From Lachnoclostridium sp. An169 (GTDB lineage Bacteria > Bacillota > Clostridia > Lachnospirales > Lachnospiraceae), in the NCBI RefSeq assembly GCF_002160525.1, contig NZ_NFKT01000001.1, positions 62,001 through 126,000 of the forward strand: a stretch of DNA of 64,000 nt, given 5' to 3'. A model generated the notes under the pieces. That model was not told the DNA's origin. It saw only the letters and a program-made list of their open reading frames with translations, and ran no database searches. Each line of letters opens with the position of its first letter. The first letter of the stretch is position 1. The translations under genes were made by a program, and so were the position numbers. This document shows, piece after piece, positions 1-64,000 of the stretch.

Positions 1-1
1 A

Positions 2-1459
2 GCATATATGGATAGTGTGGAAACTAAAAAATATGCTCTGGATGCACAGGAAAGTCTTCAGGATTCACTGAATGCAAATCCGATGAGTGGATATGTAAAA
101 AATCTATTTCTGGTCAATAGTTCGGGAATGCTGATTTCTGTGGTGTCTCAACAATCTGCGGTGCGGTCAGAACAAATTTTTCTCAGTCCGCTTTTCGAAG
201 AACGAGAAGACAGTAGAACTGCAGTGTCCAGAGTGACGGATTCTGTGATCGGAGCAGACAGGATCCTCGCGTATGTGTACCCGTTAGATGCAGGTCAGGA
301 TGCTTTCATGTACATAGAGGTGGATACAAAGTATTTTAAGGAATTGCTGGAGCCGTACCAGGATTCGGCAAATGTGTTAATTCGGAGTCTTGGAAGCAAT
401 GGGGATATCTGGTATTCCTCACAGAAGTTTGAGGCAGAGTATCTACGTTATGGAGAAAAACGGTATATTGCGGATTCGGTTCCATTTGTTCCATTTGATA
501 TTGAAATCAGCACTATGCTTGAGCGTAATATTTATACGGCGGATAATCTGCTCGTACTTTATGTATTTTTAGCAGCAGCTGCTACGGTAATCTGTGTCGG
601 TTTCACAGTTTCGAGAATGATTTCACGAAGAATAACAGGTCCGCTCAGACAGGTCAGTAACCATATCGGCGCAATGATAGATCAGGATCATCTTTTTACA
701 GATGAAACGATTGAAATGGGGGAAGATGAAATTGCGGAAATCGGGAGAGCATTCAATCGTCTGGTGCGCCATATTAATGATCTGATTTTCAGGCAGAAAG
801 TAATGTATGAGCAAAAACAGCGATTGGAGATGAACGCGCTTCAGGCGCAGATTAATCCGCATTTCCTTTACAATACACTGGATTCCATCCGTTGGATGGC
901 CATCATTCAAAATGCACATAATATCGAAGGAACGGTAATGTCCCTGGAAAATCTGCTTCGAAATATGGCAAAAGGAACTGGTGATAAAATAACTCTGCGG
1001 GAGGAACTTTCTCTGGCACAGGACTATGTGAATCTTCAACAGGTACGATATATGGAAATTTTTGACTATATCTGCAAAATTCCGGATGAGTATATGGATT
1101 ACACTATTGTAAAAATGACGATGCAGCCGGTGATTGAAAATGCGATCTTTCATGGAATTGAACCTACGGGGACTTACGGGGAGATTCGCGTTGCAGTTTG
1201 CTCTGAAGGGGAAGATCTTTTCATTTCGATTGAGGATAATGGAATAGGAATGGATGAAGCTGAGTTGAGGGATATTCTGAAGAAAAAACCAGGGAAGAAT
1301 TCGATGAGTGGAATTGGTATTAGTAATGTGAATGAACGTCTTAAGATGACTTATGGTTCAAAATATGGTCTGATATATGAAGCAAAAAAAGGGTGTTTTA
1401 CAAGGGTGATTATTCATATACCAAAAGAAAGAAAAGGAGAAGAGGGCGCTAATGTATAA
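2..1459 (+). CDS. Sensor histidine kinase, YesM type (5' end outside window)
   Basis: This is the membrane sensor kinase of a two-component system, partnered with the response regulator that follows. The reading frame is open to the left edge, so the true start and the first membrane segment lie outside the window. Visible in order, counting from the first Met at position 8: the end of an extracellular sensor domain (to about residue 180), one membrane helix (about 182-204), a HAMP linker (about 205-260), the His_kinase domain with the phosphoacceptor in QINPHFLYNTLDSIRW, and an ATPase domain with the N-box QPVIENAIFHG and G-boxes DNGIGM and GIGISNVNERL. This layout is typical of the YesM/LytS-like family that senses carbohydrates in Firmicutes. 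It overlaps the next gene by 8 bases. The ligand is not visible; the neighbouring beta-glucuronidase suggests a glucuronide or its transport protein. Confidence 0.93.
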   Translation, partial: AYMDSVETKKYALDAQESLQDSLNANPMSGYVKNLFLVNSSGMLISVVSQQSAVRSEQIFLSPLFEEREDSRTAVSRVTDSVIGADRILAYVYPLDAGQDAFMYIEVDTKYFKELLEPYQDSANVLIRSLGSNGDIWYSSQKFEAEYLRYGEKRYIADSVPFVPFDIEISTMLERNIYTADNLLVLYVFLAAAATVICVGFTVSRMISRRITGPLRQVSNHIGAMIDQDHLFTDETIEMGEDEIAEIGRAFNRLVRHINDLIFRQKVMYEQKQRLEMNALQAQINPHFLYNTLDSIRWMAIIQNAHNIEGTVMSLENLLRNMAKGTGDKITLREELSLAQDYVNLQQVRYMEIFDYICKIPDEYMDYTIVKMTMQPVIENAIFHGIEPTGTYGEIRVAVCSEGEDLFISIEDNGIGMDEAELRDILKKKPGKNSMSGIGISNVNERLKMTYGSKYGLIYEAKKGCFTRVIIHIPKERKGEEGANV

Positions 1460-3098
1460 AGTGATGATAGTGGATGATGAGACGATTATATTGTCGGGAA
1501 TAAAATTCCTGACAAACTGGGAAAAGCACGACTGTGTGATAGCAGCGACTGCGAGAAACGGGGCTGATGCGTTGGAACAGATTCGAGATATTCAACCAGA
1601 TTTGGTGCTTGCTGACCTGAACATGCCAGTTATGGATGGCATAACTTTGATGGAGAAAACAAAGGAGGAATTCCCATATATTGTGTTTATTGTGCTTACA
1701 AATTTGGAAGAGTTTGATTTAGTCAGAGAAGCATTGAGGCTGCAGGCTGTAGATTATCTTGTGAAAAGCAGACTGGAACCAGCTGTATTAGATGACGTTT
1801 TGGAACGCGCAAAAAAGAAACGGGACGAAAGGGGGCGTCTGATGACCGTAGGAGCGGCGGATTATTTTGAGAGACATAAGCAGATGGAAGTGTTAAATAA
1901 GGCACTTCAGGAGGTTGTGTTTGCAAATCGGAGTACGCTCGATGAGAAAATGGGACAATTTCTGGCAGAATCGGGAGTAATGAAGTGGTATGGCTTTTTT
2001 TATCTGCCGTTTGATTTTGCTGCTATTTCAACTGGAGAACTGCCAAGGAAAGAAGAGCGGGTAAAGCTTATGAACTGGATGAGAGAACTGGTGTTAAAAA
2101 CAGCAGATAACGTTTTCCGGGAGAATTATATGTTGGTGGATATGGGGGAAACCAGTGCATTGACACTTTTTGTACATCACTTGTCTCAGGGATGGGGAGA
2201 TCTTGCTGAAATGTTTTCAAGAAAGATAAAAAGCACAGTCAAGATGATTACGCAGGCGGAGTGTCAGGTATTTCATACACATATATATAACGGATATGAA
2301 GATGCGGGAAAGTGTGCAGAAGAGTATTGGAATCTTCAGGAACAGTACTATCTGGGGCAGCCGGAGGTAATGCTTGAGAGAGGGGAAAATACTGTGGCTG
2401 AATATGAACCTTTGGGACTCAGAGGAATAGGTAGTCTGCTATACTCAGAAATCACACGTAGAAATTTAAAGGGGATTCAATCTGTTATGGATAGTGCCCG
2501 GATGAGAATTTGTCAGACCGTTCATCAGAAGAGTCAGGCAATCTGGCTCTTGAATGAACTGAATCGGGAGTCATCTGCCGCATTGTCAGAAATAGGAATT
2601 ATGGATAATGTATCAAAAGAAAAATTGAGCAGTGTGGAGACAATTGAAAATATTCATACGAGAAGTCAGGTTCTGGAGCAACTCGAACTTCTCAGAAATA
2701 CACTTGCGGATGCGGTAGATAACTATGGCACATCCCAGAATGCAATTGCAGTGAAGGCTAGAAGATTTGTGCTAGACCATATGGAGTCCCATGTAAGTTT
2801 AGGCGAAGCCGCTGCGTTTGCTGGTGTTACAGCTGGATATTTGTCTATGGTATTTAAAAGGGAATACCATCAGAGTTTTACAGACTTTGCAAACAGCAGC
2901 CGAATTGAGTATGCCTGCCATCTTCTTAAAACTGAAAATCTGCTGATCTCTGAGATTGCATGCCGCTTGGGGTATGAGAACACGTACTATTTTTCGAAAG
3001 TATTTCGTAAATACATGGGGATGTCTCCTACGGATTATCAAAAGCACATAAAAAAAGAGGAGAGAGATGAAAAAAGTGCAGATAGTGTAAAAAAGTAA
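1452..3098 (+). CDS. Response regulator, YesN/AraC family
   Basis: This is the DNA-binding partner of the upstream kinase. The receiver domain occupies about residues 1-120: acidic pocket DDE near residue 8, phospho-acceptor Asp in DLVLADLNMPVMDG, and the conserved Lys in DYLVKS. A long middle region follows (about 130-430) without a recognised motif. The C-terminal 100 residues form two AraC-type helix-turn-helices (SLGEAAAFAGVTAGYLSMVFKRE-like, then ISEIACRLGYENTYYFSKVFRK-like) ending in the AraC signature. At 548 residues it is the usual length for YesN proteins. Translation is probably coupled to the kinase, since the start codon lies inside the kinase stop region. It most likely activates the binding-protein gene that starts 144 bases downstream. 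Confidence 0.93.
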   Translation: MYKVMIVDDETIILSGIKFLTNWEKHDCVIAATARNGADALEQIRDIQPDLVLADLNMPVMDGITLMEKTKEEFPYIVFIVLTNLEEFDLVREALRLQAVDYLVKSRLEPAVLDDVLERAKKKRDERGRLMTVGAADYFERHKQMEVLNKALQEVVFANRSTLDEKMGQFLAESGVMKWYGFFYLPFDFAAISTGELPRKEERVKLMNWMRELVLKTADNVFRENYMLVDMGETSALTLFVHHLSQGWGDLAEMFSRKIKSTVKMITQAECQVFHTHIYNGYEDAGKCAEEYWNLQEQYYLGQPEVMLERGENTVAEYEPLGLRGIGSLLYSEITRRNLKGIQSVMDSARMRICQTVHQKSQAIWLLNELNRESSAALSEIGIMDNVSKEKLSSVETIENIHTRSQVLEQLELLRNTLADAVDNYGTSQNAIAVKARRFVLDHMESHVSLGEAAAFAGVTAGYLSMVFKREYHQSFTDFANSSRIEYACHLLKTENLLISEIACRLGYENTYYFSKVFRKYMGMSPTDYQKHIKKEERDEKSADSVKK

Positions 3099-3138
3099 CA
3101 ATTCAGATGAGGATATAATAAAAAAATACAAACAGTCT

Positions 3139-3180
3139 GAGAAATTCTCGATTCCTTTTACTGCACAAAACTTTTATAAT
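3139..3180 (+). promoter_or_regulatory. Possible activator-dependent promoter of the transporter operon
   Basis: A perfect -10 (TATAAT, 3175-3180) lacks a good -35; the hexamer 17 bases upstream is TTCCTT. An interrupted palindrome (GAGAA-A-TTCTC, 3139-3149) lies just upstream of that position. A weak -35 with an adjacent palindrome would suit activation by the AraC-type regulator encoded directly upstream, but that is inference. Confidence 0.4.
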
Positions 3181-3242
3181 CTAATCATAGATCAGATACA
3201 GTACTGTAAATAGATAAAACTGAAACGTAAAAGGAGGAAAAA

Positions 3243-4541
3243 ATGAGAAAGAAGACTGTGAAATCTATTGCGCTTGGGCTTACGGCAGTGACACTTGCCG
3301 CAACTGTACTTTCAGGATGTGGCTCATCAAAAGATAGTGCGGAAAGCGGAAAAAATGGTGGAGAGGAAGAAGTAACACTGACTTTCCCGGTATGGGATCT
3401 GGCTACAAATGGATATTTGAAAAATATTGTGGATGGATTCCAGAAAGAGCATCCGAACATTAAAATTAATATGGTTGATACTGCGGGATCCGAATATATG
3501 AATAAGCTTACAATTATGTTAAATGGCGGAACGGACTGTGACATTGTATATGTGAAAGATCCAGACACAACGGCATCCTATATGAAAAAAGGGCAGCTTG
3601 AAGATCTGACTTCCTATATTGAAAAGGATGGAATAGATACCTCCAAGTACATTTCGTATGATAGCTTTAATTTGGAGGGAAAGCAGGCGGCTTTACCATT
3701 TAAGACCGATTACTATGTACTGTTCTATAACAAAGATATTTTTGATGACGCAGGTGTTCAATATCCGTCAAACGACATGACATGGACAGAGTGGGAAGAG
3801 ATGTGCAGCAAGCTTACAAGTGGCGAGGGCGCCAATAAGATTTATGGAGGATTCCTGCACACCTGGCAGGCTTGTGTGCAGAACTGGGCAATTCAAGACG
3901 GTAAAAATACAATTCTCGGTCCAGATTACACATTTATGAAGCCGTATTACGAGATGGCGCTCAGAATGCAGGATGCGGGAACAATTATGGATTATTCCAC
4001 ACTTAAAACCGGAAATATTGCCTATGCTTCTGTATTCCAACAGGGAACTGTTGCCACGGTTCCAATGGGAACATGGCTTGTTCAGCAGATGATTGCAAAA
4101 AAAGCCGCCGGCGAAACAGATGTGAACTGGGGAATTGCAACGATTCCGCATCCCGATGGAGTGGAAGCCGGAAGTACGGTTGGATCTACAACTCCGATGG
4201 CAATCAATGCGAACTCCAAGTATAAAGAAGAGGCCTGGGAGTTTATCAAATATGCATGCGGTGAAAAAGGTTCCTCTTACTTGATTTCTGCGGGAGGATT
4301 TCCATCTTATCAGGATGACACGACAATTGGAGAAATCTGCAAAGCAGACGGTATGCCGGAAGGTGCAGCAGAAGCGCTTCAGACGACATCGATTGTACTT
4401 GATAGACCAATCAACATCAATTCCGCTGAAGTAAACCAGATGCTTGGTGAAGAACACTCGTTAATTATGATTAAAGAGAAGTCTATAGATGATGGACTCA
4501 AGGAAATGGGCGAGAGAGCAAAAGAAATTGAAAATAGTTAG
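3243..4541 (+). CDS. Sugar ABC transporter substrate-binding lipoprotein (CUT1 family)
   Basis: This is an extracellular solute-binding protein of family 1 that captures a sugar and delivers it to the two permeases downstream. The N-terminus is a lipoprotein signal: basic MRKK, a hydrophobic stretch, and the lipobox LSGC with the lipidated Cys at about residue 22, followed by a Ser/Gly/Glu-rich tether. The mature part carries the family pattern of clustered aromatic residues and a WDLATNG segment early in lobe 1. At 432 residues the length is normal. The RBS AAAAGGAGG precedes the ATG well. A strong hairpin with a T run follows the stop, so this gene is probably transcribed in excess of the permeases. 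The ligand is not determined by sequence; the GUS and sulfatase genes suggest a glucuronide. Confidence 0.93.
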   Translation: MRKKTVKSIALGLTAVTLAATVLSGCGSSKDSAESGKNGGEEEVTLTFPVWDLATNGYLKNIVDGFQKEHPNIKINMVDTAGSEYMNKLTIMLNGGTDCDIVYVKDPDTTASYMKKGQLEDLTSYIEKDGIDTSKYISYDSFNLEGKQAALPFKTDYYVLFYNKDIFDDAGVQYPSNDMTWTEWEEMCSKLTSGEGANKIYGGFLHTWQACVQNWAIQDGKNTILGPDYTFMKPYYEMALRMQDAGTIMDYSTLKTGNIAYASVFQQGTVATVPMGTWLVQQMIAKKAAGETDVNWGIATIPHPDGVEAGSTVGSTTPMAINANSKYKEEAWEFIKYACGEKGSSYLISAGGFPSYQDDTTIGEICKADGMPEGAAEALQTTSIVLDRPININSAEVNQMLGEEHSLIMIKEKSIDDGLKEMGERAKEIENS

Positions 4542-4587
4542 GATATATAGCGATGCAGTTTCGCAAATTATATTTGTCTGAAAAAAT

Positions 4588-4615
4588 GGGCGGCAGTAAA
4601 CTGCCGCCCGTTTTT
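4588..4615 (+). terminator. Intrinsic terminator or attenuator after the binding-protein gene
   Basis: GGGCGGCAG and CTGCCGCCC form a perfect 9-bp stem with loop TAAA, followed by GTTTTT. It lies inside the operon between the binding protein and the first permease, so it probably gives partial termination. Confidence 0.85.
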
Positions 4616-4677
4616 AAGTGGACTGCTGAATAGAGAATGTATTCTAATGGCTTTGTCAAAGCAAGTAAGGAGGCACT

Positions 4678-5586
4678 ATGAAAAGAAAGTCAAATAAAAC
4701 AAGTAGAGGAATGACTCTGACGTTTAGGCAGAACCTGATAGGATATTCGTTTATTCTTCCGAATCTGATAGGGTTTCTGATTTTCATTTTTATTCCCGTA
4801 ATCTTCTCGTTAATTTTAAGCTTTTCCCGATGGGATGGGTTTAACCCGATGGAATTTGCAGGGTTACAGAATTTTATCGATATTTTTCACGATGAGGTCT
4901 TTGTCGGAGCAATCTGGAAGACAGCGTATTTTTCGTTCTTTACAGTAATTTTATCCATGGCGGCTTCTTTAGGTCTTGCGTTGCTTCTCAACCAGAAGAT
5001 TAAAGCCAGAGGATTTTTTCGCTGCGCGTTGTTCTTCCCGTATGTAGCCTCAATTGTAGCTGTGTCTGTTGTATTTAACGCTATGCTTCAGCCGGATTAT
5101 GGTCCTGTAAATGAATTTCTGAAATTTATTGGTGTCTCTAATCCACCGGGATGGCTGGCTTCAACTACATGGGTTATTCCGGGACTGATTATTGTAAATG
5201 TATGGAGGAATATGGGATATTTTATGATTATTTATCTGGCTGGACTTCAAAACATTGACCAGAGCCTCTATGAGGCAGCAGAGATCGATGGAGCAAAGGG
5301 GTGGGCTTTGTTTAGCAGGATTACCTGGCCGCTTCTAAGCCCAAGTACTTTCTTTGTAGTTATGATGTTGGTGATCAACTCCTTTAAAGTGTTTGACCTG
5401 GTGTACCTGATGACTCAGGGAGGACCGGGAAATGCATCTACTATGCTTTCACAATACATTTATAACAAAGCGTTTATCTCGTGGGACTATGGAAAAGCTT
5501 CCGCAGCAGCTATGATTCTGTTTATTATCGTGGGGCTTTTGACCGCATTCCAGTTCCAGGCTGAAAAGAAGTTGGTTAATTACTAG
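4678..5586 (+). CDS. Sugar ABC transporter permease 1 (MalF/LacF-like)
   Basis: This is one of two integral membrane subunits of the CUT1 importer. The 302-residue protein has about six membrane helices; the first begins near residue 20 (IGYSFILPNLIGFLIFIFIP). The conserved cytoplasmic EAA loop that docks the ATPase reads EAAEIDGAKGWALFSRITWP, near residue 200. The RBS AGGAGG sits 6 bases before the ATG. The second permease starts 13 bases after the stop. No ATPase gene is present in this operon, so a shared MsmK-type ATPase from elsewhere in the genome is expected from knowledge of the family. Confidence 0.93.
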   Translation: MKRKSNKTSRGMTLTFRQNLIGYSFILPNLIGFLIFIFIPVIFSLILSFSRWDGFNPMEFAGLQNFIDIFHDEVFVGAIWKTAYFSFFTVILSMAASLGLALLLNQKIKARGFFRCALFFPYVASIVAVSVVFNAMLQPDYGPVNEFLKFIGVSNPPGWLASTTWVIPGLIIVNVWRNMGYFMIIYLAGLQNIDQSLYEAAEIDGAKGWALFSRITWPLLSPSTFFVVMMLVINSFKVFDLVYLMTQGGPGNASTMLSQYIYNKAFISWDYGKASAAAMILFIIVGLLTAFQFQAEKKLVNY

Positions 5587-5598
5587 AAAGGAGACAAA

Positions 5599-6429
5599 AT
5601 GGTTAAAAAGAAAAATCCTTTAAAAAGAGTTTTAATTTATCTTTTACTATTAGGTCTGACTATACTTACATTGACCCCTCTTCTGTGGATGGTATCATCT
5701 TCCTTAAAGTTGGACAGCGAAGTGTTTTCTATACCGATTAAATGGATTCCGGAAAATCCGCAGTGGAGCAACTATGTGAAAATTTGGGAGAAGATACCGC
5801 TTCTTACATTTACTTTTAACACGATTAAACTGACTGTAATCATTACGATTATACAAGTGGTTACATCCAGTTTTGCGGCGTATGGGTTTGCTAAATGCAG
5901 ATTCAAGGGGAGAAATGTCCTTTTCCTTCTTTATGTGGCTACAATGGCTATTCCGTGGCAGGTGTATATGCTGCCCCAGTATTCGATTATGAATATGTTT
6001 CACTTGGTTGACAGCCATATTGGCTATATTTTGATGCAGAGCTTTACGGCCTTTGGGGTGTTTCTGATGAGACAGGCATTTATCTCGATTCCGGACGAAC
6101 TTCTTGAAGCGGCAAGGATCGACGGACTTTCCGAGTATGGAATCTATGCAAAAATCGCGCTGCCTCTGAGCAAAGCATCTATTACTACGTTGGTTATTTT
6201 TACCTTTGTAACGATTTGGAATGATTATATGGGACCGATGATATATCTCAATACGGAATCTAAGAAAACACTACAGCTTGGAGTTAAGATGTTTGTGGGG
6301 CAGTATGCAACAGAATATGGTCTCGTGATGGCAGTATCTGTATTGGCATTAATTCCGGTATTGATCATTTTTCTGGCTGGACAGAAACAGTTTGTACAAG
6401 GCGTTGCAAGTAGCGGGATCAAAGGTTAG
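5599..6429 (+). CDS. Sugar ABC transporter permease 2 (MalG/LacG-like)
   Basis: This is the second membrane subunit of the importer. It has 276 residues and about six membrane helices, starting with a helix at about residues 11-32. The EAA loop is EAARIDGLSEYGIYAKIALP, near residue 180. A clear GAAAGGAGA ribosome site precedes the start, and the gap to permease 1 is 13 bases. The C-terminal GQKQFVQGVASSGIKG is typical of MalG-type permeases. It is followed after 21 bases by the beta-glucuronidase gene, so import and hydrolysis are expressed together. Confidence 0.93.
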   Translation: MVKKKNPLKRVLIYLLLLGLTILTLTPLLWMVSSSLKLDSEVFSIPIKWIPENPQWSNYVKIWEKIPLLTFTFNTIKLTVIITIIQVVTSSFAAYGFAKCRFKGRNVLFLLYVATMAIPWQVYMLPQYSIMNMFHLVDSHIGYILMQSFTAFGVFLMRQAFISIPDELLEAARIDGLSEYGIYAKIALPLSKASITTLVIFTFVTIWNDYMGPMIYLNTESKKTLQLGVKMFVGQYATEYGLVMAVSVLALIPVLIIFLAGQKQFVQGVASSGIKG

Positions 6430-6450
6430 AAAGAAGAAGGGAGGAATATT

Positions 6451-8247
6451 ATGTTATACCCTGAGACAACACGAAGCAGAATGGTATTTGATCTAAGCGG
6501 CATATGGGATTTCCGTCTTCTTAATGAAGGGGAAAGAGAGAAAACAGATGCGGGAAAACGCCTTTTGAAAGGATACCCTATGCCGGTACCTTCGGCATAT
6601 AATGAAATATATCCAGGCCGGGAGTTCGCAGATCATGTGGGGGACATGGTTTACCAGAGAAGCTTTATGGTAACAAAGGAAATGATGACACATAATAGAC
6701 TGACTCTTCGGTTCGGAAGCGCAGCGCACCGTGCAGACGTATGGCTAAATGGCGTATTCCTTGGAAACCATAAAGGCGGTTTTCTGCCGTTTGAATTTGA
6801 TATAAGTGAAGTTGTAAAGACGGGAGAAAACCTTCTGACAGTATTTGTGAACAATATTGTTGATTATTCCACTCTTCCGTGCGGAAGGATGGAGGTGCAG
6901 CATTTTCCCGGAAGTCCTGATAAAAGGGTAAATCTGCCGAATTTTGATTTCTATAATTATACCGGGCTTCTGCGTCCGGTATGGCTATGTATTATACCCT
7001 TGGTGTATATTGATGATATTGAGATAAGTGGGCATATGAATGGAGAGTTTATATGGAATGTAAAGATTGCAGGAAATGTCGAAGAAGTGGAAAGCATAGA
7101 AGTAGATGTAAGTCTGCTGGATGAGAATGGAAAATGTGTGTACAGCGGAAACGGGATATCTGGACGGGGAAAACTCTCTGAAGTGCATCTGTGGTCTCCG
7201 GAGGATCCCTGTCTGTATCAATTATACGTTAGAATGAGAATAATTGATGAGAATATGCTGGAAGATGAGTATAGAGAAACGTTCGGTTTCCGTGATGTAG
7301 AAATAAAAGATTGCCATATCCTGTTAAATGGAAAAGCTGTATACCTGAAAGGATTTGGAAAACATGAGGAAGGGAGTATTCGCGGACGTGGGACAGACCT
7401 TGCACTTATGACAAAGGATATCGGATTACTGAAATGGATTAATGCAAATTCTTTCCGTACGAGCCATTACCCAAATAGTGAAGAAATGATGCGGATTTGT
7501 GACCGGATGGGGATACTGGTAATTGATGAGGCACCTGCGGTTGGTCTTAACACTGGATTTACGGCAACAGGACTTTTGGGCGGAGATGCAAAGGGAACCT
7601 GGAAAACATTGACCACCTTGGAACATCACAAAAAAGTGATGGAAGAATTGGTGGCAAGGGACAAAAATCATCCCTGTGTGATTGCGTGGTCTGTCGCCAA
7701 TGAACCAGCCAGTCAGGAAGAAGGAGCAAAGGAATATTTCGAACCCCTTATTGAGATTACAAAACGGCACGACCCTCAGAAACGTCCGGTTACAATAGTA
7801 ACATACGAAGGTGCAGGAGCAGATACATGTCGTGTATCCGGTATGTGTGATTTTCTAATGCTGAATCGATATCGTGGCTGGTATGATACAGAGGGAAATT
7901 TGCAAGGGGCCGCTGCAAAATTAAGAGCTGAGCTGGAAGATTTTCACAGGCGATACCCGGAGAAACCGATTATGCTTGGAGAGTATGGGGCGGATACGAT
8001 TGCAGGGCTACATGATCTAAACGCCAGACTCTTCACGGAAGAGTATCAGACTGAATTTATGAAAACTTATGGAAAAGTTTTTGATTCTTTGAATTTTATT
8101 ACAGGAGAGCATGTCTGGGTGTTTGCAGATTTTGCGACTGCTGAAAATATTAAGAGAGTAGATGGAAATAAAAAAGGGATTTTCACAAGGGACAGACGTC
8201 CTAAACAGGCGGCATTTTTTCTGAAAGAGAGATGGAAGGAGAAGTAA
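6451..8247 (+). CDS. uidA: Beta-glucuronidase (glycoside hydrolase family 2)
   Basis: This enzyme removes terminal beta-D-glucuronic acid from glucuronides, probably in the cytoplasm because no signal peptide is seen. Domain order is GH2 sugar-binding (about 1-180), immunoglobulin-like (about 180-275) and TIM barrel (about 276-598). The acid/base is Glu418 in SVANEPAS and the nucleophile is Glu511 in IMLGEYGADT. The substrate-defining N-x-K motif is present as Asn573 and Lys575 in GNKKGIFTRDRRPK; in GUS enzymes it binds the glucuronate carboxylate and separates them from beta-galactosidases. The segment that forms the active-site loop in E. coli GUS (after about residue 360) is of similar length here, so small-molecule glucuronides are plausible substrates; this last point is inference. 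The adjacent sulfatase suggests that natural substrates may also carry sulfate. Confidence 0.95.
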   Translation: MLYPETTRSRMVFDLSGIWDFRLLNEGEREKTDAGKRLLKGYPMPVPSAYNEIYPGREFADHVGDMVYQRSFMVTKEMMTHNRLTLRFGSAAHRADVWLNGVFLGNHKGGFLPFEFDISEVVKTGENLLTVFVNNIVDYSTLPCGRMEVQHFPGSPDKRVNLPNFDFYNYTGLLRPVWLCIIPLVYIDDIEISGHMNGEFIWNVKIAGNVEEVESIEVDVSLLDENGKCVYSGNGISGRGKLSEVHLWSPEDPCLYQLYVRMRIIDENMLEDEYRETFGFRDVEIKDCHILLNGKAVYLKGFGKHEEGSIRGRGTDLALMTKDIGLLKWINANSFRTSHYPNSEEMMRICDRMGILVIDEAPAVGLNTGFTATGLLGGDAKGTWKTLTTLEHHKKVMEELVARDKNHPCVIAWSVANEPASQEEGAKEYFEPLIEITKRHDPQKRPVTIVTYEGAGADTCRVSGMCDFLMLNRYRGWYDTEGNLQGAAAKLRAELEDFHRRYPEKPIMLGEYGADTIAGLHDLNARLFTEEYQTEFMKTYGKVFDSLNFITGEHVWVFADFATAENIKRVDGNKKGIFTRDRRPKQAAFFLKERWKEK

Positions 8248-8248
8248 A

Positions 8249-9691
8249 ATGGGGGAAAAAAGAAAAAATGTATTGTTGATCTGTACGGATCACTGGCCAG
8301 GGTATCTGCTTGGATGTGCCGGTCATCCAGTGGTTATGACTCCGACATTGGATCAGTTGGCGGTAGACGGGATTCGTTTTGACAGATGCTACAGTACATG
8401 CCCGGTGTGTATACCAGCAAGGAGAAGTCTAATGACTGGAACATTTCCGGCTACTCATGGAGATCGGGTGTATTCTGAGAAAATGACAATGCCGGAGGTA
8501 AAAACTCTTGCCCAGGCATTTCGTGATGCGGGATATCAGGCGTACGCTGTAGGAAAACTGCATGTTTATCCTCAGCGAAACAGAATAGGCTTTGATGATG
8601 TGATTCTTGAGGAAGAAGGACGAACAGAATTCGGAGTAACAGATGATTATGAGATATGGCTTGGGGAAAACGGATGTGTAGGACAAGAGTTTGCTCATTC
8701 TATGGGGAATAACTGCTATTATACACGCCCATGGCATTTACCAGAAAGAATGCATCCTACAGCGTGGGCAACAAGGGAAATGATTCGGCAGATACGGAGA
8801 AAAGATCCTACTCGTCCGGCGTTTTATTATCTGTCATATTCGTTTCCTCATCCTCCGTTGGTACCCATTAAGGATTATTTGGAACTATATGATCTGGAGG
8901 AGATTGATGCTCCACAAATGGCAGATGACTGGGACGATAACCGTGTGATCTGGAAATTCCTGAAAGAAAAGTCAAAGTCATATTCAAAGAAAGAAATATA
9001 CCTTGCACGTCGGGCTTTTTACGCACAATGTACGTATATTGATCATCAGATTCGCAGTGTAATTGGAACACTCAAGGAAGAAGGACTGTTAAAGAATACA
9101 GTAATTGTTTTTTTCAGCGATCATGGAGATACATTATTCGACCATGGATTGGCGGGAAAACGAACCTTTTATGAAGGGGCTGCGAATGTTCCAATGATCT
9201 TTTCTGGAGAAGCTGTTGGAAAATACAGAGGAACTGTAGATAGTAGAGTGACGTGTCTTGAAGATGTAATGCCCACATTGCTAACCCTGTGTGGAATTTC
9301 GGTACCGGATACGGTAGAAGGAATGTCGATGTTTTCAGAAAAGAAAAGAAAACTTCTCTATGGTGAAATTGGTGAGGATATCAGGGCTACACGTATGGTG
9401 ACGGACGGTAAGAGGAAGCTGATATATTATCCGTGTGGAAATGTATTTCAGTTCTTCGACTTAGAAAAGGATCCAAAAGAACAGCATGATCTTCACGAAG
9501 TTTTTGAATGGAAGGATACGGAAAAAATGATGATAGAATATCTGATTGCGCATCTCCATGGAAAGGATTGCGAGTGGATGAAGGATGGGAAGCTTGTAGG
9601 ATTCCCGGAGCCGGAATATTATGCTTCTCCGGATTACACACTTTTTAATCAGAGGGGGATCCATTGGCCACCGCCGGGACAAGGACAGTGA
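8249..9691 (+). CDS. Arylsulfatase-type sulfatase, Cys class (S1 family)
   Basis: This is a predicted hydrolase of sulfate esters. The signature C-x-P-x-R appears as Cys54-Ile-Pro-Ala-Arg58 followed by SLMTG; Cys54 would be converted to formylglycine, which in anaerobes needs the radical-SAM enzyme anSME, not found in this window. Metal-binding residues are visible in the N-terminal CTDHWPG and in the FFSDHGD segment near residue 290, with KRTFYEGAANVP after it. There is no signal peptide, so it should act in the cytoplasm on imported substrate. The start lies one base after the beta-glucuronidase stop, so the two are tightly co-expressed. The substrate is unknown; the context suggests a sulfated glucuronide or a glycosaminoglycan-derived oligosaccharide. 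Confidence 0.93.
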   Translation: MGEKRKNVLLICTDHWPGYLLGCAGHPVVMTPTLDQLAVDGIRFDRCYSTCPVCIPARRSLMTGTFPATHGDRVYSEKMTMPEVKTLAQAFRDAGYQAYAVGKLHVYPQRNRIGFDDVILEEEGRTEFGVTDDYEIWLGENGCVGQEFAHSMGNNCYYTRPWHLPERMHPTAWATREMIRQIRRKDPTRPAFYYLSYSFPHPPLVPIKDYLELYDLEEIDAPQMADDWDDNRVIWKFLKEKSKSYSKKEIYLARRAFYAQCTYIDHQIRSVIGTLKEEGLLKNTVIVFFSDHGDTLFDHGLAGKRTFYEGAANVPMIFSGEAVGKYRGTVDSRVTCLEDVMPTLLTLCGISVPDTVEGMSMFSEKKRKLLYGEIGEDIRATRMVTDGKRKLIYYPCGNVFQFFDLEKDPKEQHDLHEVFEWKDTEKMMIEYLIAHLHGKDCEWMKDGKLVGFPEPEYYASPDYTLFNQRGIHWPPPGQGQ

Positions 9692-9695
9692 GAGG

Positions 9696-10488
9696 ATGAA
9701 AAAAGTACTGTTTTTATTTAGGGTAGTAGGATTTAGTCTTATATTTTGCTTTATTATTACAGGCTGTGAAGTTGAGAAAGAAGATCCGGATATGAAACAG
9801 TCAGAAAATATACAAGCAGAGCTGTCCCAGAAGGATGAATATTACGAAAGGAAGTACTGAATATGTGACGTTTGTTAATAATATTGTTAATGTAAAAGAC
9901 GGAGTAAGCAATTTGAAATTCTCTAAATCAAACAAGGGAATTGCAGCTTCCTCTATAATACAGAATAATCTGTTTACCAGTCAGGAGAATTTTGGACTTT
10001 ATGAAAACGGGTGGAAGGATAACTATTACGGGAATGCGGATCTGGTAAATCCCGAATCTTATACAGAACACGGGGAGGGCTTCGCAAACGGGGAAAGAAC
10101 CCTGGCATCTGTGGAAAAATTGAAACAAGATCCGCTGTCTGTGCTTAGAGAGCATGTTTCAAATTATATACCTCAAAATTCAGAATTGATAGTGGAAAAG
10201 GGGATTGATGTGAATCAGTTGGGGTTCACTATGGAATTGACAGAGGATATGATGGGAACTCCACTGAAAAACGCAGATGCGCCTACCTTAGGAGCTCTTG
10301 AAGTGATGGTGAAGGAAGAGGCGGAGAAGCCAGAAGAGCCTGAAAAATCGAGATGACACTAACAACAATCAAAATTCACTAAAGCTAAACATACAATCTG
10401 TTCCTGAAAAAGGTGACAGGAAAAGGCAATATCTTTGATTGGAGTATTGATTTTATCAGCCGTTGTGATGGGCTTCTGGATTCGCTAA
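9696..10488 (+). pseudogene. Decayed surface protein: signal, beta-helix end, linker and wall anchor in different frames
   Basis: Four pieces of what may be one ancient surface protein lie in order but in changing frames. Piece 1 (9696-9860) is a lipoprotein-like leader with the lipobox IITGC. Piece 2 (9853-10356) is about 165 residues resembling the last coils of a right-handed beta-helix protein, with SIIQNNLF and the ending DAPTLGALEV that is common in pectate-lyase-like and glycosaminoglycan-lyase-like proteins, then a Glu/Pro linker. Piece 3 (about 10345-10430, next frame) is an Asn/Gln-rich linker with VPEKGD, similar to VPxTGD sorting motifs. Piece 4 (about 10431-10488, third frame) is a hydrophobic anchor, LIGVLILSAVVMGFWIR. 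I infer a large internal deletion plus frameshifts. Alternatively, piece 1 belongs to a different lipoprotein gene. Its position after the GUS-sulfatase pair suggests it once degraded or bound an extracellular polysaccharide. Confidence 0.7.
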
Positions 10489-10538
10489 TAATTGAGTGAA
10501 TAAAAACGTTTGAAAGTAATGAGCTAATAGATCAGCAA

Positions 10539-10589
10539 GCTGTCGTATCAAAAGATTAGAAAATCATCTGGATGCGACAGCATCTTTTT
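10539..10589 (+). terminator. Probable intrinsic terminator closing the glucuronide locus
   Basis: GCTGTCGTATC (10539-10549) pairs with GATGCGACAGC (10571-10581) through 11 bp including one G-U pair. It is followed by ATCTTTTT. The loop is long (21 bases). Confidence 0.6.
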
Positions 10590-10750
10590 GATATTTACAA
10601 TATAAAATCAAGTGCTTTGTTTGAATGAAAATTAACAACTGCCTTCTTTTTTGTCAGAAATTAGTAATGGAGTTTACTTATCTTATAGTTGGTTAACCGT
10701 AAGTGAGTACAGGAGAAAATTACGCAAGGATATCCTATAGAAACTTTCTC

Positions 10751-10782
10751 TTGTGAGATTCCACATTTGGTGCTATTATAAT
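10751..10782 (+). promoter_or_regulatory. Promoter of the folate operon
   Basis: TTGTGA (10751-10756) and TATTAT (10774-10779) are spaced 17 bases apart; an overlapping perfect TATAAT lies at 10777-10782. The stretch from 10590 to 10750 shows no gene. Confidence 0.55.
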
Positions 10783-10789
10783 AGACGTT

Positions 10790-10861
10790 CTGTCCGCAGG
10801 AGAGAAGCCGCGCCGTGAATCGGCGGCTGGACGCCTCGTTGACGCGGGGCAGTACGGACAG
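10790..10861 (+). ncRNA. Candidate structured 5' leader of the folate operon
   Basis: CTGTCCG (10790-10796) and CGGACAG (10855-10861) can close a three-way junction. Inside are two hairpins: GCCGCGCCG with CGGCGGC (10807-10827, loop TGAAT, one bulge) and GCCTCG with CGGGGC (10833-10850, one G-U pair). It lies between the promoter and folC. I compared it from memory with the THF riboswitch and could not match the conserved core, so no known class is assigned. Confidence 0.4.
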
Positions 10862-10881
10862 GGAAAGGAAACAAAAGAAAC

Positions 10882-12213
10882 GTGACCTATAAAGAAGCAA
10901 GGGTATATTTGGACGAAATGTCGAAATACGGAAGTGTACTTGGCTTGGATACGATTCGGGGTCTGTTGCGGGAACTTGGAGATCCACAGAAGGATCTGAA
11001 GTTCATTCATATCGCAGGAACAAACGGAAAGGGATCTGTGCTCGCATACATTTCCACAATATTAAGCAGGGCAGGATACCGGACCGGGCGGTATGTCTCC
11101 CCCACAGTCGTTTCCTATCTGGAGCGGATCCAGATTGACGGTGCCTGGATACCGGAAGAGAGATTCGCGGAACTGACAGAGAAAGTAAGAGATGCTATTG
11201 CCCGGATGGAAGCTGCGGGGGAGATGCTCCCCACGGTTTTCGAGACAGAGACGGCAATAGCTTTTTTATATTTTAAGGAGAGCGGCTGCGACTTTGTTGT
11301 ACTGGAAGCAGGGCTCGGCGGGGCGATGGACGCCACGAATATCGTGGAGCAGACGGTCTGCGCCGTATTTGCCAGTATCAGCATGGACCATGTGGGCGTA
11401 ATCGGAAATACGTTGGAAGAGATTGCAGAGAACAAGGCGGGGATCATCAAGCCGGGATGTGCAGTGGTGTCGGCCGGTCAGAAGCCGGAAGTAAGAGACA
11501 TACTGAAAAGGCGTGCGGCAGAGCTTGGCTGTTCTTTTGCAGAGGCAGACCCGGAACAGATCCGTCTGTTGGAAGAAGATTATCACGGCAGCAGGTTCTC
11601 CTACCGGGATTTCGCAGACCTGTATACTCCCCTGGCCGGGCGGAATCAGACCGGCAACGCAGCGGCGGCGCTGGAGGCGGTGGCCGCGTTGAGAGAGAGG
11701 GGATACCGGATCGGTGACGGCGCGGTAAGGCAGGGATTTGCCGGCACATACTGGCCCGGGCGTTTTGAGTGCATTTCGGAACATCCGGTTTTCCTCCTTG
11801 ACGGGGCGCACAACGAGGACGCGGCGCTGCGGCTGAGGGAAAATGTGGAGCAGTTTTTCCCGGAGCGGAAGCTCATTTTCATCATGGGCGTGTTCCAGGA
11901 CAAGGATTACAGAAAAATCGCAGAGATCATGTGCCCCCTGGCCTCATCCGTCCATACGGTGGATCTGCCGGACAAAAAGCGGACGCTTCCGGCGGAAGTG
12001 CTTGCCCGGACTGCAGCAGATTTCTGTGAAAATGTGACGGCGGAGCCGGGGATTGACAAAGCGGTGGAATCGGCTCTCCGGGAAGCGGGAGAGGACGGAG
12101 TGATTCTGGCTTTCGGCTCGCTGTCTTATCTGGAACGGGTACGCCGTTTCGCATACAACCATATTAACCCGCCTGCCAGGCGCGAGGGAGGAGAAAAAGA
12201 TGATCGATCATGA
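10882..12213 (+). CDS. folC: Bifunctional folylpolyglutamate/dihydrofolate synthase
   Basis: This enzyme adds glutamate to dihydropteroate or to folates, using ATP. The Mur-ligase-type P-loop is [14 protein letters not shown] near residues 43-56, preceded by the N-terminal [15 protein letters not shown] typical of FolC. The central [13 protein letters not shown] and [13 protein letters not shown] motifs and the C-terminal [11 protein letters not shown] are also present. The start is a GTG at 10882 behind GGAAAGGAAA; the first ATG, at residue 13, would cut into the conserved N-terminus. At 443 residues it is full length. Its 3' end overlaps folE by 14 bases, and the gene heads a five-gene folate operon. 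Confidence 0.95.
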
Positions 12214-12757
12214 GAAGATAGAACAGGCGGTGCGTCTGCTTCTGGAAGGAATCGGGGAAGATGTTTCCCGGGAGGGGCTAAAAGACACTCCGGAGCGAAT
12301 CGCCCGGATGTATGAGGAGATATACGGCGGGATGGAAGAGGATGCGGGAACTCATCTGGCAAAGACATTTTCTGTGGACAGCAGCGAGATGGTGATTGAG
12401 CGGGATATCACGTTCTATTCCACCTGTGAACACCACCTCCTTCCCTTCTACGGGAAAGCCCACATCGCCTATATTCCGGATGGAAAAGTCGTGGGACTGA
12501 GCAAACTGGCGCGGACCGTGGAGGTATTTGCCAGACGGCTGCAGCTTCAGGAGCAGCTTACCGGGCAGATTGCCGACGCGCTGATGGAGCATATGCAGCC
12601 AAAAGGCGCCCTGGTCATGATCGAGGCAGAGCATATGTGCATGACTATGCGGGGAATCAAAAAGCCCGGGAGCCAGACCGTGACGTTGGCGAGAAGAGGC
12701 GTGTTTGAGGAGGATCCGGCTTTGGAGGAGCGCTTTTTCCGGATGCTGGGACGATGA
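12200..12757 (+). CDS. folE: GTP cyclohydrolase I
   Basis: This enzyme converts GTP to 7,8-dihydroneopterin triphosphate, the first step of folate synthesis. At 185 residues it has the usual length for type IA enzymes. The zinc and active-site motif [20 protein letters not shown] is intact, followed by [19 protein letters not shown] and, near the end, the second metal Cys in [11 protein letters not shown]. It begins inside the 3' end of folC, and its stop (ATGA) overlaps the start of the HD-domain gene, so translation of the operon is coupled. Confidence 0.96.
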
Positions 12758-13317
12758 CGGAGCGGATAGCGGAGGAGATGAAAGGACAGATGACAGAGCG
12801 GATAACGGGGCAGAAGCCAGGGCAGATGAAGCGGGTAAACGCGCTCCGGGCCCACCCTCTTTATCAGAAATATTACCGGGAACTGGAAGAACTGGAGAAA
12901 GACCGGATTTTCTGCAGACACCAGATGCCCCATCTGCTCGATGTGGCGCGGATCGCCTGGATACTGAATCTGGAGAGGGGGCTCGGCTTTGACCGGGAAG
13001 TAGTCTACGCCGCGGCGGTGCTCCACGATATCGGGAAAGCGCTCCAGTACACGGAGAAGATCCCCCATGAGAAAGCAGGAGAGGAGATCGCTGCACAGAT
13101 TCTCGGAGACCTCCCGGAAGAACTGGCATTTTCAGAGGAGGAAAAGCAGATGATCCTCCGGGCGATCGCGGGACACCGCAGATGGCGGGAGGACATGGAG
13201 CTCCTGGAAAGCCTGCTCTATGAGAGTGACAAGCGCTCAAGGCAGTGCTTTGCCTGTCCGGCAGAGAGCGAATGTGACTGGAGCCCGGAGAAGAAGAATC
13301 TGGAGATAGATATTTAG
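12754..13317 (+). CDS. HD-domain phosphohydrolase in the folate operon
   Basis: This is an HD-superfamily metal-dependent hydrolase of 187 residues. Likely metal ligands are His60 ([14 protein letters not shown]), His91-Asp92 (VLHDIGK) and perhaps His105 (IPHEKAGEE), with a further His in IAGHRRW. The C-terminus adds a compact Cys cluster, [10 protein letters not shown]. The ATG at 12754 overlaps the folE stop, but Met25 (12826) is a credible alternative because residues 1-24 contain a repeated MTERI unit and lie outside the conserved part. It sits between folE and folP, where the pathway needs an enzyme to dephosphorylate dihydroneopterin triphosphate. That role is inference; HD proteins also act on other nucleotides and on cyclic dinucleotides. 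Confidence 0.88.
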
Positions 13318-13360
13318 AATCAGAACAGAATGTGAATCAGAACAGAATGTGAATCAGACA
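13317..13360 (+). repeat. 17-bp tandem repeat before folP
   Basis: GAATCAGAACAGAATGT occurs twice in perfect tandem (13317-13333, 13334-13350), followed by a partial third copy (GAATCAGACA). It fills the only real gap inside the folate operon, just upstream of the folP ribosome site. Confidence 0.9.
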
Positions 13361-13370
13361 GGAGAATGGC

Positions 13371-14186
13371 ATGATTATCGGAGGCAGAAATTTTGACACA
13401 GAACATAACACATACATTATGGGAATTCTCAATGTAACTCCCGACTCTTTTTCCGACGGGGGACATTACAACCGTCTGGACCGGGCGCTGGCCCATGCAG
13501 AGCAGATGGCCAGAGAGGGCGCGGACCTGATCGACGTGGGCGGCGAGTCTACAAGACCCGGACATGTCCGGATTTCCGATGAGGAGGAGATTGATCGCAT
13601 CGTGCCGGTGGTGGAGGCGCTGAAACGGGAGTTTGACCTGCCGGTTTCCATCGACACGTACAAAAGCCGGGTGGCGGAGGCTGCCATCCGTGCAGGCGCG
13701 GATCTGGTCAACGACATCTGGGGGTTGAAGTACGACAAAGAGATGGGGGCGCTCATCGCACGGAGCGGCACGGCGTGCTGTCTGATGCACAACCGGAAGG
13801 ATGACCGGTACGTGGATTTTCTTGCAGATTTCCTGGAAGATATGCGTGAGACGGTGAGGATTGCCCGGAAAGCAGGAATCCCGGATGACAGGATTATCCT
13901 GGATCCGGGAGTTGGATTTGCCAAGAGTTACGAGCAGAACCTGGAGATTATCAGCCGTCTGGAGATAATGGGAGAACTGGGATATCCGGTTCTTCTGGGA
14001 ACGTCGCGGAAATCCGTAATCGGACTGACCCTGGACCTGCCGGCGGACCAGAGAGAAGAGGGGACGGTTGTCACCACCGTGTACGGCGTGCAGAAGGGCT
14101 GCGCCTTTGTGCGGGTTCACGACGTGGAGAAGAACAGGAGAGCCATACAGATGACCCGTGCCCTGATGAGAAGACATGCGGTATAA
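13371..14186 (+). CDS. folP: Dihydropteroate synthase
   Basis: This enzyme joins 6-hydroxymethyl-dihydropterin pyrophosphate to p-aminobenzoate and is the sulfonamide target. At 271 residues it is full length. Motifs include IMGILNVTPDSFSDGG (pyrophosphate and pterin loop 1), DVGGESTRPG (loop 2), VNDIWG, DPGVGFAKS and LLGTSRKSVIG. The start follows AGGAGAATGGC. Its end overlaps an in-frame upstream ATG of the folB-folK fusion by 11 bases. Confidence 0.96.
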   Translation: MIIGGRNFDTEHNTYIMGILNVTPDSFSDGGHYNRLDRALAHAEQMAREGADLIDVGGESTRPGHVRISDEEEIDRIVPVVEALKREFDLPVSIDTYKSRVAEAAIRAGADLVNDIWGLKYDKEMGALIARSGTACCLMHNRKDDRYVDFLADFLEDMRETVRIARKAGIPDDRIILDPGVGFAKSYEQNLEIISRLEIMGELGYPVLLGTSRKSVIGLTLDLPADQREEGTVVTTVYGVQKGCAFVRVHDVEKNRRAIQMTRALMRRHAV

Positions 14187-14202
14187 GGAAAGGCGGAAGA
14201 AG

Positions 14203-15048
14203 ATGACATTTGAATCAATGAAACCGGATGAGATCCGGATTGAAGATCTGGAAGTATTTGCGAACCACGGGGTGTTCCCGGAGGAGAATACCCTGGGACA
14301 GAAGTTCCTTGTCTCTGCGGTGCTCTATACAGACACGAGAAATGCGGGAAAGACGGACGACCTGACCGCCTCCATCCACTACGGGGAGGCAAGCGTGTTT
14401 ATGGAAAATTTCCTGCGCACCCATACATTCCGGCTGCTGGAACGGGCGGCGGAAGCGCTTGCAGAGGAGATGCTTCTGGGAATTCCCCTGCTTGAGAAGG
14501 TTTCTCTGGAGATCAAAAAGCCGTGGGCGCCCATCGGCCTGCCCCTGAAGACGGTGAGCGTGAAGATTGAGAGAGAATGGCACACCGCATATATTGCCCT
14601 GGGTTCCAACATGGGGGACCGGGAGAGGTATCTCTCGGACGCCGTGGACGCCCTGGGAGAGATCAGAGGGTGCAGGGTGGAGAAGGTTTCATCTTTTATT
14701 GAGACGCCTCCTTACGGGGTGACGGACCAGGCGGATTTTCTGAACGGCTGCCTGGAGCTTCGGACTCTTCTGTATCCCCGGGAGCTTCTCGATGAGCTCC
14801 ACCGGATTGAAGCGCAGGCGGGAAGAGAGCGGATTGTCCACTGGGGTCCCCGGACTCTGGATCTGGATATTATCTTTTATGATGACCTGGTAATCCAGGA
14901 GGAAGACTTCTGCGTACCCCATGTGGAGATGCAGAAGCGGGAGTTCGTGCTCGCGCCTCTCTCTGAGATTGCGCCTTATAAGCGCCATCCGGTATACGGG
15001 AAGACAGTAAAAGAACTGCTGGCGGATCTTACGCGCAGCAGTTCCTGA
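14203..15048 (+). CDS. folBK: Fused dihydroneopterin aldolase and hydroxymethyl-dihydropterin pyrophosphokinase
   Basis: This is a two-domain folate enzyme. The N-terminal part (about residues 1-118) is FolB: IRIEDLEVFANHGVFPEE, then LPLKTVSVKIER. The C-terminal part (about 120-281) is FolK: YIALGSNMGDRERYL, then SSFIETPPYGVTDQADFLNG and the metal and ATP segment WGPRTLDLDIIFYDD, ending with PHVEMQKREFVLAPLSEIAP. It converts dihydroneopterin to the pyrophosphorylated pterin used by FolP. I prefer the ATG at 14203, which has AAGGAAAGGCGG upstream; an in-frame ATG at 14176 would add nine residues and overlap folP. Such fusions are known in Firmicutes. The gene ends only 12 bases before the convergent aroA stop. 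Confidence 0.95.
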   Translation: MTFESMKPDEIRIEDLEVFANHGVFPEENTLGQKFLVSAVLYTDTRNAGKTDDLTASIHYGEASVFMENFLRTHTFRLLERAAEALAEEMLLGIPLLEKVSLEIKKPWAPIGLPLKTVSVKIEREWHTAYIALGSNMGDRERYLSDAVDALGEIRGCRVEKVSSFIETPPYGVTDQADFLNGCLELRTLLYPRELLDELHRIEAQAGRERIVHWGPRTLDLDIIFYDDLVIQEEDFCVPHVEMQKREFVLAPLSEIAPYKRHPVYGKTVKELLADLTRSSS

Positions 15049-15060
15049 GAAGCAGGGCGG

Positions 15061-16350
15061 TTAAAGCAGTTCTTCAAATGTGTCGTAGAAAGTGGGGTAA
15101 GACACATCCACACAGTGGCTGTCCAGAATCTTTGTGTTGCCCTCCGCAACCAGGGCGGCGATGCTGAATGCCATGGCGATCCGGTGGTCCAGCAGGGTGT
15201 GGATGGACGCCCCTTTTAATTTTCCTCCGGTGATGATCATGCCGTCGGAAGTGGGCTCTGCCTTGCAGCCCATGGCTTTCAGGTTATCGGTCACAGTCTC
15301 GATCCGGTCCGTCTCCTTGACCTTGAGCTCGGCAGCGTCGCGGATGACCGTCTGTCCCTCCGCCACTGCCGCCATGACGGCGATGACCGGAATCTCGTCG
15401 ATGAGGGTGGGAATGATGTCGCCCTCGATGGTGGTGCCGTGGAGCCGGCTTGTCCGCACGAGAATGTCGGCGATCTTTTCCCCGCCTTCCGTTCTTTGAT
15501 TCAGAAGGGTGATGTCTCCGCCCATATCTTCACAGACTCTTAAGATTCCCGCACGGGTCGGATTAATCCCCACATTTTCAATGAGAATCTCCGAATCCGG
15601 GACGATCAGCCCGGCTGCGATAAAGTAAGCCGCAGAGGAGATGTCACCGGGAACGGTGATCTTCTGGCCGTACAGCTCCTTTCCGGGACGGATGGAGGCT
15701 GTTGCCTTTGTACTGTTCAGATCGTGGGTGGTGCGGATGTCCGCCCCGAATTCCCGGAGCATCAGTTCGGTGTGGTTCCGGGAGAGGCTTGGTTCCGTCA
15801 CGGAAGTCTCCCCTTCTGCATAGAGTCCCGCCAGCAGGATGCAGGATTTGACCTGGGCGCTGGCCACCGGGGAATCGTAGTGGATGCCGTGCAGTTTCCC
15901 CGGGGTAATGTACAGCGGGGCGCAGCCGTTTCTCAGAATGCTGGAAATGTTGGCGCCCATCTGGGTCAGGGGTGTCATGATCCGCTTCATGGGCCGGGAG
16001 TTGAGAGATTCATCCCCGGACAGTTTGGAGTCAAAAGGCTGCCCGGCAAGGATACCGGAGAGCAGGCGGGTAGTTGTGCCGCTGTTCCCCACGTCCAGAA
16101 TGTCTGTGGGGGCATTCAGACCGTGAAGTCCTTTCCCGTGGATGGTGACGGTGTTCCCTTCCTCCTCGATGTCGATGCCCAGCGTCCGGAAGCACCGGAT
16201 GGTGGCGAGGCAGTCAGCCCCGTTCAGAAAATTGTCCGCTACCGTGGTGCCGCTGGCGATGGAGCCGAACATGACACAGCGGTGGGAGATGGATTTATCT
16301 CCGGGGATGCGGACCTTTCCTTTTAATCCTGTTATACTGCATAATTCCAT
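15061..16350 (-). CDS. aroA: 3-phosphoshikimate 1-carboxyvinyltransferase (EPSP synthase)
   Basis: This is the sixth enzyme of the shikimate pathway; it joins shikimate 3-phosphate and phosphoenolpyruvate. At 429 residues it has the normal length. Visible motifs are IPGDKSISHRCVMFGS (active-site Lys and Arg), LDVGNSGTTTRLLSGILAGQ (PEP-binding), the SRNHTELML loop, DEIPVIAVMAA and LKVKETDRIE. It lies 72 bases downstream of tyrA on the same strand and is probably co-transcribed with it. No clear terminator lies between it and the convergent folate operon. Confidence 0.96.
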   Translation of the reverse strand: MELCSITGLKGKVRIPGDKSISHRCVMFGSIASGTTVADNFLNGADCLATIRCFRTLGIDIEEEGNTVTIHGKGLHGLNAPTDILDVGNSGTTTRLLSGILAGQPFDSKLSGDESLNSRPMKRIMTPLTQMGANISSILRNGCAPLYITPGKLHGIHYDSPVASAQVKSCILLAGLYAEGETSVTEPSLSRNHTELMLREFGADIRTTHDLNSTKATASIRPGKELYGQKITVPGDISSAAYFIAAGLIVPDSEILIENVGINPTRAGILRVCEDMGGDITLLNQRTEGGEKIADILVRTSRLHGTTIEGDIIPTLIDEIPVIAVMAAVAEGQTVIRDAAELKVKETDRIETVTDNLKAMGCKAEPTSDGMIITGGKLKGASIHTLLDHRIAMAFSIAALVAEGNTKILDSHCVDVSYPTFYDTFEELL

Positions 16351-16422
16351 GGCAAGTGATCCTTTCTCGTGTAAAATATGATGACTACTCTTTTATTTCT
16401 GTTTCTTCCGGAGACGCCTGCG

Positions 16423-17520
16423 TCAGATTTCGTAGACGATATACCGGTATTTCCTCAGGAGAGCGGCAGCTTTCACAGAGGAAGATTCATCGTAGAATTC
16501 AATGCGCAGTACGCCTTCCTCGAATTCCCGGTTGTGGATGATTCCGATATTTTTAATGCTGATGCCGCTGCTCGCCAGGATAGTGGCGATAGTAGCGATC
16601 CCGCCCGCTTCGTCAATGATATCGCAGTAGAGGGCGAACTGTTTCTTGATCGGGCCGGCGGAGCTGTTGGGCATGGAATCCCGGTAGTCTTTGGATTCCT
16701 CAAACATGGTGTAGAGCCCTTCCTCGCTTCCGGAATCGATCAGCGATTTCGCCCGCCCGAGAGCATCGATGTAGTTCCCGAGAATCCGGGAAATATTGTC
16801 CCGGTTTTTCAGACAGATCTGCTGCCACATGACCGGAGAGGAGGAAGCGATTCTCGTGATGTCCTTGAATCCCCCGGCAGCCAGCGCCTTCATGAGTTCG
16901 TCTTCCGTGTCCGTATCGTGGACGAAGTTGACAAGCACGGAGGCGATGATATGGGGGAGATGGCTGATGGTACCGGTGATCCGGTCATGCTCCCGGTAGT
17001 CCAGGATGACGGGGAGCGCCTTTAAAGCCTCCACAAAATTTCTGTATTTTTCCACCTTTTCATCTGACACCTTTGCGGAAGGTGTGAGGATATAGTAGGC
17101 GTTTTCGATCAGATGGGCTTTGGAATTGACAAAGCCGCTTTTCTCCGAACCCGCCATGGGGTGGCCGCCGATAAAGTTCTCCTCCATGCCGAGAGCGATA
17201 ACCTCCTCGTGGATGGAGGTCTTCACGCTGCCCACGTCGGTCAGAATACAGTCCTGGTCAATCATGTTTTTCAACTGTGAGAGATAGGCTGTATTATAGG
17301 AAACCGGGGCGCACAGGAAAATGTAGTCACATCCCCGGAAATTGTCGTCGATGGAAGAGCATGCGGTGTGGATCGTTCCCTCCTGAACGGCCAGTGCCAG
17401 CGTCTCCCTGTTTTTGTCGAATGCAAGTATCTCATAGTCGGGAAAATACCGGCGGACCGCCTTGGCGATGGAACCGCCGATGAGCCCCAGACCGATAAAT
17501 CCGATTTTTCTGTTACCCAT
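16423..17520 (-). CDS. tyrA: Prephenate dehydrogenase with C-terminal ACT domain
   Basis: This enzyme makes 4-hydroxyphenylpyruvate for tyrosine synthesis. The NAD-binding fingerprint IGFIGLGLIGGSIAKAV is at residues 5-21; GGHPMAGSEKSGF is the prephenate-binding motif; SHLPHIIASVLV follows. The last 75 residues form an ACT domain (GGIATIATILASSGISIKNIG), which commonly gives feedback control by tyrosine. I place the start at 17520 because the NAD-binding motif begins there and a GGAAAGGAA site lies upstream; the open frame extends a further 32 codons without homology-like features. The protein is then 365 residues. Confidence 0.95.
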   Translation of the reverse strand: MGNRKIGFIGLGLIGGSIAKAVRRYFPDYEILAFDKNRETLALAVQEGTIHTACSSIDDNFRGCDYIFLCAPVSYNTAYLSQLKNMIDQDCILTDVGSVKTSIHEEVIALGMEENFIGGHPMAGSEKSGFVNSKAHLIENAYYILTPSAKVSDEKVEKYRNFVEALKALPVILDYREHDRITGTISHLPHIIASVLVNFVHDTDTEDELMKALAAGGFKDITRIASSSPVMWQQICLKNRDNISRILGNYIDALGRAKSLIDSGSEEGLYTMFEESKDYRDSMPNSSAGPIKKQFALYCDIIDEAGGIATIATILASSGISIKNIGIIHNREFEEGVLRIEFYDESSSVKAAALLRKYRYIVYEI

Positions 17521-17630
17521 AATCTGTCTTTTGTTCCTTTCCTGCCCTGCCCTGTGGCAGGACTTTGTACCCAGAAGTATTTTAGCATTGCAGATTATAA
17601 AAGTAAACACCAACAAAATATATAAAATGG

Positions 17631-17659
17631 TTGTAATTCTGACGGAATTTTAGTACAAT
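17631..17659 (+). promoter_or_regulatory. Promoter of the EF-G-like gene
   Basis: TTGTAA (17631-17636) and TACAAT (17654-17659) are spaced 17 bases. It lies in the divergent region between tyrA and the EF-G-like gene. On the other strand a perfect TATAAT (17594-17599) could serve tyrA, but I see no good -35 for it. Confidence 0.7.
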
Positions 17660-17729
17660 ATACCCATGGTGCGCATGTTCTTTTTTATAGAATGTGTACA
17701 GATTAACTACATATCAAGGAGGCAGCAGC

Positions 17730-19805
17730 ATGAAGGTTTACAGAACAGACGAAATCAGAAACGTGGTATTGCTCGGACATGGCGGAAGCGGAAAGACCAG
17801 CCTGGTCGAGGCAATGCTGTATGTATCAGGAGCAACCAGCCGCATGGGGAAGGTCTCAGAGTCCAACACAGTGAGCGATTTTGATAAAGAGGAGCAGAAA
17901 CGCGGATTCTCAATCAGCACAAGCCTGGTGCCGATCGAGTGGGAGAAGGCAAAGATTAATGTTCTGGATACGCCGGGATATTTCGACTTTGTCGGAGAGG
18001 TGGAAGAGGCGGTCAGCGCCGCTGACGCTGCCGTTATCGTCGTTTCCGGAAAGGCGGGCGTCCAGGTGGGAACGGAGAAGGCATGGGAACTCTGCGACAA
18101 ATATCATCTTCCGAGAATGGTCTATGTGACGGAGATGGATGTGGACGATGCCAGCTTCCGCCAGGTGGTGGAGGATCTGACAGCCAGATACGGCAAGAAG
18201 ATCGCGCCTCATTTCCAGCCTATCCGTGAGAACGAGAAACTGGTAGGATATATCAACGTTATCAAGAATGCAGGCCGCAGGTATACGGGCATCGGTCAGA
18301 GAGAAGAGTGCGAGATCCCGGATTACTGTCTGCCGAACCTGCAGATCTTAAGGGACTCCCTGATGGAAGCCGTAGCTGAGACAAGCGAGGAGTTCATGGA
18401 GCGCTACTTCAACGGAGAAGAGTTCTCGGTGGAGGAGATCCGTGCAGCGATGCGTACCGAAGTGATGGACGGCGACATCGTTCCGGTGGCGATGGGCTCC
18501 AATATTCAGGCGCAGGGCGTTGCCAATCTTCTTTCAGATATCGTAAGATTTTTCCCAAGCCCGGACAAGAGACCGTGCGCAGGGCTGAACCGGACGACAA
18601 ACGAGATCTTTGAGGCGAACTACGATTTCTCAAAGGCAAAGAGCGCATATGTATTTAAGACCATGGTGGACCCGTTTATCGGAAAATATTCCTTTATTAA
18701 GGTGTGCTCCGGTGTTCTCAAAGGGGATGATGTCCTCTACAATGCAGATACGGACGCAGAGGAGAAGCCGGGCAAGCTCTACACCATGTGCGGAAACAAG
18801 CCGTCCGAAGTATCCGAGCTCTTTGCGGGAGATATCGGGGCTGTGGCGAAGCTTGCCAACACCCGTACAGGAGATACGCTCTCCACAAAGGCAACGCAGA
18901 TCTCCTATGCGAGAACGGATTATTCGGTTCCGTATACCTATATGAGATACCGTGTGAAGAACAAGGGGGACGAGGATAAGGTTTCCCAGGCACTGGCAAG
19001 GATGACGGCGGAGGATATGACGCTTAAGGCGGTCAATGACAGTGAGAACCGCCAGACGCTGCTCTACGGCATGGGCGACCAGCATCTGGAGATTACAGCC
19101 AGCAAGATTGCGGCAAGATATAAGGTGGAAATTACCCTGGAGACGCCGAAGGTGGCGTTCCGTGAGACGATCCGCAAGAATTCGGATGTGGACAGCAAGT
19201 ATAAGAAACAGTCCGGCGGACACGGACAGTACGGCCATGTGAAGATGCGCTTCGAGCCATCCGGAGATCTTGAGACTCCGTTTGTATTCGAAGAGTGCGT
19301 TGTGGGCGGCGCGGTTCCGAAGAACTACTTCCCGGCAGTGGAGAAGGGGCTTCAGGAATCTGTGGTGAAAGGACCTCTGGCAGGATATCCGGTTGTGGGC
19401 GTGAAGGCAACACTGTACGACGGCTCCTACCATCCGGTAGATTCCTCGGAGATGGCGTTCAAGACCGCTACGATCCAGGCGTTCAAGAAGGGATTCATGG
19501 AGGCGTCACCGGTTCTCCTCGAGCCAATCGCTTCCCTGAAAGTCACTGTGCCGGACGATTATACCGGTGATGTCATGGGAGATCTGAACAAGAGACGGGG
19601 GCGTGTGCTCGGCATGACTCCGGTGGCAGGCGGCAGACAGGTGATCGAGGCGGATATCCCGATGACCGGACTGTTCGGATACTGTACGGTTCTCCGCTCC
19701 ATGACCGGCGGCCGGGGCACCTACGAGTACAAGTTCGCAAGATACGAGCAGGCTCCGTCTGACGTACAGGAAAAAGAGATCGCGGCAAGGGCGGCAGAAG
19801 AGTAA
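17730..19805 (+). CDS. Elongation factor G paralogue (EF-G2/FusA2-like) with altered GTPase motifs
   Basis: This is a five-domain translational GTPase-like protein of 691 residues, close to normal EF-G length. The P-loop is GHGGSGKT (16-23) and G3 is DTPGYFDF (80-87). Canonical EF-G has DTPGHVDF, so the catalytic His is Tyr84. The guanine-specificity motif NKxD reads TEMD (134-137). Domain IV (GGHGQYGHVKMRF) and domain V (RRGRVLGMTP) are intact. These differences mark it as a paralogue rather than the housekeeping fusA, which usually sits with rpsL and rpsG. EF-G2 proteins of other bacteria have been reported to lack ribosome-dependent GTPase activity. The ATG at 17730 has a perfect AAGGAGG; an in-frame upstream Met at 17694 lacks one. 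The gene is monocistronic, with its own promoter and terminator. Confidence 0.92.
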   Translation: MKVYRTDEIRNVVLLGHGGSGKTSLVEAMLYVSGATSRMGKVSESNTVSDFDKEEQKRGFSISTSLVPIEWEKAKINVLDTPGYFDFVGEVEEAVSAADAAVIVVSGKAGVQVGTEKAWELCDKYHLPRMVYVTEMDVDDASFRQVVEDLTARYGKKIAPHFQPIRENEKLVGYINVIKNAGRRYTGIGQREECEIPDYCLPNLQILRDSLMEAVAETSEEFMERYFNGEEFSVEEIRAAMRTEVMDGDIVPVAMGSNIQAQGVANLLSDIVRFFPSPDKRPCAGLNRTTNEIFEANYDFSKAKSAYVFKTMVDPFIGKYSFIKVCSGVLKGDDVLYNADTDAEEKPGKLYTMCGNKPSEVSELFAGDIGAVAKLANTRTGDTLSTKATQISYARTDYSVPYTYMRYRVKNKGDEDKVSQALARMTAEDMTLKAVNDSENRQTLLYGMGDQHLEITASKIAARYKVEITLETPKVAFRETIRKNSDVDSKYKKQSGGHGQYGHVKMRFEPSGDLETPFVFEECVVGGAVPKNYFPAVEKGLQESVVKGPLAGYPVVGVKATLYDGSYHPVDSSEMAFKTATIQAFKKGFMEASPVLLEPIASLKVTVPDDYTGDVMGDLNKRRGRVLGMTPVAGGRQVIEADIPMTGLFGYCTVLRSMTGGRGTYEYKFARYEQAPSDVQEKEIAARAAEE

Positions 19806-19818
19806 ATTAACATCAGAA

Positions 19819-19858
19819 GAGCAGGGGCGGCACAGCCGGATAAGCCCCTGCTTTCTTT
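19819..19858 (+). terminator. Intrinsic terminator after the EF-G-like gene
   Basis: GCAGGGGC (19821-19828) pairs with GCCCCTGC (19844-19851), followed by TTTCTTTG. Confidence 0.8.
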
Positions 19859-19881
19859 GTGCTAAGATAGTGTAAAGACTG

Positions 19882-19910
19882 TTGAGGTTTGCATATAAAG
19901 GTGCTATAAT
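19882..19910 (+). promoter_or_regulatory. Promoter of the trk operon
   Basis: TTGAGG (19882-19887) and a perfect TATAAT (19905-19910) are spaced 17 bases, about 58 bases before the trkA start. Confidence 0.8.
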
Positions 19911-19967
19911 TGCTCTGCCGTTCCATGGCGGCGAATATACTATCAAGACGACACAGAGGGAAAAAAG

Positions 19968-21344
19968 ATGAAAATTGTTATTATTGGAGACGGAAAGGTG
20001 GGCTATAAACTTGCCCGGCAGCTTTCCGTCGAAAATTATGAGGTGGTAATGATCGATAACAATGAGAAGAAACTGAGATTTGCCGTAGACAGGCTGGATA
20101 TCGCCTGCGTGCCCGGCGACGGCGTGGACGCCGAGGTACAGAAACAGGCGGATGTTCCCCACGCAGACCTGGTCATTGCCTGTACATCAGCGGATGAGTG
20201 CAATATGCTGAGCTGCCTGATTGCCAGAAGGCTTGGGGCGAGACATACCATAGCGCGTGTCCGCAATCCGATCTACTTTAGACAGATCGGTCTTCTTAAG
20301 GAAGATCTGCATCTGAGCATGGCGGTGAATCCGGAGCTGATTGTGGCAGATGAGATCAGCAGGATTCTCCTTTTCCCGGATGCAAGCAAGATCGAGACGT
20401 TTGTCAAAGGACGGGTGGAACTGCTTGAGTTCCCTATTCCGAAAGGAAGCCGCCTGGTGGGAACTTCCCTGGCGGAACTGTACCGCCGTTACCAGATACA
20501 GGTGCTTGTCTGCGCGGTAGAACATGGCGATGACGTCCTGATTCCGGACGGATATTATGTGCTCCGGGAGGGGGACCGTCTTCATATTGCAGCGTCCCAC
20601 CGGGATGTGAAACCGTTCTTCAAGATGTTCGGAAACCACAGGGAGAAGATCCGCAACGTTATCATATGCGGCGGAGGAAGAGTGGGGTATTACCTGGCGG
20701 CACAGCTCTGCTCTCTGGGTATGGTTGTGAAAGTTGTGGAAAAAAACGAGGCCAGATGTGAAGAACTTTCCGAGCTCCTTCCGAAGGCGGACATTATCAA
20801 CGGGGATGCCACGGACCATGACCTGCTGATCGAGGAAGGAATCGAGGAGGCGGACGCGTTTGTTGCCCTGACCGGTATGGACGAGGAGAATATCATTGTC
20901 TCCCTTTTCGCAAAGAAACAGGGAGTGGGAAAGATTATAACCAAGGTAAACGAGGACAGACGGGTTTCCATGGTGGAAGAATTCGGACTGGACAGTATTG
21001 TTTCTGCAAAGGCTGCTACGGCGGACGCAATTTTGAGCTATGTCAGGGCGCGGAACAATTCCCGGGGAAGTGCAAATGTGGAGACCATGTACCAGCTTGT
21101 GGATGACAAGGTGGAGGCTCTCGAGTTTATTGTGAAGTCGGAGACGGACTACACCGGTATCCCGCTGAAAGATCTTCCGCTGAGATCCAATAACCTGATC
21201 GCCTGCATTGCACGGAAGCACAAAATCATCATCCCCAATGGTGATGACAGTATCCAGGTGGGCGACAGTGTGATCGTGGTTACCATGGAAAAGCAGATCG
21301 AGGATATCGAAGATATTTTGATGCAGGGACGGGATAACAGATGA
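19968..21344 (+). CDS. trkA: Trk potassium uptake regulatory subunit
   Basis: This is the cytoplasmic NAD/nucleotide-binding subunit that gates the TrkH potassium channel. It has the usual double arrangement: RCK-N (KIVIIGDGKVGYKLARQL, 1-120), RCK-C (about 135-215), a second RCK-N (NVIICGGGRVGYYLAAQL, about 227-345) and a second RCK-C (to residue 458). The start follows GAGGGAAAAAAG. The stop overlaps the trkH start by four bases (ATGA), so the two subunits are translationally coupled. Confidence 0.96.
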   Translation: MKIVIIGDGKVGYKLARQLSVENYEVVMIDNNEKKLRFAVDRLDIACVPGDGVDAEVQKQADVPHADLVIACTSADECNMLSCLIARRLGARHTIARVRNPIYFRQIGLLKEDLHLSMAVNPELIVADEISRILLFPDASKIETFVKGRVELLEFPIPKGSRLVGTSLAELYRRYQIQVLVCAVEHGDDVLIPDGYYVLREGDRLHIAASHRDVKPFFKMFGNHREKIRNVIICGGGRVGYYLAAQLCSLGMVVKVVEKNEARCEELSELLPKADIINGDATDHDLLIEEGIEEADAFVALTGMDEENIIVSLFAKKQGVGKIITKVNEDRRVSMVEEFGLDSIVSAKAATADAILSYVRARNNSRGSANVETMYQLVDDKVEALEFIVKSETDYTGIPLKDLPLRSNNLIACIARKHKIIIPNGDDSIQVGDSVIVVTMEKQIEDIEDILMQGRDNR

Positions 21345-22786
21345 ATAAGAGAATGATAGTCTACATTTTGGGAAAGATGCTTGGCGTGGAGGGGGCTCTG
21401 CTCCTGATTCCGGCGCTGGTGTCTTTCATTTACGGGGAGCGGAGCGGAATCTCCTTCCTCATTGTGGCGGCCGTTCTGGGTGTGATTTTTCTCCTGTTCG
21501 GAAGAAAAAGACCGGAGGGCAAACGGATCTACGGCAAGGAAGGATTTGTCATTGTAGGGCTTGCCTGGATCCTCTGGTCGCTGTTCGGCGCACTGCCGTT
21601 TTTTATCTCCGGGAGCATTCCGGACTATGTGGACGCGTTTTTTGAGACCGTGTCCGGATTTACGACCACCGGTTCCACGATCCTTCAGGATATCGAGGCC
21701 CTGCCCATGGGCATGAATTTCTGGCGGTGTCTGACCCACTGGATCGGCGGAATGGGGGTTCTCGTGTTCGTCCTGATGATCACCTCCCTGGACGATGAGT
21801 ATTCCATGCCGCTGATGCGTGCGGAGGTGCCGGGACCGGAGGCGGATAAACTGGTGCCGAAGGCAAGGCATACGGCAAAGATTCTCTATGAGATGTATTT
21901 CGTGCTCACCGCAGTGGAGGTGGTGCTGCTGATGTTCGGCGGGATGAATCTTTATGACGCCCTCGTCCACTCCTTCAGTACAGCGGGAACGGGAGGATTT
22001 TCCAACCGGAACGCCAGCGTCAGCTTCTATGACAGCGCCTACATAGACGGAGTGATCACGGTATTCATGATTCTCTTCGGCGTGAATTTCAATCTCTATT
22101 TCCTGATCCTGATCAAGGACTGGAAGAGTGCGCTGAAGAACGAGGAACTGCGGGCCTATCTGGGGATTATCGCCGCCTCGATTGCGGTGATTACCGTCAA
22201 TATCCTCAGTATATACGGAAACGTCCTCCATGCTTTCCGGTATGCCTCCTTCCAGGTGGCGTCGGTTATTACGACTACCGGTTTCTACACGGCGGACTAT
22301 GAACTCTGGCCGGAGCTTTCGAAGACGGTCCTGCTTGTGATTATGTTTATCGGGACCTGTGCGGGATCGACCGGAGGCGGTATCAAAGTGTGCAGATTTG
22401 TGATCCTCTGCAAGACCATCCGCCAGGAGGTGAAGAAGATCCTTCACCCGAATCTGGTTACCGTTGTGAAAATGAACGGGAAAAAAGTCAGCAGGGAGAC
22501 TCTGCAGGGAGTAAATGTCTATTTTGCGGCATATATTTTCATTCTTGCCGCATCCGTGCTCCTGGTTTCACTGGATAATTTTGATTTTGCCACATCTTTC
22601 AGCGGTGTCCTGACAACAATAAATAACGTGGGACCGGGAATTTCGAAAGTTGGACCGGTGGAGAACTTCCATATGTTCTCCAATCTGTCAAAGATCGTGT
22701 TCAGCTTTGATATGCTGGCGGGACGACTGGAGATCATCCCGTATCTGCTTCTGCTCTCACCGGATCTTTGGAGAAGGAGATTTTAA
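21341..22786 (+). CDS. trkH: Trk potassium uptake membrane subunit
   Basis: This is the potassium-translocating membrane protein of the Trk/Ktr superfamily. It has 481 residues with four membrane-pore-membrane repeats. Filter regions show as VSGFTTTGSTI, FSTAGTGGFSNRN, VITTTGFYTADYE and INNVGPG, each with the diagnostic Gly in the filter. The segment TCAGSTGGGIKVCR is also typical of TrkH. The ATG overlaps the trkA stop. The following gene begins immediately after its stop, so a three-gene operon is likely. Confidence 0.95.
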   Translation: MNKRMIVYILGKMLGVEGALLLIPALVSFIYGERSGISFLIVAAVLGVIFLLFGRKRPEGKRIYGKEGFVIVGLAWILWSLFGALPFFISGSIPDYVDAFFETVSGFTTTGSTILQDIEALPMGMNFWRCLTHWIGGMGVLVFVLMITSLDDEYSMPLMRAEVPGPEADKLVPKARHTAKILYEMYFVLTAVEVVLLMFGGMNLYDALVHSFSTAGTGGFSNRNASVSFYDSAYIDGVITVFMILFGVNFNLYFLILIKDWKSALKNEELRAYLGIIAASIAVITVNILSIYGNVLHAFRYASFQVASVITTTGFYTADYELWPELSKTVLLVIMFIGTCAGSTGGGIKVCRFVILCKTIRQEVKKILHPNLVTVVKMNGKKVSRETLQGVNVYFAAYIFILAASVLLVSLDNFDFATSFSGVLTTINNVGPGISKVGPVENFHMFSNLSKIVFSFDMLAGRLEIIPYLLLLSPDLWRRRF

Positions 22787-22789
22787 TTG

Positions 22790-24409
22790 ATGAGAAAACT
22801 GAAAATGAAGATTCTGGCTGCCCTGATTGTTCTTGCGGTACTGGGCATCTACTACTATGTGGCTCTGCCTGCGCTGAATATCCATTCCACGCAGTTCTGG
22901 GTATTCCTGATCGTGGTGATCGTTCTGGCGGCAGCCCTGTTTATCAAGAAAAAGGACTTAAGCCCCAGTGAGCTGAAACAGTCCACGGGACTTAAGGTCA
23001 TTCTGGGAATTCTGGCAGTTGTTGTGGTTGTGTACCTGGGAGGAACGCTTCTGTCATCTCCTGTTGTGAACGCGGATAAATATCAGAAATTAATGACAGT
23101 GGAGAACGGGGAGTTTGCCGAGGATATCGAGGAGCTTTCCTTTGACCAGATTCCTCTTCTGGACCGGGATTCTGCTACGCTTCTGGGAAACAGGGAGATG
23201 GGGAGCATGGTGGATATGGTATCCCAGTTCGAAGTGGATGAGCTGTACTCCCAGATCAATTACCAGAACCGTCCGGTAAGGGTCTCTCCTCTGAAATACG
23301 CCAGCCTGATCAAGTGGTTTACCAATCAGGGAGAGGGAATCCCGGCATATATCAAGATCGATATGGCCACTCAGGATACAGAGCTGGTCAAACTGGATGA
23401 AGGAATGAAATATACGGCGAGCGACCATTTTAACCGCAATATTTACCGGCATCTCAGATTCCGCTATCCCACCTACATTTTTAATGATTTGAGTTTCGAG
23501 GTGGATGACGAGGGGACGCCATACTGGATCTGCCCGGTGAAGAAGTTCAATATCGGGCTGTTCGGCGGTGTGACCATCGGGCGGGTGGTGCTCTGCAACG
23601 CCATTACCGGCGAGACGACAGACTATGCCATTGAGGATGCGCCCCAGTGGATTGACCGGGCGTATTCGGCAGATCTACTTGTGGAACTCTATGATTATTA
23701 CGGTGCTCTCAAACACGGGTTCCTGAACAGCGTGCTGGGGCAGAAGGACTGCCTGCAGACAACGGAAGGATACAATTACCTTGCCATTGATGATGATGTG
23801 TGGGTGTATACCGGCGTGACGTCCATCACGGCAGACCAGTCCAATGTGGGATTTGTCCTGATGAACCAGAGAACCATGGAGACGAAGTTCTACGAGGTGG
23901 AAGGTGCTACGGAGGCGTCCGCCATGTCCTCGGCAGAGGGGCAGGTGCAGCATCTGCACTATACGGCTACATTCCCCCTGCTTCTGAATATCTCCGGAGA
24001 GCCCACATACTTTATTGCCCTCAAGGATGACGCCGGCCTGGTGAAGATGTACGCCATGGTCAATGTACAGAAATACCAGATTGTTGCAGTCGGTGACACA
24101 GTGAGCGCATGCGAGGCTTCCTACACGAATCTGATGTACGAGAACGGCATCCAGGAAGTGGAGGAGGATACCAGAGAGGTGCAGACGGTAACGGGAGCTG
24201 TGACAAAGATTGCCCAGAGCGTCGTGGACGGCAATTCCCATTTCTATCTCATGGTGGAAGGTTCCGATGATATCTTTGATGTCCCGGTGACGGAGTTTAT
24301 CGACATTATCCGCTATGATGTGGGCGATGTGCTGACGATTGAGTACAGAAAAGGCGAGCAGACCAACACAGTTGTCTCTGTGAAGCCGGGAACTGTGCAG
24401 ACGGAATAA
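22790..24409 (+). CDS. Unknown membrane-anchored protein in the trk operon
   Basis: I do not recognise a named function. The 539-residue protein has two or three N-terminal membrane segments (about residues 6-26, 31-50 and 68-88), then a large domain of about 440 residues that should lie outside the membrane if two or four segments are used. It contains repeated aromatic and acidic strand-like stretches (for example YWICPVKKFNIGLFGGV and QWIDRAYSADLLVELYDYYG), and no cysteine-rich or catalytic motif that I can name. The start is the ATG at 22790 with GAAGGAGA upstream; an in-frame TTG directly before it is less likely. It follows trkH by three bases and ends at a strong terminator, so it is probably co-expressed with potassium uptake. 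Confidence 0.85.
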   Translation: MRKLKMKILAALIVLAVLGIYYYVALPALNIHSTQFWVFLIVVIVLAAALFIKKKDLSPSELKQSTGLKVILGILAVVVVVYLGGTLLSSPVVNADKYQKLMTVENGEFAEDIEELSFDQIPLLDRDSATLLGNREMGSMVDMVSQFEVDELYSQINYQNRPVRVSPLKYASLIKWFTNQGEGIPAYIKIDMATQDTELVKLDEGMKYTASDHFNRNIYRHLRFRYPTYIFNDLSFEVDDEGTPYWICPVKKFNIGLFGGVTIGRVVLCNAITGETTDYAIEDAPQWIDRAYSADLLVELYDYYGALKHGFLNSVLGQKDCLQTTEGYNYLAIDDDVWVYTGVTSITADQSNVGFVLMNQRTMETKFYEVEGATEASAMSSAEGQVQHLHYTATFPLLLNISGEPTYFIALKDDAGLVKMYAMVNVQKYQIVAVGDTVSACEASYTNLMYENGIQEVEEDTREVQTVTGAVTKIAQSVVDGNSHFYLMVEGSDDIFDVPVTEFIDIIRYDVGDVLTIEYRKGEQTNTVVSVKPGTVQTE

Positions 24410-24413
24410 GAAA

Positions 24414-24467
24414 AGAAGGGTGCGCCGCGCGGAGGAAAAACCTGCGTGCGGCGCACCCTTCTTTTTT
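24414..24467 (+). terminator. Strong intrinsic terminator of the trk operon
   Basis: AGAAGGGTGCGCCGC (24414-24428) pairs perfectly with GCGGCGCACCCTTCT (24448-24462), followed by a T run. An A run on the left side lets it also work for the convergent gene. Confidence 0.93.
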
Positions 24468-24535
24468 CGCTGTTCTGCAGCCTGTGTTATCCGGCTGTTC
24501 CTGTTCGGACAGATTCAGACAGAAAGCAGAGACTC

Positions 24536-24958
24536 TCAGCTGATAACGTTGTAAACACCGGAGTCTATATCGGGAATATCTTTCTTTTCAGCGCTGATGC
24601 TGAGGAAGAAATCAATATTGTTTTCGGTGGAAATTTTGTTCAGCTTCTGGAGGAAAACAGGAAGGCTCTCAAGAGTGATATTTGCCTGTTTTAATACGCT
24701 GTCGATAAATACGGCTTCGATATCGTGGTTGCCGGCTGCCATGCCGTAAAGAAATCCTATGAATTCCTCAAGAGTGAGGATGTCCGGGTAATCAGCCATA
24801 CGGATGACGCGGATATTAAAATCTACCGTGTATGTATCCTTGTGGCTCTTTTTGATAAATACGACGTTTCCGTTGGAAGTTTTCACCTTCTCGTTAGCAA
24901 GATCGATCATCTGCTGTGTTTTTCTGCTGCCTCTCGGGCCTGTGATTAAATTTACCAT
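24536..24958 (-). CDS. Small P-loop protein, unknown role
   Basis: This is a 140-residue predicted nucleotide-binding protein. The N-terminus MVNLITGPRGSRKTQQMIDLA resembles a Walker A loop, but the usual Gly before Lys-Thr is Arg (GPRGSRKT). A hydrophobic strand ending in Asp (IEAVFID, near residue 95) could be Walker B. The protein ends soon after a strand (IDFFLSISA), so it is only a minimal P-loop core. The start at 24958 is chosen for its TAAAGGAGAGA site; the frame stays open 14 codons further upstream. It has its own promoter and converges on the trk operon. I do not assign a function. Confidence 0.8.
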   Translation of the reverse strand: MVNLITGPRGSRKTQQMIDLANEKVKTSNGNVVFIKKSHKDTYTVDFNIRVIRMADYPDILTLEEFIGFLYGMAAGNHDIEAVFIDSVLKQANITLESLPVFLQKLNKISTENNIDFFLSISAEKKDIPDIDSGVYNVIS

Positions 24959-25020
24959 GGCGAATCTCTCCTTTATGTAAGTATTGTTTGAGACTTTCAC
25001 CTCTCAAATGTCTTTAATCC

Positions 25021-25049
25021 ATTATACACTAAAGTCTGTTGGGGAACAA
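25021..25049 (-). promoter_or_regulatory. Promoter of the small P-loop gene
   Basis: On the reverse strand, TTGTTC (25044-25049) and a perfect TATAAT (25021-25026) are spaced 17 bases. Confidence 0.65.
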
Positions 25050-25095
25050 CTAAAAAAAGGATAAAAAAGAGGTTGAAGAGGAGAAAAAATAAAAA

Positions 25096-25172
25096 TGAGA
25101 AATGTTATCAAAAAGATTGTTGAAAAGGAAAGGCGGGTGTGGTAGTATTGAAGCAATTGAAAATCATTCTCA
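25096..25172 (+). promoter_or_regulatory. Promoter flanked by two Fur-box-like palindromes
   Basis: TTGAAA (25120-25125) and TAGTAT (25143-25148) are spaced 17 bases. TGAAAATCATTCTCA (25158-25172) matches the 7-1-7 Fur core TGATAATNATTATCA at all but two positions. A second site, TGAGAAATGTTATCA (25096-25110), matches with three differences. Iron-dependent repression of the following two genes is the likely meaning. Confidence 0.7.
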
Positions 25173-25191
25173 AAATAAAGGAGGGGAGAAG

Positions 25192-25785
25192 ATGCCTGCA
25201 GAAGTGCTGACTTATTTTCTGAAAAATGACGACAGGAAACTCCGGCTCGGGTTCCAGATTGCCCTGCAGTGCGCTCCGTTTTTAAAAGGGCTGAAAGTAT
25301 CCTGTGTGATTACGGTGGAGGAGGAACTTTTCTCCGCCCTGCCCGAGGTCCTAAGCGGCATGGATGTCTCGTGGCAGAGACTCTCCGGTTCGGAAGGAAA
25401 ATGCCTTGTCCTGTTTTACCGTCCCGATGAACTGCGGGAGTATCTGAAAGACCCTCAGATTGGCCGCCTGATCGGTGAGTACGGTTACGGCGGCATGGAT
25501 CTGCCCGGCATGCTCCGGCGTCTGGGCGAACGGGTCCGGAACTGTGCAGAAAGAGGCATGGGATTCCCTCATGAGATCGGCGCTTTTCTCGGCTATCCGG
25601 CCGGGGATGTGCGGGGCTTTATCGAGAACGGCGGCCGGGACTTTCTTCTGACCGGATACTGGAAAGTTTATCAGGATCCGGTGGGCGCCCGGATGATCTT
25701 CAAGGAATATGACCGTGCAAAGACTTGTGCGGTAAATGAATTTTTAAACGGCAGGAGCATCCGCGAGATTGCCCTGCAGATGTAA
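25192..25785 (+). CDS. DUF3793 family protein
   Basis: This is a conserved protein of unknown function, often found beside flavodoxin genes in clostridia. It has 197 residues from the ATG at 25192, which has AAAGGAGGGGAGAAG upstream; an in-frame Met 30 codons earlier would place coding sequence over the Fur-box-like site and the promoter. Features are an HEIGAFLGYPAGDVRGFI segment near residue 125 and TGYWKVYQDP. The name of the family is from memory and fits the HEIGxFLGYP motif. It precedes flavodoxin by 12 bases, so the two are co-transcribed and probably iron-regulated. Confidence 0.85.
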   Translation: MPAEVLTYFLKNDDRKLRLGFQIALQCAPFLKGLKVSCVITVEEELFSALPEVLSGMDVSWQRLSGSEGKCLVLFYRPDELREYLKDPQIGRLIGEYGYGGMDLPGMLRRLGERVRNCAERGMGFPHEIGAFLGYPAGDVRGFIENGGRDFLLTGYWKVYQDPVGARMIFKEYDRAKTCAVNEFLNGRSIREIALQM

Positions 25786-25797
25786 GGAGGAGAAAAG

Positions 25798-26229
25798 ATG
25801 AGTATATCAGTTGTGTACTGGAGCGGAACCGGAAACACCCGGGCCATGGCGGAAGCAGTGGCGGAGGGAATCGTATCGGCGGGTGCTGAGGCAGACGTAA
25901 AAGAAGTGGGAAATGCAGACCCGGCGGCGCTGGCAGCGGAGAATGCCTTTGCACTGGGCTGCCCGTCCATGGGAGCGGAGCAGCTGGAAGAGTCGGAGAT
26001 GGAGCCTTTCGTGGAGGCACTGGAGCCTCTCGTATCGGGGAAGACCATCCTTCTGTTCGGATCCTACGGCTGGGGTGACGGCGAGTGGATGCGCGACTGG
26101 GCGGAGCGCATGAAGAACGCCGGCGCTGTCCTGATCCGCGAAGAGGGAATCATTGCCAATGACGCGCCGGACGATGAGGCCCTCGGGGAATGCCGCGCCG
26201 CGGGGAAAAAACTGGCAGAAAAAGCATAG
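25798..26229 (+). CDS. Flavodoxin
   Basis: This is an FMN-containing electron carrier of 143 residues, the usual short-chain flavodoxin length. The FMN phosphate loop is WSGTGNTRAMAEAV (residues 8-21). GCPSMGAEQLEE forms the 60s-type loop and GSYGWGDGEWMRDW the 90s-type loop. It commonly replaces ferredoxin under iron limitation, which agrees with the Fur-box-like sites upstream of the two-gene operon. RBS AAGGAGG precedes the start. Confidence 0.95.
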   Translation: MSISVVYWSGTGNTRAMAEAVAEGIVSAGAEADVKEVGNADPAALAAENAFALGCPSMGAEQLEESEMEPFVEALEPLVSGKTILLFGSYGWGDGEWMRDWAERMKNAGAVLIREEGIIANDAPDDEALGECRAAGKKLAEKA

Positions 26230-26238
26230 CCGGACCCG

Positions 26239-26267
26239 TTGACAAATTTTTTCCCGGTGCATATGAT
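26239..26267 (+). promoter_or_regulatory. Promoter of the ZIP transporter gene
   Basis: A perfect TTGACA (26239-26244) and TATGAT (26262-26267) are spaced 17 bases. TTGACAAATTTTT (26239-26251) and AAAAATTTGTTGA (26279-26291) form an inverted repeat around the -10, with 11 of 13 positions matching. A hairpin GTGTCCC/GGGACAC (26294-26317) lies in the leader. Confidence 0.8.
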
Positions 26268-26334
26268 AAGATATCGGTAAAAATTTGTTGACAGTGTCCC
26301 TGCTGCGGCGGGGACACAGCGGGGAGAGAGGATT

Positions 26335-27117
26335 ATGAACGAAAATGTACTGCTTGGAATACTGATACCATTTGCCGGGACCACACTTGGCGCAGCTATG
26401 GTATTTTTCATGAGAAAGGAGATGAACGAGCGCCTGCAGAAGCTGCTTCTGGGGTTTGCATCCGGCGTGATGATTGCCGCTTCGGTGTGGTCGCTTCTGA
26501 TCCCTGCCATTGACATGGCGGAACAGGAGGGCGGAACGGCGTGGGTTCCCGCGGCGGCAGGCTTTCTGCTTGGAATGGGTTTTCTGCTTGTCCTGGACAC
26601 GGTTACGCCCCATCTTCATTTTACGGAGGAGAATCCGGAAGGTATGCCGGCACATTTAAAAAAAACGACCATGCTTGTCCTGGCTGTGACCCTTCATAAT
26701 ATTCCGGAGGGAATGGCGGTTGGCGTGACCTTTGCCGGTGTTCTGGCGGAGAATTCCATGATGACGCTGGCCGGTGCCTTTGCCCTGTCTGTGGGAATTG
26801 CCATCCAGAATTTCCCGGAAGGCGCGATCATCTCCATGCCGCTTAAGGGCCAGGGGCTTTCCAAAAGCCGGGCGTTTGTCTACGGAGCTCTCTCGGGTAT
26901 CGTGGAGCCGGTGGCGGCTTTCCTCACGATCCTTCTGACTTCGTTTGTTCTGCCGCTGCTTCCGTATCTTCTCGCTTTTGCGGCGGGAGCCATGATCTAT
27001 GTGGTGGTGGAGGAGCTGATCCCGGAGGCGCAGAGCGGAAACCACTCCAACATCAGCACCATCGGTGTGGCGTTGGGATTTACCCTGATGATGATCCTGG
27101 ATGTGGCGCTGGGATAA
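26335..27117 (+). CDS. ZIP family divalent metal transporter
   Basis: This is a membrane importer for zinc or related divalent metals. The 260-residue protein has about eight hydrophobic segments. The ZIP signature shows in helices IV and V: LHNIPEGMAVGVTF (metal-binding His, Asn and Glu) and IQNFPEGAIISMPL. A third acidic motif, YVVVEELIPEAQ, follows near residue 225. It has its own strong promoter and is followed after about 200 bases by the glycine-riboswitch gene. The metal cannot be told from sequence. Confidence 0.94.
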   Translation: MNENVLLGILIPFAGTTLGAAMVFFMRKEMNERLQKLLLGFASGVMIAASVWSLLIPAIDMAEQEGGTAWVPAAAGFLLGMGFLLVLDTVTPHLHFTEENPEGMPAHLKKTTMLVLAVTLHNIPEGMAVGVTFAGVLAENSMMTLAGAFALSVGIAIQNFPEGAIISMPLKGQGLSKSRAFVYGALSGIVEPVAAFLTILLTSFVLPLLPYLLAFAAGAMIYVVVEELIPEAQSGNHSNISTIGVALGFTLMMILDVALG

Positions 27118-27124
27118 AAAAGGG

Positions 27125-27153
27125 TTGCTAATTCTTTTATACAGTGATATTCT
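27125..27153 (+). promoter_or_regulatory. Promoter of the riboswitch-controlled symporter
   Basis: TTGCTA (27125-27130) and TATTCT (27148-27153) are spaced 17 bases. The riboswitch starts about 37 bases after the -10. Confidence 0.6.
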
Positions 27154-27189
27154 ATATTTTGCTGTGTTAATCTGAAAATGCAGCGGAAC

Positions 27190-27312
27190 TCAGGAGAGTC
27201 TCTTTCTGTTTCGACTTCAGGATTCCTGAAACAGAAAGAGCGCCGAAGGTGTAAGCAGACGGCTGTCCATATCCTTATACAGCCGCTGCGAGTCTCTCAG
27301 GCAAAAGGATGG
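27190..27312 (+). ncRNA. Glycine riboswitch, single aptamer
   Basis: The aptamer shows the conserved blocks of the glycine class in order: AGGAGAGTCTC at the 5' side, a long P2-type hairpin (TTTCTGTTTC with GAAACAGAAA), GCGCCGAAGGTGTAAGC, a second hairpin, and AGTCTCTCAGGCAAAAGGAT at the 3' side. Only one complete aptamer is seen. No terminator hairpin follows. The ribosome site GGAGGT (27311-27316) begins right at the aptamer end, 9 bases before the ATG, so control of translation is more likely than of transcription. It controls a sodium:glycine/alanine symporter. Confidence 0.93.
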
Positions 27313-27324
27313 AGGTATAAAGGA

Positions 27325-28740
27325 ATGTTTGCACAAATTAATCGTTTCATTGAGTGGGCTGACAATGCAGTCTGGGGTCTGCCGCTGATCTGTCTGATCA
27401 TGGCGACCGGTATTTTTCTCACAGTCCGGCTCGGGCTTTTACAGGTCCGGCATCTCGGAAAAGCTTTCCGTTTCATGTTGAAAAATGAAGAAGACGGCCA
27501 TGGGGAAGTGACCAGTTTCGGGGCATTGTGTACGGCGCTGTCCGCGACCATCGGAACCGGCAATATTACCGGCGTGGCAACGGCAATCGCTCTGGGAGGG
27601 CCGGGGGCTCTTTTCTGGATGGTTGTGGCTGCGTTTTTCGGAATGGCGACAAAGTATGCGGAAGGGCTTCTGGCCATCAAATACCGTACAATCGACAAAG
27701 AGGGCCACGTCCTTGGCGGACCTTTCTACTATATCGAGAACGGTATGGGAAAGAACTGGAGATGGCTGGCGAAGATCTTTGCCTTTTTCGGGGCATGCGT
27801 TGGCCTTCTGGGAATCGGTACGTTCACCCAGGTGAACAGTATTGCTTCCGCGGTAAAGAGCTTTTTTGACCCGGATACGGCGCTTGCGGTCAATCTGTTC
27901 GGGAATACCTATTCCTGGGCTACGGTGATCACCTGTCTGATCCTGACCGTATGTGTGGGACTGGTTGTGATCGGAGGAATCCAAAGGATCGCAAAAGTGT
28001 CCGAGTTCGTGGTTCCGTTTATGGCGGTGCTCTACGTGGGATTCGGGCTGATTATCATTCTTACGAATATTACGGCGGTTCCGGCAGCGATCGTATCGAT
28101 TGTGAAGTCCGCGTTTACAGGAAGCGCGCTGGCAGGAGGTGCAGTGGGAACCATGTTTGTGGCGATGCAGAAAGGTGTGGCAAGGGGAATTTTCTCCAAC
28201 GAGTCCGGCCTGGGAAGCGCGCCTATCGCAGCTGCTGCGGCGCAGACAAAGGAACCTGCGCGCCAGGGGCTTGTGTCCATGACAGGAACGTTTATCGACA
28301 CTATTGTAATCTGTACCATGACGGGACTTTCCATTGTCATCGCGGGTTCCTGGCTTGATCCGGAACTGGAAGGCGTGGAGATTACAATGGCCGCATTTCA
28401 GGAGGGGCTTCCCTTCCCCGCGGAAGTGGGCGCTTTCGTGCTGATGATCTGTCTGGTATTCTTTGCTTTTACCACGATTCTGGGATGGAATTACTATGGC
28501 GAGCGCTGTGTGGAGTACCTTTTTGACCGCAACAGGACGGTGGTGAAGACATACCGCTGGCTGTACATACTGGCAGTGTTTATCGGCCCTTACATGACGG
28601 TCGCTGCGGTGTGGATGATCGCGGATATTTTCAACGCACTGATGGCGATCCCCAACCTGATCGCCCTTCTGGCACTCAACGGAGTGATTGTGCGGGAGTC
28701 GAAAGACTATTTCAGGAGGCTGAAAAACAGCGGAGAATAA
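27325..28740 (+). CDS. Sodium:alanine/glycine symporter (AGCS family)
   Basis: This is a membrane carrier that moves glycine or alanine with sodium. The 471-residue protein has about 10-11 membrane segments. Family motifs are GALCTALSATIGTGNITGVA (near residue 70), AAFFGMATKYAEGLLAIKYR, GGIQRIAKVSEFVVPFMA and SNESGLGSAPIAAAAA. The start at 27325 directly follows the riboswitch ribosome site; an open frame runs upstream through the aptamer but is not coding. The glycine riboswitch makes glycine the likely physiological substrate. Confidence 0.95.
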   Translation: MFAQINRFIEWADNAVWGLPLICLIMATGIFLTVRLGLLQVRHLGKAFRFMLKNEEDGHGEVTSFGALCTALSATIGTGNITGVATAIALGGPGALFWMVVAAFFGMATKYAEGLLAIKYRTIDKEGHVLGGPFYYIENGMGKNWRWLAKIFAFFGACVGLLGIGTFTQVNSIASAVKSFFDPDTALAVNLFGNTYSWATVITCLILTVCVGLVVIGGIQRIAKVSEFVVPFMAVLYVGFGLIIILTNITAVPAAIVSIVKSAFTGSALAGGAVGTMFVAMQKGVARGIFSNESGLGSAPIAAAAAQTKEPARQGLVSMTGTFIDTIVICTMTGLSIVIAGSWLDPELEGVEITMAAFQEGLPFPAEVGAFVLMICLVFFAFTTILGWNYYGERCVEYLFDRNRTVVKTYRWLYILAVFIGPYMTVAAVWMIADIFNALMAIPNLIALLALNGVIVRESKDYFRRLKNSGE

Positions 28741-28754
28741 CCATATGATATCAG

Positions 28755-28803
28755 GGTCTGTATCTGTACTGAAGAAATAAAGTGCAGGTACAGGCCTTTT
28801 TTT
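28755..28803 (+). terminator. Intrinsic terminator after the symporter gene
   Basis: GGTCTGTATCTGTACT (28755-28770) pairs over 16 bp, with three G-U pairs, with AGTGCAGGTACAGGCC (28781-28796), followed by seven T. Confidence 0.9.
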
Positions 28804-28933
28804 GGTTCTATGGGTGGAGCAGGGTGGAAGTGACTGAAAATTTTGTGCAGTTGTTTCTGTTGTGTAAAAAAATAATAAAATATAATCATTTACATGAAAA
28901 AGTTTATGCAGGACGTATGTTGTTCTGAAAATA

Positions 28934-28984
28934 CATGATCATGTGTTTTGGGGATTGCAATATACTATATTTTGTATTAGAATA
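28934..28984 (+). promoter_or_regulatory. nrdD: Promoter of nrdDG with nearby palindromes
   Basis: TTGCAA (28956-28961) and TAGAAT (28979-28984) are spaced 17 bases. Upstream lies a perfect palindrome, ACATGATCATGT (28934-28945), and the spacer holds an A/T-rich imperfect palindrome, CAATATACTATATTTTG (28959-28975). NrdR boxes are a natural candidate here, but neither site matches the consensus closely. The remaining 28804-28930 shows no gene. Confidence 0.55.
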
Positions 28985-29055
28985 GTTTTCAGACGGATTG
29001 AAGCAGGTTAGTGAAAAGACCGTTGAATATAGAAAAATCAGAGGAGAAGGAAACG

Positions 29056-31215
29056 ATGAAGATTATCAAAAGAAACGGCTCGGAAGAAGTATTTGACAAC
29101 AGAAAGATCGTCATCGCCGTAACAAAGGCAGATACATCTGACGGCGGCAGAAGTCTGACGGATTCACAGATTGAGGATATCGCGGAGTATGTGGAGTTCA
29201 AGTGCAACAAGCTGGGACGCGCGGTGTCGGTGGAAGAGATACAGGATATGGTGGAGAATCAGATCATGGCTACCGGAGCCTTTGATCTTGCCAGAAGGTA
29301 TGTGAGATACCGCTACAAGAGATCACTGGTGAGAAAGGCAAATACCACGGACAACCGGATCCTCTCTCTGATCGAATGTAACAATGAGGATGTAAAACAG
29401 GAGAATTCCAATAAGAATCCGGCGGTTAACAGTGTCCAGAGAGATTATATGGCGGGAGAGGTCAGCAGGGATCTGACCCAGAGGATGCTGCTTCCGGAGG
29501 ATATTGTGGAGGCCGATAAAGAAGGAATCATTCATTTCCATGATTCCGATTACTATGCGCAGCACATGCACAACTGTGATCTGGTGAACCTGGAGGATAT
29601 GCTCCAGAACGGCACCGTGATCAGCGGCACCATGATAGAGAAGCCCCACAGCTTTTCCACGGCATGTAATATTGCCACCCAGATCATTGCACAGGTTGCC
29701 AGCAACCAGTACGGCGGACAGAGTATTTCTCTCGCTCATCTGGCTCCTTTTGTACAGGTGTCCAGGGACAAGATCCGCGCGGAAGTCACGGAAGAGATGA
29801 AACTGGTGGGGATTGAGTATCCGAAGGAAATTCTGGATGAGATTGTGGAGGGACGCCTGAAAAAAGAGATTACCAAAGGTGTCCAGACCATCGAGTACCA
29901 GGTGATTACACTGATGACAACCAACGGACAGGCACCGTTCCTGACCGTGTTCATGTACCTCAACGAGGCGAAAAGCGAGGCGGAGAAGAAAAACCTTGCC
30001 ATGATTATCGAGGAGACCCTGAAACAGCGCTACCAGGGCGTGAAGAACGAGGCGGGCGTATGGGTGACGCCGGCGTTCCCGAAGCTGATCTACGTTCTGG
30101 AAGAGGACAACATCGAGGAAGGACAGCCCTACTACTACCTGACGGAGCTGGCTGCGAAATGTACGGCAAAACGTCTTGTGCCGGATTACATTTCCGAGAA
30201 GAAGATGAAAGAGCTCAAGGAGGGCAACTGTTTCCCTGTAATGGGATGCAGAAGCGCCTTAAGCCCGTGGAAGGACGAGAACGGAAATTACAAGTTCTAC
30301 GGAAGATTCAACCAGGGTGTTGTGACCATCAATCTGGTGGATGTGGCTCTCTCCTCAGGCGGGGACAGGGAGAAATTTTGGAAGATCTTCGATGAGAGGC
30401 TGAATCTGTGCTACCGCGCCCTGATGTGCAGGCACAACCGCCTGAAGGGAACACTTTCCGACGCGGCCCCGATCCTCTGGCAGTACGGTGCCCTGGCGCG
30501 CCTGAAAAAGGGAGAGACCATTGACAAACTGCTCTATGGCGGCTACTCTACGATCTCCCTGGGATATGCGGGACTGTATGAATGTGTGAAATACATGACC
30601 GGTAAATCCCATACCGATCCGGAGGCAACACCTTTTGCCCTGGAAGTAATGCAGCATATGAACGACGCCTGCGACAAATGGAAGGAAGAGACGAACATCG
30701 GATTCAGCATCTACGGTTCTCCGATTGAGAGTACCACATACAAATTTGCGAAATGTCTGCAGAGACGTTTCGGTATCGTGCCGGGCGTGACGGACAAGAG
30801 CTATATTACAAACAGCTACCATGTGTTTGTGGGAGAGGAGATCGATGCGTTCTCCAAGCTGAAATTCGAATCCCAGTTCCAGGCGCTTTCCACAGGCGGA
30901 GCAATCAGCTACGTGGAAGTACCGGATATGAAGGACAATATTCCGGCGGTGCTTCAGGTGATCCGCTTTATCTATGACAATATCATGTATGCGGAGCTGA
31001 ATACAAAGAGCGACTACTGCCAGAAATGCGGATATGACGGGGAGATCCAGATCGTCACAGGAGAGGACGGAAAGCTTGTGTGGGAGTGCCCGCACTGCGG
31101 CAACCGTGACGAGAATACCCTGAATGTGGCAAGACGGACATGCGGCTATATCGGCACCCAGTTCTGGAACCAGGGAAGGACCCAGGAGATCAAGGAGAGA
31201 GTGCTGCATCTGTAG
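29056..31215 (+). CDS. nrdD: Anaerobic (class III) ribonucleoside-triphosphate reductase
   Basis: This enzyme reduces ribonucleotides to deoxyribonucleotides under anaerobic conditions, using a glycyl radical. It begins with an ATP-cone (KIIKRNGSEEVFDNRKIVIA, residues 1-90) for allosteric control. The catalytic body follows, with ADLT-type motifs such as IHFHDSDYYAQHMHNCDLVNL. Near the C-terminus are the zinc ligands CQKCGYDG and CPHCGNRDE and the glycyl radical site RRTCGYIGTQFWNQGR. The ATG at 29056 with GAGGAGAAGG upstream is preferred; an in-frame Met 15 codons earlier has no ribosome site. At 719 residues it is full length. The activase nrdG begins 10 bases after its stop. Confidence 0.97.
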   Translation: MKIIKRNGSEEVFDNRKIVIAVTKADTSDGGRSLTDSQIEDIAEYVEFKCNKLGRAVSVEEIQDMVENQIMATGAFDLARRYVRYRYKRSLVRKANTTDNRILSLIECNNEDVKQENSNKNPAVNSVQRDYMAGEVSRDLTQRMLLPEDIVEADKEGIIHFHDSDYYAQHMHNCDLVNLEDMLQNGTVISGTMIEKPHSFSTACNIATQIIAQVASNQYGGQSISLAHLAPFVQVSRDKIRAEVTEEMKLVGIEYPKEILDEIVEGRLKKEITKGVQTIEYQVITLMTTNGQAPFLTVFMYLNEAKSEAEKKNLAMIIEETLKQRYQGVKNEAGVWVTPAFPKLIYVLEEDNIEEGQPYYYLTELAAKCTAKRLVPDYISEKKMKELKEGNCFPVMGCRSALSPWKDENGNYKFYGRFNQGVVTINLVDVALSSGGDREKFWKIFDERLNLCYRALMCRHNRLKGTLSDAAPILWQYGALARLKKGETIDKLLYGGYSTISLGYAGLYECVKYMTGKSHTDPEATPFALEVMQHMNDACDKWKEETNIGFSIYGSPIESTTYKFAKCLQRRFGIVPGVTDKSYITNSYHVFVGEEIDAFSKLKFESQFQALSTGGAISYVEVPDMKDNIPAVLQVIRFIYDNIMYAELNTKSDYCQKCGYDGEIQIVTGEDGKLVWECPHCGNRDENTLNVARRTCGYIGTQFWNQGRTQEIKERVLHL

Positions 31216-31225
31216 GAGGACAGGT

Positions 31226-31765
31226 ATGTTTTACGGTGAGATCAAAAAGTGTGATATTGCGAATGGAGAGGGCGTGAGAGTCTCGCTTTTTGTATCCGGA
31301 TGTACGCATCACTGTCCGGGATGTTTCAATGAGGCCACCTGGGACTTCTGTTATGGAAAAGAATTTACCGAAGAGACGGAAGAGGAGATCTTAAAGGCTC
31401 TGGAACCGGGATATATCAACGGGCTTTCCCTGCTGGGCGGGGAGCCCTTCGAGCCCCGGAACCAGGAGGCGCTTGTGCCTTTTCTGAGAAGAGTCAGAGA
31501 GAGGTATCCGGAGAAAAATATCTGGTGCTACAGCGGATATCTCTATGACAGGGAGCTTTTGAGCGAGAGCCGGGCAAGATGTGAATATACGGACGAAATG
31601 CTGTCCATGCTGGATGTGCTTGTGGATGGAAGGTTCGTGGAGAGCCTGAAGGATATCACCCTGGTTTTCCGGGGATCGTCAAACCAGCGGATCATCGATG
31701 TGAAGAAGAGCCTGGACCGGGGAGAAATTGTCCTGTGGGAGCCGAAGGTGAAGCGGGGAATGTGA
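31226..31765 (+). CDS. nrdG: Anaerobic ribonucleotide reductase activating protein
   Basis: This is a radical-SAM enzyme that makes the glycyl radical on NrdD. The 4Fe-4S cluster motif C-x3-C-x2-C is GCTHHCPGCFN (residues 29-39), and SLLGGEPF provides the SAM-binding GGE. At 179 residues it has the usual length. The start at 31226 follows GGAGGACAGGT; the open frame runs on upstream inside nrdD in another frame. It forms an operon with nrdD. Confidence 0.96.
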   Translation: MFYGEIKKCDIANGEGVRVSLFVSGCTHHCPGCFNEATWDFCYGKEFTEETEEEILKALEPGYINGLSLLGGEPFEPRNQEALVPFLRRVRERYPEKNIWCYSGYLYDRELLSESRARCEYTDEMLSMLDVLVDGRFVESLKDITLVFRGSSNQRIIDVKKSLDRGEIVLWEPKVKRGM

Positions 31766-31800
31766 CAAAACGGAAAATGTAAAATTGAGCGAGTTTTCCC

Positions 31801-31829
31801 TTGACTTATTTTAATGCAGTTCATATAAT
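31801..31829 (+). promoter_or_regulatory. leuS: Promoter of leuS
   Basis: TTGACT (31801-31806) and a perfect TATAAT (31824-31829) are spaced 17 bases, just before the T-box leader. Confidence 0.85.
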
Positions 31830-31835
31830 AAATGA

Positions 31836-32185
31836 GTATATTGCAAAGACAAGGAAGAGGAGTAGTAGGAGTTTGGCTGTCGTTTCTCCGGAACTGACAG
31901 TTATGCCGCTTGCAGAGAACTGCCGGGAGGTGCGAGGCAGCAGGGCAGGCTCTGAACTGACCTTGGAGTCCTTCTGCTGAATCCGGTCGTGATCTGGTCA
32001 GGCAGGAGCGGGAGTTCCCGTTATAGAATGAATGAGTGCATCTGCCCGGTTCGGAACAGAAGAAGATCAATGTTTACACAGGATTTTTCCGCAACGCAGG
32101 AGCAGATGAATAAGAGTGGTACCGCGGAAATGAAGCCTTTTCGTCTCTTGGATATTGGAGAAGAAAAGGCTTGTTTTATGTTTTG
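31836..32185 (+). ncRNA. T-box riboswitch, leucine, upstream of leuS
   Basis: The leader contains the AGTA motif near the base of stem I (GAGGAGTAGTAGG, about 31856-31868), a likely specifier codon CTG (Leu, 31957-31959, in GAACTGACC), and the T-box sequence AGAGTGGTACCGCGGAA (about 32114-32128). A terminator follows: AAGCCTTTTCGTCTC (32133-32147) with GAGAAGAAAAGGCTT (32158-32172) and a T-rich tail. Uncharged tRNA-Leu would stabilise the antiterminator and allow leuS transcription. Confidence 0.93.
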
Positions 32186-32245
32186 ATGTGCAGAAAAACG
32201 GACTGCAGACTGGAAGAAGCGGTCAAAGAAAGAGAGGAATCGTAC

Positions 32246-34678
32246 ATGGGTACAAAGATTGTGTATAACCACAGAGCCATTGAGAAAAAGTGGCGCGAGA
32301 GATGGGAAGAGAAACCGGTCAATCCGAAGGTGGATGACAATGGAAAGAAGAAACCGAAATATTACTGCCTGGATATGTTTCCGTATCCGTCGGGAAACGG
32401 ACTTCATGTAGGACACTGGAGAGGATATGTGATCTCTGATGTGTGGAGCCGCTACAAGCTGCAGCAGGGATACTATATCATCCATCCGATGGGATGGGAT
32501 GCCTTCGGGCTTCCGGCGGAGAACTATGCCATTAAGATGGGTGTTCACCCGGCAAAGTCAACAGCCGAAAATGTGGCTAATATCAAAAGGCAGATCAACG
32601 ATATCGCAGCGCTTTACGACTGGGATATGGAAGTGAACACGACAGACCCGAGTTTCTACAAATGGACTCAGTGGATCTTTGTGAAGATGTTCAAGGCAGG
32701 GCTTGCTTATGAGAAGGAGTTCCCCATTAACTGGTGCCCCTCCTGTAAGACGGGTCTTGCAAACGAGGAGGTCGTAAACGGCAAATGCGAGCGCTGCGGT
32801 TCTGAGGTGACGAAGAAGAACCTGCGTCAGTGGATGCTCCGCATTACCAAATATGCGGACCGCCTGTTAAACGACCTGGACAAGCTGGACTGGCCGGAGA
32901 AGGTAAAGAAAATGCAGACAGACTGGATCGGCAAGTCCTACGGAGCAGAGGTTGATTTCCCGGTGGAAGGAAGAGACGAGAAGATCACTGTCTATACGAC
33001 CAGACCGGATACTCTGTACGGTGCGACGTTTATGGTGCTTGCGCCGGAGCATGAACTGGCGGCATCCCTGGCTACGCCGGAGACGAAAGAGGCGGTGGAG
33101 AAATATATCTACGAATCCTCCATGAAATCAAACGTAGACCGTATGCAGGATAAGGAAAAGACCGGTGTGTTTACGGGAAGTTATGCCATCAATCCGTTAA
33201 ACGGGGCGAAGACGCCGATCTGGCTGTCCGACTATGTACTGGCAGATTACGGAACCGGAGCGATCATGTGCGTTCCGGCACATGACGACCGTGACTTTGA
33301 GTTTGCAAAGAAGTTCAATATCCCGATTATTCAGGTTATTGCAAAAGACGGAAAAGAGATCGAGAATATGACGGAAGCCTATACGGAGGCAGCAGGAACA
33401 ATGATCAACTCCGGAGAGTGGAACGGCATGGAGTCTGCAGTACTCAAGAAGGAAGCTCCGCATATCATCGAGGAAAAGGGAATCGGACGTGCGACAGTGA
33501 ATTACAAACTGCGTGACTGGGTGTTCTCCCGTCAGCGTTACTGGGGCGAGCCGATCCCGATCGTACACTGCCCGGACTGCGGCTGTGTGCCGGTGCCTGA
33601 AGAGGAACTGCCGCTGCGCCTGCCGGATGTAGAGTCCTACGAGCCTACCGGAACCGGCGAGTCGCCTCTTGCCGCTATTGACGAGTGGGTGAACTGCAAG
33701 TGCCCGGTGTGCGGAAAACCGGCAAAGAGAGAGACAAACACAATGCCTCAGTGGGCAGGGTCTTCCTGGTATTTCCTGCGCTATGTGGACAATCACAATG
33801 ATAAGGAACTGGTTTCCCGCGAGAAAGCAGATGAGCTTCTTCCGGTAGATATGTACATCGGTGGTGTGGAGCACGCGGTTCTTCATCTTCTGTACTCCAG
33901 ATTCTACACGAAGTTCCTGTGTGATATCGGCGTGATCGACTTTGACGAGCCTTTCCAGAAGCTGTTCAACCAGGGAATGATCACCGGAAAGAACGGGATC
34001 AAGATGAGCAAGTCCAAGGGAAATGTCGTCTCACCGGACGATCTGGTTCGCGACTACGGATGCGATTCCCTGAGAATGTATGAGCTCTTTGTGGGACCGC
34101 CGGAGTTGGACGCAGAGTGGGATGACAGAGGAATTGACGGCGTCAACCGTTTCCTGAAACGTCTCTGGAATCTGCTTATGGACAGCAAGGATCAGGATAT
34201 CCAGGCAACGAAAGAGATGATCCGTCTCCGCCACAAGATGGTGTACGACATTACCACACGTCTGGAGAGCTTCAGCCTGAATACAGTTATCTCCGGTTTC
34301 ATGGAGTATAACAACAAGTTTATCGATCTGGCGAAGAAGACCGGAGGAATCGATAAGGAGACTCTGGAGACCATCGCAGTGCTGATCTCACCGTTTGCGC
34401 CTCATTTCGCAGAGGAAATGTGGGAGCAGCTCGGACATACGGAGACTGTCTTCGAGGCGGGATGGCCGTCCTATGACGAGAATGAGATGAAGGATGACGA
34501 GATCGAGATCCCGGTACAGATCAACGGCAAGACAAGAGCTGTGATCAGCATCTCTGCAGAGATTTCCAAAGAGGATGCGATTGCGGCAGGAAAGGAAGCC
34601 CTCGGGGATAAACTTTCCGGAAATGTGATCAAGGAGATCTATGTGCCGAAGAAGATTATTAATATTGTGATGAAATAA
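32246..34678 (+). CDS. leuS: Leucyl-tRNA synthetase
   Basis: This class I aminoacyl-tRNA synthetase charges tRNA-Leu. The HIGH-type motif is PYPSGNGLHVGHWRGY (residues 40-55) and the KMSKS motif is MSKSKGNVVSPDD near residue 590. An editing domain lies between them (TTRPDTLYGATFMVLAPEH). The zinc-type Cys pairs CPSCKTGL/CERCG and CPDCG/CPVCG are present. At 810 residues it is full length. The ATG at 32246 has AGAGAGG upstream; the frame is open into the leader but that part is RNA structure. It is controlled by the T-box leader. Confidence 0.97.
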   Translation: MGTKIVYNHRAIEKKWRERWEEKPVNPKVDDNGKKKPKYYCLDMFPYPSGNGLHVGHWRGYVISDVWSRYKLQQGYYIIHPMGWDAFGLPAENYAIKMGVHPAKSTAENVANIKRQINDIAALYDWDMEVNTTDPSFYKWTQWIFVKMFKAGLAYEKEFPINWCPSCKTGLANEEVVNGKCERCGSEVTKKNLRQWMLRITKYADRLLNDLDKLDWPEKVKKMQTDWIGKSYGAEVDFPVEGRDEKITVYTTRPDTLYGATFMVLAPEHELAASLATPETKEAVEKYIYESSMKSNVDRMQDKEKTGVFTGSYAINPLNGAKTPIWLSDYVLADYGTGAIMCVPAHDDRDFEFAKKFNIPIIQVIAKDGKEIENMTEAYTEAAGTMINSGEWNGMESAVLKKEAPHIIEEKGIGRATVNYKLRDWVFSRQRYWGEPIPIVHCPDCGCVPVPEEELPLRLPDVESYEPTGTGESPLAAIDEWVNCKCPVCGKPAKRETNTMPQWAGSSWYFLRYVDNHNDKELVSREKADELLPVDMYIGGVEHAVLHLLYSRFYTKFLCDIGVIDFDEPFQKLFNQGMITGKNGIKMSKSKGNVVSPDDLVRDYGCDSLRMYELFVGPPELDAEWDDRGIDGVNRFLKRLWNLLMDSKDQDIQATKEMIRLRHKMVYDITTRLESFSLNTVISGFMEYNNKFIDLAKKTGGIDKETLETIAVLISPFAPHFAEEMWEQLGHTETVFEAGWPSYDENEMKDDEIEIPVQINGKTRAVISISAEISKEDAIAAGKEALGDKLSGNVIKEIYVPKKIINIVMK

Positions 34679-34682
34679 TAGA

Positions 34683-34750
34683 AAAATGCTCTGAGCGGCT
34701 TTTCTCCATCGCTTTGTGCCGGTGGTCAGTTGGCCGCTCGGAGCATTTTG
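34683..34750 (+). terminator. Intrinsic terminator after leuS
   Basis: AATGCTCTGAGCGGC and GCCGCTCGGAGCATT form a 15-bp stem with one G-U pair, flanked by an A run and TTTTG. It may act in both directions. Confidence 0.75.
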
Positions 34751-34861
34751 ATTGTGCCGGTTTTTTGATCGTATCCCAAAATTCTGTGAAATGTGATATA
34801 CTTGGAGAAAAATATTATTGGAAGAAAAGAAATCTGAAGACAGAATAAGGAGGTTTTGAGT

Positions 34862-35272
34862 ATGTTGGAAGAACAGTTAAAGGCGCTGCTTGCAGAGTTT
34901 GGGCTGCCAGATGAGCACGCAGTCACATTCGGTCATCCGAAGATGAAGATGAAATGGGTGTTGCCACTGCCGGGGGTGAGCGTTTACTCATTTGAGCAGT
35001 TCCAGCCGTTTTTTATCTATTTCGACAGTGAGGGAATATCCTTCTTCCCGCTGAATGAGAAAAACTATGCCATGGGCAGATCTTTTATCGCCTGGGGAGA
35101 TATCAAAGAGTTCCGGTTTAAAAAGGGGCTTGTGATGGAGGACGAAATCCGGGTGCAGGGGGATGGTTTCAGGATTGAGATGAAGATCCCGAAGGCAAAG
35201 GCCATGAATCCATGGGTAAAGGAAAATAATGCATATCTGAGTGAAAAAAATTATTTTTACAGACAGGAATAG
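34862..35272 (+). CDS. Hypothetical protein, 136 residues
   Basis: I do not recognise this protein. It is soluble, with no signal or membrane segment. Its middle part has alternating hydrophobic strands (YSFEQFQPFFIYFDSEGISFFPLN, then WGDIKEFRFKKGLVMEDEIRVQGDGFRIEMKI), like a small beta-rich PH-type fold; the likeness is only by eye. The ATG at 34862 has a perfect AAGGAGG eight bases upstream; an in-frame TTG two codons earlier is less likely. A broken gene follows directly. Confidence 0.75.
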   Translation: MLEEQLKALLAEFGLPDEHAVTFGHPKMKMKWVLPLPGVSVYSFEQFQPFFIYFDSEGISFFPLNEKNYAMGRSFIAWGDIKEFRFKKGLVMEDEIRVQGDGFRIEMKIPKAKAMNPWVKENNAYLSEKNYFYRQE

Positions 35273-35274
35273 AA

Positions 35275-35799
35275 AAAGGGTTATTAAGCAAAATCAAACC
35301 GTATGCTTTTACGGAATTTGCCAGAAGGTATGGAGAGGAATATCTTCTGGACTGCCTTGAGAGGAATGAAAAGGAGGGGATTGTTTATCACCGGGAAGGT
35401 ATAAACGGAGACTATGATGATTTTGATGATCTGGAAGATCTGATTGAATTCATAAAGACAGGACCTGCAAAGAGGTCCTGATGCGGTAAAAGCAATGGAA
35501 ATTCTGACCTGGGGAGAAGAGGATATGTTTGAAAATATAAAGGGCAGCGGTGACTGGAAAACAGTATTCCGTATTGTATCGGTCAGATAGACGCTTATTT
35601 TAATGATCAGATTCCGGAGGATTTCTGGATCACACTTGCGGTTTATGTGGCGCATGCGTCTCTGTATTCTATCAAGTGGGCGGAACGGTTCGGTCGGAAA
35701 GAGATCGATGGCATGACGGAACGGTGCCGGAGGGCATTTGAGGACTACGATTATTTCCGGACATATTTGCCAAAGTGGTATACAGATAAGTATAGATAA
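35275..35799 (+). pseudogene. Frameshifted hypothetical gene
   Basis: Three protein-like stretches follow one another in different frames with no intact start. The first runs IKPYAFTEFARRYGEEYLLD to FIKTGPAKR (about 35290-35478). The second contains DAVKAMEILTWGEEDMFENI and GDWKTVFRIV (about 35480-35577). The third runs QIDAYFNDQIPEDFWITLAV to YFRTYLPKWYTDKYR and ends at a TAA (35799). Joined, they would give a soluble protein of about 170 residues with helix-like acidic segments. I infer two frameshifts, near 35478 and near 35578. The family is unknown; an immunity-type or SMI1-like role cannot be argued from this alone. Confidence 0.65.
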
Positions 35800-35840
35800 A
35801 GTGTTTTGGAAAAAAGAGTGCGGTATGCTCCATATCCCGC

Positions 35841-36209
35841 TCAGGAGATTCCGGAGCGGGATATGGATGTATAATGGGCAGCGGGAGAGCTCTCAAGGAT
35901 CTCTTCGATATAGCGGTTCAGGGACATCTGATGGGCTGTGGCGTAAATAACCAGACGCTTATGGAGCTCAGGAGAAATTCGAACATTAAAACTGCCTTTG
36001 TAAGCAACTTCGGGCTTTTTCCCTTCTGTCTGACACATTTCCAGATAATCGTCAACAGCGTTGTGAAAATCGCTCAGAAGATCATGGGCATTTTCTCCTT
36101 CATATGAAATTAAACTGCGGATTCCCATAACTTTTCCGTAAAAAATGCCATCCTCTTCCGAAAATTCGACACTTCCAACATAACCTTTATACTCGATTGT
36201 ATTGTTCAT
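35841..36209 (-). CDS. HicB-family antitoxin-like protein (orphan)
   Basis: This 122-residue protein has the two parts of HicB: an N-terminal degraded RNase-H-like domain (EYKGYVGSVEFSEEDGIFYGK ... SYEGENAHDLLSDFHNAVDDYL) and a C-terminal ribbon-helix-helix (FNVRISPELHKRLVIYATAH, then MSLNRYIEEIL). No HicA toxin gene (about 60 residues with a dsRNA-binding-like fold) is seen on either side. The start at 36209 has AGGAGGG upstream and overlaps the stop of the amidase gene in an ATGA. It is thus the last gene of a LacI-amidase-HicB cluster. It could be a solitary regulator rather than part of a toxin-antitoxin pair. Confidence 0.85.
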   Translation of the reverse strand: MNNTIEYKGYVGSVEFSEEDGIFYGKVMGIRSLISYEGENAHDLLSDFHNAVDDYLEMCQTEGKKPEVAYKGSFNVRISPELHKRLVIYATAHQMSLNRYIEEILESSPAAHYTSISRSGIS

Positions 36210-37060
36210 ATAAGTCCCTCCTGTTCGAGAAATTCTTTCAACTGGTATACGTCCGTGCGCCGGTGTTTCAGCACCGGAATCTGCTCCCTTACCCGGTCTG
36301 TCTCTTCCAGGTCGATTTCGGTAATCTGCATAGCTTCCTTTTCGTCCATCCGGCTGATCACATTTCCCCATGGATCTGCGATCAGGCTGTGTCCCCACGA
36401 GACATAATCTGCCTCCGGGTTTCGGGCAGGCGCAGTCCCGGCGATAAATACCTGATTGCCCACAGCCTGGGAACGGAAGAGAAGTTCCCAGTGCATGGGG
36501 CCTGTGGTCATATTAAACGCGGCGGGAACCAGGATGAACCGGGCGTCTTTTAAAGCCATCAGGCGGAACAGCTCAAAAAAGCGGATGTCATAACATATGG
36601 CAAGCCCGAAAGTGCCGAATTCCGTATCAAATGTAGTAATAGAATTGCCGGCGGAGAGAATGTCCGACTCGCGGAAATGCTGTCCGCCCTCCACGTCGAT
36701 ATCAAAAAGATGCATCTTCCGGTGCTTTGCCGCCTGATTTCCATTCCGGTCAAAGATGTAGGCGGTGTTGAAAATATTTCCCTTTTCGTCGATCTCCGGC
36801 ATGGTCCCCGGAGAAAACCAGATCTGATATTTTTCCGCAATGGCGGAACAGGCGCTCCAGAGAGAACCTCCCTGGGGCTGGGCATACTGCGGGAAGGCTG
36901 CGGTGCTGTACGGGCAGGAGAACATTTCCGGCAGAGCAAGAAGATCCGCCCCTGCAGCCCGGCAGCGGGAGGCTGCGCTTTCCAGATAATCAAGGCAGGC
37001 TTTTCTGTCTGTGATCACAGGCATCTGCACCTGCGCAATCTTAAATTTCTTCAATGTCAT
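36206..37060 (-). CDS. Carbon-nitrogen hydrolase (nitrilase superfamily, omega-amidase-like)
   Basis: This is a predicted amidase of 284 residues. The catalytic triad of the nitrilase superfamily is complete: Glu45 (LLALPEMF), Lys115 (KHRKMHLFDID) and Cys156 (LAICYDIRFFE). The motif HLFDID and general length match the Nit2/omega-amidase branch, which hydrolyses alpha-ketoglutaramate-type amides, but the substrate is not proven by sequence. It overlaps the LacI regulator by 20 bases upstream and the HicB gene downstream, so all three are probably one transcript. Confidence 0.92.
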   Translation of the reverse strand: MTLKKFKIAQVQMPVITDRKACLDYLESAASRCRAAGADLLALPEMFSCPYSTAAFPQYAQPQGGSLWSACSAIAEKYQIWFSPGTMPEIDEKGNIFNTAYIFDRNGNQAAKHRKMHLFDIDVEGGQHFRESDILSAGNSITTFDTEFGTFGLAICYDIRFFELFRLMALKDARFILVPAAFNMTTGPMHWELLFRSQAVGNQVFIAGTAPARNPEADYVSWGHSLIADPWGNVISRMDEKEAMQITEIDLEETDRVREQIPVLKHRRTDVYQLKEFLEQEGLI

Positions 37061-38063
37061 TTCCTCCTTTTACCGGTGCGGTGGAATTTCGGACCATAAG
37101 TTTGGCATGAAGCAGAACGGTGCCGATAGATACTCCGTTTCTCAAACTGTCCAGTGCATAGTAGCCGCATTTCCCGATTTCCGTCCGGTCCTGCCGGATC
37201 GTGGTAAGCGGCGGCGAAGTGTACGGACAGACCGGAAGATCATCAAAGCCGATTATGCTGACGTCCTCCGGCACGCGGTATCCGAGCTGCTGACACTGAA
37301 ACATGGCGGCCTGTGCGATGGTGTCCTGGCAGCAGATGATGGCAGTCATCCCGAGATCGATCAGACGGGGGAGATGTTTTTCCATGCACTCGGTAAGGTA
37401 ATAGGAGTGTGCTGCCTGCGCCGGAGAAGCTTCCAGACCGTGGCGGTGCATTGCCTGGAAGAATGCCCGGTGCCTTACCTGCATGATGTGAGAGCCGAGA
37501 GCGCTGCTTAAGTAACCGATCTTTTTGTGTCCCATTTTTTTTAAGTGGGCAACTGCCAGATCCATTCCTTCGTCGTTGTCAATACCCACATAAGCGGTGG
37601 CAGGATTGCCGATGATATGGTTGTCGTAAAGGACCGCCGGAGTATGGCTTGTCTTAAAATCCTGCATCCACGGGTCGTTCAGGGCGAAGCCGATGGCAAA
37701 AGAAGCCAGATAGCCGTTCTGGAGCATGAAAACATCATATCCCGTGCTGCGCTGTGTCTGTACGTTTACCGGGACGATATCCACTTCGAACCCGGCGGGC
37801 TCTGCCATCTGCCGGAATCCCATGACGATATCATGGCCGAAGTGATGGGGCTCCTCATATTGGATGTTGTCGCTCTGCGCCAGGATACAGATTTTCTGTG
37901 ATGCTTTTTTATAACGGCGCAGTCTTGTATAACCGAGTTCCACAGCGGTCTCGAGAATTTGTTTTTGTAATGTTTCGCTGATATCGGGTGCATCGTTGAG
38001 CGCCTTCGACACCGTACCTTTTGAGATCCCGAGTTTGTCAGCTATATCTTGAATGGTGGTCAT
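37041..38063 (-). CDS. LacI-family transcriptional regulator
   Basis: This is a sugar-responsive repressor or activator of 340 residues. The N-terminal helix-turn-helix is TTIQDIADKLGISKGTVSKALN with the hinge VELGYTRLRR. The periplasmic-binding-like effector domain follows, with VGIDNDEGMDLAVAHL and SIIGFDDLPVCPYTSPPLTTIRQD near the C-terminus. It is divergent from the maltodextrin operon 264 bases away, and is probably its regulator. The start has GAAAGAAGGTG upstream and a good promoter of its own. Confidence 0.95.
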   Translation of the reverse strand: MTTIQDIADKLGISKGTVSKALNDAPDISETLQKQILETAVELGYTRLRRYKKASQKICILAQSDNIQYEEPHHFGHDIVMGFRQMAEPAGFEVDIVPVNVQTQRSTGYDVFMLQNGYLASFAIGFALNDPWMQDFKTSHTPAVLYDNHIIGNPATAYVGIDNDEGMDLAVAHLKKMGHKKIGYLSSALGSHIMQVRHRAFFQAMHRHGLEASPAQAAHSYYLTECMEKHLPRLIDLGMTAIICCQDTIAQAAMFQCQQLGYRVPEDVSIIGFDDLPVCPYTSPPLTTIRQDRTEIGKCGYYALDSLRNGVSIGTVLLHAKLMVRNSTAPVKGGNDIEEI

Positions 38064-38102
38064 TCGGGCACCTTCTTTCCTGTATGAAAATCACTTGAAA
38101 AC

Positions 38103-38131
38103 ATTATAATGAAAATAGAACAAGAAATCAA
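38103..38131 (-). promoter_or_regulatory. Promoter of the LacI-amidase-HicB cluster
   Basis: On the reverse strand, TTGATT (38126-38131) and a perfect TATAAT (38103-38108) are spaced 17 bases. Confidence 0.7.
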
Positions 38132-38157
38132 TGAAAAAACTATGTGGTTTAGAAAAG

Positions 38158-38277
38158 TTTCGTAAAGCACGAAAATAAATATGCACAAAAACGTGGGCAA
38201 TAAAATATGCAGATTATACAAAGTGTATGCAAAAACGGCGAAACAGGATTGACGTTTCCGAAAAACAGGTATATAGT
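38158..38277 (+). promoter_or_regulatory. Promoter and operator candidates of the maltodextrin operon
   Basis: TTGACG (38249-38254) and TATAGT (38272-38277) are spaced 17 bases. TTTCCGAAA (38255-38263), a 4-1-4 palindrome, lies in the spacer. TTTCG (38158-38162) and CGAAA (38170-38174) form another inverted pair further upstream. The TTTCG/CGAAA half-sites resemble LacI-family operators, and the LacI gene is divergent; assignment as operators is inference. Confidence 0.65.
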
Positions 38278-38327
38278 AAAACATAACGAAACAAAACGAA
38301 ACTTTTAGAAGATGGAGGAAGTGCATT

Positions 38328-39554
38328 ATGAAGAAAAGAGCAGTGTCGCTGACATTCGGTCTTGCTGCGGGCGGACTGACCGGCTGCGGCAGCGGTTCCG
38401 AAGACGGGGCGGTTGAAAAGGTTCGTCTTATGGTGTGGTCGCCTACAGCAGATCAGTCAAAGGACAACGGAGAATGGCTGCAGACCTGCTGCGAAGCGTT
38501 TGCAGATGAACATCCCGAGTGGGATATTACGTTCGTATACGGGATCATGGATGAGGCGAGCGCTTCAAGCCAGGTGGGACAGGATCCGGATGCCAGCGCG
38601 GATGTGTTTCTGTACTCCAACGACGGTATTGCATGGCTGACGGATTCCAAGGCAGCAGCAAAGTTCGGCGGAAAGTACAGAGAGGAGATCGAGGCTACGA
38701 ACTCTCCGGAGATTCTGCAGTCGCTTATGCTCGGGGATGACCTGTACGGCGTTCCCTATACGACAAATACCTGGTACATGTTCTATGACAAATCTGTATT
38801 TTCGGAGGAGGATGTAAAGAATCTGGACACCATGCTGGAAAAAGGAGTGGTATCTTTCCCGTTTACGAACTCCTGGTATCTGCCGGCGTTCTATGTAGGC
38901 AACGGCTGTACGCTCTTCGGGGACGGTACAGACGAGGAGGCAGGCGTTGACTTTACCGGGCAGAAGGCAGTCGATGTGACCAACTACCTGATCGATCTGG
39001 AGAGCAACCCGAACTTCCGGATCGATGCGGACGGTTCCGGTATCGCGGGGCTCCGTGACGGAAGCATCAACGCCATGTTCACCGGTTCCTGGGACGCCAA
39101 TGCAATCAAGGAGATTCTGGGGGACAACATGGGCGTAACGTCCCTTCCGACCTTTACGCTCAACGGCGAGGAAGTTCAGATGAAAGCCTATGCGGGCTCC
39201 AAGGCGGTGGGTGTCAATTCCCACAGCAAATATATGGAGCAGGCGGTTGCGCTTGCGGTTTATCTGGGATCTGCCGAAGTGCAGCGCCTCCACTATGAAC
39301 TGTTAAATGTAATTCCCTGCAATACGGAACTTCTGGAGGATCCGGAGATCGCTTCCGACCAGCTTGTCATTGCACAGAATGATACCTTCAACTATACGTC
39401 AATCCTGCAGCCTTTTGTCTCCCAGATGAATAACTGCTGGACTCCGGTCGAGAACCTGGGCAAGGGAATCCGCAACGGAAGTGTGACTCATGACAATGCG
39501 GAAGAGCAGACAGAAGCAATGAATGACGCGATGAACAGCGACGGTATATCATAA
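38328..39554 (+). CDS. Maltodextrin-type ABC substrate-binding lipoprotein
   Basis: This is an extracellular binding protein for the permeases downstream. The signal is short, with the lipobox LTGC and the lipid Cys at about residue 20, followed by a Gly/Ser/Glu tether. MVWSPTADQSKDNGEWL begins lobe 1. At 408 residues it is of normal size for the MalE/CUT1 family. The RBS GGAGG precedes the ATG. Maltodextrin specificity is inferred from the pullulanase, debranching enzyme and alpha-glucosidase in the same operon. Confidence 0.93.
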   Translation: MKKRAVSLTFGLAAGGLTGCGSGSEDGAVEKVRLMVWSPTADQSKDNGEWLQTCCEAFADEHPEWDITFVYGIMDEASASSQVGQDPDASADVFLYSNDGIAWLTDSKAAAKFGGKYREEIEATNSPEILQSLMLGDDLYGVPYTTNTWYMFYDKSVFSEEDVKNLDTMLEKGVVSFPFTNSWYLPAFYVGNGCTLFGDGTDEEAGVDFTGQKAVDVTNYLIDLESNPNFRIDADGSGIAGLRDGSINAMFTGSWDANAIKEILGDNMGVTSLPTFTLNGEEVQMKAYAGSKAVGVNSHSKYMEQAVALAVYLGSAEVQRLHYELLNVIPCNTELLEDPEIASDQLVIAQNDTFNYTSILQPFVSQMNNCWTPVENLGKGIRNGSVTHDNAEEQTEAMNDAMNSDGIS

Positions 39555-39568
39555 GGAGGCAAATGAGG

Positions 39569-40948
39569 ATGGGTATTTTAAAAAAGAGAGTAAATGAATT
39601 TCCTACGCCGTATACCTGCATGAATGCGATCAGGAAAGGCGGGATTGAGACGAAGTTATCCATGGTTCTCATGGGATTTGGAAATGTTGTCCACGGGCAG
39701 CTGATCAAGGGGCTGCTTTATCTGGCTCTGGAAGTCGCGTACATTGTATTTATGGTGATGTCCGGTGTACACTGTCTGGCAATGCTTCCATCTCTGGGCT
39801 CTGTGGAACAGCAGGAGTACTGGGACGAGGCAAAACAGGTCTATATGTACACGAAAGGCGACCAGTCGGTGCTGATCCTTCTCTACGGTGTCGCCACGGT
39901 ACTGATCACAGTCCTGATGGTGCTTATGTGGAGAGGGACACTCAGAAGCGCCTACAAGGCTGAGTGCCTTGCAAAAGCAGGAAAACATGTAAACAATTTT
40001 GTTGAAGACCTGAAAACGCTTCTTCACGAAAACCTGCAGAAGCTCCTGATGACGCCGCCGATGGTGTTCATTTCCCTGTTTACGATCCTGCCGCTGATCT
40101 TCATGATCTGTATGGCGTTTACAAACTACAGCAAGATCGGCGACCACCTGATGCTCTTTGACTGGGTGGGGCTGGAAAACTTCGCGGCGCTGTTTGACTC
40201 AAGCAGTATTCTCGGAAGTACCTTCTGGTCCGTGCTCGGATGGACGCTGATCTGGGCGTTCTTCGCAACCTTCTCCAACTACATTTTCGGTATGATCGTC
40301 TCCCTTCTGATCAATCGGAAGGGGACGCGGGCAAAGGGATTCTGGAGATTCTGTTTCGTGCTCTCCTGCGCAATGCCGATGTTCGTATCCCTGCTGATCA
40401 TGAGGACCATGCTTCAGCCGGAGGGCGCGGTGAACGTGCTTTTGAGAAATCTGGGACTGATCGCGTCAGACGCAAGTCTTCCGTTTTTTACAGATCCGAT
40501 GTGGGCGAGAGTGACGGTTATCGTAATCAACATCTGGGTCGGCGTACCCTACACGCTGCTTCAGCTCACCGGAGTGCTTCAGAATATTCCGGAAGATCTC
40601 TACGAGGCGGCAAAGGTGGACGGCGCCAATGCAGTGCAGATCTTCTTCAAGATTACACTCCCGTACATGCTGTACGTGACGACACCGTATCTGATTACGA
40701 CCTTTACGGGAAATGTCAACAACTTCAACGTCATCTACCTGCTTTCGGGAGGAGATCCGGTTACGGATCTTGGCGCTACGGCGGGTAAGACGGATCTGCT
40801 TGTAACCTGGCTGTATAAGCTGACGATCGATAAGCAGTACTACAATATCGGTGCGGTTATCGGTATCCTGACATTTATCATTCTTGCCATCGGCGCGCTG
40901 ATTACATACCATAACAGCAGATCATACAAAGAAGAAGGAGGGTTCTAA
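39569..40948 (+). CDS. Maltodextrin ABC permease, MalF type
   Basis: This is a membrane subunit of the importer, 459 residues from the ATG at 39569. An ATG two codons earlier (39563) lies only three bases from AAGGAGG, so the later one fits better. The protein has an extra N-terminal part with two membrane helices and a soluble loop (about residues 28-130), as in MalF-type subunits, then six core helices. The EAA loop is EAAKVDGANAVQIFFKITLP near residue 345. The second permease follows after two bases. Confidence 0.93.
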   Translation: MGILKKRVNEFPTPYTCMNAIRKGGIETKLSMVLMGFGNVVHGQLIKGLLYLALEVAYIVFMVMSGVHCLAMLPSLGSVEQQEYWDEAKQVYMYTKGDQSVLILLYGVATVLITVLMVLMWRGTLRSAYKAECLAKAGKHVNNFVEDLKTLLHENLQKLLMTPPMVFISLFTILPLIFMICMAFTNYSKIGDHLMLFDWVGLENFAALFDSSSILGSTFWSVLGWTLIWAFFATFSNYIFGMIVSLLINRKGTRAKGFWRFCFVLSCAMPMFVSLLIMRTMLQPEGAVNVLLRNLGLIASDASLPFFTDPMWARVTVIVINIWVGVPYTLLQLTGVLQNIPEDLYEAAKVDGANAVQIFFKITLPYMLYVTTPYLITTFTGNVNNFNVIYLLSGGDPVTDLGATAGKTDLLVTWLYKLTIDKQYYNIGAVIGILTFIILAIGALITYHNSRSYKEEGGF

Positions 40949-40950
40949 AC

Positions 40951-41823
40951 ATGGCTGGACAGAAAATGCATTCCGCAAAGAGAAAAAGGTTCATTACAAA
41001 CAGCGTTGTCCACGTAGTTCTCGGGATTCTGGCGGTAATCTGGGTGTTCCCGATTATCTGGGTCATCCTCACAAGTTTCCGCGTCGAGCAGGGCTCCTAT
41101 GTATCTACATTCCTGCCCCAGTCCTACACACTGGACAATTATATCCGGCTGTTTACGGATACTTCCATCCTGAACTTCCCGCAGATGTTCATGAACACCC
41201 TGTTCATCGCGATCTGCTCCTGCATCCTGTCAACGTTCTACGTACTGTCCGCATCTTACTGTCTGTCAAGGCTGCGTTTTAAGATGAGAAAACCGTATAT
41301 GAACATGGCGATGATACTGGGGCTGTTCCCGGGATTTATGTCCATGGTTGCCGTGTATTTTATTCTGAAGGCTCTGGGACTGTCCGAGGGAAATATGATT
41401 AAACTGGCGCTGATTCTTGTGTACTCCGGCGGAGCTGCCTTAAGTTTCCAGATCGCCAAGGGGTTCTTCGATACGATCCCGTTTGCAGTGGATGAGGCGG
41501 CGATTCTGGACGGATGTACGAGATGGCAGATCTTTACGAAGATCACACTTCCGCTGAGTAAACCGATCGTTGTCTATACGACACTGACTTCCTTCATGGG
41601 ACCGTGGGTAGATTTCATCTTTGCAAAGGTTATCTGCCGTGCCAATGCGGATCAGTATACGATCGCAATCGGTCTTTGGAGGATGCTTGAAAAGGAATAC
41701 ATCGACAGCTGGTATACCTGCTTTGCGGCGGGGGCGGTGCTCATCTCGATACCGATCGCGGCACTGTTCCTGTATATGCAGAGGTATTACGTGGATGGAC
41801 TGTCCGGAGCGGTCAAAGGGTAA
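40951..41823 (+). CDS. Maltodextrin ABC permease, MalG type
   Basis: This is the second membrane subunit, 290 residues with about six helices. The EAA loop reads DEAAILDGCTRWQIFTKITLP near residue 185. The C-terminal RYYVDGLSGAVKG is the usual MalG ending. It directly follows MalF, with AAGAAGGAGG inside the end of malF as ribosome site. As in the first cluster, no ATPase gene accompanies the permeases. Confidence 0.94.
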   Translation: MAGQKMHSAKRKRFITNSVVHVVLGILAVIWVFPIIWVILTSFRVEQGSYVSTFLPQSYTLDNYIRLFTDTSILNFPQMFMNTLFIAICSCILSTFYVLSASYCLSRLRFKMRKPYMNMAMILGLFPGFMSMVAVYFILKALGLSEGNMIKLALILVYSGGAALSFQIAKGFFDTIPFAVDEAAILDGCTRWQIFTKITLPLSKPIVVYTTLTSFMGPWVDFIFAKVICRANADQYTIAIGLWRMLEKEYIDSWYTCFAAGAVLISIPIAALFLYMQRYYVDGLSGAVKG

Positions 41824-41851
41824 ATGCTGCGACTGGTCCACGAAGCTGTAA

Positions 41852-41895
41852 CGAATCTAAGATGGGTACAGAGAGCAGTGCCCATCTTAGATTCG
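41852..41895 (+). other. Perfect 15-bp inverted repeat after the permease genes
   Basis: CGAATCTAAGATGGG (41852-41866) and CCCATCTTAGATTCG (41881-41895) are perfect complements with a 14-base loop. No T run follows, so this is not a standard terminator. In mRNA it could protect the 3' end of the transporter message or cause pausing. The rest of the gap (41896-42077) shows no gene. Confidence 0.8.
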
Positions 41896-42077
41896 AACAT
41901 CTTCGGGACGGATTCTCCGCCCCGTCCGCTTAACTTCCGCTCCTGACACGGATGTCTCAGCTCTTGTCTCATCCGGTCGGAGGAGAGAGAAGCGGAAGGG
42001 GCATCTGGTTGTGAGGAGAGAGCAGAGAAAACAGGAGTATGATGAGAAAAACTGGCAATAGAAGAGAGGCATGATAT

Positions 42078-44240
42078 ATGAAGACAGCACTGGAATGGAA
42101 GAAGTATTATTCGAGCCCGGGGTTTCGGGACAATTTTATTTACAGAGAAAATGATCTTGGGGTGAGCTGCACGGAGAAGGGAACCTCTTTCAAATTATGG
42201 AGTCCTTCAGCTGACAGTGTCACCCTGAATCTGTATAGAGAAGGAACCGGGGACTGCCTTCTGGGAAGGGTTTCCATGCAGAGGGAAGACCGGGGCGTAT
42301 GGTCCTGGAAGACGGAGGAAAATCTGCACGGGGTCTACTATGATTTTGAACTGGAGATAGAAGGAGAACGGATTTTCTCTGCGGATCCCCGGGCAAAGGC
42401 ATGCGGGCTGAACGGACAGAGGAGTATGGCAGTGGATCTCGGAAAGACGGACCCGGAAGGGTGGGAGAAGGATCAGGCGCCTGCTCCGGGAACGGAGCGG
42501 ATTATCTACGAACTTCATGTGAAAGAATTTTCCTGGGATCCGTCCGGCGGCTTTCCGGAAGAGTACAGGGGAAAATACAAGGCGTTTACCTGTGCAGATA
42601 CAACTCTCTTTGGAGACGGCGTTCACGCCACGGGGATAAAGTATCTGCAGGAACTGGGCGTTACCCATGTACAGATCATGCCGTCCTACGACTACGGCTC
42701 GGTTAACGAGGCGGGGGAGGAAACAGAATTTAACTGGGGCTATGACCCGGTCAATTATAATGTTCCCGAGGGGTCCTATTCTACGGATCCGGCTCACGGG
42801 GAAGTACGTATCCGGGAAATGAAGGAGATGATCCAGGCACTTCACCGGGCAGGGTTCCGTGTGATTATGGATGTGGTTTACAATCATACCTATTCTCTGG
42901 ATTCCTGGTTCCAGAGAACGGCGCCCTGGTATTTCTACCGGGTATTTGATGACGGCAGGATTTCCAACGGTTCCGCCTGCGGCAATGATGTGGCGAGCGA
43001 GCGGGAGATGTGCGCGGATTATATTCTCAATTCCGTGCTGTACTGGACTGAGGAATATCACATCGACGGCTTCCGTTTTGACCTGATGGGGCTTCTCGAT
43101 GTGGAACTGATGAACCGGATCCGCCGGGAACTGGATCTCCGTTATGGCAAGGGGGAAAAGATCCTTTTCGGGGAACCCTGGTCTGCCGATGTGACTGCCA
43201 TGGAGGGCGGAGCCCTTCCTGCTTCCAAGAAAAATATTGCGCTTCTGGATGAGAATATCGGAATTTTCTGCGACGACACCAGGGACGCCATCAAAGGATC
43301 GGCACTGAAAACCCATCTGCCCGGATTCGTAAACGGGGCGGAAGGAAAAGAAGAGGCAATCCTGGAGAGCGCCGGAGCATGGTGCCGGGATCCGGGCGAA
43401 GGAAGAGAGATCTTTGCCGGGGAGGAGGCAAGCGAGATTGCGGGAAAGGTGAAAGCACCGTCCCAGATCATTTCCTATGTCTCCGCCCACGACAATCAGA
43501 CGCTCTGGGACAAACTGGACGAGACGGCACCGGACCAGGACCGGATGCGGCTGAACCGGATGGCGGCAGCCATGTACATGACCTGCCAGGGAAGCCTGTT
43601 TTTCCTGTCCGGGGAAGAGTTTGCCCGGACAAAGGACGGTCATGACAATACCTTCGATGCCCCCATTTCCCTGAACCGGCTGGACTGGAAAAAGGCGTGG
43701 GAGGAGAGCGCGCTTGTGGAGTATTATAAAGGGCTCATCGGTCTGCGCAAAAAGCTGCCGGGGCTCTGCGACAAATCATCAGAAGCCCGGAAGAGAATCT
43801 TCCATATGAGAGAAGAGGCAGGGCTTGTGAGCTTCATGGTGGATAACCGGAAGAAGAGGGACAGCCTGCGAAAGGCCGGGGAGAACGGCGCCGGTCAAAC
43901 GGAAGACGGAAACGGGGCGGGCGTGCCGGGATGGCAGACTCTGATGGTGATTTACAACCGAAGGGAGAGTCCGGCTGTGTTTGAACTTCCGGGAGAAGGC
44001 TGGGAAATCCTCTGCGACGGGGAGAACAGCTGTCTCTGGCAGGAGAAGCGGCCTGTGGAGAAAACCGTCACGGCAATGCCACAGAGCGTAACCGTACTGG
44101 GCTGCCTGGATGCGGGAAAGAATGTGGGAATCGCCATGGAGGATATGGACGATGGCGGCAGGAACGGACGGGGAAACAGAAGAAAGGTCCGGAAGGCGGC
44201 AGAATACGGAGAAAGACAGGAGAGGAGACGCGCAGTATGA
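42078..44240 (+). CDS. pulA: Type I pullulanase (GH13 debranching enzyme)
   Basis: This enzyme cleaves alpha-1,6 branches in pullulan, maltodextrin and glycogen-type glucans. There is no signal peptide, so it works in the cytoplasm on imported oligosaccharides. A CBM48 module (GTSFKLWSPSADSVTLNLY, about 25-115) precedes the GH13 barrel. The pullulanase signature appears as FNWGYDPVNYNVPEGSY. Catalytic regions are DVVYNHT, GFRFDLMGL (nucleophile Asp), ILFGEPW (Glu acid/base) and SAHDNQ. A charged low-complexity stretch near residues 598-616 joins the last domain. At 720 residues it is typical of PulA. Its stop overlaps the debranching-enzyme start (ATGA). Confidence 0.95.
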   Translation: MKTALEWKKYYSSPGFRDNFIYRENDLGVSCTEKGTSFKLWSPSADSVTLNLYREGTGDCLLGRVSMQREDRGVWSWKTEENLHGVYYDFELEIEGERIFSADPRAKACGLNGQRSMAVDLGKTDPEGWEKDQAPAPGTERIIYELHVKEFSWDPSGGFPEEYRGKYKAFTCADTTLFGDGVHATGIKYLQELGVTHVQIMPSYDYGSVNEAGEETEFNWGYDPVNYNVPEGSYSTDPAHGEVRIREMKEMIQALHRAGFRVIMDVVYNHTYSLDSWFQRTAPWYFYRVFDDGRISNGSACGNDVASEREMCADYILNSVLYWTEEYHIDGFRFDLMGLLDVELMNRIRRELDLRYGKGEKILFGEPWSADVTAMEGGALPASKKNIALLDENIGIFCDDTRDAIKGSALKTHLPGFVNGAEGKEEAILESAGAWCRDPGEGREIFAGEEASEIAGKVKAPSQIISYVSAHDNQTLWDKLDETAPDQDRMRLNRMAAAMYMTCQGSLFFLSGEEFARTKDGHDNTFDAPISLNRLDWKKAWEESALVEYYKGLIGLRKKLPGLCDKSSEARKRIFHMREEAGLVSFMVDNRKKRDSLRKAGENGAGQTEDGNGAGVPGWQTLMVIYNRRESPAVFELPGEGWEILCDGENSCLWQEKRPVEKTVTAMPQSVTVLGCLDAGKNVGIAMEDMDDGGRNGRGNRRKVRKAAEYGERQERRRAV

Positions 44241-46306
44241 AATGGGTGTACGGAAAACAGGACTGGAAGACGCTGGAGAGAGGACAGGAGAACTGTTATC
44301 TGATGACGAACGGGCTGGGAGGATTCTCCTCCCTTACCATGACCGGATCGGCGGCGAGAAATGACCATGCTTTTCTGATGGCGTGTACACATGCCCCGAA
44401 CCACCGCTATAATATGGTGCACCGGCTGTCGGAACAGATAACAGAGCTGTCTTCGGACAGGGAGGTTTCCTGGATGCTCTCCAGCCAGGAGTTCGCAGAT
44501 GGAAGCTGTGAGGAAGGATACCGCGCTCTCTCGGAATTTTCTTATGAAGATACCCCTGTCTGGCTGTTTCAGAACCGGGGAGTACAGGTGGAAAAGGAAG
44601 CGGTTCTGGTACAGGGGGAGAATACGGCGGCAGTGTGCTACCGGATTGAGAACCGTTCAGGCCGGGCGGTACGCCTGTCCGTAACGCCCTTTTTCCAGTT
44701 TGTACCCAAGGGGATGGAGGCAGAGGAAGATCAGGTGTTTGAGCGGAGCGGAAACCGGATTACGAGCAGAGGGCTTTCCCTGGATCTCTTCACTAACGGC
44801 AGTCTGGAAGATACTGGGGAAATGATGGAGAACTGTTTCTATGCCTGGGATGTCTGCGATGGAAGAAGAGCCACGGGAAGGGCAAAAGCACTGGTACGCA
44901 TCTGTGCGGATGTGAATCCGGGAGAGAAAAAGAGCATGGCTGTGATCTTTCGGATGCCGGATGAAAGTCCTGCTAAGGAGGCACCCGAAAAATCGGGGGA
45001 TTGGGAAATGTCTTCCGCTGAGGCAGCATCCGCAGCTGCGTCGGCGTATGAAACAGACAGGGATATTGTGAGATGGGCGGAGGATATGATTGCAGAGCGG
45101 AAGGCATACCGGAAAAAGCTGGAGCGGGAGGCGGATTTTCACTCGGAAATGGCGTCCTTTCTGGCAAAGAGCGCGGAGCAGTTTATTTCGCTCCGGGAGT
45201 CCACAGGAGGAGAGACGATCCTTGCCGGATTTCCGTTTTTTGAAGACTGGGGAAGGGATACGATGATTGCCCTGCCGGGGGTGTGTATTTCCACACGCCG
45301 GTTTGAAAATGCGGCATCTATTCTGCGGACGTTTGCCCGGTATGAGAAGGACGGGCTGATGCCGAACCTTTTCCCGGAGGGGGAAAATGAACCCCGTTAT
45401 AATACGGCGGACGCGGCGCTCCTTTTTATCAACTGTGTCTGGCTGTACTGCGGGGCGGCGGAGGATGAATCGTTTGCTGTGGAGATGTATCCGGTGATGG
45501 AAAGGATCATAGACGGATACCGCAATGGCACAGGGTTTGGGATACATATGGATGATGACGGTCTGATGATGGCAGGGGAAGATCTGGATCAGGTCACATG
45601 GATGGATGTGCGCGTGGGAGAGATCCTTCCGACGCCCCGACATGGGAAACCGGTGGAGATCAATGCATACTGGTATAATGCGCTCTGCATTATGGAGCGG
45701 TTTGCGGGAATCGCCGGAAAACAGGGGAAAGCAGAGGAGTACCATGCTATGGCAGAGCAGGTGAAAACCTCCTTCTGCGAGAAGTTCTGGAATCCGGAAA
45801 AACACTGTCTGAAAGATGTGCTCTCCGGTACGAAGGCGGATGATCAGATCCGCTGCAACCAGATCTGGGCGGTGTCCATGCCGTTTACCATGCTGGAGCG
45901 GGAACAGGAAAAGCAGATTGTTGATACGGTGTTTGAAAAACTTTATACGCCTTACGGGCTGCGGACCCTGGATCCGGAAGATCCGGAATTTTGCGGATTC
46001 TACGGCGGGGAGATGCTGGAACGGGATCTTGCCTATCATCAGGGAACAACATGGACGTATCCTCTGGGAGGATATTATCTTGCGTATCTGAAGGTGAACG
46101 ATTACAATGAAGAGGCAGTCAGATGTGTGAGACGCCAGGTGGAAGTTTTGGAGAGCGCCATGCGTGAGGGATGTATCGGACAGCTTCCGGAGATCTATGA
46201 CGGGGAGAATCCGGTCTCGTCGAAAGGATGTTTCGCCCAGGCCTGGAGCGTGGGGGAGATGCTCCGGGTGTATGAGGCGCTGGAACGCGGGAAAAAAGAC
46301 AGATAA
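44237..46306 (+). CDS. Glycogen debranching enzyme (amylo-alpha-1,6-glucosidase type)
   Basis: This is a two-domain glucan hydrolase of 689 residues without signal peptide. The N-terminal domain (about 1-260) begins YLMTNGLGGFSSLTMTGSAARNDHAFLMA, the bacterial GDE_N pattern. The C-terminal domain is an (alpha/alpha)6 barrel containing AGFPFFEDWGRDTMIALPG, YNTADAALLFIN, DQVTWMDVRVG and NAYWYNALC, with TTWTYPLGGYY near the end. It removes single alpha-1,6-linked glucose residues from trimmed glucans. It overlaps pullulanase by four bases and is 13 bases before the alpha-glucosidase, so the three degrade imported branched maltodextrin together. Confidence 0.93.
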   Translation: MKWVYGKQDWKTLERGQENCYLMTNGLGGFSSLTMTGSAARNDHAFLMACTHAPNHRYNMVHRLSEQITELSSDREVSWMLSSQEFADGSCEEGYRALSEFSYEDTPVWLFQNRGVQVEKEAVLVQGENTAAVCYRIENRSGRAVRLSVTPFFQFVPKGMEAEEDQVFERSGNRITSRGLSLDLFTNGSLEDTGEMMENCFYAWDVCDGRRATGRAKALVRICADVNPGEKKSMAVIFRMPDESPAKEAPEKSGDWEMSSAEAASAAASAYETDRDIVRWAEDMIAERKAYRKKLEREADFHSEMASFLAKSAEQFISLRESTGGETILAGFPFFEDWGRDTMIALPGVCISTRRFENAASILRTFARYEKDGLMPNLFPEGENEPRYNTADAALLFINCVWLYCGAAEDESFAVEMYPVMERIIDGYRNGTGFGIHMDDDGLMMAGEDLDQVTWMDVRVGEILPTPRHGKPVEINAYWYNALCIMERFAGIAGKQGKAEEYHAMAEQVKTSFCEKFWNPEKHCLKDVLSGTKADDQIRCNQIWAVSMPFTMLEREQEKQIVDTVFEKLYTPYGLRTLDPEDPEFCGFYGGEMLERDLAYHQGTTWTYPLGGYYLAYLKVNDYNEEAVRCVRRQVEVLESAMREGCIGQLPEIYDGENPVSSKGCFAQAWSVGEMLRVYEALERGKKDR

Positions 46307-46319
46307 AGGAGATGGCAAT

Positions 46320-47954
46320 ATGGCAGTGAATAATCAGAAATGGTGGAAGGATGCGGTAATCTATCAGATTTACCCGAAAAGTTTTCAGGACAGCAACGGA
46401 GACGGAATCGGAGACATCCCGGGAATCATAAGCAGACTGGATTATCTGAAGGATCTGGGAATCGACGCGGTATGGCTCTCTCCGGTATATTGTTCTCCCC
46501 AGGATGACAACGGATATGACATTTCCGATTACCAGGATATTGACCCTATGTTCGGAACGCTGGAGGACATGGAGCGTCTGATCCGCGAGGCGAAGGAGAG
46601 GGGGATCCGGATCATCATGGACCTGGTGCTCAACCATACTTCCGATGAGCACCGGTGGTTCCGGGAGGCGAAGAAGGGAAAGGATAATCCCTATCACGAT
46701 TACTATGTCTGGCGGGACGGGGAAGAGGGGGTACTGCCCAACGATATGAAAGCTTCTTTCGGCGGTCCGGCGTGGGAGTGGGTTCCGGAACTGAAACAGT
46801 ACTATTTTCATCAGTTTTCCGTAAAGCAGCCCGATCTCAACTGGGAGAATCCGAAGGTGCGCCGGGAGCTCTACGATATGATTCTCTGGTGGATGGACAA
46901 GGGCGTGGGAGGTTTCCGGCTGGATGTGATCGACCAGGTCGCCAAGGAACCGGACCGGAAGATTACCAGTAACGGTCCCAGGCTCCATGAGTTCATTCGG
47001 GAGATGAGCCGGGAGACGTTCCAGAAGGGAGACCTGATTACAGTCGGAGAGGCGTGGGGCGCCAACACGGAAAATGCGAAGCTCTACAGCAACCCGGACG
47101 GCAGCGAATTTTCCATGGTGTTCCAGTTCGAACACAGCATGATGGACCAGCAGGAAGGAAAGGAAAAATGGGATCTGGCGCCTCTTCCTTTTGTGAAGTT
47201 GAAGAAATGTCTGGCAAAATGGCAGAACAGCCTTTATCAGACGGGATGGAACAGCCTGTTCTGGGATAATCATGACCTGCCGAGAATCGTGTCCCGCTGG
47301 GGAGACGACGGAAAGTACCGGAAGGAATCGGCAAAAATGCTGGCAGCAGTACTCCATGGAATGCAGGGGACTCCCTATATTTACCAGGGGGAAGAACTGG
47401 GAATGACCAATATCAGGTTCACAGACATCAGTGAGTACCGGGATATTGAGACGCTCAACGTCTACCGTGAACGTCTGGAAGAAGGATATCCGAAAGACGA
47501 AGTGATGCGGTCTGTCTACGCAAAGAGCCGGGATAACGCCCGTACGCCCATGCAGTGGAACGGGGAGAAGAATGCAGGATTTACCGATGGCACGCCCTGG
47601 ATTGCCGTCAATCCGAACTATGTGGAGATTAACGCGGCCAAGGAACAGAAGGATCCGGATTCCGTTTACTGTTTCTACCGCGCCCTGACGCACCTGAGAA
47701 AAGAGCATCCCGTTTTTGTGGACGGAAAATTCCAGCTTCTTCTGCCCGAGGATGAACATATCTTTGCCTATACCCGGACGGATGATGATTCGGAAATGCT
47801 TGTCTGCGCCAACTTTACCGGAGAGGCGGCAGCGTGTCCGCTGGACGGAAAATGGAAGGACGCGCAGATGCTTCTTCATAATTATAAGGAAGAGCTGGGG
47901 GAAGTGCTTAAGCCTTACGAGGCGGCGATACTGATCCGGAGAAGGGAGCTCTGA
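46320..47954 (+). CDS. Alpha-glucosidase / oligo-1,6-glucosidase (GH13)
   Basis: This enzyme releases glucose from short alpha-glucans. It has 544 residues and no signal peptide. The N-terminus KWWKDAVIYQIYPKSFQDSN is diagnostic of the GH13 subfamily 31 group. Catalytic regions are DLVLNHTSDEH, GFRLDVIDQVAK (nucleophile Asp), VGEAWG (Glu) and FWDNHDLPRIVSRWGDD (Asp). Region V, KQPDLNWENP, is the usual GH13_31 form. The start at 46320 follows AAAGGAG; the frame is open upstream but that part overlaps the debranching enzyme. Alpha-1,4 against alpha-1,6 preference is not settled from sequence. Confidence 0.94.
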   Translation: MAVNNQKWWKDAVIYQIYPKSFQDSNGDGIGDIPGIISRLDYLKDLGIDAVWLSPVYCSPQDDNGYDISDYQDIDPMFGTLEDMERLIREAKERGIRIIMDLVLNHTSDEHRWFREAKKGKDNPYHDYYVWRDGEEGVLPNDMKASFGGPAWEWVPELKQYYFHQFSVKQPDLNWENPKVRRELYDMILWWMDKGVGGFRLDVIDQVAKEPDRKITSNGPRLHEFIREMSRETFQKGDLITVGEAWGANTENAKLYSNPDGSEFSMVFQFEHSMMDQQEGKEKWDLAPLPFVKLKKCLAKWQNSLYQTGWNSLFWDNHDLPRIVSRWGDDGKYRKESAKMLAAVLHGMQGTPYIYQGEELGMTNIRFTDISEYRDIETLNVYRERLEEGYPKDEVMRSVYAKSRDNARTPMQWNGEKNAGFTDGTPWIAVNPNYVEINAAKEQKDPDSVYCFYRALTHLRKEHPVFVDGKFQLLLPEDEHIFAYTRTDDDSEMLVCANFTGEAAACPLDGKWKDAQMLLHNYKEELGEVLKPYEAAILIRRREL

Positions 47955-47984
47955 CAGAGCAGAGGACAGTTGCGGAGGCTGTTT

Positions 47985-48536
47985 ATGGATAAAGAAATGA
48001 TTGCAGATAAAGGGATAAAGTCTGAAGAAAAAAGAACATATATCGTAAGAGAGGCAGTTGTCATGGGGAATGTCTCTCTGGGGGAGGACGTCACGGTTCT
48101 CTTTCATGCGGTCCTGCGGGGAGATGAGGAGAAGATTACAGTCGGAAAGGCGAGCAATATCCAGGACAACTGCACCGTCCACGCGGATAAAGGGTTCCCG
48201 GTGGTAATCGGAGAACATGTCACTGTGGGACATAATGCGGTGATCCATGGCTGCACCATCGGGGACGGCAGCCTGATCGGCATGGGCTCGATTATCTTAA
48301 ACGGCGCCCGGATCGGGAAAGAGTGTCTCATCGGGGCGGGCAGCCTGGTTCTGGAGGGGCAGGAGATCCCGGACGGGAGCCTGGCAGTGGGAAGCCCGGC
48401 AAAGGTGAAGCGGATGCTTACCCGGGAGGAGAGACAGAAGCTTTACGAGAGCAGCCGGGCGTACGTGGAAACAGGGAGAAAACTCGGGCAGCAGGGATAC
48501 CTGAAAGACTTTCCCGCTTCTTCTGCCGGGGAATGA
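47985..48536 (+). CDS. Gamma-carbonic anhydrase-like hexapeptide-repeat protein
   Basis: This is a left-handed beta-helix protein of 183 residues built from hexapeptide repeats. It shows VTVLFHAVLRGDEEKITVGKASNIQDNCTVH, then GEHVTVGHNAVIHGCTIGDGSLIGMG. Three His that bind metal at the trimer interface are visible (TVHADKG, VTVGHNAVIHG). It resembles the YrdA/PaaY group; carbonic anhydrase activity is not assured in that group. The ATG at 47985 has GCGGAGG upstream; a TTG five codons earlier is less likely. It is the last gene after the alpha-glucosidase, 30 bases downstream, but has no clear link to maltodextrin use. Confidence 0.9.
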   Translation: MDKEMIADKGIKSEEKRTYIVREAVVMGNVSLGEDVTVLFHAVLRGDEEKITVGKASNIQDNCTVHADKGFPVVIGEHVTVGHNAVIHGCTIGDGSLIGMGSIILNGARIGKECLIGAGSLVLEGQEIPDGSLAVGSPAKVKRMLTREERQKLYESSRAYVETGRKLGQQGYLKDFPASSAGE

Positions 48537-48578
48537 CGGCAAAAGTGAAAAGTTATAGTTAAGATTTGGAAAAGCAGG

Positions 48579-48607
48579 CTGACAGGGGCATATCTTTTGT
48601 GTATACT
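48579..48607 (+). promoter_or_regulatory. Promoter of the AIM24-family gene
   Basis: CTGACA (48579-48584) and TATACT (48602-48607) are spaced 17 bases. Confidence 0.7.
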
Positions 48608-48667
48608 TCAAGTAAACACCTGAAAATCCGGACGACGGACAGAAAAAGAAAGAGGAGGGCACAAACT

Positions 48668-49426
48668 ATGTATTACATCAGAAATTTTATGGACAATGAC
48701 GACATTAAGGTGACAGATTCCCTGGGGGCTTTTTCCGTGCTTGAGTACCAGAGAGACTTAAGCGTGATGCCGGAAACTGCAATGGCAGCTTACTATGCAA
48801 GCCAGATGAACGTGAGGAAAAGGCAGGTTGTCTGTGATTTGTCCAAGTCGAAAGTCACCATCCAGGCGGGAGCGATGCAGTGGATGGCAGGAGATGTCAA
48901 GGCAACGACAGGCATCAAGGGAGTGGGAGACTTCTTCGGAAAGGCAGTGCGCGGTTCCGTGACCGGCGAGTCCGCGATCAAGCCGGAGTATACGGGAAGC
49001 GGAACTCTGGTCCTGGAGCCCACATACAAGTATATCCTGCTTGTAGACCTGAAAGACTGGAATGGCTCTATTGTGCTTGACGACGGATTGTTCCTTGCCT
49101 GCGAGTCTTCGCTGAAACACAAAGCAGTGGCGCGCTCCAACTTTTCTTCCGCAGTAGCGGGAAATGAAGGGCTGTTCAACTTGGGCATCCAGGGAAACGG
49201 CGTCGTGTGTCTGGAGTCTCTGTGTCCGAAAGAGGAACTGGTGGAGATTACCCTGGAAAATGACGTGCTGAAAGTGGACGGAAACTTTGCCATCGCATGG
49301 AGCGGAAGCCTCGACTTCACAGTGGAGCGCTCCGGAAAGAGCCTGATCGGATCCGCAGCTTCCGGAGAGGGGCTGGTGAATGTTTACAGAGGAACCGGAA
49401 AAGTTCTGTTGGCGCCGGTTCGTTAA
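48668..49426 (+). CDS. AIM24 family protein
   Basis: This 252-residue protein belongs to the AIM24/TIGR00266-like family of beta-rich proteins. Family-like segments are VTIQAGAMQWMAGDVKATTGIKG, GSGTLVLEPTYKYILLVDL and LFNLGIQGNGVVCLES, followed by NDVLKVDGNFAIAWSGSLDF. There is no signal peptide or membrane helix. The biochemical role of bacterial members is unknown. The ATG at 48668 has AGAGGAGGG upstream. It has its own promoter and a bidirectional terminator after it. Confidence 0.88.
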   Translation: MYYIRNFMDNDDIKVTDSLGAFSVLEYQRDLSVMPETAMAAYYASQMNVRKRQVVCDLSKSKVTIQAGAMQWMAGDVKATTGIKGVGDFFGKAVRGSVTGESAIKPEYTGSGTLVLEPTYKYILLVDLKDWNGSIVLDDGLFLACESSLKHKAVARSNFSSAVAGNEGLFNLGIQGNGVVCLESLCPKEELVEITLENDVLKVDGNFAIAWSGSLDFTVERSGKSLIGSAASGEGLVNVYRGTGKVLLAPVR

Positions 49427-49469
49427 GTCATCTGAACCGGATACAAATCAGACAGAAAACAGAAAAATA

Positions 49470-49529
49470 AAAGAAGGAGGGAGTACTTCGGCGTGCCTCA
49501 GGGCTGTCAGGTAAACGCCCTCCTTCTTT
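49470..49529. terminator. Bidirectional intrinsic terminator
   Basis: AAAGAAGGAGGG (49470-49481) and CCCTCCTTCTTT (49518-49529) are perfect complements, with A and T runs at the outer ends. It separates two convergent genes and touches the stop codon of the reverse-strand gene. Confidence 0.8.
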
Positions 49530-49925
49530 CTACCAGCTGCATCTTCCGCAATTGGTGCAGTGGATACAGCTCTTTTTACCAGTCTGCGGCTTCCATGGAA
49601 GAATTCGGACTTTTTCTCCGGACTTCCACCATGTCTCGCGGTTGATATCCTGAATCCGTGCTCGCTTTCTGTCCGCAGACAGCGTTACCACAAGCGGGAT
49701 GAGCGTCTTTTCTTCCGGTTTCATGCAGTTCTGGTAGAAAACCGGGGCATAGATCTCACTGCCGATCTCGATCTGCTGTTCTGCCGTGACAATACGTACA
49801 CTTCCGTCTTCCTCCTCAAAGATTCCCGTCTTTGTCCTGCACGGCCAACTCAGAAACCCGTCCCCGTGCAAAGTAAAACATCCGATTTCCGTATCAAATT
49901 TCTTAAGATCCGTTTCTGCTGTCAT
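49530..49925 (-). CDS. Unknown small protein with C-terminal Cys cluster
   Basis: I do not recognise this 131-residue protein. Most of it is beta-like and acidic (FDTEIGCFTLHGDGFLSWPC, then SVRIVTAEQQIEIGSEIYAPVFYQNC). It ends with CIHCTNCGRCSW, a C-x2-C-x2-C-x2-C cluster that could bind a metal or an iron-sulfur cluster. The start has AAAGGAGCGG upstream. It has its own promoter with a perfect 15-bp palindrome just behind the -10, suggesting control by a dedicated repressor. Confidence 0.75.
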   Translation of the reverse strand: MTAETDLKKFDTEIGCFTLHGDGFLSWPCRTKTGIFEEEDGSVRIVTAEQQIEIGSEIYAPVFYQNCMKPEEKTLIPLVVTLSADRKRARIQDINRETWWKSGEKVRILPWKPQTGKKSCIHCTNCGRCSW

Positions 49926-49955
49926 TTTACATATCCGCTCCTTTTATCAAAAAAT

Positions 49956-50002
49956 CAGAGTATTACTCTGTCTATTGTATAACGATTCTGAGTTGGAAAC
50001 AA
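49956..50002 (-). promoter_or_regulatory. Promoter with 7-1-7 palindromic operator candidate
   Basis: On the reverse strand, TTGTTT (49997-50002) and TACAAT (49974-49979) are spaced 17 bases. CAGAGTA-T-TACTCTG (49956-49970) is a perfect 7-1-7 palindrome lying directly downstream of the -10, over the expected transcription start. Confidence 0.65.
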
Positions 50003-50121
50003 GGCGTTGACGCCCCGGATTGTCACGAAGACCCGTAGTGGATTACTTTTTATACCTCCTCCAGATTACAGCCGAATGGACCGGCACAACCGGAATTTCC
50101 TGTAAATTTGCCGGGCCTGCC

Positions 50122-50151
50122 TTGACAATACGGGTGGCTCTGCGGTAGAAT
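50122..50151 (+). promoter_or_regulatory. thrS: Promoter of thrS
   Basis: A perfect TTGACA (50122-50127) and TAGAAT (50146-50151) are spaced 18 bases, directly before the T-box leader. Confidence 0.8.
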
Positions 50152-50506
50152 AGGCGTTGAAAAGACAAAGCGTTGATGGGGAGAGTAAGCTTCCGGCACA
50201 TCCCAGAGAGGGATCGTTTGGTGTGAGTATCCTGTTGTGCGGCTGACTGAAGACCACCCCGGAGCGGCCCTAATACGGCACGGTGATTCCGTTATCATCA
50301 TTTGAATTAAGAGGTTTTCTGTATGGCAGCCTGCCGGATACGGGCAGGAGGGCAGATGATATACATGGAAAACAAGCAGGGTGGAACCGCGGATATCTGA
50401 TCCGTCCCTGTGAGGAGTGTTTCCGCGCTGCTTTTGTCGGGAAAAGCCTTTTTTTGAAAGCGTTGAGGATAAGAGGAGACATTTCTGCGGGAATGTCTCT
50501 TTTTTT
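50152..50506 (+). ncRNA. T-box riboswitch, threonine, upstream of thrS
   Basis: The leader has the AGTA motif near the base of stem I (GGGAGAGTAAGC, about 50180-50191), a likely specifier ACC (Thr, 50253-50255, in GAAGACCACC) and the T-box sequence AGGGTGGAACCGCGG (about 50378-50392). A terminator hairpin, GAGACATT with AATGTCTC (50476-50499), is followed by eight T. Uncharged tRNA-Thr should induce thrS. Between 50507 and 50662 there is only the leader of thrS. Confidence 0.92.
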
Positions 50507-50662
50507 ACAGAAACGTGCTTTTTACAGAAATGTGCTTTTTGCAGAAATGCGCGGGAAGCAGTCCGGATGGAAACATCCGGAAGCTTCGTAAAAACAGAAG
50601 CGTATGGAAACAGTCTGCCGGAAAAGGAAAAAGAAGAAAAAACCAGAAAGGAAGAAAAAAGT

Positions 50663-52606
50663 ATGAAGATTACATTGAAAGACGGCTCTTCAAAAGAGTA
50701 TCAGCAGCCGATGAGTGTGTATGATATCGCCCTTGACATCAGCGAGGGTCTGGCGCGTGTGGCAACATCCGGGGAGATTGACGGGGAAGTTGTCGATCTG
50801 CGGACCATTGTGGACAAGGACTGTGAACTCAGTATTCTGACATTTAATGACGAGAAGGGAAAGGGGGCATTCCGCCATACTGCATCCCATATTATGGCGC
50901 AGGCGATCAAACGGCTTTATCCGGATACAAAGCTTGCTATCGGTCCTTCCATTGCGGACGGGTTTTACTATGATGTGGACAGAGACACTCCGCTGACCGC
51001 CGAGGATCTGGAGAAGATCGAGGCGGAGATGAAGAAGATTGTCAAAGAGAATCTGGAGATTAAACAGTACACAATGCCGAGAAACGAGGCCATTGCCTAT
51101 TTCAAGGAGAAAAATGAACCGTACAAGGTGGAGCTTATCGAGGATCTTCCGGAAGATGAGACAATCAGTTTCTACTCTCAGGGAGAGTTCACAGATCTTT
51201 GCGCAGGTCCCCACCTTATGACAACAAAGCCGGTGAAGGCTTTCAAACTGACAAGCCTTGCAGGCGCTTACTGGAGAGGCAGCGAGAAGAACAAGATGCT
51301 CCAGAGAATCTACGGAACCGCATTCCCGAAGAAAGCGGAACTGGATGAATACCTGACTATGATGGAAGAGGCGAAGAAAAGGGACCACAGAAAACTCGGA
51401 AAAGAGCTGGGACTCTTTATGATGCGCGAGGAGGGACCGGGATTCCCGTTCTTCCTGCCGAATGGAATGGTGCTCAAAAACACGCTTCTTGACTACTGGA
51501 GAGAGATCCACAGAAAGGCGGGCTATGTGGAGATTTCTACCCCGATTATGCTGAGCCGCCATCTCTGGGAGACTTCCGGACACTGGGATCACTATAAAGA
51601 AAACATGTATACAACAGTGATCGACGATGAGGATTTTGCCATCAAACCGATGAACTGCCCGGGCGGAATTCTTGTCTACGAATCTGAGCCGAGATCCTAC
51701 CGTGATCTTCCCATCCGCATGGGAGAGCTGGGACTGGTTCACCGCCATGAGAAATCCGGTCAGCTTCACGGTCTCATGAGAGTGCGCTGCTTTACTCAGG
51801 ATGATGCCCATATCTTTATGACTCCGGAACAGATCCGCGAGGAGATCAAGGGCGTTGTCAGACTGATCGATGAGGTGTACAGCCTGTTCGGCTTTAAATA
51901 TCATGTAGAGCTTTCCACACGTCCGGAGGACAGCATGGGAAGCGATGAGGACTGGGAGATGGCGACAGATGCCCTGAGAAATGCGCTGGATGATATCGGA
52001 CTGCCGTATGTGGTAAATGAAGGGGACGGCGCGTTCTACGGTCCGAAGATCGACTTCCACCTGGAGGATTCTATCGGAAGAACCTGGCAGTGCGGAACGA
52101 TTCAGCTTGACTTCCAGCTCCCGCTGCGGTTCGATCTGGAGTATACAGGCGCAGATGGAGAGAAGCACAGACCGATCATGATCCACCGCGTTGTGTTTGG
52201 ATCCATCGAGCGTTTTATCGGTATCCTGATCGAGCACTTTGCAGGGGCATTCCCGACATGGCTTGCTCCGGTTCAGGTAAAGGTCCTGCCGATCTCTGAC
52301 AAACATGCGGATTATGCTGCGAAAGTTCTGGATGAGCTGAACGCTGCGGGAATCCGTGCCGAGATTGACCAGCGCGCGGAGAAGATCGGTTATAAGATCC
52401 GCGAGGCGCAGCTCAAAAAGATTCCGTATATGCTCGTCGTAGGAGCAAAAGAAGAGGAAGAGGGCAAAGTCTCCGTCAGAAGCAGATTTGAGGGCGATGA
52501 GGGCTCAAAAGAGCTTTCTGCATTTATCGCGGAAATCAAAGAGGAGATCGCGTTAAAGAGCCTGAGAGAGACAAAGGTCCGGGAAGATAAGAAGAATGAT
52601 AAATAA
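50663..52606 (+). CDS. thrS: Threonyl-tRNA synthetase
   Basis: This class II synthetase charges tRNA-Thr. It has a TGS domain (KITLKDGSSKEY, 1-62), the second additional editing domain with HTASHIMAQAIKRLYP and the CAGPH motif, the catalytic core with MNCPGG and RVRCFTQDDAHIF, and a C-terminal anticodon-binding domain (VQVKVLPISDKH). At 647 residues it is full length. The ATG at 50663 follows AGAAAGGAAG; the open frame upstream runs through the leader and is not coding. Confidence 0.97.
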   Translation: MKITLKDGSSKEYQQPMSVYDIALDISEGLARVATSGEIDGEVVDLRTIVDKDCELSILTFNDEKGKGAFRHTASHIMAQAIKRLYPDTKLAIGPSIADGFYYDVDRDTPLTAEDLEKIEAEMKKIVKENLEIKQYTMPRNEAIAYFKEKNEPYKVELIEDLPEDETISFYSQGEFTDLCAGPHLMTTKPVKAFKLTSLAGAYWRGSEKNKMLQRIYGTAFPKKAELDEYLTMMEEAKKRDHRKLGKELGLFMMREEGPGFPFFLPNGMVLKNTLLDYWREIHRKAGYVEISTPIMLSRHLWETSGHWDHYKENMYTTVIDDEDFAIKPMNCPGGILVYESEPRSYRDLPIRMGELGLVHRHEKSGQLHGLMRVRCFTQDDAHIFMTPEQIREEIKGVVRLIDEVYSLFGFKYHVELSTRPEDSMGSDEDWEMATDALRNALDDIGLPYVVNEGDGAFYGPKIDFHLEDSIGRTWQCGTIQLDFQLPLRFDLEYTGADGEKHRPIMIHRVVFGSIERFIGILIEHFAGAFPTWLAPVQVKVLPISDKHADYAAKVLDELNAAGIRAEIDQRAEKIGYKIREAQLKKIPYMLVVGAKEEEEGKVSVRSRFEGDEGSKELSAFIAEIKEEIALKSLRETKVREDKKNDK

Positions 52607-52655
52607 ATGGTAAGATACCAGAAAGACAAAAATAATAAGAAATAAGGAAAAACAA

Positions 52656-54914
52656 ATGAGAAAAAAGAGACGCTTTTTCAGAAACTGGCGGCTGTGTATT
52701 CCGGTTATCTTCATTTATATGGAGACGGTGTTCCATCTTTATATGGGACTGGATATGAAGTATACCGCGCTATTTGTACTGTTTGATCTTGCTGTCGGAC
52801 TGCTCCTTGCGGGCATTCTGTATTTTCTGAAGGAGCGTCCTGCGAGAATCGCGGGGGCAGTCCTTACAGCAGGACTGTCCCTGCTGTTTGTGGCGGAATG
52901 TATCTGCAGAGATATCCTTCAGCAGTACTATCAGTTTTTCAGTGCTGTGGAGACCGCGGCGGGAAATCATCTGACAGATTACCTCCCTGCGGTGGTGCAG
53001 TCGATTGTCCGCCATATTCCGGGAATTTTTCTGCTTATGGTGATCCCCCTGGGATTCTATGCTGTCTGCGTGATTCTTCCCGGTCGGCGGAACAGAATGC
53101 GTGCCCGGGACAGCACTGCATCTGTGCGGAAAACGCCGGGAAATCACAGGAGTCCCCGGATCTTAATCGAGATCCTTGTCGAGAAGGCGGGATATTTCCT
53201 GAGAAAGAGGAGGATGAGAAAGGGGCTGGCATGTATCCTGCTTGCGTGTTTTATTCAGGTGGTGGGGCTTGGAATTATGAATCTGTTTCCCTGGAGCGGT
53301 GATTTCACTCCGGATATGCTGTATCAGGTGGATACCAATGCGGAGGATCAGGTGGAACAGCTCGGACTGGTTACCATGCTCCGCCTTGATATGGTACATT
53401 TTCTGCATGGAGGAGCAGACGTGACGCTTCCGGAAATTAACCGGGATGCCGCCCTTGCGGTATCCGGAGAGGATGTCTCAGACAGCGGTGACGGAAAGGA
53501 ATCCGATGAAACCGGTGATGGTGCGGAGGAAAGCGGAGGGAAAAATGGAACCGGTAATGCCGGAGAAAAAGGAGAGGACGGCGGGAAAAAGGATAGGGTT
53601 TATCCCTACAATGCTCTGGACATTGATTTTGAGGCGCTGAAAGCTTCTGCACCGAATGAAGACTCCGCATGGCTTGACGAGTATTTTGAGAGTGTGGTTC
53701 CCACCAGACAGAATAAGTATACCGGAATGTTTGAAGGATATAATGTCATATTTATTACTGCAGAAGGATTCAGCGGCTATATGATCGATCCGGAGATTAC
53801 GCCTACTCTCTACAGACTATCCCATGAAGGTTTCGTGTTTGAAAATTTTTATTCCACACTGCATTTTACCAGTACTTCAGGGGGAGAGTTTCAGAACCTT
53901 ACCGGTCTGTATCCCAAAGCGGGATTCCCGGTGAGCATGTCGGAGACGGGAAAACAGGGGACAAGCCTTCCGTTTAACCTTGCATCCCAGCTCAACCGGC
54001 TGGGATATACCTCCATCGGTTATCATTATAATCAGAATATGTATGGGCGGGAGCTATCTCATCCGAATCTGGGATATAACTGGCGGCAGTTTACAAATTG
54101 CGCCGAGCCCTTAAGCCCGGAGACAAACTCCAACGGATATGTCTACTGGCCCCAGTCGGACGACTATATGATTGAGCAGACTTTTTCGGAATATGCGGAC
54201 CGGCAGCCCTTCAATATCTATTACCTGACAATCAGCGGGCATCTCCCGTACGGATTTTCCGACAGCCAGATGTCTGCCAGGAATGAAGACGCCGTTCAGT
54301 CCCTTCCCTATTCGGAAAAGACAAAAGCATATATTGCGGCAAATCTGGAACTGGAAAAAGGACTGACCCGTCTGGTGAACTATCTGGAGGATGCGGGGAT
54401 TGCAGATAAAACTGTGATCGTGATGGCACCGGACCATATCCCGTATTCTGATCTGGATGTACTGGAAGAACTCTCCGGACAGTCTTTTAATTCGGAGACA
54501 CTGGAAAACCTGAATGAAAAGAATTTGAATGTAAATGTATACAAGAATACATGGATACTATGGTCCGCATCCATGGAAGAACCGGTAGTTGTTGACAAAC
54601 CCTGCAGCCAGGTGGATATCCTGCCTACCGTGTCCAATCTCCTGGGGCTTCAATATGACTCGCGGATGCTTGCGGGAACGGATGTGCTCTCAACAAGCGA
54701 TCCGGTGGTGATTTTCTACTCTCATTCCTGGCTTACGGAGAAAGGAATGTATGACCGGTATTCCGGTACATTTACTCCGGCGCAGGGAGTGGAGATGAGC
54801 CAGGAAGAACAGAATGTGTATGTGGAAAATACGAAGTATATAGTAGAAAGCAGGCTGAAGCTCGGACAGCTGATTATCGAAAATGACTATTACCGTCAGG
54901 CGGTTCCGTGGTGA
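52656..54914 (+). CDS. LTA synthase-like membrane sulfatase-fold protein
   Basis: This is a membrane phosphoglycerol-transferase-like enzyme of the LtaS family, 752 residues. The N-terminal third has about five membrane helices (first near residues 10-28; a charged cytoplasmic loop at about 150-185). A low-complexity acidic/Gly/Lys linker (about 268-310) leads to the extracellular sulfatase-fold domain from about 345. The metal-site strand is YNVIFITAEGFSGYM, and the likely Thr nucleophile is Thr407 in TSTSGGEF, matching the T-S-x-x-E-F of LtaS. The segment KTVIVMAPDHIPYSD holds the conserved Asp-His. It probably modifies a cell-surface polymer; the acceptor is unknown. It begins 49 bases after thrS and has a weak AAGGAAAAAC ribosome site. 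Confidence 0.9.
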   Translation: MRKKRRFFRNWRLCIPVIFIYMETVFHLYMGLDMKYTALFVLFDLAVGLLLAGILYFLKERPARIAGAVLTAGLSLLFVAECICRDILQQYYQFFSAVETAAGNHLTDYLPAVVQSIVRHIPGIFLLMVIPLGFYAVCVILPGRRNRMRARDSTASVRKTPGNHRSPRILIEILVEKAGYFLRKRRMRKGLACILLACFIQVVGLGIMNLFPWSGDFTPDMLYQVDTNAEDQVEQLGLVTMLRLDMVHFLHGGADVTLPEINRDAALAVSGEDVSDSGDGKESDETGDGAEESGGKNGTGNAGEKGEDGGKKDRVYPYNALDIDFEALKASAPNEDSAWLDEYFESVVPTRQNKYTGMFEGYNVIFITAEGFSGYMIDPEITPTLYRLSHEGFVFENFYSTLHFTSTSGGEFQNLTGLYPKAGFPVSMSETGKQGTSLPFNLASQLNRLGYTSIGYHYNQNMYGRELSHPNLGYNWRQFTNCAEPLSPETNSNGYVYWPQSDDYMIEQTFSEYADRQPFNIYYLTISGHLPYGFSDSQMSARNEDAVQSLPYSEKTKAYIAANLELEKGLTRLVNYLEDAGIADKTVIVMAPDHIPYSDLDVLEELSGQSFNSETLENLNEKNLNVNVYKNTWILWSASMEEPVVVDKPCSQVDILPTVSNLLGLQYDSRMLAGTDVLSTSDPVVIFYSHSWLTEKGMYDRYSGTFTPAQGVEMSQEEQNVYVENTKYIVESRLKLGQLIIENDYYRQAVPW

Positions 54915-54946
54915 TGCGGTTTCCGGCGCCGGGGCTGAAAAGCTGC

Positions 54947-54975
54947 TTGACAGGTCCGTGCCGGGATAGTAAGAT
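54947..54975 (+). promoter_or_regulatory. Promoter of the orphan shell-protein locus
   Basis: A perfect TTGACA (54947-54952) and TAAGAT (54970-54975) are spaced 17 bases. The leader contains a perfect hairpin, ATGCCG-CTC-CGGCAT (55027-55041). Confidence 0.8.
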
Positions 54976-55101
54976 TTTTATGTTGGCCGGATATTAAGCT
55001 GTCCGGATGCGATGAGACCGGAATTTATGCCGCTCCGGCATTCTGAGTGGTGGAAAGAAATAGTTTTTGAAAAATACGGACTGGAAAGAGAGGTACTGAC
55101 A

Positions 55102-55467
55102 ATGGCGAATGACCATGGAGAACAGATAAGAATTGTGCAGGAGACTGTGGCGGGAAAAGAGATTACATTTGCACATGTAATGGGCGGCCCGGCTCCGATT
55201 ATATATCAGAAGCTGGGACTGAATCCCCAGCTGGATTACCGTTCCTCGGCGATCGGGATTATGAACATGACTCCGCCGGAGTCTGCGGTGATCGCCTCCG
55301 ATATCGCGGTGAAGAGCGGTAATGTATATCTCGGGTTTGCAGACAGGTTTACGGGTACCCTGATTATTACGGGAGAGATCTCGGACGTTACTTCGGCCCT
55401 GACGGAAATCGTGGACTACTTCCGGGATTCCCTTGGATATGTAGTGTGCGATATCACGAAGAGATAG
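55102..55467 (+). CDS. Microcompartment shell protein, EutS/PduU type (first copy)
   Basis: This is a BMC-domain protein of the circularly permuted EutS/PduU type, 121 residues. Matching segments are VAGKEITFAHVMGGPAPIIYQKLGL at the start, SAIGIMNMTPPESAVIASDIAVKSG in the middle and LGFADRFTGTLIITGEISDVTSAL near the end. In known systems such proteins form hexagonal tiles of a protein shell with a small N-terminal barrel over the pore. The ATG at 55102 is preferred because the family starts there; the frame is open from 55012. A paralogue and a GTPase follow, but there are no enzymes, no BMC-H major shell protein and no pentamer gene nearby. Confidence 0.9.
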   Translation: MANDHGEQIRIVQETVAGKEITFAHVMGGPAPIIYQKLGLNPQLDYRSSAIGIMNMTPPESAVIASDIAVKSGNVYLGFADRFTGTLIITGEISDVTSALTEIVDYFRDSLGYVVCDITKR

Positions 55468-55485
55468 AAGTGGGGAGTGCGGCGT

Positions 55486-55914
55486 ATGGCTCGAATGACG
55501 AAAGAGGAACTGCTGGAGAAGCTGTTCCACGATGATTATGAACATCTGAAGGGAAAGAAACTTCGTATGACCCGGGTGCGTGTCCCGGGAAAAGAGGTCT
55601 GCCTGGCTCATGTGATCACTCCTGACCAGACCTGCATTTATCAGAACCTTGCCCTCCACATCGGGGTGCATGAAGGAGAGGACCACACGGGTGAATCCAT
55701 CGGACTGATCCGTTTTACTCCGTGGGAATCGGTTGTGGTGGCAGCGGATGTGGCAGTGAAAAGCGCAAATGTACAGATCGGTTTTATGGACCGGTTCTGC
55801 GGTTCCCTGATCCTCACCGGCGGTCTGGCGGAGGTGCAGACTGCAGTGGAAGAAGTGGTAAAATTTTTCGACAGGGTTCTTGGCTTTAAAGTCTGTGAGA
55901 TCCACAAAAGCTGA
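55486..55914 (+). CDS. Microcompartment shell protein, EutS/PduU type (second copy)
   Basis: This is a divergent paralogue of the preceding shell protein, 142 residues. It carries VPGKEVCLAHVITPDQTCIYQNLALH, ESIGLIRFTPWESVVVAADVAVKSA and IGFMDRFCGSLILTGGLAEVQTAV. Its N-terminus is about 25 residues longer (TKEELLEKLFHDDYEHLKGKK-like), a possible short helix that could act as a docking or encapsulation element; that is inference. It also has an insertion of acidic residues (GVHEGEDHTGE) before the core. The ATG at 55486 has GGGGAG upstream; a GTG three codons earlier is possible. It is 18 bases from the first copy. Confidence 0.88.
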   Translation: MARMTKEELLEKLFHDDYEHLKGKKLRMTRVRVPGKEVCLAHVITPDQTCIYQNLALHIGVHEGEDHTGESIGLIRFTPWESVVVAADVAVKSANVQIGFMDRFCGSLILTGGLAEVQTAVEEVVKFFDRVLGFKVCEIHKS

Positions 55915-55931
55915 GAGAGACAGGTGGCAGA

Positions 55932-56474
55932 ATGAAAAAGATATTTCTGATGGGAAGAAGCGAGGCGGGGAAGACCTCGCTGACCCAGGCGTTAAAAGGT
56001 GAAGAACTTCATTATATTAAGACACAATATACGAATACCCAGGACGATATGATTGACTCTCCGGGAGAGTATGCCGAATCCAAGCGGTTCAGCGTAGGGC
56101 TTGCCTGCTTTTCCTTTGAGGCGGACGTGGTGGCCATTGTCCAGGCCGCAGACGAGCCTTTCAATCTGTTCGGCGACAGCAGCAGGGCCTTTATTCAGCG
56201 GCCTCTGATCGGCATTATTACCAAGATTGACTCGCCTTATGCCAATATCCCCATGGTCAGACAGTGGATGCTCAATGCGGGATGTGAGCGAATCTTTCAG
56301 GTGGATAATGTGACGAGGGAAGGAATCGATGAACTGTTGGATTATCTGCGGGATGATCTTCCCCATCTGACGATGGAGCAGGCAATGTTCAAGCAGAGTC
56401 TGGGATTGAATGAGTGGGATCCGCTTCCGGAGGGAGTGGAATATCCAGAGGAGCCGTCCGGCGTTCCGGTTTGA
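55932..56474 (+). CDS. EutP/PduV-family GTPase
   Basis: This is a small P-loop GTPase of the EutP/PduV family, found with microcompartments. The Walker A loop is GRSEAGKTSL (residues 8-17), the family form; IDSPGEYAE replaces the usual DxxG and GIITKID provides the guanine-specificity (TKxD) motif. At 180 residues it is about 20-30 longer than usual because of a C-terminal tail (LGLNEWDPLPEGVEYPEEP). PduV has been linked to positioning of microcompartments, and EutP to acetate kinase activity in ethanolamine use; which applies here is unknown. It ends the three-gene operon; the terminator overlaps its stop. Confidence 0.9.
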   Translation: MKKIFLMGRSEAGKTSLTQALKGEELHYIKTQYTNTQDDMIDSPGEYAESKRFSVGLACFSFEADVVAIVQAADEPFNLFGDSSRAFIQRPLIGIITKIDSPYANIPMVRQWMLNAGCERIFQVDNVTREGIDELLDYLRDDLPHLTMEQAMFKQSLGLNEWDPLPEGVEYPEEPSGVPV

Positions 56475-56497
56475 CCGGAGGATGCCGGACGGTTTTT
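56454..56497 (+). terminator. Intrinsic terminator of the shell-protein locus
   Basis: CCGTCCGGCGTTCCGG (56454-56469) pairs with CCGGAGGATGCCGGACGG (56475-56492) with small bulges, followed by TTTTT. The stop codon of the GTPase lies in the loop. Confidence 0.8.
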
Positions 56498-56629
56498 AAT
56501 ATGGCGGATAATGGCGGATAATGTCAGCAACGGGAATTGACACAGGGAAGGATATAGGATACAATAGCGGGAGAACATTTGTTCTTTTGGTAAATCTGCA
56601 ATAATCCGAACCGATGGGAGGGATGGGAT

Positions 56630-57063
56630 GTGAAAAAGAAAAAGAGGCGGGGCGCTGTGGCCTGTGCCGGAATTGCTTCCTGTATTTTTATTGCCACCGC
56701 GGGTTACCTGGCCCTGCATTATCAGAATACATCCCCAGAGCGGCTGCCAGACAGGTTCGGGAAGAGGATAGAAGCAGTATACAGTTCTGTGGATAAAGAT
56801 AATGACGGATATGACGTGTGAGAAACCTGCAGGTTTATTTTGAGCATACTGCGGTAAAGCTTACTACAGATATATCCGACACAGAACAGTGGCAGGGAGG
56901 GGATATTGTGGTATTTCACAATCATATCGGGATTGTCTCAGACAGAAGAAATGAAAACGGAGTTCCTTATGTTATCCATCATAACAGTCCCTGGCAGAAA
57001 AGATATGAGGAGGATATTCTGGAAAAGAGGAAGGATATCGAGGGGCATTATCGGGTGACATAA
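56630..57063 (+). pseudogene. DUF1287 gene with internal deletion and frameshift
   Basis: The first part (GTG at 56630 to TGA at 56821) encodes a membrane or signal segment (GIASCIFIATAGYLALHYQN) and then ERLPDRFGKRIEAVYSSVDKDNDGYD. The second part (about 56817-57060, another frame) encodes VRNLQVYFEHTAVKLTTDIS, then WQGGDIVVFHNHIGIVSDRR and YVIHHNSPWQK. Together these look like the start and the end of a DUF1287 protein, but the middle of the family (about 90-100 residues, including the GVCTD segment with its Cys) is missing. I infer one deletion at about 56815 that also changed the frame. The NlpC/P60-like fold of this family would need the lost part for activity. Confidence 0.75.
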
Positions 57064-57169
57064 GGCGATTCGGAGCCTGATATCGAGCATCTCAAAAGTC
57101 ACAAAGGATTACCCTGCGGTATACTGTTATATACTGAAAAGACGGGCAAAGCTGAGGAGAAGATTTTAT

Positions 57170-59155
57170 ATGGATCATTTTGAATTAGTATCAGAATACA
57201 AACCCACCGGCGACCAGCCACAGGCCATCGAGCAGCTGGTCAAAGGTTTCAAGGAAGGCAACCAGTGCCAGACCCTGCTGGGCGTCACCGGCTCCGGTAA
57301 GACCTTCACGATGGCAAACGTCATCCAGCAATTAAATAAACCGACATTGATTATCGCTCACAACAAGACTCTGGCGGCACAGCTCTACGGCGAGTTCAAG
57401 GAATTCTTCCCGAACAATGCTGTAGAGTACTTTGTGTCCTACTACGACTACTACCAGCCCGAGGCCTACGTCCCCTCCTCGGACACTTACATCGCCAAGG
57501 ACTCCGCTATCAATGAAGAAATCGATAAACTCCGTCTCTCCGCCACTATGGCGCTGACAGAGAGGAGAGATGTAATCATTGTTGCCAGTGTGTCGTGTAT
57601 CTACGGTCTGGGAAACCCGGTGGACTATCAGAATATGGTGATTTCCCTGCGCCCGGGCATGATCAAGGACCGGGATGAAGTGATGGCAAAATTGATCGAG
57701 ATCCAGTATGACCGCAATGATATGGATTTTCACAGGGGAACTTTCCGGGTGCGCGGGGATGTGCTCGAGATTATACCTGCATACGAGAGTGAGACGGCGA
57801 TCCGGATTGAGTTCTTCGGAGATGAGGTAGACCGGATCACGGAGATCGATATCCTGACGGGAGAGGTGAAGGACGAACTGAAACATGTTGCTATTTTCCC
57901 GGCATCGCACTATGTTGTGGATAAGGAGAATATAAAGAGAGCGGTTCATGATATTGAAGAAGAACTGGATGAGCGGGTGAAAGAGTTCAAGCGTCAGGAC
58001 AAGCTCCTTGAGGCGCAGAGGATTGCGGAGCGGACGAACTTTGATATTGAGATGCTCAAAGAGACCGGTTTCTGTTCCGGCATTGAGAACTATTCCAGGC
58101 ATCTTGCAGGTCTGGCGCCGGGACAGCCTCCGTATACACTGATCGATTATTTCCCGGATGATTTTATTATGATGATCGACGAGTCCCACAAGACGATCCC
58201 GCAGATCGGAGGAATGTACCATGGCGATCAGTCGAGAAAATCAACGCTGGTGGATTACGGATTCCGACTCCCCTCAGCGAAGGACAACCGCCCCTTGAAT
58301 TTTGAAGAATTTGAGAGTAAAATCAATCAGGTGCTGTTCGTATCGGCAACGCCCGGACCCTATGAGGAGGAGCATGAGCTTCTGAGGGCTGAACAGGTGA
58401 TCCGCCCCACCGGACTTCTTGATCCGGAGGTCAGTGTGCGTCCGGTGGAAGGACAGATCGATGATCTGATCGGCGAGATTAATAAGGAAGTGGCGAACAA
58501 GAACAAGGTTCTTGTTACCACCCTGACGAAACGGATGGCTGAAGACCTTACAGACTATATGCGCGAAGTGGGGATTCGGGTGAAATATCTCCACTCGGAT
58601 GTGGATACACTGGAACGGACGGAGATTATCCGGGACATGCGTCTGGATGTCTTTGATGTGCTGGTGGGAATCAACCTCTTAAGAGAAGGTCTGGACATTC
58701 CGGAGATCACTCTGGTAGCGATTCTTGATGCGGACAAGGAAGGGTTCCTTCGTTCGGAGACGTCTCTGATTCAGACCATCGGACGTGCGGCGAGAAATGC
58801 CGAGGGCCATGTCATCATGTATGCGGACACCGTTACAGAGTCCATGCAGAAGGCGATCGACGAGACACGCCGGCGCCGTGAGATTCAGATGAAATATAAT
58901 GAAGAACACGGGATCACGCCGCAGACGATTCAGAAGTCTGTCCGCGATCTGATCAGCATCTCGAAGAAGGTTGCTGCGGAAGAACTTCGTATGGAGAAGG
59001 ATCCGGAATCCATGAGTAGAAAGGAACTGGAGAAACTGATCTCCGATTTGACAAAACAGATGAAGAAAGCGGCGGCAGAACTGAATTTCGAGTCAGCGGC
59101 AGAACTGCGTGACAAACTGGTGGACCTGAAGAAGATGCTGAATGACCTCGAATGA
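57170..59155 (+). CDS. uvrB: UvrABC excision nuclease subunit B
   Basis: This is the DNA damage-verifying helicase-like subunit of nucleotide excision repair. The Walker A is [17 protein letters not shown] (residues 34-50). The beta-hairpin that inserts into DNA contains [21 protein letters not shown]. Further helicase motifs are [13 protein letters not shown] and [13 protein letters not shown]-terminal UVR domain ([25 protein letters not shown]) contacts UvrC. At 661 residues it is full length. It is followed after 30 bases by uvrA, the common clostridial order. Confidence 0.97.
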
Positions 59156-59185
59156 ATCACGTGAAAATACAAGGAAGGATATACA

Positions 59186-62032
59186 ATGGCAAAGAAAATG
59201 GACGCCCGGCAGTACATCAGGATCCGTGGCGCAAATGAAAATAATCTGAAAAATATCGATGTAGACATCCCGAGAAACGAGCTGGTCGTACTGACGGGGT
59301 TAAGCGGATCGGGAAAGTCCTCGTTGGCATTTGACACCATCTATGCGGAGGGGCAGAGAAGGTACATGGAGTCACTCTCCTCCTACGCAAGACAGTTCCT
59401 CGGACAGATGGAAAAACCGGATGTGGAGAGCATCGAAGGACTCTCTCCGGCAATCTCCATTGACCAGAAATCAACGAACCATAATCCCCGTTCAACAGTG
59501 GGGACAGTGACGGAGATCTATGACTATTTCCGTCTGCTCTATGCCAGGGTGGGAATCCCCCATTGTCCGAAGTGCGGACGGGAGATTGCAAAACAGACGG
59601 TGGATCAGATGGTGGATCAGATCATGGCACTGCCGGAGCGGACGAAGATTCAGCTTCTTGCGCCGGTCGTGCGCGGACGCAAGGGAACCCATGCGAAGCT
59701 GCTGGAGCAGGCGAAGAAAAGCGGTTATGTCCGGGTGCGGGTAGATGGGAATATGTATGAGCTGTCCGAGGAGATCCGCCTGGAAAAAAATATCAAGCAC
59801 AATATTGAGATTATTGTGGACCGACTTGTGGTAAAACCGGGAATTGAAAAACGTCTGACGGATTCGGTTGAAAGCGTGCTTCATCTGGCGGAAGGGCTTC
59901 TGATCGTAGATGTGATCGACGGAGAACCGATGAATTTCAGCCAGAGTTTTTCCTGCCCGGACTGCGGGATCAGTATTGACGAAATCGAGCCGAGAAGTTT
60001 TTCCTTCAATAATCCCTTCGGCGCGTGCCCGGAGTGTTTCGGACTCGGTTACAAGATGGAATTCGCAGAGGAACTTATGATACCCGATCCCTCTCTTTCC
60101 ATCAACGAAGGTGCGATTGCCGTGATGGGATGGCAGTCGTGTGCGGACAAAGGCAGCTTTACGAATGCCATTCTGCGTGCGCTGTGCGAGGAATATCACT
60201 TTGATCTGGATACTCCGTTTGAAAAATATCCCAAAAAGATTCACGACATTCTGATTTACGGAACCAACGGGAAAAGTGTGAAGGTACACTACCGCGGACA
60301 GAGAGGGGAAGGTGTCTACGACGTTGCGTTTGAGGGCCTGATCAAAAATGTTGAGCGCAGATACCGGGAGACGGGATCCGAGAGCGTGAAGGCGGAATAT
60401 GAGACATTCATGAATATTACTCCCTGTTCGGCGTGCGGAGGCCAGAGACTGAAACCCGGCGCTCTTGCCGTTACAGTGGGGGATAAAAACATTGCCGAGG
60501 TAACGGCGCTGTCCATCGATAAACTTCAGATGTTCCTGGAAAAACTGGAACTGACGAAGACGCAGATGATGATTGGCGGCCAGATTTTAAAGGAAATCCG
60601 CGCAAGGATCCAGTTCCTCATGGATGTGGGGCTGGACTATCTTACCCTGGCGCGCGCCACGGCATCTCTTTCCGGCGGGGAGGCGCAGAGAATCCGTCTG
60701 GCTACCCAGATCGGTTCCGGCCTTGTGGGAGTGGCGTACATTCTGGATGAACCAAGTATCGGGCTTCATCAGAGAGACAATGACAAGCTGCTTGCCACAC
60801 TGAAGCATCTCCGGGATCTCGGCAACAGCCTGATTGTTGTGGAGCATGATGAGGACACCATGTTTGCCGCGGACTATATCGTAGATATCGGCCCGGGCGC
60901 CGGCGAGCATGGCGGTGAGGTGGTCGCAGTAGGGACCGCCGAAGAAATTATGAAAAACGAGAATTCCATTACCGGGGCATATTTAAGCGGGAAAATCCGG
61001 ATTCCTATTCCGGAGGAACGCAGAAAGCCGAACGGATTTCTGGAGGTTGTCGGCGCACAGGAAAATAATCTGAAAAACATTAATGTGAAGTTCCCGCTTG
61101 GTGTGATGACCTGCGTGACCGGTGTTTCCGGTTCCGGGAAGAGTTCTCTTGTCAATGAGATTCTTTATAAACGGCTTGCCCATGACCTGAATCATGCCAG
61201 AACAATACCGGGAAAGCATAAAGCGGTGAAGGGGCTGGAACAGGTTGACAAAGTGATTGCCATTGACCAGTCACCTATCGGGCGGACGCCCAGATCGAAT
61301 CCTGCTACCTATACCGGTGTATTTGATCTGATCCGGGATCTGTTTGCGGCTACGCCGGATGCAAAGGCACGGGGATACAAGAAGGGCAGATTCAGCTTCA
61401 ATGTGAAGGGAGGCCGCTGCGAGGCGTGCGCGGGAGACGGTATATTAAAGATTGAGATGCATTTTCTCCCCGATGTTTACGTGCCCTGCGAGGTCTGCGG
61501 CGGAAAGCGCTACAACCGTGAGACTCTTGAGGTGAAATATAAGGGAAAGACGATCTATGACGTGCTGAATATGACGGTCGAGGAAGCGCTAGAGTTCTTT
61601 GCCCACATTCCCAGTATCCGCAGGAAGATGGAGACTTTAAATGATGTGGGATTATCCTATATCCGTCTGGGACAGCCCTCCACGGAACTCTCCGGAGGCG
61701 AGGCGCAGAGAATCAAGCTGGCATCAGAGCTGAGCAGGAGAAGCACGGGCAAGACGGTTTATATTCTGGACGAGCCCACCACAGGACTGCATTTTGCGGA
61801 TGTGCACAAACTGACGGATATTCTGAGACGGCTTGCCGGCGATGGAAATACGGTGATTGTCATTGAACACAATCTGGATGTGATTAAGACTGCGGATTAT
61901 ATTATCGATATCGGGCCGGAAGGCGGAGACAAAGGCGGCACGGTTGTGGCATGCGGTACGCCGGAAGAGATTGCGGAAAATGAAAAATCATATACCGGAA
62001 AATATCTGAAAGGAATCCTTAAGAAAAAATAA
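59186..62032 (+). CDS. uvrA: UvrABC excision nuclease subunit A
   Basis: This is the DNA damage-sensing ATPase, 948 residues. It has two ABC modules: the first Walker A is [16 protein letters not shown] (residues 37-52) and the second is [15 protein letters not shown] (near 650). Signature motifs are [11 protein letters not shown] and [11 protein letters not shown]. Zinc modules include [13 protein letters not shown] with CPECFG, and CEACAGDG with [19 protein letters not shown] precedes the start. It forms an operon with uvrB. Confidence 0.97.
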
Positions 62033-62047
62033 AAATACAAAAAGGTC

Positions 62048-62076
62048 TTTCCATTTTTTGAAAAGTCTATTATACT
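62048..62076 (+). promoter_or_regulatory. Promoter of the mreB-like gene
   Basis: TTTCCA (62048-62053) and TATACT (62071-62076) are spaced 17 bases. The leader (62080-62311) has an interrupted hairpin (CCCCGCGTTTCGGGG, 62138-62152) and no gene. Confidence 0.55.
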
Positions 62077-62311
62077 AGTGGTGCGGATGGACAACAGCAG
62101 CAGAAAATGTCCGTCCGGATTTACACGAAAGAGTGCCCCGCGTTTCGGGGAATATACGTTTCCGGTACCGGCAGTGATGCTGTGCCGGAAACGAGTGGTT
62201 TAAAGATTACAAAATGTATGTCCGGAGCGGGCCGGGTATATTTGAGAAAAAGGTTTATGCGAGGAACGCAAAGGGAGAAGAGTATAAAGAATTTTGGAAG
62301 GGAGAGTCATT

Positions 62312-63301
62312 ATGTCGGTAGATCTTGGAATAGATTTAGGAACAGCCAGCGTACTGGTGTATGTGAAGGGAAAAGGTGTTGTGCTCAAAGAGCCTTCGGT
62401 TGTCGCTTTTGACAGAGATACGAATGTGATCAAGGCCATCGGCGAGGAAGCGCGCCTGATGCTTGGAAGGACACCGGGCAATATCGTGGCGGTGCGCCCT
62501 CTCAGACAGGGAGTTATCTCGGACTATACGGTGACGGAGAAGATGATCAAGTATTTTGTCCAGAAAGCTCTCGGAAAGCGCACCTTCAAGAAACCGCGCA
62601 TCAGCATCTGTGTCCCCAGCGGCGTTACTGAGGTGGAGAAGAAAGCGGTGGAGGAAGCTACGTTTGCAGCCGGAGCCAGGGAAGTGCATCTGATCGAGGA
62701 GCCGGTGGCAGCAGCCATAGGAGCAGGGATTGACATATCGAAACCATGCGGAAACATGATTGTTGATATCGGGGGAGGTACATCCGATATCGCGGTGATT
62801 TCTCTGGGTGGAACTGTTGTCAATACATCCATAAAGATTGCCGGGGATGATTTTGACGAGGCCATAGTCCGCTATATGAGAAAGAAGCACAATCTTCTGA
62901 TCGGTGAACGGACCGCTGAGGATATCAAGATCAAGATCGGTACCACCTATCCGCTCGTGGAGGAGGAGACTATGGAAGTGCGGGGAAGAAACCTTGTTAC
63001 AGGGCTTCCCAAGACAGTGACTGTGACTTCTTCCGAGACAGAGGAGGCATTGAGAGAGTCTACAAGCCAGATCGTGGAAGCAGTCATTGCAGTTCTCGAA
63101 CAGACGCCTCCGGAACTGTCGGCGGATATTCTGGACCGGGGAATTGTCCTCACGGGTGGCGGCTCGCTGCTTCGCGGGCTGGAAGAGCTGATTGAGGAAA
63201 AGACGGGAATCAATACCATGACTGCGGAGGATCCGATGAAGGTTGTGGCAATCGGTACCGGACAGTTTGTGGAGTTTATGAGCGGACGAAAGGATTTTTA
63301 G
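62312..63301 (+). CDS. Rod shape-determining protein, MreB/Mbl family
   Basis: This is the bacterial actin homologue that guides side-wall synthesis, 329 residues. Nucleotide-binding motifs are DLGIDLGTASVLVYVKGKGVV (phosphate 1), IVDIGGGTSDIAVISLGG (phosphate 2) and VLTGGGSLLRGLEELI (adenosine). LIEEPVAAAIGAG is the connecting motif. The ATG at 62312 has GGAAGGGAG upstream; a TTG six codons earlier is in frame. It is not beside mreC, mreD or minD here, so it is more likely Mbl or a second MreB than the main mre-operon copy; this is inference. Confidence 0.93.
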   Translation: MSVDLGIDLGTASVLVYVKGKGVVLKEPSVVAFDRDTNVIKAIGEEARLMLGRTPGNIVAVRPLRQGVISDYTVTEKMIKYFVQKALGKRTFKKPRISICVPSGVTEVEKKAVEEATFAAGAREVHLIEEPVAAAIGAGIDISKPCGNMIVDIGGGTSDIAVISLGGTVVNTSIKIAGDDFDEAIVRYMRKKHNLLIGERTAEDIKIKIGTTYPLVEEETMEVRGRNLVTGLPKTVTVTSSETEEALRESTSQIVEAVIAVLEQTPPELSADILDRGIVLTGGGSLLRGLEELIEEKTGINTMTAEDPMKVVAIGTGQFVEFMSGRKDF

Positions 63302-63347
63302 AGAAAAGCGGGAATGGGGTGTGCGTGAAGACTGCACCCCTTTTCTG
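63302..63347 (+). terminator. Probable intrinsic terminator after the mreB-like gene
   Basis: GGGGTG...GCACCCC forms an inner stem (63316-63340), and AGAAAAG (63302-63308) can pair with CTTTTCT (63340-63346) as an outer arm. Confidence 0.6.
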
Positions 63348-63398
63348 CGTATTTGCGGGAAAAAGCAAGTGAATCTGTACGTGAGAGAGGGATAAAAT

Positions 63399-64000
63399 GT
63401 GGAAGTAGTGACAGGCTATGTGGGGCATATCGTATTCCGCAACGAGGAAAACGGCTACACGGTATTCCATCTGGAGAACGATGACGGGGAAGTAACCTGT
63501 GTGGGAAATTTTAATTTTATAAATGAGGGGGAGCTCATGGAGCTTTCCGGAGAATATGTCAATCACAGTGTTTACGGAACTCAGCTGAAGGTGGCTTCCC
63601 ACACGGTGAAAGAACCGGAGGATCTCGTTTCCATTGAGCGGTATCTCGGTTCCGGAGCCATCCGCGGAGTGGGGGCAGCACTGGCCGGCAGAATTGTCAA
63701 AAAGTTCCGGGAGGATACATTCCGGATTATTGAGGAAGAGCCGGAGCGCCTTGCTGAGATCAAGGGGATCAGCGAGCGGAAGGCGAGAGAGATCGCGGAG
63801 CAGGTGGAAGAGAAAAAAGACATGCGCAAGGCGATGATCTATCTTCAGAAGTACGGAATCTCCACAAAACTTGCTGCAAAAATATACCAGTATTACGGTA
63901 TACGTGTATACAAAGTTCTGGAAGAGAATCCCTATCAGCTTGCAGACAATATAGAAGGCGTGGGGTTCCGGACAGCAGATGAGATTGCCGCCAAGATCGG
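63399..64000 (+). CDS. recD2: RecD2-type ATP-dependent DNA helicase (3' end outside window)
   Basis: The frame is open from a GTG at 63399 to the right edge, about 200 residues. The N-terminus (VTGYVGHIVFRNEENGYTVFHLE, then EGELMELSGEYVNHSVYGTQLKV) is the OB-type domain of RecD2 proteins. GAIRGVGAALAGRIVKKF and GISERKAREIAEQ are helix-hairpin-helix elements, followed by YGIRVYKVLEENPYQLADNIEGVGFRTADEIA. The helicase motor lies beyond the window. An ATG at 63397 is out of frame and stops after three codons; GAGAGAGG eight bases before the GTG supports the GTG. RecD2 acts in DNA repair without RecBC. Confidence 0.92.
   Translation, partial: MEVVTGYVGHIVFRNEENGYTVFHLENDDGEVTCVGNFNFINEGELMELSGEYVNHSVYGTQLKVASHTVKEPEDLVSIERYLGSGAIRGVGAALAGRIVKKFREDTFRIIEEEPERLAEIKGISERKAREIAEQVEEKKDMRKAMIYLQKYGISTKLAAKIYQYYGIRVYKVLEENPYQLADNIEGVGFRTADEIAAKI

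Follow-up and report, generated by a model that had tools for sequence, protein, structure and literature searches.

Permuted shell proteins of the EutS/PduU type (permuted BMC-H) are found beside a GTPase of the EutP/PduV family in pdu, eut and GRM5 loci of bacterial microcompartments (BMC), as PduU-PduV or EutS-EutP pairs, and the operon described here shares this arrangement. According to passages of PMC4315436, PduU and PduV interact in a two-hybrid assay, docking places PduV outside the shell on the barrel of PduU, and this barrel caps the PduU pore; the patches formed by PduV-GFP look like those of Pdu shells (PMC7181861, in part). The sections of PMC11334477 consulted cite a study with EutP in the cytosol, call a positioning role of EutP unvalidated, and refer to Moore and Escalante-Semerena 2016, where Salmonella EutP is reported as an acetate kinase. 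A PduU-like gene belongs to the fucose/rhamnose locus of C. phytofermentans, and the R. inulinivorans locus adds a pduV-like gene (passages of PMC3557285). Unlike these in-locus pairs, our operon lies at a distant site, doubles the ring gene, carries a predicted helix on the second ring protein and a tail on the GTPase, and forms groups of its own in trees.

Shell genes lying without BMC-P and apart from a main locus, as in our case, have been described as satellite or satellite-like loci (Axen et al. 2014, PMC4207490; Sutter et al. 2021, PMC8217296; passages of both). How often PduV/EutP lies close to a satellite-like locus is put at 57% at one point of PMC4207490 and at a quarter at another, and a part of PMC8217296 raises the possibility that satellite shell proteins in general serve to change how permeable the shell is. 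Compared with the satellites of those passages, ours is an operon of three genes in constant arrangement, in which the permuted ring gene is duplicated, the GTPase has a tail and the promoter is conserved, and it is spread over many genera. The CcmK3/K4 satellite of β-carboxysomes likewise consists of shell paralogues that are obligately distant from the main locus and for which separate regulation has been proposed (passages of PMC8217296; see also PMC5853843). Its genes, unlike ours, are cyanobacterial CcmK paralogues. These have the unpermuted fold, and to our knowledge no GTPase belongs to the CcmK3/K4 satellite.

The operon lies in a window of 64,000 nucleotides (the whole stretch of DNA analysed) from Lachnoclostridium sp. 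An169, where three ORFs on the same strand, all intact, encode two EutS-like proteins (EutS1 and EutS2) and an EutP/PduV-type GTPase. We refer to these genes as the trio; the features are as follows.

54947-54975, forward strand: predicted dedicated promoter of the sigma-70/A type, TTGACA-N13-ATAGTAAGAT
55102-55467, forward strand: eutS1, predicted permuted BMC-H (EutS/PduU-type), 121 aa
55486-55914, forward strand: eutS2, predicted second permuted BMC-H, 142 aa, with an alternative GTG start at 55477 and a conserved N-terminal extension, predicted helical, at about residues 5-22
55932-56474, forward strand: small GTPase of the EutP/PduV family, 180 aa, with a conserved C-terminal tail (LTMEQAMFKQSLGLNEWDPLPEGVEYP)
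56449-56497, forward strand: predicted Rho-independent terminator that takes in the last codons and the stop of the GTPase gene

A preliminary description of this DNA had recognised two permuted BMC-H proteins and an EutP/PduV GTPase, and Pfam agrees: it finds a PduV-EutP domain in the third protein and, above a cut-off of 24.5 bits, a BMC domain in each of the first two (45.3 and 56.2). It had started eutS1 at 55012, which is unlikely; the start is most likely 55102, judging from the 113 of 139 extracted EutS1-type matches (a set that overlapping loci enter more than once) that are 121 aa long. Its statement that no enzymes, major BMC-H or pentamer protein are encoded nearby holds for the surroundings, and a complete BMC locus is found elsewhere in the genome. 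The flanks had been given as an LTA-synthase-like gene and DNA repair genes; this needs correction, since a broken DUF1287 gene separates the trio from uvrB.

Both ring proteins match the NCBIfam EutS model NF012012 (86.5 and 75.7 bits) below its cut-off of 123, and on these scores they are kin of EutS not filed as EutS. Residues 22-141 of EutS2 align with a solved EutS (E 4.7e-21) and residues 27-140 with PduU (E 3.2e-18), and EutS1 falls in the permuted BMC-H (EutS/PduU) group by the EutS model and by tree. At the sequence level both are thus permuted BMC-H (BMC-Hp) proteins, alignable over the permuted fold. The extra N-terminal segment noted earlier on EutS2 is conserved and predicted helical: L10 and L21 are invariant in 31 sequences, L9, E11, F14, D17 and Y18 nearly so, and the AlphaFold monomer model, itself of low confidence (mean pLDDT 63, residues 20-37 below 50), has a helix at residues 6-21. 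We discarded the idea that this helix is an amphipathic peptide of the encapsulation type, its moment being not clearly above that of shuffles (17% were as high).

The GTPase scores 153.6 bits with PF10662 (PduV-EutP), whose cut-off of 21 is lax, other GTPases passing at 21-28 bits. With TIGR02528 it stays below the cut-off (122.6 bits, cut-off 138.35), and we class it as a divergent relative; with NF012011, the EutP acetate-kinase equivalog, it stays far below (50.8 bits, cut-off 258). An alignment of 28 GTPase sequences shows no variation in the P-loop (G8-S16) or at D42 and G45 of G3. The C-terminal tail had been described as acidic; it is present and conserved, and is better described by the motif GLNEWDPLP on which it is centred, with G158 and W162 invariant in the 28 sequences. 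This motif is missing from the in-locus EutP proteins compared, and in the deep variants G349, G378 and G262 it is found only as a weak echo. The AlphaFold model of the GTPase is poor (mean pLDDT 56), and a search by sequence returned no similar solved structure at E ≤ 1e-3.

The proposed promoter (TTGACA and TAAGAT, 17 nucleotides apart, at 54947-54975) is called because it is conserved in relatives and not because of a consensus scan, which was at chance level (4 sites in 2.2 kb against 2.2 ± 1.6 in shuffles). A near-consensus element, TTGACA-N13-ATAGTATSAT, was scored over 80 upstream regions (79 contigs and the window): 65 of them reach 15-16 of 16 and 13 reach 12 or less, 12 being also the best score of any shuffle; the -10 box TAAGAT of this genome is one departure from the element of the relatives. 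The exact pattern, with W allowed at one place, was absent from the fetched main BMC loci. It occurred 30 times in 99 genomes, 17 times at the trio and 13 times elsewhere (once for the reversed control), and is therefore the trio's promoter, though not exclusive to it; the exact form is missing at 13 of the 30 trios of the genus. Downstream, the terminator of the preliminary description is borne out by a stable fold at 56448-56506, which has TTTTT on its 3' side and an energy of -35.5 kcal/mol (z -6.08) that none of 200 shuffles equalled; a simple terminator scan missed this site, and its single match falls within the GTPase gene.

A palindrome-like sequence in the promoter spacer (CAGAAAA-N-TTTTCTG) was considered as an operator and dropped. 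Over 58 distinct sites, pairing in the spacer was higher than in any of 2000 shuffles (121 of 290, mean of shuffled spacers 81), but at the best centre an average of 2.1 out of 5 positions pair, hardly more than at neighbouring centres (1.8-1.9), and an A-then-T bias accounts equally well for the pairing. Catabolite (cre) and Rex boxes upstream of the trio gave score distributions resembling those of shuffles, and Rfam returned no RNA leader at E ≤ 0.5 over 54700-57200. Our guess from the promoter element is that the trio is expressed constitutively.

The preliminary description had proposed looking for pdu, eut, cut or grp loci in this genome (4.85 Mb in 90 contigs), which has 10 BMC domains. 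Contig C12 carries six of them and the trio two; the last two belong to a single EutL-like protein that stands alone on C13. The genes on C12 are those of a class II aldolase, an HbpS-like protein, an aldehyde dehydrogenase, a zinc alcohol dehydrogenase, four BMC-H, PduL, BMC-P (the single PF03319 match of the genome), a PduS-like protein, a double-domain BMC-T and a DeoR-like regulator, near rhamnose genes. Its enzymes, BMC-P, PduL and the PduS-like, HbpS/DUF336-like and BMC-T proteins were assigned by Pfam, DeoR by sequence and place. The GRM5 set (class II aldolase, aldehyde dehydrogenase, zinc alcohol dehydrogenase, PduL, PduS-like, HbpS/DUF336-like, BMC-P and DeoR) is complete and matches that given for GRM5 in a passage of PMC4207490; the C. 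phytofermentans fucose/rhamnose locus has a comparable gene set (PMC3557285, in part). A glycyl radical diol dehydratase with its activase was not found there, the genome's only PFL-like match being on C16, and by gene content the C12 locus is GRM5-like (fucose/rhamnose type) without the radical enzyme. We infer that its compartment makes and uses lactaldehyde. The ORF list of the BMC operon on C12 was also read by eye, and no kinase was noticed.

In order to follow the trio in other species, we scanned one genome per species (84,980 species) with EutS2, obtaining 117 relatives, of which 80 were kept; the query being EutS2, only the presence of its partners counts as independent evidence. The order EutS1-EutS2-EutP on one strand is found in 80 of 80 contigs, with four matches cut by contig ends (EutP in L065, L082 and L083, EutS1 in L118) and stops within matches only at the very end of three GTPases. 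Identity to the proteins of the window is 83-99% for EutS1 and 73-92% for EutS2. Among the hosts are Mediterraneibacter, Blautia, Schaedlerella and Acetatifactor. When 391 genomes sampled across the class were searched, matches at E ≤ 1e-30 occurred only in this genome, G349 and G378, the last from another family.

Relatives carrying the trio without BMC genes nearby had been asked for, and in none of the 80 contigs did we find another shell gene close by: outside the trio, none matches the BMC-H, BMC-T, EutL, BMC-P or PduL proteins of C12 and C13 at E ≤ 1e-5, with flanks examined in 79 contigs (median 7.6 kb upstream and 7.4 kb downstream). The remaining matches are to UvrA (14), UvrB (9), SDR (4), PduP (3) and DeoR (3), those to SDR, PduP and DeoR at low identity. 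Neighbours vary: at more than 60% identity, UvrB is matched in 7 of 80 contigs and LTA synthase in none.

Against six relatives dN is 0.007-0.16 against a dS, where estimable, of 0.9-3.3, partly saturated and not estimable for L096; the trio is under purifying selection. In 28 of 30 copies from the genus EutS2 matches without stops, and we rejected decay of the trio. The two exceptions are G008, a draft with the only frameshifts seen in EutS2 and with stops in its EutL-like gene as well, and G070, whose copy is cut by a contig end.

In the genus set of 58 genomes (BMC-positive at E ≤ 1e-3 for BMC domains, trio at E < 1e-40 for EutS2), 37 are BMC-positive and 21 BMC-negative, and the trio is present in 30, all within the 37 and none among the 21 (Fisher 3.5e-10, ignoring kinship). 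Seven of the 37 have no trio, so a shell can do without it. In every one of the 30, six or more BMC matches are present, two being the trio's own, and among the matches listed a canonical BMC-H at 4e-30 or better is found in 26. The matches listed for the other four (G005, G024, G065 and G071; 75, 81, 81 and 94% complete) include no canonical BMC-H: in G071 a contig end carries BMC-T and DeoR from a GRM5-like locus, G024 has an in-locus-type eutS-eutP, and for G005 and G065 the gene identified beyond the trio, among the matches listed, is EutL-like. In G018, a one-contig genome, the trio lies about 1.29 Mb from the main locus.

The same association is seen in 298 genomes sampled from the family, each with a completeness of 90% or more (trio again at E < 1e-40 for EutS2). 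The 15 trio genomes come from 14 genera and all have BMC-P, as against 87 of 298 overall (Fisher 3.8e-9, kinship ignored), in each case on a contig other than that of the trio. G349, which has BMC loci and the variant order EutS1-EutP-EutS2, was left out of the 15; G378, outside the family, is a trio genome with further BMC matches. These co-occurrences are correlations among related genomes. As to the types of compartment, the main loci of 13 of the 15 are GRM5-like, including that of this genome; that of G215 is cut by a contig end before the aldolase. One of the two BMC-P loci fetched from G325 is of the ethanolamine type (EutB) and the other is not GRM5-like, nor is the BMC-P locus of G262.

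Many GRM5-like loci carry a eutS-eutP pair directly before the aldolase, often behind ORFs sized like a glycyl radical enzyme and its activase, which were verified by Pfam beside the locus of a relative in L137 alone. In a tree of 67 EutS rows, with several long branches and unsure deep joins, a branch supported at 100/98 parts 48 trio rows from 17 in-locus rows and two satellite pairs; trio EutS2 forms one group (99/94), as does trio EutS1 (93/85), and in a 41-row tree the 24 trio EutP rows are together as well (99/95). The two satellite pairs are two-gene eutS-eutP sets of G204 and G214, which group with in-locus proteins. The separate groups suggest that the module is of old descent, has had a ring duplication of its own and is passed on as a unit. 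The trees speak against a trio freshly broken off the main locus, and the rearranged and decayed piece of a full locus that the preliminary description had envisaged is not what we find, given the constant gene order in 80 of 80 contigs, the low dN against high dS and the separate trees.

We propose that the trio is probably a trans-encoded satellite operon and provides whichever microcompartment the cell makes with accessory parts; here this would be the aldolase (fucose/rhamnose-type) compartment of C12. Its satellite status is close to certain, and it is highly probable that it works on a shell rather than alone. The preliminary description had offered both a module serving a microcompartment encoded elsewhere and a shell-independent assembly of rings and GTPase; the former is backed, and the latter is not, because a full locus lies on another contig and every trio genome examined has further BMC matches. 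Although the operon lacks enzymes and a pentamer and is far from BMC loci, as a self-standing assembly might be, the further matches in 30 of 30 genus genomes, in 15 of 15 family genomes (BMC-P) and in G378 outside the family make such an assembly extremely unlikely. By analogy with PduU-PduV, EutS1 and EutS2 would assemble into permuted hexamers and be built into the shell as minor tiles, with the N-terminal barrels of these rings on the cytosolic side, and the GTPase would be a cytosolic partner that docks on the barrels, aided by its C-terminal motif and the N-terminal helix of EutS2. We lean towards this docking on the strength of the analogy. The GTP cycle would then govern the position, inheritance or assembly of the organelle; that the output is positioning or assembly is a tentative suggestion, which in our view nevertheless comes before permeability tuning, mere replacement and an acyl-phosphate kinase, in that order of likelihood.

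The second of these roles takes up the suggestion made in PMC8217296 for satellite shell proteins: EutS-type tiles, separately expressed, would alter passage through the shell, with the GTPase as a helper. Two diverged, conserved ring paralogues under their own promoter fit this, but in all 80 contigs the rings come with the GTPase, which has a conserved tail of its own, and the pore of PduU is capped by its barrel in the passage of PMC4315436 already cited, and we regard permeability tuning as unlikely. Alternatively, the trio might merely take over from the in-locus eutS-eutP pair, with no new function. Of the family genomes with BMC-P, 8 of the 15 that carry the trio lack another EutS, versus 12 of the 72 that do not carry it (p 0.005, kinship ignored; the 72 include the variant G349 and the satellite pairs), the pair's usual site before the aldolase is vacant in several trio genomes, and G032 retains an in-locus eutP remnant with two stops, beside which no eutS was found. 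Seven of the 15, however, keep another EutS, the whole in-locus pair stands beside the trio in G318, G374 and G108, and the trio proteins form separate tree groups and have parts that in-locus proteins lack; a simple replacement is quite unlikely. It is very unlikely, finally, that the EutP-like protein is a kinase which converts acyl-phosphate leaving the shell to acid and ATP and is held there by the EutS rings. The acetate kinase activity reported for Salmonella EutP, according to PMC11334477, and the failure to notice a kinase by eye among the ORFs of the C12 operon would favour it; against it are the score of 50.8 bits with the equivalog model (cut-off 258) and the P-loop and the G3 D42/G45 residues, invariant in 28 of 28.

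How the trio is to be named depends on the definition used. A satellite with PF00936 or PF03319 but not both describes the operon, which has PF00936 only, and the BMC locus in the same genome is that on C12. The strict form, with no other BMC-related genes nearby, does not, since the PduV/EutP gene lies in the operon; this makes the trio satellite-like under Axen's wording, and by that of Sutter (distal, and made up of shell proteins with or without enzymes) satellite is the nearest term. The set is not described in the passages of PMC4207490 or PMC8217296 consulted, where supplementary tables may list such loci; in the main text of the latter EutS, EutP and PduV do not occur. In the gut-microbiome survey PMC6620236, as far as its text was covered, EutS occurs zero times and EutP and PduV once each, in a legend on kinase trees. 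Among the papers listed by literature searches, titles and the beginnings of abstracts yielded no work on such an operon, whose loci may well be tabulated in supplementary data. Satellite loci with PduV/EutP are therefore a kind already published, and the duplicated, trans-encoded three-gene module is a new form of that kind.

The roles of EutP/PduV GTPases and of EutS/PduU barrels are still being worked out (passages of PMC11334477 and PMC4315436); their usual home is in large enzyme operons. Here the pair is set apart, its ring is doubled and the set is kept over many genera, which makes it a three-gene system separable from the enzymes and the main shell genes. We also entertain a broader idea, unlikely as it stands, in which an adaptor made of the GTPase and two rings, expressed separately and perhaps constitutively, would be a general device for the positioning or inheritance of metabolosomes, a counterpart of the McdAB of carboxysomes built from shell proteins and serving several compartment types. 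One accessory kit may serve several types of organelle in trans.

Besides the trio, the window's own genome contains a second satellite, a solitary gene for a EutL-like double-BMC protein beside an SDR dehydrogenase gene.

L013:11022-12503 (C13:37021-38502 of this genome), solitary EutL-like gene adjoining the SDR dehydrogenase gene

Homologues of this protein were found in 27 of the 58 genomes of the genus, one copy being broken, and 25 of these 27 also carry the trio. In G018, a relative assembled as a single contig, about 30-35 kb lie between the EutL-like gene and the main BMC locus.

Other relatives carry satellites of different composition.

L148:6030-6900 (G204) and L150:7228-8040 (G214), satellite eutS-eutP pairs lacking EutS2
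L159:1122-3040 (G262, a 1.5-Mb genome), trio with an additional EutP gene

The GRM5-like main loci of G204 and G214 lack a eutS-eutP pair, and in trees their satellite proteins cluster with the in-locus ones. One of the two EutP proteins of the G262 trio has a long additional C-terminal extension (209 aa).

The trio's promoter element is also found, as exact copies, at six further sites of the genus away from the trio (G018:C1:2172278, G063:C66:26340, G035:C131:1414, G079:C60:16130, G023:C6:6893 and G011:C101:6696).

Two observations were made near uvrB, one in the window and one in L066.

Window 56630-57063, disrupted DUF1287 gene separating the trio from uvrB
L066:7818-12034, uvrB start fragment of 98 codons followed by a complete uvrB

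The first piece of the DUF1287 gene is a short ORF without a Pfam match, which looks like a signal peptide; the second, in a different frame, matches profile positions 84-162, which make up the domain's C-terminal half. In L066, the uvrB fragment and the complete gene are separated by ~2 kb containing a NADAR-domain gene and further ORFs, an arrangement that looks like an insertion next to a rebuilt gene.

L011 (C12:35000-54999 of the window's own genome), main BMC locus, near rhamnose isomerase and kinase genes

Some relatives carry a glycyl radical diol dehydratase; this locus has none and possibly encodes a lactaldehyde-only compartment.
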